Shown piece by piece: positions 1 through 64,000 of a stretch of DNA of 64,000 nucleotides. The DNA comes from Neospora caninum Liverpool. Its lineage: Eukaryota; Apicomplexa; Conoidasida; Eucoccidiorida; Sarcocystidae. A program made the translations under genes and the position numbers. The stretch spans positions 62,001 through 126,000 of the forward strand of contig NC_018394.1 in NCBI RefSeq assembly GCF_000208865.1, in the 5' to 3' direction. The first letter of the stretch is position 1. Each line of letters begins with the position of its first letter. The notes under the pieces were generated by a model. That model was not told the DNA's origin, made no database searches, and worked only from the letters and a program-made list of their open reading frames with translations.

Positions 1-558
1 TGGGACTCAGTGGCTGCGCCCACGTATCGATAGGCAGAGATTTCAACAGATTGACTAGATACGACCACGGACTGATCGACTAATCTACCGAAGAGCCGTA
101 GCGCTACTTAAAGGATAACGAGCTATGTAGTTGATGTTCGGGTCTCTTCGTGAGCGCCAAAGGTACCGAAGGAAACGTATCTGTTAAACGCAGAGGCAAC
201 GTCCGCAGAGACGCAGAAGCAACGGAATCCCACCTATGCAGGCGCGCTTCAGACCCGAGACACGGCAGAGGGACTAAAAACGGGTTCGTTACTTGAAGCG
301 CCTTCTGGGGTCCGGAGGACTCAAACGAAGTGAACACGCCGTCCACGGGAAGTTAGCAAAGAGACTCCTCGGGCGCGGGAGGAGTGAGGAAATGCTCTCT
401 TTTTTTCGTCTTCATGGGCGGCAAAAGAAAAATTGCCACTGACTGGAATGGAAAAGCAGACTGAAGAACCGGACAAACTATCATCTCAATTTTTAAAAGG
501 CAAGGCGCCCACATTCGCACCCCCGAAAACCTGAAAGAGGGAAAAGGAAGATACCCAT
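1..558. other. No gene seen; probable 3' UTR of UROS and spacer
   Basis: The stretch follows the stop codon of the minus-strand uroporphyrinogen-III synthase gene and probably holds its 3' UTR. Short open frames on both strands have no recognisable domain, and I could not link any of them by splice sites to the neighbouring gene. Confidence 0.5.
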
Positions 559-3500
559 TCACTGCGGCGACTGATCCGTTCGGTGGGTCGCACGTGCCTC
601 TAGAGACGCCATGACGTTCGAGGCCAGCAAATCCTCCAAAATTGCCTGATCCCTCTTAAAGACCCCACGTGAGGCCTCGGTTCTAAGCAGAGGAACTTCA
701 ACGACCTTCATGACAATGTTGTGTAAGTCCCCGCCCCCACGACCATGCCCTGTCTCCCCTATCACGCTTCCTTTCTCGGTTCCCATTCCTCCTGTCTCTG
801 TTCCCACTCCTCCTGTCTCCCATTCCCTGCTCGCGATGCTGCTTCCGCCTTTGCTACCTCCGGCCACGACGGTACGCTCCTCCCCTCCGCCGGCGCACCC
901 TCTCAAAGCAGAGGCTGCCGACGCATTTGGAGAAGAAGAGGGAGAGGTAGAGGGGACAGACGAAGGAGATGAAGAAGGCGCGAGAAGGGAAGAAGTTTGC
1001 TTTTCGTCTGCTTGGTTCTTGGCGGCCTCTGTGTCAGCTTGGAGTGCGTTATTGAGGGTAGAGAAATCGACAGGGACTCCTTTGTTCCTCAGGAAGTTCA
1101 CCAGTTCCATGTTTTTTCCTTCTTCTCTCGTTAAAAGAACAAGCACATGAACTTTTGCCGGCTTCGTCGTTTTGAAGCGGCAAGCGCCTCCGTCTTCTTC
1201 CTCTCCACCTTCCGCCTCTCTGCTTGCTGCATCGACGTCGCCTTCACCCTCCTGCGCGTTGCAGCCCTCGTCCCTTGTTCTGTTTTCCTTTTCTTTTTCG
1301 ATGTGGTTCTCGATCACCTGAAAAAGCGTCTCGGTCCAGTTCACGAGACCCGGCTGAGAAGCCGCAACGACCTTGGCAAACCCTGCGGGCCACAACGAAC
1401 GACGAGGCACCCGTGAACGGCACGTTTCTTCGAGCGTATATGTACTGTGTCTCTCAAGTCACGCAAATGAGAACACCGCGTCTCTCACAAGGAACAAAGG
1501 TGGGACGTAGAAAAAACGATCAAAACGTATGTGTGGCCTTTTTCTCGCTTCTGCGCTTCACTTCGACACACCAAACCACGTGCGTGTTCGCTGTGGTCGG
1601 AAGCGTGCGTGACGATCAGCAAGAGAAACGACCGTGGCCCGGGGGAAAAGCAGAGACTGTGACCGGGCGAAACGAACCGGCAAGAAGCCGATAAAAAAGC
1701 ATCGGAAGGAACCCGCGAACAGCGCGAAACGTGGCTGTCTCCGTTCCTCCTGGTGACGTTGCCTTACCTGCGTGGCGGGCGGCGGCCGCAGTCGTCGGGC
1801 CGATCGCAAGAGCCACGAGTTTCTGCGCTTCGCGCTTCCGCCTTTTCTCTGCTTCGCGTCCTTCAATGAGGCTGCTCTTGCATTCCTCCAGCAGACGCAT
1901 AAAGTCTGCTTCCGTGGACAACACGTGGCTGATATCCGCGCGAGGCTGCGTCGTTCTCTCGGCTGACGCATGTGAGCCCTGAGGAGCCGGCGGAGAGGAA
2001 GAAAATGGAGAGGCAGGGGGAGAAGCGGAGGCAGACGAACGGCCGGACGACTTTTTTCGGCCAGGGGCCGTGATGATTTGCTTGGCTCCGGCGTGGATCG
2101 CTGTATACGAAGGAAACACCGGCGCATGCAGATGGGACTCTTCCAGAGGAAGTCCGTTCGCAACCCAGCTCCACACTGCGGACGGACTGGCGAGCATGAC
2201 AAAGGCCAGAGTGGCTGCGTCTTGCCCTTCCTCCCCTTTGGGTGCTTGCGTGTGCGCTTGCGATCCCTCGCGGTCTCGGGCTTCTTCGCCAGGCTGCTGT
2301 CCCCGTGCACGTGCTGCTTCCCCGCTTGTTGCCTGCGAGGTTTGTCCTGTTTCTCCTCCCCTCTCGGCACCCTCAAGCGTGGAGATCGTGCGCGGTGCGC
2401 CCGCACGTCCCGGGGCCTTCTGCCGCTCCGAAAGAGCCTTTCTGAGGGCGTCCAGCAACGCCTGCCTTTCTTCCAACGACAGCATCCGCTGCGTTGTGGT
2501 GTAGAGGTTCAAGCGCTGCAGGCGGAACAGAGGCAGCGACGCCCACGAACCGGTTTCGCTTCTCTCTCGTTTTTCACCCTCATCTGCGCCTCTTCCTGCC
2601 GTGTGCCTTTCTCTGCCTTCGGTCCTGCTGTCGCTTGGGCTCCCCCCTTCAAAGCCTCTTTGGGTTCTTTCCCCCCCTGCTTCACTAGATAAAGAAGCGT
2701 AGCCGTTTCCTTCTGACACCGAGGCGTGCTTTCGTGGGGACACACATGGAAGCTCGCTTCTGTGGATGCCTGCACGGTCCACGGCGTCGTCAATCCGCCC
2801 CTCGTTCGAGTGTATGTACACCTCATCAGCGTCGCTGTCCTCGGAGAGGCTTGGCTGGCCGCAGGCCCGCGGTGCCAAAGAAACGGACACATGTTTCGCG
2901 CCTAAAAGCGGGCCAAGTTCCCCCAGTTTCCTCTCCGCTAAAGTGACCGCAAGGCCCTCGGCAGCCAACGCGGAGGCTGGCCAAAGCACACGGGTTTGCA
3001 GCCAGCAAGGACAGCAAACAAAGGCACGGCGCCTGTCGGGGGGCCCGCACGACACTGCAATGCGCTGCGCTGGAGTGTACGTACACCAGGGATCGGCGTG
3101 ACCAACATCTTCCAAAGGTCCAGTGTGCTGTTCAGACACGTGCGTACCCCCCGCGCTGCTGCCAGAGACGAGATCTCGAGAATCTTCAGAGCCTTGCATA
3201 CAAAGAAAGGAAAAAATTGGGGGGCGTGGAGGCAAGTCAGCGGCGAGACTTGAGGCAGTAGCTACAGCAGGAGACCAGGGAGAGAAAAGTGTCCGAAGTG
3301 CATTCAAGGCGCTCTGTTTCTCATCGCCTGAAACATGCTGGGAGATGTGAGAAAACAGCACGCGTTCTCCCTGTCTCGCTTCTGTCGAAGCGCTTCCGCT
3401 TGGCGTTGCCTGTTTCTGAGGCAATCTCTGCTCATCAGCTCTGGACCTAAGACGCTGGCCTGACGCGCTCGAACCACGGTCCTCTCCTTCCACATTCGCG

Positions 3501-4729
3501 GCTGTCTCTCCTTCTCCATCCTCGGTGTTGTCCTTCCTGTCTGCCAGTCCACTCCCCGCTTCGTTCGCCTCTGCGTCCGCTTCTTTTTCTCGCTGGCGAC
3601 AGATTCGCAAAAAACCTGAAAGCAGCGTCTCTTCAGCAGCGCGTCGAGTGCCGTCGCCGACGCACACGATTGACCCTCGGGGCAGGCTGTCGAGACACCA
3701 GGAAGAAAACGACGGAGGAGCGACAGCACGAGAGAGAGACAGGGACGATAGAGAAGACGGAGACGTAGACGGCGAAGCAGGCAGTTCAGAGGCGCTAGAA
3801 GGAAGAAGAGAAGATAGCACGCGTTCCCAGCTGCGAGCCAAGACGCGCGCTGATTCCGGAGACGTGAGGCAAAGATAATCGCAAGAAAAAAACACGGCGG
3901 CCGCAGCAGGAGAAGCCGAGGGCTGACGCGTCGGAGACAGAGACGTGGGCGAAGAGGGGACAGGTGAAGAATGGACTGAAGGAGAGGGGGAAGAATACAA
4001 AACTGAAGAAGCCGAATCCCGATGCGGTGGCGAGACACCGGAGGACGAAGAGTGAGACAAAAGCGAGGAACGAGAGGGCAACGTTGACGACTGAAGAACG
4101 GAGGATCGGGAAAAGGGATGCATGCGCTGAAGCGGGGACAGAGCGCGACAGGCAACGTAGGAGGGAGAGGCGATCTCGAGGCGACACTGGAGACTGTGTT
4201 TGCGAGCGGGACCAGAAAAGAGAGACAAGAAAAGGCGCGAAGATCGAGGAAAGGAGCCCCGCGCGAAGGTGGGAAGCGAGGCGGAAGACGAAGGTGGGAG
4301 GGCGAGCGACAAGGAACTGCGCCACGAGCGCGAATCAAGAAAGGCTACACGTGAGGAAGAGGCCGAAAACAGAGGGGAAGAAGAACCCGAAGCGGCAGGA
4401 TGGAGAGGAGACAGAGGAGACTGAGGAGACAGAGAGAAACCAGTTGACAGGGGCTCAGCAGACGCTGGAGACACAAAAGGAAACCAGACGGGAGTTGAAA
4501 ACGCGGAAGGGGAACGGGGGCTGGCGTGGGCAGCGAGGGAGAAGGCGCCGGCTGGAGGAGTTGCAAGGACGGAGAGGGGAAGAAGAGCGAGAGGAGAGAG
4601 ACGGAGAAGAAACAGAACGGATGCTGAGACAGAGCGGCGTCTCGCGGACAAGAGTGCAAGCAAGCAGACAGAGGAGAAGATGCAGGATCTGTCGAGAAGA
4701 GAGGGGGGAAACGGCCAGGAAGGGTCCAT
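559..4729 (-). CDS. UROS: Uroporphyrinogen-III synthase (HemD/UROS), plastid-type leader, apparently permuted
   Basis: The enzyme closes hydroxymethylbilane with inversion of ring D to make uroporphyrinogen III. In Toxoplasma this step is placed in the apicoplast. Exons are 1768-4729 and 559-1382, joined by a phase-1 GT-AG intron (GCAG/GTAAGG to CCGCAG), giving 1,261 residues; the family usually has about 250-300. The first in-frame ATG is at 4729. Residues 1-60 hold two hydrophobic stretches around an Arg cluster, followed by a long Ser-rich, acid-poor region, as in a signal plus transit peptide. HemD landmarks in order are DYLCLTSPESARVL (about 284-297), SIVCVGDGTRRAAEE (about 353), the conserved Tyr in LNLYTTTQ (about Y743), FVMLASPSAVWSW (about 843) and ALAIGPTTAAAARHAG (973-988), then GFAKVVAASQPGLVNW after the splice. 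Acidic and Ser-rich insertions separate them. The usual N-terminal strand and helix are absent before residue 280, and a match lies at 1064-1092 (see findings). The identification is strong; the exact start is less certain. Confidence 0.85.
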
Positions 4730-6444
4730 GACGGGGGGAAAAGGACAGGAGACAGAACACGCCGAGGAATGCACAGGAGCAGAGGCAAGACGGGGATGGT
4801 GAGTGAAGAAGGGAGGCGGAAATGAGGAGGCGCGGAGGAGGAACTGCAGCCGATTGAGACGGGGTGGAAAGAAAGATTTCGTGAGATCGAAGGCGAGGAG
4901 ACCTGAGACGAAAGACCCAGGACAAGAACCGGAATTCACAGGGTCACACAGAAGGGGCTGCGTAGTACAGGCCGCATGCGACGAGGAGAGAAAAAGGGAG
5001 AAGGGAGACAAGACACGGGGGAAGACCACTGACGGAGACGAACGTTCGGCGGGCCAGCAAACACGAGGACCGGATGCCGATGCCGCCAGATGTGGATGCA
5101 GTGAAGACACCGCGAGAGCCCATCGAAGCCGACACCGAAAGAGAAAAGAAGGCGGGGAAGACGAGGCCACCTGGAGAAAAACGAGGAACCGCTCCCAAAG
5201 GAATTGCGGCACACCGCGAGACGGGGCTGCGGCGGAGACACGGCGAGAAGATAAACAGAACACACAAGCAAAGCGCGAAGTACAGCAGAAGAGGTTCTGC
5301 TGACCAAGAGAAGCAGGAAACTGGTGAAAAGCAAAGAGAGAAGGTGAGAGAGAGAATTATGCAGCAAAGGCAGCAGGAGAGAGAAAGAGGGGACAGGAAG
5401 CGATGACACGCACCTTGTCGAGCTGTACCGGGAAACCAGCGTCTCCGCTGTCTCTCCGCCGATACTCCCGAGAGCCGATTTTTCTTTTCTGTGCATGTGC
5501 ATGCGGACGAAACTTTTTGCAAAGAAGTCCATCCTTTACCCAGGTGTTTCGTCTCCACTCACGTCTCTCGTTTTCTCCTCGAAGTTGTCTTCTCTCCTTT
5601 CTTTGTAGAAGCGAACGAGCGCTCCACGTCCTTCACGGGAGTTCAACTGCGACAGGGGGACCTCAGCGAAAAGTAGCGAAAATTATCTCGCCGTTTTCCC
5701 CCAGTGTTTTCAAACGAAAAAGGAACCCAGAGAAGAATGCCTTGACGGAGACACGCGCCAGCGCGTCTCCGGTTGCTGGCCCTTTCTCGCTTTTCCCATT
5801 TTCCCAAGTCTCCGCCTGGTGAGAGTTCTCTTCGCTTTCCCGTTGCTTTTTCTCGGCCAACCAAGACTTGAGACCATCTGGCCGAGGCCGGACGAAAACG
5901 AAGCAGAGAGAAGCGCAAAACACGCGGCCTTTTCTTTCTTTTTTTCGTCGCCCCACTGCAAGGAAAATCTGGAGGAAAGAAGAGAGAGGAAGACAGAGAC
6001 AGGGGCGACGAGCACACAACTCGCGCGCGCGCGAAAACGTGCGATAACCCCACAACCGATGACTACGAAAAGACGGGGTGCGCATAACTCTCAAGCACGC
6101 AGGAGACAAAACGCCTCCAAGTTTTCCAGTTTGAGGTGACGAGATCCGCCCCGCCCGGATGCTGAAGTGGTGCATCTTTTTGCTGTCCAAGGAGACTAAC
6201 GCGGGGAGGCCTCTCAGAAATCTCTCGAAGCACAAGGCGTGAATGGCTCCTAAAACACATGTCAAGAAACGAGAAAGCCGGCCCCATACACGTCTAGAGA
6301 CCAAGGTTTACCTTTCATCTTTGGATTCAGGCGGCTTCCCAGGAGAAACCGCCCTTTTTGTTGCCGCTCTTTAGGTGTACCGGCATCGCCTCTCGGGCGT
6401 CGTATCTTCCGCCTCTTCCGGGCCTGTCTCTTTGACTGCTCGCC
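4730..6444. promoter_or_regulatory. Shared divergent promoter and 5' UTR region of UROS and PUS7
   Basis: This 1.7-kb spacer separates two divergent start codons, so it must carry the promoters and 5' leaders of both genes. It contains TGCATGC at 5498-5504, a motif known to be enriched in coccidian promoters. No TATA box is expected in this group and none is obvious. Open frames here have no domains and I take them as chance. Transcription starts cannot be placed from sequence. Confidence 0.45.
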
Positions 6445-9400
6445 ATGGATGCCGACCAGCCCCATGTTTCTTCTTCTCCCTTTTTCCCCTCACCGTCTTC
6501 CGGAGCGCGTCCTCCGTTCGTGGGCTCTGCACGCTCGTCTTCGCCTGGGAGTGGTCCTGGTCCCAAGAGAGATGACAAGCAAGTGAGCGAGCGCGCCATG
6601 CTGAGTCTCTCTGACTTCTCCCGCCGAGTGGGCATTTCGCAGTTTGTCGCGTCTCGCGTTTCGTTTTCTGGAAACGAAGTGGCGGAGACTCAAGACGCAA
6701 GGCAGCTTAGCTGCGTTGCTGTCGATGGGGAGACAGAGGGGCAAACAGCGGAACGGGAAGCAGACGACCTAGGCAGAGATGCGGGCGACGATCAAGGCGG
6801 GTTCTGGGGGTCTCTGAAGACTCTGTATGAGGACTTTCAGGTGTATGAACACTCCGAGTGGGACTGCACGTGCCTGCGTGAGCAACGCGAGTGCTCGCGC
6901 TGCATGCCGTCGCTCCCCAGAGGGAAACCGCTTTCGTCGCCCTCGTCCACTTCTTCCGATTCTTTCCTTCCTTCATCGGGCTGTGCCTCCGTCTCTCGTT
7001 CGGACGATTGTCAGAGGGACCCATCACCTCCCAGCAACGCGGAGACTTGCAAGTCGCTGAAAGACAGGGCGAACCTCACGGAAGGCAACCCGCAGCTTCG
7101 AGAGCCGTGCGCATTCGGCTGCTGGTGTCGGGCCTTCGGAGACAATCCAGAGACGGCGCCTCTTCGTCTGCCGTTCCTCGTCGATCCGTCAAAGTTGAGG
7201 AGACAGCGGGAAGAACACGAGCTTTCCGAGGCCGGGAGCCTGCAAATCGCCTCTTCGTTTCGCCTCTGGAGGACGGAAGCTCAGCGAGAGGCGGAGAGGG
7301 CGAGGCGAGGAGGCAACGCAGAGCCGCGCGGAGAGGAGGAAACGGGCGGGGAACGCGCCGACGGGACGGAGCAGGCAGGCGAGGCGAGAAATGTCAAACG
7401 AAGACGAGCGAATGCGTCGGCGGCGCACGCGCCGGCTGCAGATGAGAAGGGAAGTCAAGACGAGGAGAACAGCGGCATAGACACCAAAGGAGACGCTCCG
7501 GAGAGGAACGAGAACGAAGTGGGGAGGCAAGGGACTTTGTCCTGTGTTTCTGAGTTCGAAGTGCAAAATATCGAGGCCTTCGTTAGGGGCCTCGCATGGT
7601 GTTCTGAGGTGTACAGACACCACGTCGCAAATTTGCCAAAGGGGCTAGAAGCGAGCGGAGCGCATCTCGGTGAAGGGAGGCCGCAGGACTCTTTGCGCGA
7701 GGGGAAGAAGGGCGACAACGAGGACGATTTCTGGTTGCGACGAGCGACGCGAACAGCGGCTGAAGCTGAGAAGGCCGCGCATGTCTGCTCGTCAAGTCCG
7801 CCTCCTGTGCCTGCTTTCGTTGTGTCCCCCGCAGATTCGCAGCGACCGGTGAACGCTGAAAAACAAATTCTCTCACAATACGACCCTTCTAAGGCGCCCT
7901 GTCTCTGGATCCTGGGTGACCTCGCGGGCCTCCTTAGGGCGCAGTGCGAACTCAGGAGTGCCGCCGCGTCCAGTCCAGAGCAACGGGACAACGCATCGCC
8001 CCGTTCGCCTTGCTCGTCTCCCTCTGCCGTTCTTCCTTCTTTGGCTGAGTTACGGAAGGAGCTGCGAGGCGCCCTGCACGCCTTCGTTCGCGACCGTCTT
8101 CCCTTTCTCGTTTCTGAGTCGGCGACGCTGTTCTCGGCGAAGGCTGCAGCGGGCGGACGTCCTGGGGACGAGGGAAACGCTCGGCGAGGCGTAAAACGAG
8201 GAAGAGAGGACAATCCACTTGACGATGGTTCCAGCGATGAACAGACCGGAGCAGAGGGAAATGGGGAATCCGAACAAGAAAACGAACGGGGACAAGACGA
8301 GCGGAAGAACGAGGTGGGGGAGAATAAGAAGAGCACAAACACCAGCAGAGAGGAACTGAGTGCACTGCAAGGACTGCCTCCCACGAACCTGTCACTGCAG
8401 ATTGCGTTCATCTCTCGAGTTGTTGCCGCCAAAGAGACGGGGCTTGGCCAATCTATTTCGCCGGTGAAGGCGGATGCAGAAGCGGAGACCAAAACCGTTA
8501 AGGCGGATAGAGACGCGAACATCCTTGGAGGAAACGCCCACGAAGACGGACACGGGAACGAGAATGCACACGGGGATCAGAAGCAAATCGGTTATGGAGC
8601 GTCGCGGAATGGGCCGTGCGAGTCTCTCGCCGCATCGACGCGTTTCCCCTTCATCTCCCTCGGAGCTTGCTGGGCCCAACAGAGACGGGAGATCCTTCAG
8701 TTGAAGAAGGAAATTGAAGAAGAGTGCGTGCGACGGCGAAGCCTAGAAGGCAACGAACGAGCGCCAGCACTGAGGATGGCAACAGAGAATCGCCACTTGA
8801 TTTCGTTGTTGGAGGAGGCTGCGACGGAACCGCCTGGCGTGGCTGTGAAACTGACTCCCAAGCCCGAGTGTCGCCGGTTCCTCTTTCCGCCAGTTCTCTT
8901 CAGGTGTACAGACACCGCAAGCCGACAGCCGGACGTGTCTGGGGCGGCCCCCGCGACGAGTGCTTCTCTCGGCGGAGCGAGGAAGGACGGAGTCCAGCGA
9001 GGGGGGATGGGAAGGAACTCAGACGTCTGTATTCAGGCCGGTGTTTCTCGAGAAGAGAGACGAAAGTGCAGAAAGGAGATAGAAGCATTGCTCTTTCGCA
9101 GCCCGTGTGGACAGCAATCGTGTCACGAAACAGAAGAATTTGACAAGAAAAAGGCGGAACTGTTTGCTCGCCTCGCGTCGCACCCTGCTCTCTTGGATAT
9201 CCTTTTCGACCCATGCCGAGCTTCAGGGGGGACAAACAATTACGTCTCGGCTTCTTCCGGCGCTCGATGGCCAGCCGACCTCGGGATGTATCTACACTTC
9301 ATTCTCTTGAAAGTAAACCGCGATACATCGAATGCGCTACACAATATTGGCAGGGGACTGCGACGATACTTCCAAAGGTCTCTCGCTGTCGCTGGCACCA

Positions 9401-9810
9401 AGGACAAACGCGGAATCACCGTCCAGCGGTGCTCGGTTCACAAAGTAAGCAGTCGCAAATTCCCAACGTTTTGGCTTCTTTACACTGCGGACTTGTGTAC
9501 TGGGGCCACACTCCCATATATCTGCACATCTACCTACCTATATATATATTATTTATATATGTATACAGTTTTATGAGCTTCACCTGCTCAGCTTCCAGCG
9601 GGGTTGCTATCTGCAGGCGAGACCTTGCATATATATATATATATATATGTACGTATATGTGAGTTTATGTCAATGCTGTGCCATAGTCCGGCTCCCTCCC
9701 ATGCGGGTCGTACACGGTTTCTCAGAAGTGGACTGGAACAGCTGCGCGGTGTTAGACTTGCTGAACATTAAGTGTATTTAAACGGCTACGATTCCTATCT
9801 CACATATCTA

Positions 9811-9852
<42 letters not shown>

Positions 9853-12720
9853 GTCGCAGTTGAATTGGGAACTTGGGCCTGAGGAGCTGTACTGCCTTTG
9901 AAGCATACGCGAGAGAGGGCGTGACTTCACAGCCGCACGTGTGTGATAGAACTGAGACGTGGAGCGCCGTCTTGTGTTTGATGCACAGCAACGGCGCGTG
10001 TGTGTGTGGCATCATCGCGTTTTGTTTTCCAGGTGTCGGCGCCCGCCCTGCTGAATGCATGTTACTTGGACCATCCGTCGTGGGACTCGAATGTGTATAT
10101 TGCCCCTCTGGGGCACTATTCTCGGCCTCAGCGCCTCGGCGCCCTTCTCGGCAATTCGTTTCAAGTTATTCTCCGGAACGTCCGTCTTCCGTCTTCCGCA
10201 ACGCATGCCTGCCTTCCTTCCAACACACTCTCTCTCCCTTCTTCCTTTCCTTCCGCTTCACGTCGCGCGGTTGTCCCCCCAGGGTTTGTGCCGATCGTGT
10301 GCTGCGGCCCCGCTGTGCACGTCTTGGCGAGTCGAGTCGCCGCGGGAATGGAGACCATCTCGTCCCGGGGATTTTTGAATTATTTCGGTCTCCAACGCTT
10401 CGGCACGCATGCAGTGCGGACGTTCGAGGTCGGCGCGGCGCTGCTGCAGGGCGACTGGAAGGAGGCGGTCGCGCGAATTCTGGGGAAACGCCAAACGGCA
10501 TCCTCGACGTGGCAGTCTGCTGCGGCGTCGACGGGCGAGACAAGCTTTGCATGCAGCACCGATACGTCGAGGCCTTTTGCGGAAAAGAAGAACGGTTCGT
10601 CAGTCTCCGATGCATGCGGCGGCGTGGAAATCGGGGGGGCAGACGCGAAGGGAGAAGAAGGGATCGCCGGATGTGGAGCCGAGACTGAAAGAGAGGAACA
10701 GGGCGCTGCCGACGAAGGTGTGCGAGGAAAGGAGACAGACGCAGGCCAAGGGAAGGTGGGGAATGGATTTCAAGACGCACACCACCTTGACGAACAAGGC
10801 AAAAAGGAGGGAGGCGCAGAGTTGTCGCTGTGGGACGTCTTGCAAAAGACGGGGGACCCGCGTGTAGTTCTTGGACGCCTCGCAAGGCACCAGCATCTCG
10901 AGAGAGCGCTTTTGTCGTCTCTCTTGAAGTCACAGCGAAGAGGCGAAAGTGTGGCAGCGCGGGGGGAAGGGGGTAGCAAGCAGTGGAGAGAAGAGGGGAG
11001 AGCAAATGAGAGGAAAAGAGGCATGCCCAGGCGAGACGGGAACCGCCGAGAGGACGGCCCTCTGGGCAGTGCGGCTGGGACACACGCCGAAGACACGGAT
11101 GTAGAAGGCAGAGAAATGCAAGCACAGAGAGAAGAGGCGGAAGGTGAACGAGGGCAAGGTGACACCACGGTAAACGGGCAAAACGAAGATATGCAGAGAG
11201 ACACAACGACGAACGCAAAGCGAGACCAAGGGTTCACACGCGACAGCGTGGCGGTCTTTGAAGTGGAAGACTATTTTCGCGCGTTGCAAGAGATCCCTGC
11301 GGATTCGCTGCAGCTGTACGTACACTCGGCGCAGAGCGTCATTTTCAATCATGCATGCACCTGGCGGTGGAAGGCTCTCGGCGACAAAGTGTGCGTGGGA
11401 GACGTTGTTCGCGTTCGCTCGAGAGGCAGCTCCAGCGCCACGCCGTCTGCCGGCTCCACGTTGTCTGCTTCGTTCAGCGGCTGCGAAAATGGAGAAGCAT
11501 GTCCGACACCTGACCCAGAAGGAGTCGGCGGCAGATTTTTTTTCGACGAGGAACCAGGCGAAACAGGCGGTGAGGACGGAGAGGAGCATGGACACCAGAC
11601 TGTCAAAGTCATTGAGACAGAGGCTGAAGCTCAGCAAGCATCGATCTTTGATTTGGTCTTGCCTCTCCCTGGGGCAGATATCGTGTACCCGTCCCAAATG
11701 ATGGCGGTGTACAGACAGCTAGCGAGCGGTCTTTTGGGAGTCTCACTCGACGCCTTCACAACACCAAAAGACGATGTTTGTTTGGACGCGTGCGGCAGTT
11801 GCCCGAACCCGCGAGAAGGCGACCGAAGTCGCTCAGGCAGAGGAGGCAGAAAGGGAGACAGAGGGGGCAAACAACGCTCTCGCTTTGGAGCTTGCAGAGG
11901 GAGGGGTAGAGGAAGAGGAGACACTCGTCGGGGCACGCGAGACTGTGGAGAACCTGTGTGTGGAAACGAAGACGGCGGCGGGGACCGGACCTCCCCTGTC
12001 GTTCTGTCGCCGTCTGTGGGGCTTTCCATTTTAGGAATAAAGTGCAAAGGAAGTTACAGACCTCTGCTGGAGCGGGCGAGAGACTGCCAGTGGCAGCTTC
12101 TGCAGCTCCGCGCAGAGGCTGTGCATACACCTGCCTCGTTGCTTCTCTCAGACGTCGACTTGCTGCTGCGCCAGCGACAAACCGCGCCCCGGCGGTCATC
12201 CGAGAAGGCTTCGGCAGCGCGAGGCGTGAAGCAGGGAAGCGAATGCGCCAAATCGGAACTGGTCGGAGAGGCGGCAACGACACACAGGAAGCCTGGAAAG
12301 GATCAAAGTGTCGAAATTGGGGATGCGAGATGTGAGGCGAGACGGCCCAATGAGGAACAGGACTTCCGGGTTTCTTGGGATGAACCTCTCGACAGTACGC
12401 TGGTCCGGTGCATGTACCCCAGATATGACCAGGTTCAGATGGAGGAACAGGCTGGGGCGAGGCTGCAAGGCCAGCAGGCGGCGGCGGTAGCTTCAAGAAC
12501 AGACGGAGAGATCATCGTGAAGGACGGGAAAAGCAATTTCTGTCTCCTCTTGAGGCTGCGACTTCCTCCCGGCACATATTTCACCATGGCTCTTCGGGAG
12601 CTCATGAGAGCGAACGCCCCCGACGATGATGAGCTCGCCCACACAGCGGCTCGGACGGTAGTCACTCCAGAGGTCTCCGGGAAAGACACTTTCATTTCTG
12701 CCCCGTGTCCTTCAGCTTAA
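6445..12720 (+). CDS. PUS7: TruD/Pus7-family RNA pseudouridine synthase
   Basis: The enzyme isomerises uridine to pseudouridine in tRNA and probably other RNAs. Exons are 6445-9444 and 10033-12720 (phase 0; AAA/GTAAGC donor, TTTTCCAG acceptor), giving about 1,895 residues. The start is the ATG in CGCCATGG at 6445. The family signature lies at the end of exon 1: YLHFILLKVNRDTSNAL, then AVAGTKDKRGITVQ, whose Asp (about D987) is the catalytic residue of TruD enzymes. Exon 2 carries LGNSFQVILRNV, the RGFLNYFGLQRFGTH motif (about 1113), LQLYVHSAQSVIFN, LPLPGADIVYPSQ and the closing GTYFTMALREL, all in the usual Pus7 order. The ~950 residues before the core and several Glu/Gly/Arg-rich stretches between motifs are coccidian insertions; part of the N-terminus (FEVQNIEAFVRGLAW, and WILGDLAGLLRAQ) may be an expanded version of the normal N-terminal region. 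All key motifs are intact. The intron holds (TA)n tracts. Localisation is not predicted. Confidence 0.93.
9629..9648. repeat. (AT)n microsatellite in the PUS7 intron
   Basis: A pure AT alternation of 20 bases lies within the 9445-10032 intron. A second, less perfect TA-rich patch lies upstream at about 9535-9570. Confidence 0.9.
9814..9847. repeat. (AT)n microsatellite in the PUS7 intron
   Basis: An uninterrupted AT alternation of 34 bases in the PUS7 intron, probably length-variable between strains. Confidence 0.9.
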
Positions 12721-12793
12721 TAAGAAGCGGAAGCAGGGATGTACAGGGCGTACGCGGTAACCCAGCATCTCTGCGTGCATCCTTGTGCAATGC

Positions 12794-12838
<45 letters not shown>

Positions 12839-13868
12839 TATTTAGAATTTTCCTACTTGTACTTGCATGGGTGACCGCGTCCATTCACTGTTATTCATCG
12901 CATTGTATATTTCAGTGCCCATGCGTCTCGACATGTACGGATCGCTGCGTATATATATAATATTACATACATAGGCACATTCACATACAGACGTTGAAGC
13001 GACGGCCATACTTGCGGCTTTTCCCCCATGGAAGTCTTTTGCGCGTTATCGAAGGGGGTGCCAGCACTCGCCAGTGCCCAGGAGGATCGAGCGCGATTGA
13101 GGTGTCTGGGACCAGTTTGTCGCAGTGCGTGGCTGCCGCATTCGGGCGGACCAAGAACCTCGAAATGCGCCTTAATGAGTCAACAAAACTCTGGAATAAC
13201 GCGTATCTGATTCCATGCATGTGCTGCGCCCCAAGCGCGTGGCTGTATGCAGGCAGTTCCAGCGAGGGTCTCTACCGGGATCTCCTAGCCCCTTTTAGGT
13301 GTGATACATGCATATGCGTAGGTTGGTGTGTGCCTTAAAGTGTTTTATCTTGCACAGACGAGAAGACACGCGACCTTTGTTTAAGAAACGCTTCTCCTTT
13401 AAAGACTGACGTCAAAAACAAAACGGGACAGCTTTTGCTTCAGTTTGCGACACCCTGTTTTGTGCATGGGCACTCATATTAAGGCGTCACGCTCTCGTTC
13501 TCTCGCGACACTCCGGACAGTCGCTGGACACTTAGCTGCCCTTACGTGGGTAAATAAAATATATATATATATATATGTGAAGATAGACAGAAAGATGTGG
13601 TATTCACAAAGTTATGTCGCCCTCTACATATGTGCATGTACGCACATAACTATTGTTATGGTCACACGGCATCGAAAGCCGTGTAGCGTTATCTGGGCTC
13701 ACAGCTTAGACTTGTCCTTCCCTCAAGTCATTTGTAGATACGTATTTTGTTGCCGCTTGCAGTGGAAAGCACACTCAGTGCCGTTGATTTAGGTGAGGAC
13801 TAAACGCTGATTGAACAGGCGGAGCCGTCAACGAGGATAGGTGCAGGTCGGAGCGCGTATATTTATAC
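12721..13868. other. No gene seen; PUS7 3' UTR and spacer
   Basis: The stretch begins at the PUS7 stop and runs to the minisatellite. It contains (AT)n tracts at 12804-12835 and 13559-13576. Short open frames such as 12994-13338 have no recognisable domain and probably lie in the 3' UTR. Confidence 0.5.
12804..12835. repeat. (AT)n microsatellite
   Basis: An uninterrupted AT alternation about 85 bases after the PUS7 stop codon. Confidence 0.9.
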
Positions 13869-14139
13869 GAAAGCGTACGTATATATATCCTTTCGTTTAT
13901 ATGAAAGCGTACGTATATATATCCTTTCGTTTATATGAAAGCGTACGTATATATATCCTTTCGTTTATACGAAAGCGTACGTATATATATCCTTTCGTTT
14001 ATATGAAAGCGTACGTATATATATCCTTTCGTTTATATGAAAGCGTACGTATATATATCCTTTCGTTTATATGAAAGCGTACGTATATATATCCTTTCGT
14101 TTATATGAAAGCGTACGTATATATATCCTTTCGTTTAAC
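13869..14139. repeat. 34-bp minisatellite, eight copies
   Basis: Eight head-to-tail copies start at 13869, 13903, 13937, 13971, 14005, 14039, 14073 and 14107; the last is cut short after about 31 bases. Copies are almost identical. The visible variation is a C/T change at the junction just before copies 1 and 4 (TATAC rather than TATAT). Each unit has CGAAAG or TGAAAG on the left and CTTTCG on the right, around GCGTACGTATATATATC, so a unit can fold as a hairpin. The array lies between the convergent 3' ends of PUS7 and CFAP58. The apparent open frame through it follows from the repeat and is not a gene. Confidence 0.97.
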
Positions 14140-14246
14140 CAAACACGCATGTGAAGATTTGATGTTGCCTATATGCGCACTTCCACGCACATATACGGTT
14201 CTGTACACGCGTCTCTTCGTATAAATACCTATTGAAATCAGTCAAA

Positions 14247-16022
14247 CTATCCCCCAGCAGCATCTGCCGGCGAACTCTCCACTTTCGTCACTTCCAGTTG
14301 AGCCCGCTCCTCTTCTGTTTCGTGTTTGTTGCTGTTTCCGCTGTGGACCTTCGGCGTCTGTTCCATGCTGTCGTTCGACAATTCCGCCGCTTCCTGATGC
14401 TCCCCTACTGGCCCAGGCTGGCTCTCTAGCACAGTGGGGTGCACGGCCAAAGCAGAAGAGCCTTCGGCATCCGTTTGCAGAGGCCTCTCCACTTCCCAAT
14501 CTTCTTCATTGCCGGCTGCATGCGTTCTCGCTTTTCCGGCGTTTCCGCCAACCCCTTCCTCCACTACAAAGGAAGACGCGGGAGGCTTCTGTGCAGGGCA
14601 AACTCCGTGGGCGTTTGCTGCTGAAGCGCCGGCATGCTGTGGGGTGTCGGCGAGCCGTGTCGAGCGGACTGCCTGCAGAGGGTGAAATGAATGCACTTGG
14701 AGACACGACGGCTTTCCCGCGCCCCGGGAGTGCGTGCTGTCCAGAGGCGGAGCTGCGGACTCAGGCTGGAAAGCGACACCAGAGAGAGAAACAACGCAGG
14801 AGGCAAACGCACTGGGGAGGGGGGCGAGAAGCAGAAAGCTTGCACGAAACGCGGAATCACAGCGATGGACGCGAGAGAGAAAAGAAGACAGAGAGTGGAA
14901 GTGAGGACGCCTTTCAGGCGGAAACGAAAATAGACATTGGAGAGTTACAAAGGCAACCGCAAAAGCCCGCGACTCCCTGCCTTCGTGGGTCCAGGAGCGG
15001 GCGGCAAAAACCGTGGATAGTTGCTTGGCATCATCTCACAAGAGATTAGGAATGCCCGCAGCCTGGCTGTGCCTCGGGATGTCGCTTCGGTGGTTTTCGA
15101 CGTCCCCCGCGATGACGTAACGCCGGGGACAGACTACGAGGGACCGGCCTGTGTGTGTATGTGAAACGGAGAATTGGACGAAAGAACTCGGTTTCGTGCA
15201 ACGGTTCTGGGTGTTTATGCAGTTTCGTGGCATCCTGGCCTCTCCTCAGGTGGCGTGGTCTTTCAGATTTTGAAATAAACCACGGAAGCCCACAGCGTTG
15301 GTGCTTTCTGGGAACCAGAGTGACAGCCTGCAGACCTACGTCTCTCAGACTGCTGCTACGCCCGACAGCCCCCAAGGCAGTTTTTCGCCTCTCTTCCATG
15401 TCCTTCGTCTTAATCGCCTGCGCAAACCCAGTGATGCAGGCGCGGTTTTTTTACCAGATAAAGCAAAAGGCGAAGACTGAATCTCGTGCCAAAGAATAAA
15501 TAGATTTACATCTGCATGTATAGTGGATGTTTGTAGATATACAAGTGTGAGGCTCTCCTATTGGTTTTATGCATATAGAATCAATAAATTGGCGTATATA
15601 TGCATGCTTCTACTCACATTTATATAGGGTTCCCGCTTGGCCACACTGTAGTGGTCCCAATGCGCAATATGTCAGCCGTGTATATCTCAAACAAGTGGGT
15701 GATTTTCTCGCGTTCTCAGCAGCAGCGATTTGAACGAATCAAATGGAAAGAGGCAAAGACCTTTGCCTCTGTCTGTTGCCGCCGTTAATGCCGTTTTCTT
15801 GGCGAAAAGGAGGTGCAAAGCAAACACAAGGTGAAGACGCACCGCCAATTCCCTGTTTAGCCACGCAATCTCGTCCTTGTACAGGACCACCTACAAAAGA
15901 CGAGACACGCCACAACCGGGGCCCGCGCCGTGGGCGTTAGTGAAGCACATCGTGGTGTACCTGCAAGTCCAGAGTCACCCTCGTCTTATATGTGGGCATA
16001 TAGATATATATTCATATATATA

Positions 16023-16056
<34 letters not shown>

Positions 16057-19000
16057 TATAGATATCCATATATGTGCTTATATTCGGGGCGACAGAAGAG
16101 AAAAAGAGAAACAGCTGCTTAGGGCCTGGTGAAGCAGATAAAGTCAAGGGAAGCGACTCTCCAGCGGGAAACCTTTTTATTCGCCGCATCTGTGTGCATA
16201 TATACATGAAGACTGTAGCCAGTAGATATGTAGGTGAGCCTTGTCCACACGCGCGGCTTCTTGTGAAATCAAAAAGGGTTTGCTGATGTAGGTTCCTTTG
16301 GTAAGTGTACAGATACAGCTGAATGCAGATGTGTACATACGTGAAATAATTATATTGATCGCCGGAAAAGTTGCAGCAGAGCCGTCGAAGCGACGATCGT
16401 GCAGGCAGGGTGCCTTAGCGCTGAGAGGACCTCAACGCCATGCTGTAACTTTCTGCCACGCACTGGAAACCAGTAACTGACCTGTTTGTGACATGTCTTG
16501 AGCTCACAGGTCATTGCCTTCAGCTGCGCTGTTTTCTCTCTCAACGTCTGCAGAAAACAATAACTCGATCACGCTCCCCCCTCCGTTTGATTTTCCCGTT
16601 CGGCACTCGCGTGTTGCACGAAGACAGGTGGAGAGGCGACTGGCCAGGGAGGCGATCCCTGAGGCAATCGCTCCCACGAGTCAACGTTCCTGCACCAGGG
16701 GATTCTCGGAATTTTGCGCACACGTTCTGCTGTTAATATCGTGTCTGTAGCTGATCTTGTTTCGAGAGTGTTTCGACCTCTACATCCGGATATCTGCTGA
16801 GGAAGTTCCCACATCGTCGTCGCTTCTTTTCCGTTCTTTCCTAGGCCGCGTCCCGATTGTGGGGCACGGCAAGTTCGCTAGCTCTCCACTTCGGCTTTTC
16901 CAGGATCGAGTTTCAGCTGTCGGCGCATAAAATGGGAAGTTAATTGGACGCTAGCTGAAATCCTTTTCGAGGTCCCACTCTCTGCCTCCTGTGGAAGCGT
17001 TAAAAGTTGGAGAGCTGGAAAAATTCGCGCAGCGTCTGCCTTTCGCTCACCCGTTGGAAAACTTGCATCTGCTCCGCCGTTTGAGGGCCAGGGTACGCCG
17101 CTAGCTTCGTCTGAAGAAGTCACGAGAGGAGCAAAAAAGACAGAGGAACAACTGCGGGCGTGTTCACAGCCATACAGCTCACCGGGTGTTGAGTTGTTGG
17201 TTCGGCGCGTGTATGACTGGCTTGCCCAATCGCAGTCGATTCCTGCCGAGTACCAGTTTTACCACAGCTTTCTTCGATCCCGCCAAAGTGAACCTTTTAA
17301 ATAAAAGAACTGCATGCATCTGTGGATACACGCACACGTTAAACGGGAAAGAGACGCCCACATACTCCTTTCAAGACAAGAAAGGGGTCGCCAGGGCAGG
17401 CGGCGCCCGTCGACGCACCTTGAGTTCCACATAGAGTTTCTCTTTTTCTTGAATCATCAGATCGCGATCAATGACCTGCCACAGAAAAATAGGGACACGG
17501 ACACCTAGTTTAGTGGCCCTTGAACTCAGAGAAAGAAAAGGCACACGGAGAAGCCCCGCCTCGTTTCGGTGAAGTGCCTGTGTCTATTCAGTATAGCCAA
17601 GGTGATGCGCTTCGCCTTAATTCAACTCTCAAGAAGCTTCGTGCATGTGTATGATCGTTCAGCATGCTGCGGTCAGCTACGGGACTACGCTTGCATCGAT
17701 GCATACGCAAGCACATGCCGTTGTAAGGTGAGACTCCTTTGAGCGTATCTGCGTACATGAGTATTTATGCAGGCATGAAACTATGCACGATTTAGCCCTC
17801 ACAGTGACGCCTCAGAAGCCGCGGAGCGTCGGTGTTGACCAAGACCGTCCACACCCTAAAGGCCGAATTCTCGCGGTGACGTGACCCTTTTCCTCTTTGC
17901 CGTCCAAATTCCGGTCTTGTGATCGGTTCCTCGCCACGGCGTGCCGAATTAGGGTGTGGAGTTTCCCATCAGCCACCGGGAAACGTGGTTCCTTTTTTCT
18001 CAATCTCGTGCTGTCTCCCCATGGTCTGCCCTAGCGGCCAGTGACACCAGATGCTTCCCGGGGTTTCCCGGTCCCGAACCGTTATCGCTTTGCCGCCTAC
18101 CTGATCCGTTTTGGCAATCAAGCGCTTCTGTAAACTTTGGATTTTTGCGAGCATTTCAAGCTTCGAAGGATCGCTTCCTTCAAGGCGCCGCCACCGGTGC
18201 ACATTCATTGGGTTCTCCAGGCTCTCGCTGAGAGCCTTGACCTTGGTCCTCTCTGACGTTGACAAAAACAAGCCAAGCACAGGCCACGCGAACTGAGGAC
18301 ATTTTCAAGACAGCACAGCGCTCTCCATCAGCGTAGCGCACACTGCACGTAGATGCTTGCGGTCGAAACTGGGTCGGAACGCATCCTGACCCGTCAGCCC
18401 GGGGTCAAAGAAGATACCGGGTATGAATTTCTTGGCACTGGGGCTCACATGCCTCTAGGCCCCCAAGTGAGAAGTAGGAAACAATGCGAAGCAGTTCCCG
18501 AATGTAATACGAATTGAAGAAAGCAAATTTGGATACAGAGGTGCTGGGATAGGGATGCCTCCGTTGTGTCGTGGGAGGTGTTAATGTCAAACACTAATGC
18601 AGAGAAATGGAGGCCCGCATGTTTCGGAGGCGCTCAGTTGGGTTCGCTTTTGCTCCCATGATGGCAGTTGAGGCGGCGATGTTTTCCTCGTAATATGCGG
18701 CTCCCTGCTTCCCGCTGTACCCTGTAGCAATTCCCTTTGAAGCTGATAGACCTCGCGCTTGAGTTCATCTACACAGGCGACCTTTCCTCGAGCTGTCATC
18801 AGTTCTCGGCGAGCGGCGCTGATCTTCTGCCGGAGAAGCTTTATGTCGGTCAAACGTGCCTATCGACAATCAGGAAAGAACGACACACGGGAGGACGGGA
18901 ACTGAAGGGGTTTGGAGCGTTAACGGGGAACCGCTCGTGAGGGCAGAACTAATGGGACTTTACAAAAGTGTGCAGCTGTTTCCCGTAGAAGAACCTCAGC

Positions 19001-22000
19001 TGATATAATTTTATGATAATGAGATATAAATGCGTATAAGATGAATGCGGATGCATTGTACACTGACCCGCATGAACAGGTCGGCAGCTACATGTACATC
19101 TGTGCAGCGGTTCTATTACTCATACACAGATACAATTAACCGTACCTACTCGTGGGTCAAAATCTTGGACAGTGTAAATTTCTCAAAATGGAATGTGACG
19201 CGGATGGGAACGAGAAATCGTAAGGGTAGATTCTCCTCTTTTTGCTCAAGTGTGTCCTTTTTTGTGGGAATTGTTTCAAATCCGACCCTCGACGCGAAAG
19301 CCAAGAGTAAAAGCACATCCACGACGCATGCTTTGGCGTGTCTGTGGAGAAGCATAAACCATTCCCATGTGCCCTCACTTGCTGTCCCCGCATGCACTAC
19401 GACACATATCAGACGCCAAAAACGAAGACAGTGATTTGAGGAGGGCGTGAGACTACCTCTGGCGGGCTTACTCTGTATTGAGCCTCGCCTTTTTGCAGTG
19501 TAGACTGCTGGATTTTGATTTTCTCGTAGAGCAAAGAGAGTTCCTCATTCCGACGCAGCAGCTGCGTGCCGAGCATATCTCTCTCACTAAGCACCTGACA
19601 AATCGTACAGAAACAGTGCATGCCGCAAGACGTATATATATATATATATATATATGTATATACGCATAATATGTGAAGGCGTTCGTCAACTTTTACATAT
19701 GCATATGCATATACACAAGTGTATATATGTAATTCGGGGGGGCGGTGTACAGAAGCATATCTGTGTTTGTGCAGGAATTTTCAGAGGCATGCGCATATAC
19801 GCTTCTTTACATGTGCAAAACCGTAAATTATTCATATACATAAGTTCTAAGCGTCTGTCCCGTCATTTAGTAACGGTGGGCGTTTTCTAAGTTCTGCATA
19901 TTCTTGCGCAGGTCAACAGTTGTGAGCGTTTCATTCCGAGCCTTGTAAAACTTGAGAGACCGTGCCCGCTGAATGTTGCAGAACGCCGCACCATCGACTA
20001 ACCCGCGACCATGCTACCACGTTGACTGCATGCATACAACTTCATATTCTTTTTTCTGATTTGATCGTTCCGTCTCCGCATCCTGGATCGTTGCTTCCAG
20101 CTTCTTGATTTCGCGCCTGAACGAAGCGAAGGGAAACATGGCTGCGGTGGACTGTGTGTTTCGTCTCATAAACCGTCCTTGTTTCCCCCTCCTCCCTTTT
20201 CCCCATGCCGTCAACACCTTCACACAAAGCCGTGTATATGCTCAGACGGGTATTATACTACATTCAGAAGGGTGTGAACCTCAACAAAAAAATCGACAAA
20301 TTTGAATGCATGCTTACGTGTCTATGTTTCCAAACATGTGAGTTTCACCCATCTGCGCCTACTTTTGACTGAGAACGATTTGTTGGAGAGATGACAATTT
20401 GTGTTGCGCACTGTGGAGATCACTGGTGATTTTTTCATTGTCTTTTATAATTTTGTGTTGTTCGAAGTGGCCCTTGATCAGACTTGCATCCTTTTGCTTC
20501 ACTTCCTCCTTGAGCTGCTCAATCTGGTGATACAAAATCTTGAATTTCCTGTAAGAGGAGACTCGCACATCAGCAGTGAAGCGTCAGAAGACAGGGTGCT
20601 TGCATGCGCTGATGTAACGCATCTTCCCGGCTAAACGGAGAACCCTATGAAGCCACGACAACCTGACACGTTTTATCTCTTCAACTTTCTCGATATTGTT
20701 CATTCATCCAAACGGTTTCTACTTGTTCAGTCAATATCTTTAAACACATGCATTTATATATCCACATGTGTGTTTGTGCATGTAGGTGAGCAGTTACGCA
20801 TATGTATGAATGGATAAACAGGGGCCGCTGCATGCATGCATCTCCTAGGCTGAGTATATAGACACATATCTTCTTGGAATCTGCTCAGTGCACTGGGCAT
20901 GTGATGACAGAACCTTCTATCAGATACATGATTCTGCGTGCGCGTCGAGTGCTTGTTTCCCGTTCCGGCTGAAGGTTTCCACGTAAAGTCTCTCATACCG
21001 TTCCACTTGTCACTCGTTCAACAGGTTCGATTTGTCTTAAATACTGGCAGTTTCCCCTTCTCTACAGTGCTCGGCATTCCGGTTTTCGCCCTTACTGCTT
21101 CATCTCGCTGATTTCATCGAGAGACTCAATCAGATTTCGAGAGTAGAGGTTGCGGTCCGACCGCACGGACTCGTAAAGACTCTTCTGGGTCGCCAGCTTG
21201 TTTCGCAGTTCAGTGATTGTTTTCTGCAGATCAGTCACCTGGTTGTCTCCCCCCTTTATCTCCTCTAACACCGCCAAGTATCTGCAGAAAGCAGTGTCAA
21301 AAGGGAAACGTTCACCCAGAGAGATATGAGGTTTCCTGCAAGTGGTGGAGCGCCATGTGCACACCGCTACAGCTACAGACAAGTCAGCAAATACTTTGTG
21401 TGTACGCGTCTACAGTCTGTGCACAGAATTGAGAGTGTATCCCCTGTTAGAAGGATGCGTTTTCGCTCGCTCCGCGGCCGAACGTTGTCGCGATTATTTC
21501 GTGAGAAGCGCTACGGATCACGCGTTTCGTTTTTTGTCCTAAACACCTCTTCGTTTCTCGAACTTGGCATATTGGAAGCTGCTAAGGTTCCCGCTTTTAT
21601 CCTTTACTGAGGATTCTAGCACCGAACGTTTCCCAAATGGATCCAATGTCGCTGGAAGAATGCTGCTGTGTTTTCCCGTTCTTCATCCATCGCTGTCTCC
21701 CTCTGTGTGAAGGCCTACTGACCCTTCATTTCCAGGTTGGTTTATGTGTCTATTTTCCCTATGAGGCATCTGCACTCCCATCCCCACTTCTGATTAATTT
21801 TGGAGAGCTCGGCGCCGCTCTTGTCGCGGTGACTCTCCAACTCTCGGATTTTCGCCTGCTGGGTTTCAATGTCTTTTCGATAGCGCTCGGCTTCTCGTTG
21901 CAATTGGACCGCATGAGCTTCATGACGCTTCAACGCCTCTTCGTGCTTCTTCGTTGCGTCATCCGTCCGGAGAAGATTTTTCGATAACAGATCCCTAGGG

Positions 22001-25000
22001 AACCGGCAATGAGACTTCCACACAAACGCGTGTATAAACGAAACCGTGAGTCCCCGAGACTCGGGCGTGCAACAACTCCATATGAACAGACAAGCCTATT
22101 CACATAAACAGATTCGCAAACTCTATTTGTGTATGCATTTGGTGGCATGAGCACATGAGAGTTGTAGGCTGTGGATCACCTCCTCGGAGGCATGCACAGG
22201 TGCAGGCAGTTAGTCTCTTATGCGTGTGAATACCGAAACTGGAAAAAGGAATAGTGAATATTTCAGTGCTCTGTGAAATCGTAATCCAGATATGCGTATG
22301 TCATGCAACATTAACGCGCAAGGCTATCCACGATGGCAGGCGCCACTTGAAATGTATACCTTTCTCTCAGAAGATTGCCGATGTTCTTCTTGTCTGCTTC
22401 GGCCTAAGCAGGAAAGGACAGCTGCGCCGCTCCGAATAGGCTAGCTCGTGACTCAGTAACTCGACCTGGGTTACTTACCAATAGATGCATGCACGTGAAA
22501 AGAAATGCAGGCACATCACCGTGTGTGTAGTTTGTTACTCATCCATCTCAGAGAGACGCCTCTGTGGACGGTATTACCGTAGCTCACAGCGCTCTGCGCC
22601 TCTACATGAATCGATGGACACGGGTAAGCGATGGCGCGGAGTGCAGAACCCTTTTCACCTGCTGTTTGAGCGCCTCGACCTCCTTCTCGATCCCCGAGAT
22701 TTCACTCTTGAGTGCTGGCGATGCGAAGAGAGCGCACATTTCGAGAAGCCACGGAAGTTCACATGTACTGCAAGCTGAAAGCGTGGAACACCGTTGGTCC
22801 CGAAGATTGAGAGTGTTTCTGTCAGCTCTGCCCGTTTTTTAACCGTACCAGTTGTCCAGTCTTACCGGCATGCTGATCGTCGAGGGCCTTTCTGTCGTCC
22901 TCGGTCTGCTGTATTTTCCGCTTCAACAAGTCGTGCATCTTCGTCACTTTCTCCTGATGACGCAATGTGGCCCAGACCACAAGCCGGGTATTGCCCTGTT
23001 CAGCAGTTTTTTCGTTAACGAGTTTAACGAAAGCATGTACACAACTCTCTGCTTACACATGTGCGGCACGACTAGATATACATGTCTCTACATGCATAGT
23101 TTTTTCCGTACAGGTTGCCAATATGCGTGCGTGGGCAGTGCTCCCTGGCAAGTACGTGACCACAAATAGAAGCTGCGCTTGCGTAGCTGCGTACACATAG
23201 TGGTAACGTCCTCGGGGCACGAATGGCGTGGCTTCTAGCGGCGCTGTTGCACGCTACCGAACGCCGACACGGAGCAGAGGGACCTCACGAACGCCTGAGA
23301 CGGTTTTGGCCACCGTAACCCTCGTGTACCCCTCTGAGTCTGACCTTGTCCGCCTTCAGTTTGTTTATAACCTCCGCTTGATCTCTCAGCTCTGCTTCCC
23401 TCGCTCTGGCACACACCAGCACCAGGCGGAAGAAGAATGAACGCCAAGCAAACACGCGCAGCGCCTTGGCGAATGAACCTTGTGACAGGTCTTCCTGCGC
23501 TACACCTTTCCACTCCAGTGAAGACAGCCCTAAGAGGCGATGTTTCGTTTTACAGGCATTCACCGTCCCTCAGGCAGAGAACATTGTGCGAGAAACGCAC
23601 AAGGATGGATTCTTAGCTACTGCGTTTATCCGGAGAGAAAGTGACTGAGGAGAACGGCTCGGTGTCGTTAACTTCCGAAATTCGGCTCCATGAATGCGGC
23701 GCAGAAACGCGTTGCGCCACGCGGACTTCCCCATTGATATCCTCATCTCTCCACTTGAGAAAAAAGCTAGAAACGGACAGAACTCTCCGGCACTGTCGGC
23801 CCCTTGGGAAAGTGCTGCTGCGATCCAACGCATGTATAATTTGTGTAGCCAGCGCGTGGACCTGCGGCACTGATATAGTTGTGACCAACAAGATATTAAC
23901 ATACCCATTCCAAAAATAACAGTGGAGTGTGCTGTGGTACGAGGAAGTACAGCTATATATTGAGAGTGAGAGTATGTTACCGAATACACGGTTACAGAGT
24001 GTGGAGATGCGCCAGCACATCGGCACAGACCTACGAATTCCTACTTCCTCACTAGTTCCAGATGGCTTCAATTGAGAGCTTTCTGGGCGCAAATGCGCTT
24101 TCGAAGACACTCCCACGGTAGGCTTACATGTTCGCAGCCTGCATTTTGCTGTTTTTGATTATTTGTTCGTTTAGACGATTCTCTGTATCCTGAAGTGAAA
24201 CGGTCCACCTGCACAGGAAGTTGGCGAATGAAGGTAAGAATCTTCGACTGCTTACGTTCGTCCGATGGCCTCGATTCGCGCTCTGATTTCAAATATGCTG
24301 TGTCCCACCTGCGCGTTGCATCATCTTGCTTCAAACGTTCTCGATGTATCCACAGCACCGGAAAAAAGTCGGTTTCTTGCAGGCGCTGTCGTGAAACAAC
24401 TAGTACCTCCCGCACGTTTTCTGCGGCAATGTTCGGTGTCCTACCCGTTGCTCCGCCTGTTTCAATCGATAGAACGGTCTTTGCTGGGCAAACGTGTACA
24501 GACGCAACCGCCTGGAACGCTTTAAAACCGTACCATAATGCGCCCAGTAATTTCCATGAATTTTTTGTTTTCCTTTTCATTTTCCGCTTGCAGGCTCGCG
24601 ACGACAGCTTGAAGGTGCTCAGTCTAGGGGGGCAGAGCATCGACACTCGGAAGCACGCGTTCAAATTTAAATAGTCAAAAGCCAAGTTTTCTGCTCCTGA
24701 GACCATTTGTCGAAGGCAGTCACAACACGGAGTGAATACACCTCGGATGTGTAAAGCCGAAAATGCAACTGAGACTTGAATCCCCGTCGGGTCTCTGGAA
24801 TCAATTCTGCTGCCGTACGCACAGGCTTCCTCGAAGTATCTCCTCAGTTCGTATCTGACTCTCCTCCCACAGGGCGTGCGAGACGCCTTTCTAAAATTTA
24901 CGCAAAGCAAATAACGGAATGCCTGGTGACACGTCAAGCTGTCTGTTTGCGTCTCTTTTCAAGTAACTACTTTCATACATAAATATCTCTATTACCGGTG

Positions 25001-28000
25001 ACCACGTACACGCGTGTGTCTCCCCGCGAGGGGCATGTGCACCGGACTACTTACGGATAAATACACCCACGTGCGCCCCTCTGTGCGTTCTGTTTTACTG
25101 AATGGCCTCCTTCGAAACCTATGATAATGCGTGAGACCACCCCATCGCGAAAGACACACGCGCACCTCTTGTTGCTGTTGTTCGATCGTCACTTGCTTCC
25201 CATGTATCTCCGTCTGCTTCTGTTCAATCAATGCCTTCATGTCCTTTAACTCTTTCTCGATCTTCTCACGCCTCCTTTGCTCCTGGTCGCCCTCAAGCTT
25301 CTTAATCCGAAGAACGTCTTTGGTCTGTATGAGTTCGTCCTGGGCTGAAGGGGTTGTTCACCAGGAAGGGCATGCATGTAAACAACTGTGTGACAACAGG
25401 TAACGGGTGGTAGCAGACGTCAAAGGCCGCAAAATGATTCCAGTTGAGGCACACGTGCGCGAAAAAATATGCAGACCAGTGCTTCGTGGTCAATACATAT
25501 TTTTGGCCCTGTATGTATCTCTCTTGAGAGACATGTGCAGGACGGTTGGCGTGTGTGTTTAGGTTTGTGTGCCTGGCGAGATTATTGAAGACGAAACCAA
25601 CTTGGTTAGCCAGCGCACTCAGACACAGTTCGCTCATATTTCCTACCTTCAGCCACTTGCCGTTCCAGAGTCTCCAACGACCGACCCATGTGTTCGTTGT
25701 CGGTTGACATCTGTGCATTATGAGCGGCCAGCTGGTCGCATTCTGGGACGGCCGGCGCCAAACAATGGAGGAAACATGTGGACAAAAGCAAGAACGAAAG
25801 ACAGGAATATCGCGTCAGCTCAGCTGCTGACGAGCTCGGATAACGGCATTTGCAGGAGGCCTAACCAAGACCAATGACCGAAAACAAGATGAATAATCAC
25901 TGGGGTGGTCGTGGACCGGGACTTTCCTCGTAATCCAATTGCAGCGGCACAGAGGTAAACGTCTCGTTTTGCAGTGGTACAAACCTATTTTAGCGTTAAT
26001 AAAAAGATGAGGTTGGACTGTTTTATACCCTCTATGGTACACCTGGCCTACGGCTCCACTTTTTGAGGTGGTGAGTAGAATTCCGTAACTTGTGTTTTTC
26101 TCCTACTTACCACGAAGAAGCTTCTCTCTTTCCTGGAGATACTCTTCCAGTTTTGTCTCCTGGCTGATATGCTCTGTCTCTGTAGCCTCGATCTGCCTGC
26201 CCCCAGCAAAAGAGGAACGCCGGGATCGGACAGACGCGTAATGCAAGTGGAAAAGTAACGCCTGTCTGCGGCAAGTGTAAAGAAGTTTTTCTACTCGAAG
26301 TGCCTTTTCTATTATTACTCTACGTGCGACCGGCGTCGTGGGGCAGTGCGTTGTGGAGTCCCTGAGAGTAACACATCTTTGTTGTGGTGACCCCTCAGAT
26401 AAGCAGCTCCTACACTATCATAGTTCCTAATAGGCGCGTAGGTCTTATCTGTGTCTGCCCACTGTAGAGTCGAAGTGGCCTCTTCCTCGCTCTTTTCACA
26501 TATCCAAAGAGACTGCACGTGTTGTGTGTCAATACAGGTATCTTTAACGCAGAGGTATCCACTTCTTCACCTCTTTGCCCACCACTGGCTTGATTTTGCC
26601 TATGGACAACTATGACATGCACATATGGATGCAGATTTAGATTCCTGTCTACTTGTCTCCCAACATACTTGTTTAAGTCCTCGATTGTTTTACGGAGAGA
26701 CGAAATTGTCTCCCTGGCAAACTCTTCTCTGTCTTTCCCAGCTTGGACAAGATGCCAGGCATGTTGAACTTCCTGAACAGCGTTACGGGCCTCTCAACCG
26801 TAAAATGATTACGAACGCTGTTATAATGCTGACGTGAAATTCTTCTGCGTATAAAGGCGTTTTTTGTTGCTCCGGTTCCAAGGTGTTGTTCTGTGCTGGG
26901 TCATCTGCTTTTAATGCTATACTGTGGCAGCAATGGCGTAATTGCCATTACTATCCTCTGCAGAGGAGAGCCGACTTAGTGTAGGCCGCATATATACATA
27001 TTGTATATGTATATGCTCATTGGTGTATGCGGGCGAGGCAAATGCACAAGTCTAGGGGGAATATTAACGATGCCACCACGTATACCTGTAAGTTGAACTC
27101 GTAAATCATGTTGTTTTTAGTACATTATATTGTGGTTGCATATATTATTCAATATGTTTTTTTTCCTTGTTCCGGTCAAGAGTGGGTTGTTATTCGTCAG
27201 GAACCTTTCCTGCTGCGGTTAGCAACACAGCCAGCAGGACGACACACTTCGGCAACGAAGCGTAGAACATATTCAAAGAACAGACGAAGGGATTGCTCCG
27301 ACCTTTCCAAACCAGCCCTCCAGTGCTGCCTCGTACCTTCTTTAAGATGTCTATGGAGCTTTGATCCTCATCCGACAACTTGAGCGCTGCAACGACTTTT
27401 GTCGCATTCTCCGAGATATGACTAGTCAAAGTCTTGCATCTGGGAGCAAGCACCAGAAAGGTCAAGATCGGTTGCAGTCCATATGTACATCCAAACTTGT
27501 GAGCTCTGCTTTCATCTCAGCACACTAGTTACATAGAAAGAACCATCCGTAGCCGCACCACCAGGTGTACCCGCAGCCTTCGAGTTCTAGACGTGCCCAG
27601 ACGAGTAGGTTCATGCATGTATACAACCTTTCAGTGCAGAGGCACGATACGTTCCTTACTAAGTCGCCCCTCGCCGGTTTGAAGACGTCCGTTTTTCCTG
27701 GTGGATTGTTTCTGGGAGATGCGGCATTGGTGTCGTCACAGGGTAGCCCGAAAGCGAATGGCGGCTACCTTAAACGCGGGCAGACGGACAACGATGGTGC
27801 ATTGCATTACAACATAACACGAAAGAAAGGGGCGTAAAAACGGTTCAACGGTCAAAATGCGTAGCTAGACTGGAAAAGACAAGTTCAAAGAGATAGATAG
27901 GTAGAGTAGTTTACTCAAACACCCTAAGAAGTCGCCGTCTCGGCTCCCCGGGTCCAGAGAACGAACCTTGCGAGAAGGGACATTTCACTTTCGTGCGACC

Positions 28001-28340
28001 GTTTGAGGGCGCCAAGCAGCTTTTCGTACTGGCGTCGAAAGCCGTTGAGATTGGGATCGTCTGGCAAGTCTTTGAGAGTCTGATCGAAGGATTCTTCCAG
28101 TGCAACGTAAGCGGCACGCCCAAGTGGTCCGTCCTCTTGAGATGCCAGGACAGGTTCACTACTATCCTCCCTTGTGTCCCTTTCTAGATTTTCACAGCGG
28201 AATCGCCCTTCATCGTTGAGTGGATTTGACGGGAACTTTTCAAGATTGTTTTCGTCCTCAGAGCCGACTAACAAACCTCCACGATCGCCGCTGGCCAGTG
28301 ACCCCACCTCTTCCTGGGATACCATCGCGTCTTCTTCCAT
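14247..28340 (-). CDS. CFAP58: Cilia- and flagella-associated protein 58 (CFAP58/CCDC147) homologue, 23 exons
   Basis: An axonemal coiled-coil protein; in apicomplexans flagella exist only in male gametes, so stage-restricted expression is expected. Exons, in coding order: 27967-28340, 27337-27439, 26669-26772, 26111-26196, 25647-25742, 25166-25344, 24128-24189, 23345-23405, 22866-22953, 22659-22714, 22360-22403, 21788-21994, 21096-21281, 20363-20548, 20038-20116, 19472-19594, 18721-18859, 18101-18252, 17419-17475, 17051-17110, 16482-16547, 15843-15890, 14247-14672. All joins are GT-AG and keep one frame, giving about 993 residues (human about 870). Diagnostic stretches matching CFAP58 in order are VVAALKLSDEDQSSI, SLYESVRSDRNLYSRNL, LLRRNEELSLLYEKIKIQQS, NPMNVHRWRRLEGSDP with IQSLQKRLIAKTDQ, QEKEKLYVELK and YPGPQTAEQ. 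About 30 residues seem missing between exons 7 and 8, and the basic tail after YKDEIAWLNREL was not found, so one or two short exons may be undetected. The last exon is a non-conserved acidic tail and is the least certain. Confidence 0.9.
16026..16053. repeat. (AT)n microsatellite in a CFAP58 intron
   Basis: An AT alternation flanked on the left by TATATTCATATA and on the right by TATATGAATATA, which makes the whole patch palindromic. It lies in the intron between exons 22 and 21. Confidence 0.85.
19633..19654. repeat. (TA)n microsatellite in a CFAP58 intron
   Basis: A 22-base TA alternation just upstream (on the gene strand) of the acceptor of exon 16. Confidence 0.85.
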
Positions 28341-31300
28341 TGTGTTGGCGTTAGCAGGTGGAAACTATGAGAAGGCTATCCCACGTATTCTAGGAAGAAC
28401 TACGGCACCACGCAACATATGGATAGAGGGGGCTCACGTCGTTAGAGCCGTAGCATACTGCTTGGCGAAATTTGCGTCCCCTTTCAAACTATGTTGGCTT
28501 CTCGTTGACATAGTGACTGTGCTGGAAAGACTCGTACTTGTTATAATGCGTACAATGTGCGCATATGATTTCCTGTTCAAGCAAAGGGCAGACCGGAGAG
28601 TTTGGAAGGGCTGCAAAAATCAGCGGTAGCGTACGCCGTTCCAAACTTCAGACACACCCTCCATGGCCTCAGACACAAACGACTGATAGTTTTCCAGTTG
28701 GCCACGCTTAGAGCCGTAAGGAAGACTTCTTGCCCCCAAGCACGCGGGGCATTGTAACATGCCTGAACAATTAACTGAATTCCTGCACTCACAAGCCGAG
28801 AAGGAGCTGAGGGCACTCGGAACGTGCTTACAGCTAAGCGGAGAGGAAGCATTGCACAACTGCGCGATTCAAGAGTTCAAACAGGGAACGAGTTCACTCA
28901 ACTGGACAAGTGATGAGATTCGCATGCACACCTGAGCAAACGAAAAAGACCATATCAGTCCGTCGCTCGAGAGAGACGAGGAGCATTCCTACGGCAATCG
29001 TAGCAAAATCGTACGATATTGTTTCAACGCGTTTTAAGATATCTCGAACCCGAACAAAATATGTGTTGATGCCGGCGGGTTTTTCTGCCCGGGTGTAAAA
29101 CGTAGTCGTAGCCAGGAGCGTGCACGTGCCTACTTAAGATATAAAACCATACGCGGCCAGCCAGCTGTCGAAATTGCGGGGCCCCTCTCGGTAGCTTCAC
29201 ACGTTCATGCAGAGATGTTGGGCGGTTAGACAGCACAACAGTCACTTCGGACAGAGGGCACAGACACTTCATCCCTTCAAAAAAATGAAGCGCACCTACA
29301 GGACAGTTTTCTCTAATGAACCCCCAATCGAGGCAAGCCTTCGATAGAAACGCGAACTCTAGGAAGGCAGGGTAAAGGAATAGCCAGGACAAGACACGCA
29401 GCCCAGTCCGTGAACGATTCTGACAGAATGCCTCTGCCAGCAGCACTGATGAGGCGACACAATATACACTTCACACCCACAAACAAAGAAAGGGTGGTTG
29501 GTGCCTTCGAATCCCATCATAGCTGCATGTACTGCTTAAAAGAGAGACTCGATGGTGTTGCTAAAGTACGGTGTATTGAACGACCACGAACCCTACTGAG
29601 ACATCCAAAAAGCACACATAACTGCCATCGCCATGGGCAGCGCCGTTTTGAGTATTGGGATGCCACTCAGGACAGCTTGATTCGATATAAAAATGCCTCC
29701 TGCGCATTGATCGAAACGTCATTATGACATCCCATATTTATTAACAAATTACCCACTAGCAGCCCCTATCCGTACACCGACTTCTGATGTGATCGAGATG
29801 GGATATTGGGGAAGGGATATAAATAGAATAATACACGCGACTCAATAATGAGGGGTTTGCTTGCCCCAAATGGTAAACAGAGAGACAGCTGATGACAGCG
29901 GCTATTATACAGCGGTGTAGCTGGTATGCCATATTTCCTCTCCGTTCTAGCAAAGTTTAAAAATAGACGCGGGCCGCTGGACGAGGTTTGAACGCCCAGC
30001 CGGTGTGAAACAGAAACACCTCTGACACTGCCGCCCGCCACGGTAATTACGGAAATGTGATCTGATGGAATAGGGGCGTGACATGAGGCTATGAATTGAT
30101 GATTTTTAATACTAGCGTGACTGAGTCGGTAAGTTCAGGCTATGAAGTGCAGCGTACATGTTGATGATAAGATAATGAAGTGACGCTAGATGCGACTATG
30201 GACAGACATATATTCGTTTCATTCTTATATATAGCAAACGCAAAAAAACAAGCACCGCACAACTGGCCTCTCCGACAAACACCGGAGACATGCTTTTTGA
30301 CTCCCAGTTTGTGAGAGGCTTGTTGTTCGAGAAACCGATCAGGTAGCGTTCGGACGATGATGGGTAGCCAGTTGTAACAGTAAATCAAGGCAGAGGCTTT
30401 TGGCGCTTAGGCTATGCTTGCAGGAAACGGTACTTGCACTACAATAAAGGCGCGTAGAATTGCATAAGCGACAAAAGTGTAGCGAAAGCAAGCTTGTATT
30501 CCTGTTCCCTGGTTTGTCTGAAAATCATTCCGATTTACATCCTCAAAGGTTGTGCTTTCACGGCATTTTCTTGTTCCCACTTTTCTCGCTTTTCCTTAGA
30601 AAACAAGCCTTGTCAGGGACGTGGGATGTTCTAAAGTCTTTCATGTGTCAAAGCAATCGCTTGTCTGGAAGAGTTTTCAAAGACGCTGTTTCGTTCGGTC
30701 GATCTCCTTCGTGTTTTTGACTCCCCCGAAGTTCATGCCTTTGTATCGGGATCCGTCAGCTCTTGGATTTCTGTTTTAGTCTCCGTACATTCGCGAATGC
30801 CGCACATAGCTATCAACCACGGTTGGTATTTGACTTACGTCTCTTCGCCGAAGCAACGGCAACATTCGTTATCAGACCAAATAATGCCTTTAACTTCAAC
30901 CGTACCGTCGTAGCTCTCTGCTGATGTGGAAGCAGGAGACGTGTGTGCATGCTTTCACAAGAGCTGCCGAAGGTGAGCCCCTACAATCTCCACGTCTCTC
31001 AGTGCTCGGGATTCGGTTCCGCAGTGGGATAAGATAGCCATCTCAGTGGTTTGGCATCCCTGGTAGTAGGGGCAGTAGTCTGCAGCCCGTAACTGGTCGG
31101 CCGTCGTAGTTTCTAGCGGGTACAGTAGTGGTCGGTGGAGTTTGTAAACGGAAAGAAGTTGCTGTCTCATTCCAAAATCGTTCCAGCTTCGGGGAGACGA
31201 TATTTGTGCTGTATAGGGAACTGAAGGGGCTCCACGTACGGCAACAGCATCGTGGCAGTCGTAGCAGCACCGTTGGCAATATTCCTCGTGTCGCAGCCAG

Positions 31301-32075
31301 TTGGATAGCCCCGCCGTGCCCCTTCGGTGAGGCGTAAATGAATGAATCTAACACTAACGAAAATGGAGCGCTACATAGATAAATGGTGCCGGTGAGGCGT
31401 AAATGAATGAATCTAACACTAACGAAAATGGAGCGCTACATAGATAAATGGTGCCCGAGTTTGTGTTTCTGCATGTGGTGCACAGACGAGACAGTCCAGG
31501 CCGCTGATGACTAGTTTCGGCCCAAAGAAACGCCGACACAACATGCGTGGTCCTCTAGACTGTGGGGTTAGTAAGGCACCCTGTTCGGAGCTCCCTCACC
31601 AAATGCATCGCCGTGCGCTGCAACCCATCCTCGAGAATCGTAGGGGTCGCGCACAGTTTTAATCAAGCGACTTTGTTTGGTCCGCTGGATGTTGTCGACT
31701 ATGCACACATTCGACTAGACGAGCCGATACTCAACGCGTGCACTCTCTCCCGTCGCCCTCGAAGACGACTAACTACAACACACCAAAAGCCTTGGTTTGG
31801 GTCAGTACTTGTGGGCTCCCCAGGCTTCCAGGACGGCTCACTGGAAGCCAAATTGCGTACGTAGTAACTTAGAAATTTTAATGTTTCTTTTCGGATTGTA
31901 GCCTGAACACGCCAACACGTTTCTTCGAGCCCACATGCCAGTCGACAAACTTCACAGCCATGTGACAGACCGAAGAAAATAGCCGTAGAAACCAGGCCTC
32001 CCGTCTATGTGACACTAGAGAGAGACTTTCATGTGCGTGCACTAACTATTCCATTTTCTGTATCTTTGTTCAGCG
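28341..32075. other. 3.7-kb stretch with no recognised gene
   Basis: The stretch lies between the divergent CFAP58 and LOTUS-protein genes and probably holds both promoters. Open frames on both strands are short, lack domains and could not be joined to either neighbour. It looks less GC-rich than the large flanking exons. A pyrimidine-rich acceptor (TTTCTGTATCTTTGTTCAG) ends at 32073, three bases before the next gene's ATG, so a spliced 5' leader exon probably lies somewhere in this stretch. A perfect 65-bp tandem duplication is listed separately. I saw no clear mitochondrial-DNA insertion or transposon, though these are common in coccidian genomes and could be missed by eye. Confidence 0.5.
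31326..31455. repeat. Perfect 65-bp tandem duplication
   Basis: Two identical adjacent copies at 31326-31390 and 31391-31455, each starting GGTGAGGCGTAAATG and ending AAATGGTGCC. No difference is visible between copies, which points to a recent duplication or an assembly effect. Confidence 0.95.
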
Positions 32076-35000
32076 ATGGGTAATGAACAGGGGGCACTCG
32101 AGAGGGCCCAGAAGAACCCCTGTGACGAGCACTTGCCCCCGGGGCCGCAATGTCCCCTAAAATCAGCGGGGCGATCAAGTGCAACGATCGGAACTGGGGA
32201 GGAGGAAGCCACCGTGGCGAAAGAGGAATCTACTCCCATTTCGGCGAATTCCTCAAAAGACGTCACGTATATTGACGCAGAACCGGAAACTCTCTCTGAA
32301 TCGCCTAGCCTGCGGGTGGGAAAGGATACCGCGGAACGGACGAGGCGTCGTCCGCAAGAACAACACGAAAGAGGCACTGCTCCGCCTTCTTCCAAAATCA
32401 CAGAAGGACCTCAGAAGAATAAGCAAAGTGGCGCCGCCGAAGGAACGGAAAACGCAAATCTCTTCGTGGCTTCTGAAAATTGTGATAGAGAAAAGAAAAC
32501 AAAATCATCGATGGAGGTCCTCTCCGCTCCCCTTCTCACGGACCCTGGCGTGCCGAACGGCGCCGGAGCCGAAGGGCCCTCACCGGCATGTGTTCTATCC
32601 CCGGCCAATAGCAAGAAGCCTCCCTTGGACGAGGTAAAGAGAAAGGACAAAGAACATCCAGGCAATGAGAAGCTGGACACGTCGTTGAAACATAACGACC
32701 ACAGTATACACGACGAAAACAACCCACACTTTTCTCCAACCGACCAGACTGTCTACACCCTGCCGACGCTGCTACATGTTTGGCAGACGACTAACGGCTG
32801 TTCAGAGAGAGACAAGAAAGTGGCGCTCCGAAATTCTGTCAGCCACACGGAAGCTTTCCGGGGTGAGAACGAGGAAGAACAAACACCTCTGACTGGATGG
32901 CGACTGTGCGAAAGAGACGTATACTGCGATTCGAGCCCCCCCTCAGCGCAGAGAGGCTCCGCAGGTATCTCGCCTGTAGCTGCATGTCGCAGTCCCGCTG
33001 GCCTGTTTCAGAACCCTTTGCCGGCTCCCGTTGCAGACTTCGGGGTACCCCCGACAGGGGTAAGACTTGCTTTTCTTGCGTGTCCACTTCGAAAAAGAAA
33101 AATCGATGCACATGCCAGTAAAGGCATGCGAGTTAGAGTAGTGGAACCACCCAGAAAAACATGTAGGCGCAGCATTTGCCGCCCGGACTATCTTGTTGTT
33201 GGAGTAGCTGCGCATCCCCAAGGGTCCCTAGCATGTGACACTGCGGTGTGAGCTCCCCACTTCTTTCCCTTTTTGAGGGGACCGGGGTAGATGCCCGGGC
33301 GAACTCACGGCAAGACAAAAACAGAACATATCTTCCATGTGCCGTCGAGCGCGTGCGTCCGTTCAGGGGCGCATACACTCTCCCGTTTGCATTCCTGCGG
33401 GTTTCTGTCTCTCATTCGCAATACGTGTTCTCTTGTGGGGCCAACGAGGAAAGGCCGCTGCAACACATTTGGGGGGTTCGCTCCGTTACTCGCAGCGTCA
33501 GTTTCTCTCTCTAACGCCCCTGTTCTGTTTCTGTTGCCATTGCCGCAGCGGTCTACACTCTCCCCATCCCCGGCTGCCGCAGTGCCGCCGCCGCATCTTC
33601 CCTGTCATCAGCCGCTGAGAGACGTTTCTTCTCTCCAGGGCGGCCAGAGCAGTCCCGCGTTTGATGCGGCGTCGCCTCCTTTTCATGAGACCCATGCAGA
33701 TACGCAGATAGAACCACAGCTGGCGAGGCAAGGCCCTGCGCCGCGAGGTGCCCGGCTAAACCCTCTTGCCCCCGCTTTCGAACCCCCTCAAATCCTCCAG
33801 CTGCAGCATCTCCGAGCCGCCGCGACCGTCAGCGGCGCAAGCACAACGTGCAGCCTGAGGAGTGCGCAGGGAAAGAAGGTTCTCCTCACTTCCATTCCCG
33901 TCCACGACACTCGCCCGCCCGTGGGCCGAACTGTGTCCTACGTGTTCCCTCAACGCCAGTCGTATTCACCCATTCTTCGCTGCAGTAGCACAGGTCCATC
34001 CGTGGCCCAGCAACGCCCACTTCTCGTCCCTCATCCGCCGCCTCCGTTTCCCCGAATGGACGGTCTCGGAACCTCGAAACGAGGAGGACTGATTTGTGGC
34101 ACTCACCCAGCGAGCGTTTCAAGGTACACCACGATGCCTGCGCACTCAGGGTGTGGACACCCCAACAGCGGCGGGGCGTCTTGGGGGTTCGGCACCGGCC
34201 GCGCTGGGGCCTCGGCCACGAGCCGGGGACTCTACCGAGAACTGGCCGAAGTCGTCGACCCTGCTGAGGCAAATAAACTGCTGCTCCAGTTAGGGAGGAA
34301 GATGCGGCTGACCCACTTGCAGGTTCAAGTCGTCGTGAAGAAAGCGGGGCCATCAGGCCTCCGCCTCACTGACCTCCCTGCAGCGTTCTTGAAAGAGCAC
34401 AACGCAGTCCTGGACCTCCGGAGCCTCGGGCTCCTGCAAATCCGTGAACTGATTGCAGGCATGAGTCGGGCTCTGGTTCTCGAGGCCGACGAGCCTCCCG
34501 TTGCTCCCCAAGCCGCTGTGGCAGACGGGGAGAGGGATGGGCCTCGATCAGCCGAGCTACAGAAACGCTCTTCGCGCTCTCCGTCCCCCTCTCGCGTTGC
34601 AGCCGTTTCTGCGCTGGGCCCCGGCACCCCTGAAAAAAACGACGCTGGCAAGCCGCAGCTTTCGTCACAAAAATCCCACCTCCAGGGGGGAAAGACCGAG
34701 AAGACAGAGTGGACCGCTCGCCAGTCTCCCCGTGTTTTTGCGGTGGATGATGAGTCGCGCCTCAAACTGAAATTGGGAGAGCCCCTGCCTCCAGTAATGA
34801 AAGAGCTGCTCCAGCATCTGCTCATTTCGCTGGTCGCAGACGCTCTCCACCACGCGACTCCCCCGGCCAGCGTGGCGACGTGGACGGCGACGGGTTCCCC
34901 TGAACAGCCAGCTGCTGGACTGTCAAGGCCCCCGACGCACGCGGCCTCCTTGGCAACGGTCATGAGCCCAGAGGCCCTGTCTCCTCAAGCGCTGCCTTCC

Positions 35001-38000
35001 TCTCAGTCGCCTGAGACGCGGGTGCCGAGCCCGAGGTCCATCGGCTTTGAAAGCTCGCCAGCGCTCGCCTTTTCCCTTTCGCCGACTGAAAAGACGCACA
35101 CCGCGCCAGACGCGAAAGAAGGAGAACGTGAGCCCGGAAAGAGGGCGGCTTCTCCGGGGACTCCTGGCTTTGTACCAGGCACAGGAAGCAAGAAACTCAC
35201 AGGTAGCTCGCCGAACGGCGGAACGAACAAGGGACTTCCCATCCATATTCTCCCCACCCTGTGGCAGCTCAAGTACGGGCTACGGTGCAACCTATCAGCG
35301 ATGCTGGAGACATGTGGCTACACGTCTCTCAGGACGTTTATCCTTGACGAGTTGCCCAGCTTGCATATCTCGCCCTCTGGATCGCAAGTCACTCTGCGAC
35401 TCACGCCAACTGCGCCTCGGGCTCCTGCACCAAAAACCGCCCACCCAAGGGAAAAGGCAGCGCTCGATGGAAAGCAGACGCTCCAGGATGGCTCCAAAAT
35501 GACACTTCAAGCCCTCGGTTCGGCGCCTCCACAGCTGACCAAGCCGGCCGTCTCACCGAGTGGCCTGAACGCGGGAAGTGCAAGACGTGAAAGGCCCCTC
35601 GACTCAGCTGTCAAAAAGCTGAACCCGAGGAGCCTTCTGTCCACGAGGAAGGCAACGCACCCAACCATAGAGGCTGTCGCCACGGCGGCAGTTGCCGCCG
35701 TTCAGGCCTCCGGGGTGTCTCTTTCCACGCTCCTGGTCGCTCTGTCTTCTGCCGCGCGTCGCCAAGCAGCGCGAGGCGCTGACGCGGGTTCGACGGGCGA
35801 GAACCAATGTGGAGGGCGTCCACAGGCGGTGGGCTCGATGGATCCGTCGCTTTACGCTGCGGGGCCCCAAGAGGCTTCGTGGAAGAGCAGTGCGGGCGGC
35901 GCCGGTGCGCCTCCAGCCGCGATGCTGCGCGAGGCTCTGCACGGCTCGCCCACCCGAGATACGGAAGGCAGCTGGCCCCTGGTTGAGGAGGGATCTGCGG
36001 AAGACCGTCCACAGCAGCCCGCGATGGAGACAACCATCCGCGATTCTGCGTACCCGAAAGAGATGGTGGATAAGGCGATATCTGAAGAAGCCCGTTCGAA
36101 CGAGGGACTTCGCCATGCGTCGCCCAGCTTCACTCAGCAAAGAGCACCTCCACTCGCTTCTCTACCTGTCGACAAGGGCAAACCGATTGAAGCTGGCGCC
36201 CTGTCTTCGCATACGCAGTCTCCAGAGATGGCCAGTTCGGAGATCGCCGCAGACGCTGGATCCAGTGCACAGAAGTCGCCCTTTCAAACCAAGAGTGGAA
36301 CTGAGAACGCGCAACCGCCTGCTCCTCCAGTAGAATGTGAACTCGTGTCTCGTCTCCATCTTCACCGCATGCTGTACGAAGTGATCGCGCTGGGGTGCGA
36401 GAAGCGCGGACGAAGATGGGCTAGAGGTGAGGACTTGATTGAGTTAGAAGAAGAACTGCAGCAGTTCAAAGCAGCGGCGCTCAAAAGCAAAGAGCTCCAG
36501 GCTTCCGGCCCTCGAGGTGGAAAGGGGACTTCATCGGCAGCCGTCGCAGACAGGCGGGACGCAGGAGCCCAGACAAAACAGACTGAGAAATCTCCGCCCT
36601 TCTTCGGATTCTCGTCGTCGTCCCTGCCTGCATCCACGGGCTGTGAGACGGGCGGAGAGGGAGGCGGGCGCCTGTTGTCCTGCTCGCCTGGCAAGACTCC
36701 CCACGCAGAAGACAAAGGCGAAGATGCAGAGCACAGCACCGATGAAGATGACAGCAACAACGAGCACAACGGAGCCGGCTCCACGCCCTCCTCGGCGGTA
36801 AAGGGAGACGACTCAGACGAGAAGAAGACAGAGACGGAGGCTGGGGACGCGACTCCGGAAGCCGGCGAGGAGGCGCAACTGGTCGATGCACGTCTTCTGC
36901 GACGTCGCATGAAGAAGAGGGAGAAAAAGGAGAAAAAGAAGAGAAAGAGGGAGAAGTTGAGGGCACTGGACGAACACGAAATGGAGCAGAGGCGCCTCCT
37001 GAGTCTCGTGGATCTTATGCGGCTTCCTCCGTCTCCATCCACTGCTCAGCACCCCCTTGGAACAGCGTCTCCGTTTTCCCTGGCAGATGAAGAAGATGGC
37101 CCGAGCTCACCGTTCTCACATGTGTCTCCTTCTGGCGGTCAACCGCACTCAGGCGTTACGCTCCCACCCCCCGGCACCTCGTTGCCGCACGCACTTGGCG
37201 CCTGTGAGCAAGGGGAAAACGCCGTGGCTTCTAAGGACGGAACCAAAAGCCTCGTTCCCTTTTTGAGCGCCGCTGAGGCCTCCGACGGTGTCGCCGGAAG
37301 TGCGCCCGCAGCTGTGAGCCGGTCTGCTCCAGGCCCTGAAAGAAGCGTCTCCGCTGATGTCCTCTCGGGCTGCAGCTCTGTGGGAAGCGCAGCGGGAGTC
37401 CCGCCTGGGGATGCAGACCAGCTGCTCTCTTTGGCCACTCCTCCGCAACGCCCGATTTCGCAGCTGCGTCTCTCTCTGTCTCCTGAAGAACTTGCGACGG
37501 AGCTCCAGAGCTTCCACAACCGAGCTATCGGTATGCTGGTCTGTGCAATCAAAGTCGAATGGGAGAGACACTTCGGACCGCAAACGCCTTCACTACAGGC
37601 GTACATGGACCACTTTCAAGTGCGCCAGCTGAAAGCGCTGCTCCTCGAAGTCCCAAATCTCCTCATTGTCGGATCTGGCGGCAAGATGCGTGTGTCGACG
37701 CTCGAGCATGCCATGCAATTCTGCAATCCCTTTCCACCGCCCTCCACAGTCTTCGCCAGTCCGGCGGGGAAGAAAATCAGCCTACCCCTCACCATGACAC
37801 CATCAAGTCCGCTTCCCTGGTTTCGGGCCCACGCCTACACTCACGACGTGGGAAGCAACGCGTCGGTGCTGTCCCACCTGGAGACAGAGACGGTGGGCGG
37901 CACGGCGGAAGCATTTCGACACAGTCAGGGCGGAGAGTGTGAGGGCGGCGAGGCGCCGGAGGCTTGCCGGGGACAAAGGGAACACCCGGGCAAAGGGCGA

Positions 38001-41000
38001 AGGGAAAAGACGAGTGACACCGAGGAAGAGCGAAGAGCGGAAGGCCAGAGAGCCACATCAAGTGCTCCGCTGAGGAACGAGAAGCGCGAAATTGGCGAAC
38101 AGGACACCGAGCAGAACCAGAGAGACGATGGCGATGACAAATGCGCAGACGCGAGATGTGCGCGAGAGGGAGAAAGGGAGAAAGCCACCGCGCCCTCGGT
38201 CTCCCCTCCGTTCGCGAGGAGAGCCGTCCCCCCCGAAAGCGCACTGAAATACATGCATCACTCTCTACTGCCGTCTCGCTCGCCTGGTCGAGTAGACCCT
38301 TCACGGACACTGGTGACCGAGAGAGACGACAACCGCGTCTCGAACCCTCTGCCTTGCCTGTTGCCTCTGTCAGCTTCTCAGCAAAGAAGAAGAGACGAAA
38401 GGATGGACACAAAAGGCGTCGTTCCGCGGCAACCGGTCGGTCTCTCGGCGGAGGAGAAGCCAGAAGGCCTAATCAGGCACACGCCTCGTTCCGATCCCAC
38501 GCGGCCACCTCCACATCTTTCCTCTTCGAGAACCGAGGGACAGCGACAGCTGAACGAGGAGGCAGTAGGGACTCTCTTGCACGTAGCTCCCCGGAAGCAT
38601 CGCGAGACAGACGGAAAGTCCCACCCTTTTTCCTCCACCTCGGAGTCTGTCTATCCGATGCCTCCTGGCTTCAGTCGTTTGCCACCGGTCTCAGAGGCGG
38701 TGCCGCCCCCCGCGCGAGCCTCTGTCGTCACGGGTCCGCCCTCGTTTCGTACCCCCCGTGGTCGTCCGCCTCCTCCGGGCCAGACTGTGTCCGCGGCGAC
38801 GTCTCCACACGGCTCGTCTTCTCACTCGGAGTTCCCCAGACCGTCAGCTCCGCAGCACGTGACCACCTGGGGAAGCGAGTCGCCGCCTGACTCCGGGGGC
38901 CGCAACGTGTCGTCGACGGCATTGCCACCTTGGACAGTGGGACAGGGTGGGGCCCTGTCCCAACCGCCTTGTGCCGTGGCCCAAAAGCCCCTCCCTCCTG
39001 ACACAATTGCAGACCTCGAGCGTCTCCTCGTGCGCCTTCTTTTGATGGACCCTCCAACAGGCAGCGCGGCGGCTGCGGCGGCTGCGGGCCTCAGTTCGGC
39101 TCCAGCGCCCACTGCGTCCCCGGAGCTGTCCGGGTGTGGCTCTGTCTCCTTTTCGTCGCTGCTCACCCTGGTGAAGGCGGCTCAGCAGCTACACAGGAGC
39201 AACGAGAATCTGTGGAGCCACGACGACAGCGGGGGGGCCCGAGAAGAGATCCCGGCCGCAAAGCGAGAGGCCGAGGCGCAGCCAGGCCTCGCGCCGGACA
39301 TGGACGCACGCAGCCAAGTCCTTTCCTTCCAGTCTTCCCGCGCGTCGACCCCTCCTTCGCCCCCTACACAAGGCTTCTCTCTCTCACCTTCTCCCAGCCC
39401 ACTGCTTCTCCAGCCCTGCGCGCCACGGACACGCCATATGGCGCATGCAGAAGACAGACGGGAAGTTCCGGGCGAGCCCAGACGTTTCCCAACCTGCTCG
39501 GCTATGCAACCAATCCCGGGGCCTCCCGGTATTACGTGCCCGTTCAGGGCTTCGCCTCCCTACGGAGATACTGAGCCTGCCCACATGTTCCGCTATGATA
39601 GCTTCGGTGGGAGGCGAAGCAGCCTGGAGAACCTCAACGAGCAGGGCGGAATGGCACCGACCCTTCCTCAGCTGAGTCTTCAGAGACACATGGAACCGCG
39701 AGCCGGGGCGCTCCTTGGAAACGGTCCAACGCGTACGGCTCCGCCCGGAGCCTGGAAGCTGGCCATCCCCTTGTCCGGTGGTTTTCCCGGGGTCGCCTCT
39801 TCTTCCGCAGCCTCCGGCGCCTCCAGCGTGAGCGTGCAAGACATGATCTCTCGGGGGTGCCTCACGGAGGCGGCCGAGAAGACACTTAGCCACGGCGACC
39901 ATCACTTTGATCGAAACGGGCGCCTGGGGCGAGGGCGTGCGATGGAAAGAGACGCGCACGCCGAACAGGAGACAAAGAGAGCCTGGCACTCTGCGGGTGC
40001 GTTTGGGAGCGAACCTGCTGGTATCGCGCGGCCAATGCAGCGGCTCCAAGAGATCTACCAGCCAGAGGCCGTCACTGCCTACCATGGCTGCATGTCGGGC
40101 GGCGCGCCACCGACGCGCAGCGGGCCTCTGTCGGGACCCGGAGCAGCGAATTGGGAACCGAGACTGACAATGCACGACGCGAAAGCGAGTCCGGGTAGCC
40201 TCGCGCGGCCTGCTGGCCAGCAGGGGACAGAGGAAACCCGGTTGATCCCACATGCACAGATGGACATGATTAATCCTTGTACGGTTCGTACCTACTTGAC
40301 TCGTCAGGCTACGCAGAACCGTAGTTTATCTGGACTGAAGTCAGCACACAAGGTGCTCGAAGGAGATGGAGCTGGCGAGGTGCGCGATCGCTGGGGAGGG
40401 GCTGTGTTATCAGGCGCTCTTCGGCGGGAACCGGAAGGTCGCGAACGCGCCCGTCCCGGCTACAAGAACGTCGCGCACAAAGTGACGTACACGCCGCACC
40501 GTGCCCGCGAGAGAGACGCACGAAACCACTTTTTCCCCTCGGTCGTCGACGCGCCCTGTGCTCCGGGGTCGCTCTCGTCCCCAGGTGACAGCCAGGGCGA
40601 CGGGCGGCTGACCTCTCCGAGTTTCCCCGGCTCGCGCGGAGACGGCGCGGCTGGACTGGGCCTCGCGGGCGCGCCAGGGCTGGGCACATTTCTGTTTGAA
40701 GAGCGCCGAGAACCCGATAAACGCGCACGCTGTGAAGGGCCGAACTGCGTAGGTCGCGGCCGGGAGAACATGGCGCTGCAGCGAAAGGAGAAGAAGGGGT
40801 TCTCCGAGGAGACGCGAAGACAGGAGAAAGCAGACGGCGTCTCAGGCTTGAGAACAGACACGACGACTGGACTGCGCAGCGAGGTAGAGTGGACTGAGGA
40901 GACATCGCTTGGAGAGGAGCATGCGGAAAAGGGAAAGGATGCGTTGTTGGATTTGAAATGCTCGGGGGACGGCTCTGGCAAAACAGAAGAGAAACTGCAG

Positions 41001-41732
41001 GTGCCGTGGACTCGTCTGCACCCTAGTCGTAGAACAGACAGTCCGTCGAGAGTCCGGAAGAGACAGGAGGCCCCCACAGGACGCAGAGCTAAAGTTGTGG
41101 AGACGGCGAAGGAGGCTGGATGCCCTGGAGATGCACTGCCACCGGACGAAGCCGCGCACAGGCCGTTCCGAAGTGTCTCTTCGTCTGCTCCTTCTTTGCC
41201 TCATGCGTCTTCTTCGCTTTCGTCTTCTCCTTTCTCTGCGCGTGTGCCGGTGTCAGGTGTGCAGCCTGTGACGCGGCGAGGCCGAGAGAAGACCAAGAGG
41301 ACCTCTGCAGGAGCGGATGTTACTTCGCCTGCGAGCCGTCAGCCATCGAACCTTTCGCCGGCGCTTCAAATGCCCGCGAACAGAAAGGGGAAGTCGCTGC
41401 TCCGCACGAGCAAAAAAGAGTTGCGTGCTGCAGAGGGCTGGGCGGCAGATGCCGAAAGCAAGGAGCAACCCCGGGGAGTCTCCAGCCGCCAGGCAACGAA
41501 CACGGAGAAAAGCGAGAGTCGAGGCTCTCAGCATCGAAGAAAAGATAAGGGTCGGGAGCGAAGTGGTAATGTGGAGAGAAGAGGCAGCCAGCACGAGAGA
41601 GACAAACTCCACACATTCGGCGGTAGCGAGACGGGAACACCAGGGAGTCAACAGCCCGGTGGAAGCAGAGAATCGCTTCTCTGGCGAACGAAAAACTCTG
41701 AAGACGAGGCCGCGATGTGGAAAACCGGGTGA
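32076..41732 (+). CDS. Giant protein with LOTUS/OST-HTH-like modules
   Basis: Two exons, 32076-33059 and 33549-41732, join in phase 0 (GGG/GTAAGACT donor; TTGCCATTGCCGCAG acceptor) to give about 3,055 residues. The ATG at 32076 sits three bases after a strong acceptor, suggesting a spliced 5' leader. Three stretches resemble LOTUS (OST-HTH) winged-helix domains, which bind RNA or RNA-helicase partners. The first is at about 551-645 (GPSGLRLTDLPAAFLKEHN, then DLRSLGLLQIRELIAGM). The second is at about 890-948 (LKYGLRCNLSAMLETCGYTS, then FILDELPSLHI), with a possible first helix about 140 residues earlier (MKELLQHLLISLVADAL). The third is at about 1641-1715 (IGMLVCAIKVEWERHFG, then LKALLLEVPNLLIVG). 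A Lys/Arg-rich charged helix with KKREKKEKKKRKREK follows the region around 36900. The rest is Pro/Ser/Gly-rich and probably disordered. OST-HTH proteins act in sexual development in Plasmodium; extending that role to this gene is inference. The gene structure is more certain than the domain call. Confidence 0.82.
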
Positions 41733-44613
41733 CCACTCTATGAATAGCAAGAGAGCAGACACAGTCCTCGATCCAAATGGATCAAGTCGGAAGCCAGAAA
41801 TCTAGACTCGGAGAGGAGACCACAGGATAGAAGCTGCAAGCATGCGTGGACAGGAAGAAAGGCGGAAGGAACGCAACAGGTAGATCGAGAGAGGGAACGA
41901 ACACGAGCTTACAGCACGTCCACACGTTCTATATCTAGTTTCCAGCCACTCGAGGGATTTCGATCTTTTGTCCCGGCCAAAGGCCGCTCTGCACTCACAA
42001 TCGCGAGTGAAAAATCGTATGCCAGGCCTTTCTGACAAAACAAAAAACATCGTGGAGACGCGCTCACGGCAAGGGACGCGCTTTTGTAGTTGGCTTCGCT
42101 TTGTATTATCTACACGTGACTCCAAAAATGTATGCACAGTCGAGATCAAGCGTGCTTCCATTTAAGTTTGAAGGTGCAAAAGCACTGCCGTCCGCTACGG
42201 GTAATAAGCTGCGCACAGCGCCCCGCGTTTCGTGCTTGCATTCCAGAAATGCAGTAAGAAAACCAAAGGGAGCAAATCAGCTGCCGGTCAGAGGCACGAA
42301 CAACGAAGAGGCGGGATGGGTCTGCGGCGAGAAGAGTGGCAAAGTTGTTTGTCGCTGAATTTTACGCTTGTCTGTGCGTTTATGTTTTGCACCACAATCC
42401 GTCCAGGACCAGCTACAGAGAATGACGTACTCCTGCATTCTGGTTTTCTCTGAGTTTGGCATTTCTTGGACCGGTGGGACCTCGTAGTCCGCAACACTTC
42501 CTCCGCCGCCCGTCGCTGGCATAATCGAACAGCGCAGAAAGAAGTTTCGTGTCTGACCGTTTTTGCCTTTTTTTGTTGCTCCCCGTTATTGTGCTCCAGC
42601 GGCCGTCCGTTTGCTTCGTTTCCCTGTGACTGATCCAACAGCAAGCGGGCGGTGGCCTTTGCGAGCTCGTTGTCGCTGTTTGCCATGGCGATCACTGAAT
42701 GTTTGTGGACTGTTTACATGACAAGCACGGAAATGACTGTCACTCTGTAGATCCATCTTGCGTCTCTTGCCCAGAGTTGTGGAAAGACCGAAAACGAGAA
42801 GAAAGATATCGAGTCTGTGTTCCCCGCGTACTCGCTGAAGAGAGAGTCACGAGGCGCCTCACTGAGTCGCTTCTTTGTAAGTTCCGAAAAGAGGAGCAGA
42901 AGACACAGGAGACATGACACGTTTCCATGAGAGCACCCCACCCTGGAGACAAATCGAATCTGCGATGCCTTCTGCTCTCCCCCTGGAAAAGGAGGAGAGG
43001 CAAGCAGGCGAGGGGGAATTCTCTACGTGGGTTGGATGCGCATCCATATCGAGCGAACTGGAACGGATCTAAAACGCTGTAGCAAAACGAAGGAACGTAG
43101 CACCACCCCTCAACGTTCGTTCGTTTTGCAGTGGCGAGCCCTCGTTCCCACTCCGTAGTGTCTTAACTAAACCACATTCAACACTTGGCGTCGCCGCCGT
43201 TTCTTCCCCGTATCATCTGGATGGCGAAATACCACTACGACACGCTGTCTTTCCGTTCAAAGTGTCTCCAGTAACGTGAAGCCACACACACTCGGCGTTT
43301 CCTGTGCGAACCCCGAACGCGACTCCACTCTTTGGCAGAGGAGGCAGCACTAGAAAACGCTACAGGTTGATCCGCTCTCTGCAGTCGGCCCGCGACACCA
43401 TAGAGACACCGCTGCCGCCTTACCTCCTCTTCCCTTGGACTTCGCCCCAGTCTCTACGCCCCTGTCCAGTGTCGCACTCTCCCTGCGAGACTCCAGAGAG
43501 CACCAGATTTCGTTTGGCGGCATTGCACTTGCGCACGTTTGGGCCGAACACTCAGAGGCTGCGGGAGCGGCAAACGCAAAACCCTCATGAACTGCAAATG
43601 CACACGGCGCATCGGTTTACCCCTCCGCCACTGTCGCCCACAAGAGCACCCCGCACGCGGGGGCGCCCCACCAGAGCCCACAAGTGAAGTTGACAAATCC
43701 TGTGCATGTTTCTCCGAGGATTCGCGGCGAAGTGCAGGAGGTGTATTCGAGTGAAACCAAGACTGGCAGCATGTCTCCCTACACCAGCGCCTGGTTTGAT
43801 TTGGAAACGAACCGCCCGCGCGCGTTTCCAACTTGTGCTGGCCATCGTCTGGAATACCCTAAAAACTCGGGTGCAAAACTTAGTTATTCTTGGAACGAGA
43901 GTCCGCTGAAGACGGAGATCTGGGGGACTGAAAGAAACTGTTTCTCCGATTGGCCTCGTAGAGCTTCGAAACGCCGTGGCGCTCACGCTGACGAGCGAGT
44001 TGCTTTGCCGCGCGGCTGAAGAGCAAAACTCGAGACGGAAAGCAGAGAATGCGCTGCGGCATGAGCTTCGTTTGCAGCAGATACCGAACAGCAATAGATG
44101 AAAACCGCAGGAAAACGGGAAGCGGCTGAGCACGCGACAAACTGAGAGGCGCCCGAGGGAGATACAGCCAAAGTGGCGTTTATATGAATTTTGCACGGAT
44201 GGTCCCTCGACGACGGAACATACCACGACTGCAAGATGTAGCAAACAGCGTGTGGCAAGAGGCTTTTATACACCCCTTCTCTCTCTCTGAATATATATAT
44301 ATATATATATTTATATATATGTATATATATCGGAAAACATGCTCATCGCGGTTCATGTATTGTACGGTCAGTGGTACACTCTGTCGATCCTAGTCTGCCC
44401 GTCTTGCGTTCTCGGAGAAGACGTTGTTACCCAGACTGCGGTACCTCAGAAGGAGTGCACACGGGAAACAAGCTTCTCGACTCCTTCCGTTTAAGCTTTT
44501 CATCCTCTCGCTTTCCACTTTCTCACGTGCGCAAAGCGCGATCTGCCGGTGTCCGTTTTTGTATCGTCCGGTTTGTTTCGTGTCCTCTGGTTTCTGACCA
44601 GCTTTCGATAGCC
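41733..44613. other. Convergent 3' region with no convincing gene
   Basis: The stretch lies between the ends of the LOTUS-protein gene (plus) and the helicase gene (minus), so it includes both 3' UTRs. A minus-strand ATG at 42686 in a CCATGG context opens a short frame (MANSDNELAKATARLLLDQ) running to 42288. It has no recognised domain and its possible GT-AG joins break the reading phase, so I do not call it. Plus-strand frames at 43304-44019 also lack any domain. A TA-rich microsatellite lies at 44290-44330. Confidence 0.45.
44290..44330. repeat. TA-rich microsatellite
   Basis: An (AT)n tract with two small interruptions, about 280 bases beyond the helicase stop codon. Confidence 0.85.
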
Positions 44614-47600
44614 TTACATCCTCGCGCGCTTCGACCGGGCGTTGTGTATCCGCTTTTGAAGCTCCTGTAGCACTTTCTCCGGGTCTCGCTGTCGCCGCGT
44701 TCGCTCCATTCGCGCTCGCAGTTCATCGCCGACGACGTGCGGAAGCGTCGCAGCGAAGGTGACTTTGATTTTTCGCTTCTTGAGTTCTTCACTCGCCAGG
44801 ACCGCGCGGGCAGCTCCAGAGGGCAAGTCGACGAGGAGTCCTTTCCGGGAGTATGCAATTCGGCCGATGTTCGCAGACGGAGAGAAGCTGGGCTGCAGAA
44901 CCTGGCGCAAGAGCGAAAGCAGATCCTCCTTGTTCTTGAAGTGCTGATAAAACGGATCGTGGAAGAGAAGAGGCGTGAAATTGAAGCGCCCGGATAGTGC
45001 CGACCGCCACGTGATTCTCTGCTGGCGCTGAAGCAGAAGAGCCAAAGCCGCCGCGAGGAGCCTAGGACCGTGGGCAGATAAGTGCGTCGAGGCAAACGGA
45101 AGAAACGGGGAAAGAAAAGGAACAACTTGAGGTGAAAGAAGCTGAGCTTCTGCAGAGACACACACGCAAACACGGACAAGCAAACCAAATGAGCGGGCGA
45201 AGTGGCGGGAGCCGAAGAGACGCGACACGGAAAACACCAACAGGCACACGCGATCAGTGCAGAGACGAACAAAGGCAGAGATGAACAAAGGCAGAGATGA
45301 ACAAAGGCAGAGACGAACAGACCGCACGGGGGACGGAAGCCGATTCGAGCGAGACACAAGCTGAGGCTAAACGGGGAGAGAGGGAGAGGGATGAAGGAAA
45401 ACACAGGGGAAAACAACGGAAGGAGTTGATTTGACTGCGAGTCAAAGGTAAAACGTCAGGCAATGTGCGGAGAAGCAAACGTCGAGGAGCAAGCCCGAGA
45501 GCACAATCAGCGGCAGACCTGAGTCGAATCGGACGACGAAGACACGAATGAAGCGACAGAGGAGACAGAACGAGGAAGGCCCGAACGGCAAACCTGAAGC
45601 GGATTCTAGGCCCAAGTTGGCTTCATGACGTCTCGCAAGTGCGATCGTAGATGTGTGTGTCTACCTGCACTTTGCTCCGCCCTTGTTGTCTTAGACACCT
45701 CTTACCAATCTCCCGAAGTGAATGTTGAACCATGGCGTCTTCATCAGGGGCGTCGAGCTCTCGGAATACAGCTTTAACCGTGTTTTCGAATTTCCGAAGA
45801 AGCGCACCCTGCTGCTGCCCTCGGTCCAAGAGGAGAATCGACTCGCCACGCTGTACAAAGACCCCACCGGCGGGCGCGTCGTGTTCGCCTTCATCGTCGC
45901 TTCCTCGGCCTGGCATTTGACGTCTGTCTCTCGGCTTTTTGGTCCCGATAGTCGCCGTCCATGCTCGTGTGTCTTCGCCTCGGGCAGACGACGCTGGCGC
46001 GTCAGCTAGAAGGCTCGCCTCTGTGTCCTGGTTACCGATGCTCTCACCATTCTCCTCTCCCGCTCCTTCCGCACCTTCCTCTCTTGGTTCTACGCTTTCG
46101 CGGTCGAGTGCAGTCTCGGCTCGGCGCCGCCGTTCCGCGAGACGCTGCGGCCTGCCCGTGCGCCCAGCGCGGTGTACATACACCTCGGCGCTCTGCGGTA
46201 CACCGTAGTGAACCACAAGACCTACGCGTGGGAGATCGAGCCCTCTTGCGGCCACGTCGGTGGCAATCAAAATCGGGAAATCACCTGAGGAACGAAGCGG
46301 GAGCAGCATACGCCGCCAGGCAGTTACGGGATACCTCAGCCCTCGCGGCTGTTCTGCTTATCTTACTCACCTTTGCCTCGAGGGGCAGGAGCTCCACTCT
46401 GCGCTGACGAGCACGGTCACTTCCATCTCTGCTCGAACTGCCTCCTCACTTTCTGTTTGGTATCCCCCCGCGCAATCGCAACTCACCATTTGACGGCACT
46501 GATCTTCCGCGCAACACCCCTGAGTCAAACGGTCGCCCCCCTTTTTCTCGCAGGCGCCCTTCCCCCGTCTGCGTGGCTGTTCCGTTTCTCTTCGCTCCCG
46601 CGCGTCTCGTTCTGATGCGAGGACACATTTTCCTGTATTATGTAGCGTGGTCCAGAAAACGCGTTTTACCGTGACGTGTGCTGCGTCGTACTTCCATCTC
46701 GTTGCTAGCTCCGTTTCGAGTTTCTCCGGAGCTGTGCTCTTAGCCGTTTCGTTTTTCCCGTCTCTCACCTCGCGTGAAGGCCCTGAGTGTCGCTGAGCGT
46801 TGAGTCTGAGTCATGTCCGCATGCAGCGGCTTCGCCACAGGCTCCAGAAGGGGGTGGTGTGCCAGGAGACTCGCCTGCTGGCGCGAATTGCAAAAGATGA
46901 TTCCTCGTAAGTCAGGGTGGGGATCGAGGAGACGCGCTTTGAGAAGAAAGAGAAGAGCGCGAATACGTTTTTGCTCCTGACGCGGAAGACGACACACCAT
47001 ATGTGTGATGTTCGGCCGCCGAGCAGGGTGTTCCTTTGAAGGGGTGGAAAGCGGATCTGACGGCAAAAGAGAGGCCGCAGAGGAAGCCGGGAAGGCCGAC
47101 GAAGACGCAGAAGCAGCGCGTGTCTGCTGTGAGTGCTCAGGGAGCGACGTAAACGGCGCGGCGGAGTTGCACAGATCAATAATGCGCATGGACGGAGACG
47201 GCGAAGAGTCGTTTCCGTGAGAAGAGAATGGCCTACCGCCCCCATTGTCCAGAGGCCGCGCTTGCCCACTGGGCCCCGTGTCTCCGTCTTGCCGCCGCCC
47301 CTCTGTGTCTCTCCGGTCGTACCCAGGCAGCCTCGCGAGGCCGTCTCGCAGCCACTTTGGGAATGTGGCGGAGAACGCAAACAGCCGCCTGCCTGGATTT
47401 TGTGTCGCGCGAAGGATGGCGACGACGTCCTCTTCAAGTCCGCGACTGAGAAGCTTATCTGCTTCGTCGAGAATCACAACTTTCTGCTGGTCTGCATGCA
47501 GCAAAACGGTCTTCTTCTCAATAAGCTCTCGGAGCCGCCCCGGTGTGCCGACCACCACGTGCGCGCCTGCGCGCAACAGGAACGATTCCTCGGCCTCGCG

Positions 47601-49995
47601 GGCGCGGTGAAGAGAAGCGGAGGATCCCGCCGAATGCGACGAGGCCGACCCAAAGACTAGCGCAATCTCCGTCGAGGGAGACGTACGTAACCTGAACGAG
47701 AGGCTCCACGGGAGAGACACAACGCGCGATAAGCCAGGGGTCCAAACGGGAGCACCGTTAGGCTATCAGACCTGATTACCCAGACTCAGAAGACGGACTT
47801 AGCACACCAACTACGCTGTGTACTGTTTTGGCGCATCAACGTGCTCGGCTAACATTCGTCCGACAAACAGCAGTGATAGAAACAGCCTGCTCGCTTCCCA
47901 GCGCGTTCTGGAAGATGGCTGGTAATCCCACTTTTCTCTCTCCAGCAACCGTCCAGCTGCGTCCCCTGGTGGGCGCTCCGCCTCTGTCCCCAGAAACGTC
48001 TGGCGACCGGCGTCCTGTCAGAAGGTCTCCCCTGTCTCCATCCCCCCGCCGGAATGTCTCCTCTCGTGTCCTCTCCTCGCTAATCTGTTTTCTTCGTCAG
48101 TCCCCACACTGCTCCTGCTTTTTGCGCTCTCCTCCGTTTGCTGTTTCCCCTGTCGCCCACGCGTCGTTCCACCTCCTCGGTGTAGACGGCCCGTTCCGCC
48201 CTTGGCAGCTGGTCTTTCCTCACCTCCACGCCTCGAACGCAATCTGTTCCGCCAGCTCGCGCGTGGGAGTCACAATCAACACGGGCTCAGTGCGTGGCCA
48301 CCGTTCCTCTTCAATGCGCTGAATAAGAGGAAGAAGAAAGGACAGGGTCTTTCCTGTCCCCGTCGGAGACAAGACCAGAGAGTTTCCGCTCTCTTCTGCA
48401 CCAGGCGACAGGAACACGTACGCAGATTTAAGGACCGAAAAAAAACGTCACGGGTGTCGACTAGACATGTATCGGCATTTCCGTAAAAGAGAGATAAGCG
48501 CACACCATCGCGGGTGGCGATTAAACATGTATCGGCAGGCAGACAAAAGATTGATAAGCACACAAGATTACGGGCGTGGCTGGCGACGTCCTCGAGACGT
48601 GCATACGCCGGCGCTTCGTCTTTCGCGCTTGAACATGAATCGCCGCAGGTGCTTGATGACACACAAGGACACGTCTGCGTACATGCAAGTGAATTTATCT
48701 ATGAATCTGTTGTGGACTCAGACACGCAGACAGCGACGAATCACAGAATGCAAAGCGACGGATGGGGGAGAGCAAAAACACACCACGAAACGAGACACAG
48801 AACAGAATAGGGCAAGCAGCCTGTTGTTGGGGCGATCTCTACATCCAAGTGTTTACGGACCTGCATCTCTGTTTTTGCCGTTATATATACCAAACTCTGC
48901 CTGAGAGACTGCCTACAGCAGCGGTTACGGGATGCACTGCTCAGAGAGTCGTGATAACAAAGCGGGTGAACCGTAAACCGTGAACCGCGTACCTTGGAGC
49001 ACGTGTCGGAGCATCAGGCGCTGGACTTCAAAGAGGGACGAAACGCCGAGAGCACGAAGTCTCGACGTCATTGCAGGAGCAAGTAAGCCCTCGCCGCCGT
49101 CTATTTCTGCACCCACAGAGTGCCTCGCGCGTTTGTGTTTCCCGGTTCTCTGTTCATTTCTCTCCCGTGAACTCTCTCTCTCTCTCTCGCTCTCTCTTTC
49201 GCTCTCTCTTTCGCTCTCTCTCTCTCTCTCGCTCTCTCTTTCGCTCTCTCTCTCGCTCTCTCTCTCGCTCTCTCTCTCTCTCTCCTCGCCTTGAGCCTCG
49301 ATATCGTCCTTGAGGAAAGCGTCAGGCGCTTCAGGAGTGAAAGGACTTCCTGCGAGGGCCTGTAATGGCTCGGGAGGCGGCGACAGGGGAGAGGCGAGAC
49401 GGGAACTCTCATCCGCGCGGGTCTGAGAGACTCTAGCGCTTTTGGTAATCATCACCCGTAACTGGCCTCTCTCTCTCGCCTCCCCATCGCTCCCCCTTTC
49501 GTCGCTTCTTTCCTTCCTTTTCGCTCGCGCCGCCAGGATCTCTGCCGACCAGGCCCCAAAGGCACTAACGTCGCGCCCGGTGTTCCCGGTGTTCGCAGTT
49601 GAAGTTGTGGGATACGCGGGCGCAGACGGAGACGCAGAAGAACGCGACGCAGAGAGAGGAGAGGAAACGCCAGGAGGCGGCGACGATGCTGGCAGCCTGG
49701 AGGCCGTTGCGGCTTGGACGCTACTAGGGACGCCTTTCGACCGTGAAAAAGGGCTTTCTTTGATTTGCCGGTTGGTCTGCCGCTTCAAAGGGGCTAGGAC
49801 CGGACCTCGGAAAGTTGAAAAGGCAGATGTCGAAGAGGCGACCGGAGAGAAACTGTGAGGCGGCGCGCAGGAAGCGGAGGACCGGAGCCTGGAGCGGGCG
49901 AGGTGGAAAGGCGGTGTGGAAGAACCCCCGCGACTCGGCAGGACTCGGATCCCCCCGCAGACGCTGCAGAACGGACGCAGCGCGTGTCCCTCCAT
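44614..49995 (-). CDS. DEAD-box ATP-dependent RNA helicase, probably organellar
   Basis: The product unwinds RNA or remodels RNA-protein complexes using ATP. Exons in coding order are 48993-49995, 48224-48395, 46769-47691, 45665-46284 and 44614-45027; all borders are GT-AG and in phase, giving about 1,043 residues. Motifs are complete and ordered: Q-motif-like [13 protein letters not shown], motif I SPTGTGKT (about 344-351), Ia TPTRELAEQ, Ib [17 protein letters not shown] (DEAD at about 467-470), III FSATF (about 499), [24 protein letters not shown] (about 705) and [11 protein letters not shown]. The first ~110 residues are rich in Ser, Arg, Pro and Ala and poor in acids, as in mitochondrial or plastid leaders; this location is inference. 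Exon 1 also encodes a microsatellite-derived Glu/Arg/Ser tract. Acidic insertions lie between motifs III and IV and after VI. The C-terminal ~150 residues end in a basic helix. I chose the last acceptor (CTTCTGCTTCAG, ending at 45028) because it alone preserved the frame. Confidence 0.92.
45259..45322. repeat. 16-bp tandem repeat in the last helicase intron
   Basis: Four copies of a 16-base unit (GCAGAGATGAACAAAG and one- or few-base variants) start at 45259, 45275, 45291 and 45307. The array lies wholly inside the 45028-45664 intron. Confidence 0.9.
48450..48660. repeat. Diverged ~60-bp repeats in the first helicase intron
   Basis: The sequence ACATGTATCGGCA recurs 60 bases apart, at 48465 and 48525, within longer similar flanks. 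A weaker third match (ACATGAATCGCCGCA, followed by a similar ACACACAAG stretch) appears near 48635. The repeats lie inside the intron between exons 1 and 2. Confidence 0.6.
49172..49285. repeat. CT-rich microsatellite inside helicase exon 1
   Basis: About 114 bases of CTCTCT broken by CTCTCG and CTTTCG units. On the gene strand it encodes alternating Glu/Arg and Glu/Ser residues in frame, between the organellar-type leader and the helicase core. Confidence 0.9.
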
Positions 49996-51547
49996 TTGCG
50001 CAGATCTCGCATCGAGACTCTATCAGTTTTCGGCGAGAAAATCCCTGAGGAAAAAAGGACGAAAAAAGGGCGCTCGCCGACGAGGATTTGGAACGGCGCT
50101 TCCGTCCTCTGGCCCTAATCAAGGCGTTGCTGGAAGGATGTGCATTCCCGAAACGCCGTGAAAGAGAACCTTTGCTCACACGCCCCTCTCTCCTCAGCGT
50201 TTCTTGCCGCTGGACACATCTGGTTTTCTTCGAGCGAAAGAGTGCGAAGAGCGTGTTGCGTTCGAGGCAAAGTACAGTCCTATAAGAGGCTTTCTTCGGG
50301 CCGAACGCGGCTCTACTCTTGTCGACGTGCACCGGAGGCCGCCGAGGCGAGCGGGATGAAAATAGTTTCTCTCGGAAAAAATGCCCGACGGAAGATACTG
50401 CATAAACTAAATGTTTTAATGGCACGATACACTTACGATAAAATATGGAGCAACGCCCCTTCACGCCTTGGCGGCTGGGCGCGACAACTCGGGTTAAGCG
50501 AGAGAGCGGGTTTACAGGCGCTGAGAGCTTTTCATCGCGTTTTCTGCGCTTGGCAGGACTGAAGGAAAGGCGATTTCCAACTGCCCCCTCTAGTGGGTGA
50601 TAAGCACTGAAGAAAAACGTATTTAAACAGTGGACCAGATCAGAGTGTGTACCGCGAGTAGAATGGAGACACGCGTGTGTGCTTCAGTCGCGCCAGCCAT
50701 GTCTGACCATTGCATGCGCGCTGAGACAGAACGGAGAAGAGTGAGGAGCAATGGCCCGCGAGGATCTGGAAGGAAACGCAAGTTCACGATTCACCGTCCT
50801 CACATATCGCCTCGGTGCTTGTCACAGTATCGTAGAGGCTTTATCTTGTCACAAACGAGACGAAACCCCGGTGGTTGAAGTATGACGTCTGTTCTTCGCG
50901 GCTGAGCAGCGATGCTTGACGTCATTCACTGAGGAGACGTGATGGCGTGCGTGAATCCCCAAGCCTGCACTTTTGTGGGGCGTTTGTCCTTCTAATCTGA
51001 AGATGAAGTTTCTTGCTTATAACCATAGACAGTGGCACTTTCGCAGCGTGAACTAGATGCGAGCCCGTGGCCTTCGATCGCCGAGAACTTCCGTGTAGGT
51101 GGAATGGTCCCTTTGGGATTTCCGGCCTTCTTGGAAGTTTCCTTCCGAGTTGCAGGCCGGCAACACACAGACGCACACCGAAATGGGCCATTGCCTGTAA
51201 CTTGGTCCAGATACAAAACCTGGGCCATCTGCCCACACTCTAGACGAGTCCCGGATCACTGTTTGAAAAGTGTAGGTTTGACAAAAAACGACAAAAGTGG
51301 CGATCATGGTATTTCTCGCACGAAAAAAAGACAAACGGCTCGAGACAGAAGCCGACACAAAATCCAAAAGTCTCATTCGCTACCATCCGCGCGGCCACAG
51401 CTGGCGTGTGAACCGTCACACCGGAAACCCCCCTTCACCTCGCGGATTTTAACAGCACAACGGCACCTCTGTTCTCCTGTCCCTTCATCGGCAGCTTTCC
51501 TGCTTTCTGCCAAGAGAACGCTGCAAGGAACATCAACAGGAAGGGCT
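49996..51547. other. Helicase upstream region and downstream spacer; no gene seen
   Basis: Both neighbours are on the minus strand, so this holds the helicase promoter and 5' leader and the 3' UTR of the small Ala-rich protein gene. Open frames on either strand (for example minus 49724-50464) overlap the helicase start in another frame and lack domains. Confidence 0.45.
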
Positions 51548-52995
51548 CTAGTTGACGACTGCAGCATTCCCGACCTGAGACACGTAGAGCCGAGGCCGTT
51601 TCTCGGGTACAGACCCTGGAGGAGGAGCATTTGGATCCGGTGGAGATGTTTCTTGTCCCTTGTCTCCGCGTCTGAGCCGCTTCAGCCCCTGCTCTTCTGG
51701 TCCCTCGCCGGGCGATCTCGCTGCGATTGAGGGCGCAGCTTTCGCAATGGCTTCAATGCTAGGAACCACGAATTTCTCAGCGATTGAGAGAGCTTCATTC
51801 CACGGAATTTGCGGGCGCGTCTGAAGCCCCGTTGCAATCCCCTGTGTGGCCATCTGAGTGGCCTGAGACGCCATTCCCGTAACCGACCGGACTGCGTTCG
51901 TAGCCAAGCCAGCAACGCTTGCCACGCCGCCAGCTGCATGGTTCGCAACTTCGGTAAGAAGCGACGGAGCTGTGTAAACCGGGTAGGGATTCGTGTACCC
52001 ACCGTGGCCGTAAGGCGGGGGGGCGGATGCGCCGTACGAATGGCCCATTCCGTGCAGATAGTATTCGTTTCCCGTGCCTTGTTGAGGAAACCGTTGTGCG
52101 GAACCGTCAGGAATCCCTGAGTAAACGGCGGGTACCAGTGGATAGGCAGAAGCGGATGCTGCCTGTTCACCAAGATAGTACCCATACGGAGCTGCAAGTA
52201 GCCAGATGCACAACAAGACAGCGCTGTCGGTATAGCTTCAGCACGCACACATACAACCCCCTTACACGTTCCATGTCGTAAAGAGAGAAAAGGATTTCCG
52301 TTTTCTTCACACAGAGCAAGGCTGCTCTACACGCGTGGAAAAACCAAGTTGTTTGCCTCTCCCTCGCGAAAGTGCCATCTCTTCAACTGGCAAGGAGAAA
52401 GCGTCTTGGCGGCTGAGACGCAGCCGTGCCGCGTGTGCTAGCTTCGTATTCAACACACAGTACAGAAGCCTTACCTGCCATCGCTGAAGCGGCTGACGCA
52501 GCACCCAAGGCGTTGCTGACACGGTTGACTGCACCACGGACGGCATTGCCGGCCCCGTGTATCGCTGACGAAATGATCGGTCGAACCACATACGCAGTTG
52601 CAGCTGTATAGGGATTTTGGTTTTGGGCGAGCAAGGCCAGTGTTGCGTGACCCGGGTCATGCCACACTTGCTGCTGTGGACTGGTTGTCGAGAAGGGGAC
52701 CGTTTGGCCTGCGACAGACACGCACACGCGTGCGCGGTTACTGATAAAACACACAGACCTCACGGAACACAGGGTGGTCGTCTCAGAGAAATGACAGGCT
52801 GAATGGCGTAGGCTGAAACCAAGCTCATGAAGATGCGACGATCGTCCTTCGCCTCAGTTTCTTCCCCACGACGCTCGACACTAGGATTTGGCCGTAAATG
52901 TGACCGTACTCACCAGCCGCGGGGAGAGGCCACCGGAAAGGTACTAACGAAACAATGCCTCCGATAGCCGCCATTCGAAGCCTTCGACGTGCCAT
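51548..52995 (-). CDS. Small Ala/Gly/Val-rich protein with signal-like N-terminus, function unknown
   Basis: Exons 52914-52995, 52475-52708 and 51548-52191 join with GT-AG borders in phase, giving 319 residues. I chose the ATG at 52995. It gives MARRRLRMAAIGGIVSLVPF, a basic n-region plus hydrophobic core with a plausible cleavage site at PLPAAG. A pyrimidine-rich acceptor (GTTTCCGGTTCCTCCACACAG) lies just upstream, so a 5' leader intron is possible. The body has two long Ala/Gly/Val/Thr-rich stretches that should form amphipathic helices (about 66-103, around GAGNAVRGAVNRVSNALGAA; and about 180-225, around AAGGVASVAGLATNAVRSV). A Tyr/Pro/Gly-rich linker separates them, and the C-terminus is charged and Pro-rich (LKRLRRGDKGQE). 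I do not recognise the family. A secreted, membrane-associating parasite protein is one possibility; the leader could also be mitochondrial. Confidence 0.6.
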
Positions 52996-54441
52996 CTCTG
53001 GATCTGTGTGGAGGAACCGGAAACCTGTTGGCTTCGTCGGAAATCCGTTCGCCAAAAAAATTCAGGGGTTTCAGACTGCCAGTCGCTCGGTCCTAACCTC
53101 TGTTTTTTAGCTGTGCCACACAACTCTGGATCCAGGAGGAACAAACGGTTCGCTTGATTTCTGGGAAGTGAGAGGACTGGACAACGGAATTGGTGTGCGA
53201 TGAGAGGGCGGTACGTGATGAACCAATGCAAAAAATCACTGGCAAGTCTGGGAAAACGGTGACAAGAAGCTATATACAATGATTCGCCGCACGAGTGCCC
53301 CGAAGGAGATTCTTCAGCTTGCCTTGCTGTAGTCAGAATGGAAGTCTGTTGAGGCGCAGCGTGAAAGACGAGCATGGACGCCCTGTACCCAGCTGGCCAC
53401 AACTGGGGCCTCGAAACTAAGTTTGCTATGCATGCCGCTGCCTTGCTTTAAGAACCAACGGAAGCTGCGGGGGGACTGAAAACCCTGTCTGCGTTCTTGT
53501 CGACTTCCGGCAAATCCGCTTATGAGACAAGAGGCGCACTGCCGACTGGGCACTCAACGGGTTTCCCCACGGAAATAATTTGGAGGGGAACCGCACGGAT
53601 AGCTCCTCAAAAATAGACGGACCCCTTCACGCGTTTCATTTTTGCCAATGGTCCACAGCTGGAATAGACAAAAACCCCACGGGGCAACCTTAGGTTGAGA
53701 GTAGACGCAATCGCGGTGTGCTCCTAGACCGACTCAGGCGCTTCGTTTGTCTTTGAGGGGCGCGGGCGGAATCTGCGATTGCTCTGTGATGCGCGCTCCC
53801 TCCCGGGCGTTCTGCTGTCCAGCCTCTCGTCTCCTTTGTCAGTCTTGCGCTGTTGACCCAGGCGTGTTTCTCTCTGGTAAAGTGTTTAACTCTCCCTTGC
53901 GTGCTCGCTCCCTTTTCTTTGCGTATCTCGTTCGGCTTCGCCCTTGTCTCTATATCGCCCTCACCGTGTACTCACTGCGGTTCTGCCTCGCCTATCGCAC
54001 ACATCTTCGTTCTTTCTAAGTCCCATAGTTCAGTGTGCGATTCGTTTTGCGTCGTGAGTGTCCCGTTTACTGGCGTGGTCTGCTGCACGATCGTCTCCCA
54101 CTTTCATAAATCACAGGCACCACAAGGAGGCACGGTTGCCACGATCGTGCTACGTTCGCCACCATGCACCCACATTACGAAAACATCGTTCACGTGAATT
54201 AAGGAAGAACGCATGACAGTTGTCGAGTTGTCACAACTCCAGACAATCGCGCGCGTCACAGCAAGAAGCCGCTTGACCCTTCGGGGCTGTGTGACGGAAG
54301 CGTACGTTTTCCACTGCCCTTGGTTCACCACGAAGATGCTTGCAAGAAGCGTTCGCTTTTCTCTTGCTTTTGGTAGCACACATCGTTGCATTGCAGTTCA
54401 CCACACACCGAATAAGGCAACGCTGTTAGAACGCCGGAGTG
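52996..54441. other. Spacer with no gene seen
   Basis: The stretch lies between two minus-strand genes. It should contain the promoter of the small Ala-rich protein gene and the 3' UTR of the giant gene. Plus-strand frames at 53747-54197 and 54213-54680 lack domains and I take them as chance. Confidence 0.45.
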
Positions 54442-57400
54442 TCACTGCATTGTTGCCGATTCGCGCAAGGACTTTGGACATTGCGCTCCCCCGCGCGGAA
54501 TTATGTCTTCCAGCTTGTACGGCTGTCTCGCTTTTTTGTGTTTTCTGTATAGATGGTATCTGCGCAATGCAAGCGCCAGGAGTTGCCGGAGTCTCTGAGA
54601 GACGAGTGGCTGAAGAACGGTCTCTCGATACGCTTGCTGCTTATGAAGTTCTTGCTGAAGCTGGTGTTGCGATTGATTGAGCATGAGAGATGGTTGGCCT
54701 TTGGGAGGCAGGAGGAGGAGATCTCGACACCAAACATCTCTTAGGGCAAACAGAAATTCGAAGAAAGGAGGCGCAACAGCAACAAGAATTTTGGCCGGAA
54801 GGAGCAAAACGATGTGCGCAAACACAGCAACTGTATCTTCGTTGACAAGCTCCAAGTGTCGGGCCATTCGTCCAGCCGCCAAAAGCGAGATCCGCTGCTG
54901 GGCTGCGGTCTCGTGTGACTTCGCCTTCACAGGATCTCGGCCAGCGGATGTTTCTGCCGTGTTGCTGGGTGGAGTCTGCGCTGTAAACGCAGGAGACCAG
55001 CGGTCCGTCCAAAGACGCTTTGGAGGAGATTTAGGAATGGCGCATGGCCCAGTAGTGTGAGGGATCTTTTGATGGCAAACGGGTGCCCCTTGAGTCCAGG
55101 GTTCCGGGGCGGATTTCCGTACCTCGGCTCGTCCGCCAATTCTTTGGGAATCCTTTCTAGTGTCGGAAAGCGCAGTTTTGCTAAGAGCCAAGCTCGTTTC
55201 CTCAGCTGTTTTCGAACCGGGCGCCTCTATATGGTCTGCTTCCGCTATCGGAGAAACAGGACTCGACGACGTCCTCGAAGATGTCGAAACGGGGGAATAC
55301 ACTACACCGCCCCAGTACAGCAATCCGCTGCCCCCCTCCTCGGGACTTGCGTGGCACTGGCAATAGGATCTGTCGGCTGCTGAGGACGATCTTCCCTGAG
55401 CGTCGGCTTCCGGCCGGGGGCCGCCTCCCACATTCTCTCTCAGCTCCCTCTCTGCCTGAGCGAGAAATCCATCTTGTCGCAAGCGGCGGTGCTCGTCGGT
55501 CCTCTGGAGCTCCAAAGAGACGCGCCGTGGCGGGTGTGCGTCAGTCTTTCTCGCGCCTTCGTCTGACGCCGTCGAATCGCTCTTGACGCCGACCCGAGGC
55601 ATTCCTGGTGGGCGCACAGCTGCAGCAGCCACAGATGTGTCCTGCTGACTATGAAACGAGTCACCGGCGTCTCCCTCCGGAGCGGCGGAACTCCCTGCGG
55701 CGCCGTCAGGCGGGTTTCCCCCCGAGGGCGCTGGCACCGCGGAACTCGGAGCGTACACGGATGGCCTCGATTCAGACAAAAGAGAACCAGTTTGGACGCC
55801 TCTAGTGGCAAGTCGTGAAGACGTCACTGTGGACAGTGGGGACGGCCGCAACTCAGGCCTGGGAGGGCACATGAGGCCAGATCCACATCGCTCGGGTGGT
55901 CGGGCGCTTGGCGCTAATTGCTGGGAAAGAGTGACATGAGCACAACCAGGCGGAACACTGGGACTACCTGAGACCAATGGAACCACGGGAGGCGAGGGCG
56001 ACACGAACGATTGCTGCATGCGCTCTGATTCCTTCCTCCCGGCGTCTTTCCCAAACTCGCCGTTCCCGTTGCCTTCCTCTGCTCGAGCATTTGCGGCGTC
56101 GCGTGAAACCCAAGCAGAACCTGCATCCTTCTCGTCGCGCTGGTTCCAGCTTCGATGGCCCTGTCCTGACCTGTCGGTCCCACTCCCTTCCTCTTCCGTA
56201 TCGCCTTTCGTCTCGGTAGGAGCTCTCGGGCATCGTCCCTTCTCTTTTTTCGTGTCTCCTAAAGCGTGTGAGGGCTGCACACTGCGAGATAATAAGGACG
56301 GCAACTCCGGCGAAAACCCCTCTCTCTGACCACTCGTTCCCCAGGCACCGCCTTGACTCCCCCAGTCGTTCGAGTCTGTCAAGCCAGTCTGCCCGAGCGC
56401 CGCATATCTTTCAGCAGTTTCGCCCTGTGTGTGTGGCAATCGAGCGAGTCTGGCTCGGTCCCCGTCACTTCCACCTGCGCTCCGCCTCCCACCCTCGAGC
56501 CCTCCACTGTTTGTCACCCCGTCGCATGCAGCGTGGTTCAAACTGTGTCGCACAGGCGCACGGAACCTAGCGTCTTCCTGGCAGCTTCGCGGTGCCATGT
56601 CGCGCTCCCAAAGAGTGTTCGAGCCCTGAGGAGCAAGACAGCTACCGGCCACAGCCGAGGCAAGAGAAGCTGCTGCCTCAGCGGCAGCTTCGGCCGCCTC
56701 GGCACGCTTGCGGGCTTCCTCGCGGAGACCACGCGAGAGCGGGACGAGGTCGCCCAGGCACGACAGCGCCATCTCTCTCTGCGCGAGCCCACAGCGGCAG
56801 CAGCAGGTGCCTTTGGGGACTAGCCACCAAAGCGCGGGAGTGCCGTCCTCTTCCTCGTTGAGCCAGGAGTCTTCGACGGAGAGAGGCTGCGCCCGCCTCG
56901 CGCCTGCCTCGCCGCGCTTTCCCCACGTCAAAGACAGCGAAGAAGGAAAGTTGGGTTCGGCAACAGGGCGGCCTCCTCTAGCTTGTGAGAAATCACGTGG
57001 ACTCGACGCCGTCGCTGCCGCGCGCAGTCCGCTTCGTGGAGTAGCCGCCTTGGCCTGGTCACTTCCACTTGTCGCTGGCTGCGTTTTCCCGCCCTCGTCG
57101 AAAAGCTGCTGCCCCTTCCAACGAGAGATGCCAGTGGTGTCATGGTGGCTGCTCTTGGGGGCCTGCCCCGCGTCGGGAGAGCCCGTCTCGAGATCGTCCC
57201 TCGACGCCGCACCGTGCTCAGCTCGCCTTTCCCCCGGCGGCTCCGCGTTCCCGTCTTCGTCTACCGGGGCCACCGAGTCGGTGTCTGACCCCTGAGAACC
57301 GCTGCGGAGGCTGCCGCTGTCGAATACGTACCGCCCGCTAGCCGGCGTCATGCTCTCCCAGTGCGTCTGCCACGTTCGCTTCCAAGACTGCAGCCACGCG

Positions 57401-60400
57401 TTTTCAAGCTCCGCAAACTTGGCGTGTAGCGCCTGGCCGCGAGGGTTTTCAGGTGTGGGGTCGGCCCCTCCTCGGGAAGGCTCTGCAAGGCCTCGCGTCC
57501 CCGTGACCAGGCACAGACTAGCCGCGACTGTGAACAACGTGTCATTTGAGTCCTTGCTCCTCACGGGATCCGGCCAGCCCTGGGATGCGTCAACCCCGGA
57601 CGAGCAGCCCTCGAACTCGCGGCAGGAGTAACACATTTGTGCCCCCCTCTGAGCCTTTGCTTTCTCGGCAGCTTCCTCGGTGTTCTCTCTCTCGCAACCT
57701 CCTGCTGTCTTCTCTGTCAACCGTTCCGGCGGCGTCTGAAGCGCTTCAGCTTCTTCTGCCTTCTCAGCGGCCCGCACGTCCTCGAATGCCGCATTCTCCC
57801 CCCCATCTTCGTTGACTGCGTCCTTCAATTCGACTTCGTCGTTTCCTTGCGCCGCCATCGGTGGATCCATGTGCATGATGCTGCCATTGGTGCATGCACC
57901 ATCGCTTCCTTCGGAGCCATGGATTTCTTCTGTTTCGCGGCGTGGTTCGCTTTCCCCGTTCCTCGATTCTTCTGAACGCGGCGATGGTGTCCCCGCATAT
58001 AGGGACCCTGGCCGCTCCACCCCCGCTGCCTCGTCTTGTTTCCACACGTGCTCGTCGCGCGTGTGGAGTAAGTCCTTTTCTCGAGGCGTTCCCTCTCGAT
58101 TCAGGCGTTGGTACCTCCCATCGTCTCTCGCTTCTGTTCCCTCGACGGTCGCCCTCCAACCGCAGTCACGACCGCACTCGCTCCGGCGCAAGGCTTGGGC
58201 CTGAGCGCAGAAGGCGTCGTAGAGGGCCAGCCCCTGGTCTGTATGGAGGATGAGGCGTGTGGCGTCTTCTCGCGTTAACGAAAGGAACTGCATGGCCTCT
58301 TCAATTTGCCTTTCTCTTACGCATGCTTCAGCGGCTGAGCGCCACGTGTGGAGCACGGTCTGTTGTGATTCAATTTGCGCTTGAACAGCTCGCTGCTGTT
58401 CCGCAACGCGAGCCAGCAAGGTTCGCAGCGTTGGAGGGCCGTCCAGGAGGCACTCGCCATTTACGAAAGAGCCAGCTTCGGCGTACATCGCGTTCTTCGT
58501 TATCCTCTCCGCTCCAAGGTTGTGGGTAAGCCTACGTGATCGCGACACGTTTGAGCCGGTCCGTTCTTCCAAGAGCAGCTTCGCGTCTTCGCGCTCTGCC
58601 GAAGTCGATGGCAGAGAAACTGAAACGCCGCACAGGCTAGACCCGGACTGCGGCGCCGGCGTTCTGCCCACCACGGCAGCTAAGCGCCTACCGAGAGGAG
58701 AGGCGAGAGCAATCGTGAGATCGAAAGGTGAAACACATGAAGAAGAACCCCAGTTTCGAGCGCACGAAAGCGGCCAGCATTCATTTTTTCTCGTCCCCAC
58801 AACTCCGTGGTCCTCCGCGCAGGGTCCGAACACCGAGCGCTGCGCATCTGCCAGCTGGGCTCGCAAGTAGACACTCTTTGCTTCCTCATTGCGGAGGAGA
58901 GTTCGTAAATGCGTTTCAGTCAAGCAGCGATCTCCTGCATCGTCGTCGCTGTCCCACGACCTGCCAAACGAAGGTGTCTCTGAGTCAGGCCACCCTACCA
59001 GCGAGTCAGTGTACGAGCTCGAAGTGTGCATCCCGGGAGAGCAAGGAATCGTTTCGTCCTGGGGAACCACTTCGGCGCCTTCCGTTTCGTCCTGTTCAAG
59101 ACCGTGCCTTGTTTGCTGTCCTTCCACCGTTTGTACGCCGACGCTCAGTCCTCTCTTCTCTTGGTCCCGCTCGCCTCCTCCGCCCTCCGCGCCCTCTGCT
59201 TGCAGGCTTCCTGCTCGATCCCCGATGATGCCTGCCTCGTGCCTCGGCGCCGCCGCGAGACAATCCAAGGGGCTCTCCGTTCTTTTCGGCTCCTTTCGCA
59301 GTGGGCATCCGGCAGCGAAAGATGCGGCAGGACAAGATAGAGACCTGAGCGACGAGGGAGAATGGGAGAGAGGCGACGAACGCTCGAATGAGGATGCAGC
59401 ACTCGCGCGTCTCGTCAACGGTTTCGGAAATCTACCAGGGGTTCGTACAAAGCCAGCTGGCTGACGAGGCATCGAGTGGCGCAGCCTCCTGCGAAGGTTC
59501 GAGGCTCCTCCAGCTTCCACAGTATGTCTGGAGGTCTTCAGGAAAATTCCTTCCACGGGCCAAAGCTTCTTGTTTTCTGCCTTCGGTGAACCAGTCGCGT
59601 CAGCTTCAGTTCTCCAAGTAGCTGGTGTCGGTCCCCGAGCTGCCTGGCCTTCTTCGCCTCTTCGCCCAGTGTCGATAATCCTCCGCGGCGTCTTCGCCTC
59701 TGCTCCAATTACCACGACTTCTGCCGCCTTGTGTCTCGCCGGACTGCACCATCTATTTTCACCATCCGGCCAGTCCATCTCTGCGGCTTCGTCTTCCTCC
59801 CGGCTTCCTTCCGAATTCATACGGCGCATCTCCTTTTTCCCGTCGCCAGGATTTTCTCCAAGTCTCTTGTCTTTCTGCTTCCATCCAGAGACGCTTGTGG
59901 CCTCTACGTTTCCTTGTGTATCGGCCTTCAAGCCCTCAGATTCGTCATACTCGTGATCGACATCTTCTCCTCGCCCTCGTGCGCATTCGTCCTTAACCGG
60001 TAGCCCTCTTTTCTCTCCGTCTTCGGCTTTGGCGTTGCCTCCTGGTCTCTCCCTCCATGCTTTCCCGTCCTCCTCACCTCGCTTCCTGTCGTTCACCCCG
60101 TCGTCATTTCCTCCATTCACCTCCGCGGGCATCTCGACCAGGCCTATCGGTTGAACATAACTCCGCATCAGCAGCCGCAGGCGACGGCGCCGAATGTGCC
60201 GCTGCATCTTCATTTGCAGTTCGTCCGCATATTTCGCTATGAACGCTTGCAGTCCCTTCCGCAGAACTGCCGACAAGATTTCCTGCTGCAGAAAAAACAG
60301 CTGTGGAGGTTTCGAGTGGATCTGGAGGTTCTGGGCGTCGACGTAAACGAGTGTCTTCGAGCGGGTGTCTATACACCGTAAAAACGAATTGCATGCAAGC

Positions 60401-62685
60401 ACCATATCCGTCGCTGCAGTGGCTGCGGAAGCTGCGTCGGAGCTTCCCGCGAACTGCTGATCCACACACTCCACAGCTGCTCCTCCCCCAGAAGGAAAAG
60501 CGCACAAAGCCCCGGACGAGAACGGACGCTCGCTTCCCGAAAGACCCGCGTCCACCATGTGGTTCTCGCGGGTATATGCGCGTAGGTTGGATCGAAAAAA
60601 CTCTGCTGTGGCGCCGTCCTCAACGGTCTCTCCGCCGGGCGATGCAGGGGAGAAAAGCGGATACGAATGGAGACGGGGCGCAAACGCAAGGCCGGAGTTG
60701 GACAGCAACCAGGACACGCTCGCCTCGCGTCCTTTTGCATGCCCCGCAGTGGCAGCCGTCAAACACGGCGCGCCGCCAGGAAGGTGACTCCGTCCTCCAC
60801 TCCCGGCTGCAGGCGGCAAAGACGCAGACAGCGACTTGGGTCCACGTACAGGCGAGTCTGCGAAGGCTGCTTCGTGCCCGCGTGCGCCACTCGCCGCGCG
60901 CTGCCCATCTTTCGCACAAGGCAGGTGTGCCCGGGAAGGCGCGGATTCGAAGGAATATGGAGACAAGAACGACGAGACCGAAGGCCTGTGTCCTAGAGGG
61001 CCCGTGTCGCCGTCTGGGGCAGACGGCGATCGACTCAAAGTGTCTCCGCCCTTCCTCACCGGCGCCCCCGTCTGTTGTCTGTCCAGAGCTGCCGCGGAGC
61101 CGCAGTCCCACCAAGCGGGGCTTTGAACGCGTCCCCGTCCTGCTTCTGAGGCGGCGCGTCCTTCAGCTTTCCCGACCTCGCCTCCCGAGGCTATTTCTTC
61201 GTCTCTGACAAAATCTTCCCTTCTGGTCTCTGCCCGTGCTTCTTTCACGCTCGCGAGCGCGGACGCGTGCGCATTCTGGAGCTGCTGCTTAATGGCATGT
61301 CGCTGACTCTCCGTCGAGCTAGCCAAAAACGAAGCAGCTGCGGCAGCTGTCCCGACAATAGACGCGAACGCGCTGTCTTTCGAGCGCGCGTGCCCCCAGG
61401 CCGAAACGGCGGGGTGCGCAGCCTGGTCCAGGACGGGCAGCGCACAGTGCGCGTGGCTCGGCACTAAAGACTGGAAAGAGAAGAAAGCATCTGAAGACCC
61501 CAAGGCGGAATGGAGTGCGTGCGACGGGGGCAAATGGGAAGGAGAGAGACAGGGATTCGGGTGTCCGGACACAGTGAAGCCACCGTCGCCCAGACTCAGG
61601 CTGCTCTGCCCCCGCCCTGCGTTGAACATGTGGCCTCCAAAGTGCTGCGCGTGAGAGGCAACGGGAGGGAGACTCTGGGCCCGAGCGAAAGGCGGCGCGG
61701 CGGCCGCCAGCGCCGTAGGGTGGAGTGCGAACAGGTGCGAAGAAGTGTAGTTACACCCGGGGCGCAGTTGAGAGGCCGGGACGGGGTGCTGGTGCTGAAG
61801 AAGCAGCAACTGTTGCTCCGTCAAACCGCCGCTTCCTGGCGGGGGAAGAAGGGGAGGCGGAAGCGGCCCCACGGGCGAACAGCGCACGCTCCCTGGGCCC
61901 CCGCCTGCCCCGCACGCGCGGAAGAGAGCAGGAAAGAAAGGCGTTGAGTTGGAGACGGCCGCGCCTCCGTACGGAAAAGCAGAAAAACTGCCTGAAGATG
62001 GCCCGTGGGCTTCAGCTGGAGGAAAGTCCGGAGCCAATCCACCAGGCGAATGCCCAGCGGACGCATGCAGGAGATGCGGGAACGGAAAGGAAGCAGGGTG
62101 AGGTGCCAAGCCGTGACCGTTTCCCTGCTGAGAGCTAGGAAAGGCCCACCAGGAAGGAGCACGCGGCTCGTTTCCCCGCTCGTCTCCGTCTGGGGCAGCA
62201 GGATGGCGGTCGCCTGCTTTGTCTTTTCCGGACGTTGTCGCGGACGCAAAAGAGCCGATAGGGTAGGACGCCGTGCGAAAAGGGAGTGTTCTTCCTGGGG
62301 CCTCGCTGGAACCACAGACAAATTCGGAGACGATAAGATCCCAGCTGGTTGCCCCAGCGTGCCGCTCGCCGCATGCAAGACGGAAGAACCCCGGCACGAC
62401 AATCGAAAGAGGAATATCGAGAAGAAGAGCGAGGATGCTTTTCGGGGGCGTCCCGCCGTTCGCCTCGCTTCGCGCATCTTCGTCTTGGGAGGATTCGCAC
62501 ACTCGGAGGCATATGCTGTCGGGTTGGAGAGTCTGCAGAGGCTCGGGCAGCAGCTCCTGCACGGACTGTCTCCCGGTGAGACTGTCGTCTTCCTCCGCTT
62601 TCTCGCCGCCGTCGCTCTCCTCTTCCCACTCTGCTCTCGGCGTCCGCGTGTAGGTGCCTGAGCATCGGACACAACGGGACAACAT
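54442..62685 (-). CDS. 2,747-residue protein of unknown function
   Basis: One uninterrupted frame runs from an ATG at 62685 to a TGA at 54442. I recognise no catalytic or binding domain. The N-terminal third has a hydrophobic segment (ILALLLDIPLSIVVPGFF, about 84-101) and then Pro/Ser/His/Gly-rich low complexity. Conserved-looking islands follow: LVYVDAQNLQIHSKPPQLFF and a basic helix (MQRHIRRRRLRLLMRSY), a helical stretch (LRTLLRNEEAKSVYLRAQL), a helical region around VRERQIEEAMQFLSLTRED, and a Cys cluster (GTCCCRCGLAQRE). The extreme C-terminus holds the longest hydrophobic run (VAVFAHIVLLLPAKILVAVA) followed by a Gln/Leu/Arg helix. Long Glu/Gly/Arg-rich segments lie between islands. The islands suggest a structured scaffold inside disordered sequence. 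In-frame introns cannot be excluded, and further exons may lie upstream. Confidence 0.78.
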   Translation of the reverse strand: MLSRCVRCSGTYTRTPRAEWEEESDGGEKAEEDDSLTGRQSVQELLPEPLQTLQPDSICLRVCESSQDEDARSEANGGTPPKSILALLLDIPLSIVVPGFFRLACGERHAGATSWDLIVSEFVCGSSEAPGRTLPFRTASYPIGSFASATTSGKDKAGDRHPAAPDGDERGNEPRAPSWWAFPSSQQGNGHGLAPHPASFPFPHLLHASAGHSPGGLAPDFPPAEAHGPSSGSFSAFPYGGAAVSNSTPFFPALFRACGAGGGPGSVRCSPVGPLPPPLLPPPGSGGLTEQQLLLLQHQHPVPASQLRPGCNYTSSHLFALHPTALAAAAPPFARAQSLPPVASHAQHFGGHMFNAGRGQSSLSLGDGGFTVSGHPNPCLSPSHLPPSHALHSALGSSDAFFSFQSLVPSHAHCALPVLDQAAHPAVSAWGHARSKDSAFASIVGTAAAAASFLASSTESQRHAIKQQLQNAHASALASVKEARAETRREDFVRDEEIASGGEVGKAEGRAASEAGRGRVQSPAWWDCGSAAALDRQQTGAPVRKGGDTLSRSPSAPDGDTGPLGHRPSVSSFLSPYSFESAPSRAHLPCAKDGQRAASGARGHEAAFADSPVRGPKSLSASLPPAAGSGGRSHLPGGAPCLTAATAGHAKGREASVSWLLSNSGLAFAPRLHSYPLFSPASPGGETVEDGATAEFFRSNLRAYTRENHMVDAGLSGSERPFSSGALCAFPSGGGAAVECVDQQFAGSSDAASAATAATDMVLACNSFLRCIDTRSKTLVYVDAQNLQIHSKPPQLFFLQQEILSAVLRKGLQAFIAKYADELQMKMQRHIRRRRLRLLMRSYVQPIGLVEMPAEVNGGNDDGVNDRKRGEEDGKAWRERPGGNAKAEDGEKRGLPVKDECARGRGEDVDHEYDESEGLKADTQGNVEATSVSGWKQKDKRLGENPGDGKKEMRRMNSEGSREEDEAAEMDWPDGENRWCSPARHKAAEVVVIGAEAKTPRRIIDTGRRGEEGQAARGPTPATWRTEADATGSPKAENKKLWPVEGIFLKTSRHTVEAGGASNLRRRLRHSMPRQPAGFVRTPGRFPKPLTRRASAASSFERSSPLSHSPSSLRSLSCPAASFAAGCPLRKEPKRTESPLDCLAAAPRHEAGIIGDRAGSLQAEGAEGGGGERDQEKRGLSVGVQTVEGQQTRHGLEQDETEGAEVVPQDETIPCSPGMHTSSSYTDSLVGWPDSETPSFGRSWDSDDDAGDRCLTETHLRTLLRNEEAKSVYLRAQLADAQRSVFGPCAEDHGVVGTRKNECWPLSCARNWGSSSCVSPFDLTIALASPLGRRLAAVVGRTPAPQSGSSLCGVSVSLPSTSAEREDAKLLLEERTGSNVSRSRRLTHNLGAERITKNAMYAEAGSFVNGECLLDGPPTLRTLLARVAEQQRAVQAQIESQQTVLHTWRSAAEACVRERQIEEAMQFLSLTREDATRLILHTDQGLALYDAFCAQAQALRRSECGRDCGWRATVEGTEARDDGRYQRLNREGTPREKDLLHTRDEHVWKQDEAAGVERPGSLYAGTPSPRSEESRNGESEPRRETEEIHGSEGSDGACTNGSIMHMDPPMAAQGNDEVELKDAVNEDGGENAAFEDVRAAEKAEEAEALQTPPERLTEKTAGGCERENTEEAAEKAKAQRGAQMCYSCREFEGCSSGVDASQGWPDPVRSKDSNDTLFTVAASLCLVTGTRGLAEPSRGGADPTPENPRGQALHAKFAELENAWLQSWKRTWQTHWESMTPASGRYVFDSGSLRSGSQGSDTDSVAPVDEDGNAEPPGERRAEHGAASRDDLETGSPDAGQAPKSSHHDTTGISRWKGQQLFDEGGKTQPATSGSDQAKAATPRSGLRAAATASSPRDFSQARGGRPVAEPNFPSSLSLTWGKRGEAGARRAQPLSVEDSWLNEEEDGTPALWWLVPKGTCCCRCGLAQREMALSCLGDLVPLSRGLREEARKRAEAAEAAAEAAASLASAVAGSCLAPQGSNTLWERDMAPRSCQEDARFRAPVRHSLNHAACDGVTNSGGLEGGRRSAGGSDGDRARLARLPHTQGETAERYAALGQTGLTDSNDWGSQGGAWGTSGQREGFSPELPSLLSRSVQPSHALGDTKKEKGRCPRAPTETKGDTEEEGSGTDRSGQGHRSWNQRDEKDAGSAWVSRDAANARAEEGNGNGEFGKDAGRKESERMQQSFVSPSPPVVPLVSGSPSVPPGCAHVTLSQQLAPSARPPERCGSGLMCPPRPELRPSPLSTVTSSRLATRGVQTGSLLSESRPSVYAPSSAVPAPSGGNPPDGAAGSSAAPEGDAGDSFHSQQDTSVAAAAVRPPGMPRVGVKSDSTASDEGARKTDAHPPRRVSLELQRTDEHRRLRQDGFLAQAERELRENVGGGPRPEADAQGRSSSAADRSYCQCHASPEEGGSGLLYWGGVVYSPVSTSSRTSSSPVSPIAEADHIEAPGSKTAEETSLALSKTALSDTRKDSQRIGGRAEVRKSAPEPWTQGAPVCHQKIPHTTGPCAIPKSPPKRLWTDRWSPAFTAQTPPSNTAETSAGRDPVKAKSHETAAQQRISLLAAGRMARHLELVNEDTVAVFAHIVLLLPAKILVAVAPPFFEFLFALRDVWCRDLLLLPPKGQPSLMLNQSQHQLQQELHKQQAYRETVLQPLVSQRLRQLLALALRRYHLYRKHKKARQPYKLEDIIPRGGAQCPKSLRESATMQ

Positions 62686-63359
62686 GGGGGGTTCGGGGTG
62701 GACGTCAGATGCTCCATGGCCTCAGTGCATGCAGAAACCGGCCATGCAAAACGTGCACATCGAGAACATGCCGGTTCTGTTGGCGCGCAGCTCTGCACAT
62801 CGCATTCAGCGCGGCGGCATGCGGCTGCGACGTCCAAGTAAGCGTCGGATGAACCAAAATGCGACGCGAACAGCACGAGAGTTTCATGCACATTCCGGCC
62901 CGGTGACGCTCGGTGGTGTGCACATGACCAGCTTAAGTTTTTTTCTCGTTTGTCCGTGCTCCGCCGTAGAAGTGTCTCCTGGGCGTTCCAGTGTTATCGC
63001 TGCTGCATGCGGTTGTGCCCCCACAAACCCCAAACCTAAAGCTCGATTTTTGTGCGGCGGCGCATCAGAAGATGTCCACCCTGACTTCTCTCCACGACGC
63101 TTCGAACCCAAGGGCAGAGACGCGCCTTACAACTGAAAAGCGGCAGCACCTGGCACCTTCCCTCTGCTGTCGCCTCGCCTTCCATTTTGCGAGGAGGTAC
63201 TGAAGAGGCACGCATTTAGAGGTTTCCGACGGTACGCGGAGACGCGCACACGAGCGCGCGTGCCCCCAATTCCCCCCACGCCCCTTTCAGAATACCACGA
63301 CAAAAACCTTGCCTTGCACACGTGATGCGGCCCACTTGTAAAAACGCGCGACAACCTAC
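62686..63359. promoter_or_regulatory. Upstream region of the giant gene with TGCATGC motifs
   Basis: Two TGCATGC motifs, at 62726-62732 and 63004-63010, lie 40 and 320 bases upstream of the ATG at 62685, which fits a coccidian promoter. The same stretch would instead be an intron if the upstream exon proposed at 63360-63909 is real. Confidence 0.35.
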
Positions 63360-63909
63360 CACTCAGACTCTGTGTGCTAGGGAAAACCCTCCGCGAACGC
63401 GAACAGCTGCGCCCTGTCGTTGATCGATACGAAGCGACGCCGAGAGCAGTTCCACTTGCAGGACTCTTCAAGGCCACCTGCGGCTGCGCAGGCGACTCCC
63501 CTTGGAGGTCGAAGTGTGCCATGGTCACCTGACCGCGTGTGGACGTCGCCAGGGGCCTTCGTGCGTCTCGAAAGCCCCATTCGTTTGGAATGGAGGGCGC
63601 GGTGCCTCTCGGAACTTCGTCCCTCTGAGCCTCATGGCGTCGGGCGTCTCCGGCACGCAGCCTCTCCAACGACAGGGGACCTCCGGCGAGTACTGCCGCC
63701 TCTTCTCGGCCTCGCGAAACCTCCGCGGCTCTCCGCTGGGCTCTACAGAGACCATCCTGCAGCTCCGGAGGGTGAGCCGGGTCACCAGGTGGAGCGGAAA
63801 TTCGGTGTTCCGGCACACCTCTGAAGAACGGGACTGCTTCGCCACGCAACGCCTTGCTGTCGCCTCTGGCTCGAGGCAGAGTTTGAGCGAAACCGTTGTC
63901 GGCAGGCAT
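63360..63909 (-). other. Possible upstream exon, uncertain
   Basis: A minus-strand frame open from at least 63909 ends at a good donor (GAGTG/GTAGGT, exon end 63360). It leaves one base over, which would fit a poor acceptor (CACTGAG, exon start 62720) in frame with the giant gene. The translation is Arg/Ala/Pro-rich without a domain. Another minus-strand frame (63525-63968) is equally open, so the coding frame is unclear. Confidence 0.2.
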
Positions 63910-64000
63910 CTCCAGAGACCGCCGAGAGGGCCCTCCGCTGCCAGCCTGTGGGGCGAGTGTACCGACACCTGAGCTCCGTTCGAGGGCTGACAGGGCCCGG

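Follow-up and report, generated by a model that had tools for sequence, protein, structure and literature searches.

A putative apicoplast uroporphyrinogen-III synthase of Neospora caninum and other coccidia with a probable natural circular permutation

The minus strand of the window (the whole 64,000-nucleotide stretch of Neospora caninum Liverpool DNA analyzed here) carries a two-exon gene, 4729 to 559, whose spliced product of 1,261 amino acids resembles uroporphyrinogen-III synthase (UROS). The first strand and helix of UROS (VLVLLTREEGKN) are missing from their usual place and lie instead behind the C-terminal helix, encoded by the same exon as that helix and followed by a VPLL strand and a further helix. 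We consider it probable, at roughly 0.85, that the gene encodes the coccidian apicoplast UROS, a putative enzyme whose domain is naturally circularly permuted. We observe directly the gene structure, the order of the elements, their conservation in five species and a statistically supported resemblance between the tail strand-helix and UROS. The interpretation as a circular permutation is supported by three further results: a profile test against a doubled reference, signature residues specific to one slot of the fold, and a model of the C-terminal piece built without N-terminal UROS rows. In an enzyme at the core of tetrapyrrole synthesis, a natural circular permutation would be a surprise, and in the open-licence full texts that we searched we found no report of one in UROS.

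Gene structure and order of elements

The gene model proposed by an earlier, sequence-only reading of this DNA was recovered from the open reading frames and the spliced translation. Exon 1 (4729–1768, like all features of the gene on the minus strand) encodes a leader, repeat A and the early part of repeat B; a GT-AG intron (1767–1383) interrupts a single motif between ARHAG and FAKVV; and exon 2 (1382–559) encodes the C-terminal helix, an acidic linker, the moved N-terminal segment and the stop codon. Residues 511–1261 of the spliced product are identical to the annotated N. caninum Liverpool protein P0001, and thus the annotation uses the same splice. There the product is called a conserved hypothetical protein and starts at residue 511 of ours (window position 3199). 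The Toxoplasma and Hammondia models begin far upstream, with leaders that by eye resemble the Neospora leader starting at 4729. In the frame of exon 2, the first Met codon lies at 1110, behind the VLVLLTR strand, so that no separate ATG-started gene supplies that strand in this frame and its translation has to continue from that of the UROS body. Upstream, the neighboring gene is divergent, a plus-strand open reading frame (6436–9576) with a match to TruD.

The landmarks fall where the sequence-only reading had placed them, with the TSP segment at residue 284, VHVLVLLTREEGKN at 1065 and VVEVPLL at 1214; GFAKVV is at 988. Along the chain, the leader is followed by CDYLCLTSPESA, SIVCVGDGT, a helix, TRVLWPASALAAEGL, LPLFRLQRLNLYTT with its helix and FVMLASPSAVWSWV. 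Next comes LVALAIGPTTAAAARHAG, which continues across the splice into FAKVV and the C-terminal helix, and then the acidic linker, VHVLVLLTREEGKNMELVNFLRNKG, a low-complexity insert and, before the stop, VMKVVEVPLLRTE with a helix. The continuous run in exon 2 from the C-terminal helix to the stop, with strand-helix and VPLL plus helix in that order, is thus read as described earlier.

The individual elements can be matched to UROS as follows. Residues 1–283 (4729–3881) are leader and Ser/Pro-rich sequence, whose start region is like the T. gondii and Hammondia leaders by eye and which may target the protein to the apicoplast. Repeat A opens with the TSP strand and helix (3880–3815; human about 56–75), for which the block of orthologues scores 22.6 in hhalign at profile positions 52–69, and continues with the VGDGT strand and helix (3676–3617; human VVGNATA; hhalign 14.5), the RVLWP strand and helix (3007–2912; human LLFPCGNLKREIL) and the IYTT strand, which carries the invariant UROS tyrosine, with the helix behind it (2539–2426). 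Repeat B contains the LASPS strand and helix (2209–2144; human TFFSPSG), placed by the whole-body alignment and by a serine found in 30 of 30 references and 5 of 5 coccidian proteins; the AIGPTT strand, whose exon-1 part (1822–1768) scores 36.1 in hhalign and coincides with Pfam HEM4 profile positions 191–230; and, in exon 2, the GFAKVV strand and usual C-terminal helix (1382–1303), which rest on the HEM4 match and the profile comparison. An acidic linker (1302–1156; 13–29% identity between species) then joins the usual C-terminus to the moved segment. The latter is in two parts, strand 1 and helix 1 (KVHVLVLLTREEGKNMELVNFLRNKG...; 1155–1054) and strand 2 (VMKVVEVPLLRTE) and helix 2 (720–616), separated by a low-complexity insert of about 110 residues (1053–721; 10–41% identity between species) that refines the earlier description of the tail. 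Strand 1 and helix 1 are supported by the profile, the junction test, conservation, the model and signatures, and part 2 by conservation, the P34 signature and a low-confidence strand and helix in the model.

Profile tests, conservation and models of the tail

The reference set comprised 29 proteobacterial UROS sequences, two of them enterobacterial, to which human UROS was added from the doubled-reference test onward, giving 30. A HEM4 match was present in 98 of 100 genomes of one bacterial phylum, and most of the matches listed span nearly the whole profile in one stretch and in normal order; the reference loci were the best-scoring among these 98 genomes, plus the two enterobacterial ones. 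From 32 candidate loci 29 were used, after a filter for [TS]R[PAE] in the first 25 residues of the translation removed L100 and L106, and L105 was omitted for its shorter flank. All three have TR, and thus no TR-less reference was lost.

Against the bacterial UROS profile the tail strand-helix scores 25.4, a value reached by none of 200 column shuffles (null mean 10.2, maximum 16.4). The TSP and AIGPTT blocks are likewise never equalled in 200 shuffles; the RVLWP block is equalled in 1, VGDGT in 4, IYTT in 7 and the ATAAR helix block in 25. Two blocks are not significant by profile when taken alone, LASPS (70 of 200 shuffles) and the VPLL-helix (130 of 200). When the coccidian blocks are joined in their natural order with linkers omitted, they align with human UROS 56–258 (score 62.6, probability 95.6). 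Against a reference written twice, the alignment crosses the C-to-N junction and runs on to human position 29, and the score rises to 77.8. This gain of 15.2 is reached by none of 150 shuffled tails (maximum 8.0) and by none of 100 decoy tails drawn from other stretches of the same proteins (maximum 6.1). Both homologous halves of UROS are therefore present with their elements, the body covering human 56–258 and the tail 1–29 across the junction, and the alignment has the form that defines a natural circular permutant, in which the elements are cyclically shifted and the old ends joined. Because the TR strand, which comes first in canonical UROS, stands behind the C-terminal helix in 5 of 5 proteins, we class the protein as a permuted variant and not as an ordinary HEM4 member.

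With Pfam HEM4 (PF02602), four of the five coccidian proteins exceed the curated 27.5-bit cut-off (28.3–33.7) and the window's own P0001 falls just below it (26.7), in matches that cover profile positions 191–230 only. In the PDB, neither single-sequence nor profile searches retrieved a UROS when the coccidian protein was used in its natural order. An HMM of the UROS N-terminus places the tail as its best match, at weak scores, in 5 of 5 annotated coccidian proteins; it gave no match in the spliced protein, and in the six frames of the window the tail was outside the top ten. Pfam and NCBIfam scans of the five isolated tail pieces returned no UROS match, only weak unrelated ones.

Protein searches yielded five proteins, including the window's own, from Neospora, Toxoplasma (T. 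gondii), Hammondia, Besnoitia and Cystoisospora. The ortholog comparison called for earlier thus gave one and the same order in 5 of 5. An LTRE strand-helix follows the C-terminal helix in all five, and VPLL comes next in all three proteins whose models extend to that point; the Hammondia model ends short of this strand, which is likewise absent from the Cystoisospora protein, marked partial. Between species, identity is 39–72% in the tail strand-helix, 37–85% in body blocks and 10–53% in linkers (5 of 10 species pairs, no Hammondia pairs), and 53–84% in the VPLL-helix (three pairs), with Neospora represented by P0001, without the first 510 residues. By this sequence measure, conservation of the tail pieces resembles that of the UROS body and not that of the linkers. 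No Eimeria, Sarcocystis, Plasmodium or chromerid protein matched among the approximately 7,990 candidates scored per search, which is no evidence of absence.

Structure prediction, also suggested earlier as a check, was informative for one piece. The alignment behind the C-terminal-piece model (A6) held bacterial pieces from the IGPTT strand onward only and no N-terminal UROS rows; two others (A4 and A5) had strand A out of register and were discarded. UROS structures are the best structural matches of this model, at ranks 1–9 in a second look, and as modelled the tail completes a half domain. The full-length model was too poor to use and was dropped; dehydrogenase folds make up most of its structural matches, and among the rows listed only 6TH8 derives from UROS. 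Taken together, the doubled-reference gain, the TR and P signatures described below and the C-terminal-piece model bear out the proposal that the tail is the missing N-terminal segment, in order.

Competing explanations

Several other readings of the protein can be entertained. First, it may be a diverged, non-catalytic UROS-like paralogue, with a canonical UROS gene elsewhere making the enzyme. We think this unlikely, although it is the most serious of the alternatives. In its favor, passages of PMC11873192 call the T. gondii protein TGGT1_264200 hypothetical and describe deletion of a gene named UROS as if it were a different one. The T. gondii orthologue found here, P0002, carries the same number (264200) in another strain. 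Against a paralogue, searches of the genome to which the window belongs (57.5 Mb, 14 contigs, the window lying in contig C9) revealed no second UROS: the HEM4 family gave no match at E up to 10, bacterial UROS N-half gave a best value of 0.861, and human UROS gave a best E of 0.308 at a locus that on re-search showed chance-level similarity only (best 0.39 and 1.2, single loci). These searches are weak for split, diverged genes and missed the window gene too. Also against it, positions invariant in the 30 references are kept in the coccidian proteins that reach them (motif-matched, human numbering): P34 in 3 of 3, S63 in 4 of 4, G100 in 4 of 4, Y168 in 5 of 5 and S197 in 5 of 5.

Second, UROS has a strand-helix unit at its N-terminus and a homologous one inside the chain, and the tail might be a third copy derived from the internal repeat (the RVLWP position), the true N-terminal segment having been lost. 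The chain would then still work as a permuted domain, with an origin in segment duplication and not in circular permutation. The halves of UROS are indeed homologous repeats, and the tail strand-helix taken alone scores higher on the internal slot (25.2) than on the N slot (21.2, reached by 0 of 100 shuffles). But RVLWP fits the internal slot (15.9) and not the N slot (8.7), and thus the best joint assignment makes the tail N-terminal. Consistent with this placement, NCBIfam PRK05928 finds the Besnoitia RVLWP block at profile positions 118–150, the internal position, at an E of 0.019, far below the cut-off; the T. gondii copy gave no match to this model. The T-R signature, moreover, marks the N slot: 28 of 30 references have it there, none of the 30 has it in the internal slot, and all five coccidian tails carry it. 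The next strand distinguishes the slots in the same way: all 30 references have P34 in the N slot and all 30 have Y168 in the internal slot, and the coccidian proteins have the P in the tail (all three that reach it) and the Y in the body (5 of 5). As far as sequence can tell, these residues settle the slots, with TR and P, both N-terminal, in the tail and the invariant Y in the body, and we regard a third copy as decidedly improbable.

Third, the tail could be an unrelated strand-helix domain appended to the protein, or a separate gene or read-through product, outside the UROS fold. Long low-complexity linkers would ease such an accidental fusion, and the VPLL piece has no significant profile match of its own. 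Against it, the tail matches UROS beyond any of 200 shuffles, its junction-crossing gain is equalled by neither set of controls, the order is the same in five of five proteins, the exon frame has its first Met only behind the strand, and the UROS body lacks exactly the segment found in the tail; we give this reading very little weight. Finally, that the leader holds the normal N-terminal segment and the tail is extra is barely credible: the earlier statement that only leader and Ser/Pro-rich sequence precede residue 284 stands, the sole similarity being a 14-column stretch of orthologue leaders (N-slot score 12.4, equalled in 1 of 60 shuffles) that lies early in the leader and covers N-slot positions 19–32 only, as against the tail's own N-slot score. 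In the Besnoitia protein, the shortest of the complete ones, moreover, only 58 residues precede FDYMCLSSP.

Proposed fold, origin and implications

With circular permutation as the preferred reading, the chain would begin, after a leader directing it to the apicoplast, with the TSP strand of lobe 2 (human about 56), and then trace lobe 2 followed by lobe 1 as far as the usual C-terminal helix. The acidic linker would lead on into what is canonically the N-terminus (human about 1–52): a strand, a helix, the ladder strand and helix 2. The tail would insert as the first strand and helix of what we take to be lobe 1, while the VPLL strand would presumably join the interlobe ladder and the final helix lobe 2. 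The earlier proposal placed the moved part in domain 1; on the present reading it is more than a domain-1 piece, comprising strand 1, helix 1, strand 2 and probably helix 2. With the moved elements in their usual places in both lobes, the active-site cleft and its tyrosine are expected to be kept. Excerpts of PMC7242693 report a possible active-site tyrosine in UROS, and this may be the invariant Y retained in the coccidian proteins. Catalysis would then proceed as in other UROS enzymes, with hydroxymethylbilane closed in the cleft and ring D inverted, in the service of heme synthesis. As to location, PMC11873192 assigns the T. gondii gene TGGT1_264200 to the apicoplast by LOPIT and includes it among those whose proteins are reduced upon organelle loss. 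The permuted order could have arisen if the gene was duplicated in tandem and in frame and the outer ends were then lost.

Relative to HemD/HEM4 UROS (PF02602; human 1JR2, Pseudomonas 4ES6 and 3RE1, Thermus 1WCX/3D8R), the coccidian protein has the same set of strand-helix elements, two homologous halves and the invariant P, S, G, Y and S positions. It differs in that the N-terminal strand-helix-strand-helix has moved to the C-terminus and in that its leader and low-complexity linkers add some 1,000 residues. The break in the chain has a particular place in this architecture. Canonical half A (human 53–190) aligns with a rotated half B (191–260 followed by 1–52) over 105 columns (72.5, E 2e-12), compared with 66 columns and 59.6 for the best alignment in normal order, and canonical UROS is therefore itself a rotated tandem repeat. 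Since the coccidian chain breaks at the internal repeat boundary, its order, judged by these alignments, is the plain tandem one, repeat A and then repeat B.

The structural matches include a UROS half, cU3Sd (6TH8, "Reconstructing the Origins of the HemD-like fold"), which we take to be an engineered half of UROS and a laboratory construct, as the title also implies. Its sequence matches E. coli HemD from the internal unit to the C-terminus. The construct is one half only, with the strand-helix unit in front, whereas the coccidian protein occurs in nature, comprises both halves and carries the unit at the end. According to the account in PMC8250049 of Toledo-Patino 2019, the HemD-like fold came from a flavodoxin-like ancestor through segment swap, duplication and fusion. 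The hypothetical HemD-like ancestor has two homologous halves, and the coccidian A-B order is the plain tandem order of such halves. The ancestor is hypothetical, however, and the coccidian order probably a later change, a secondary permutation that happened to bring the repeats back into plain order.

As the break falls at the repeat boundary, the permutation bears on the origin of the HemD-like fold. A doubtful but wider possibility is that the permutation is older than the coccidia, that the missing UROS of Plasmodium has the same A-B order, hidden from order-dependent searches, and that the plain tandem order, a possible source of the HemD-like fold, has been re-created in a living lineage. 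The permuted order, if true, could explain why UROS has been hard to recognize in these parasites, and a profile written in that order makes the question of its recognition directly testable.

Start and naming of the gene models

The annotated N. caninum product, P0001, begins at residue 511 of the spliced protein, a start that leaves out the leader as well as the beginning of repeat A, the first UROS half in coccidian chain order; the region concerned is window 3199-4729 on the minus strand. In Toxoplasma and Hammondia the gene models begin with an upstream leader resembling that of the N. caninum gene. In a 2025 paper (PMC11873192), the T. gondii orthologue TGGT1_264200 appears as a "hypothetical protein" assigned to the apicoplast by LOPIT, and the deletion of a gene named UROS is also described there. 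The Cystoisospora suis orthologue, P0005, carries the source name 'transmembrane protein, partial', and its chain stops before the VPLL strand.

Divergent neighbour

The neighbouring ORF (window 6436-9576, plus strand) lies in divergent orientation to the UROS-like gene; close to its end it matches TruD (tRNA pseudouridine synthase D) at E 4.7e-8.

Low-complexity linkers

Coccidian UROS reaches roughly five times the usual length through low-complexity linkers between the fold elements, which in the N. caninum gene occupy window 721-1302, 1919-2074 and 2540-2911.
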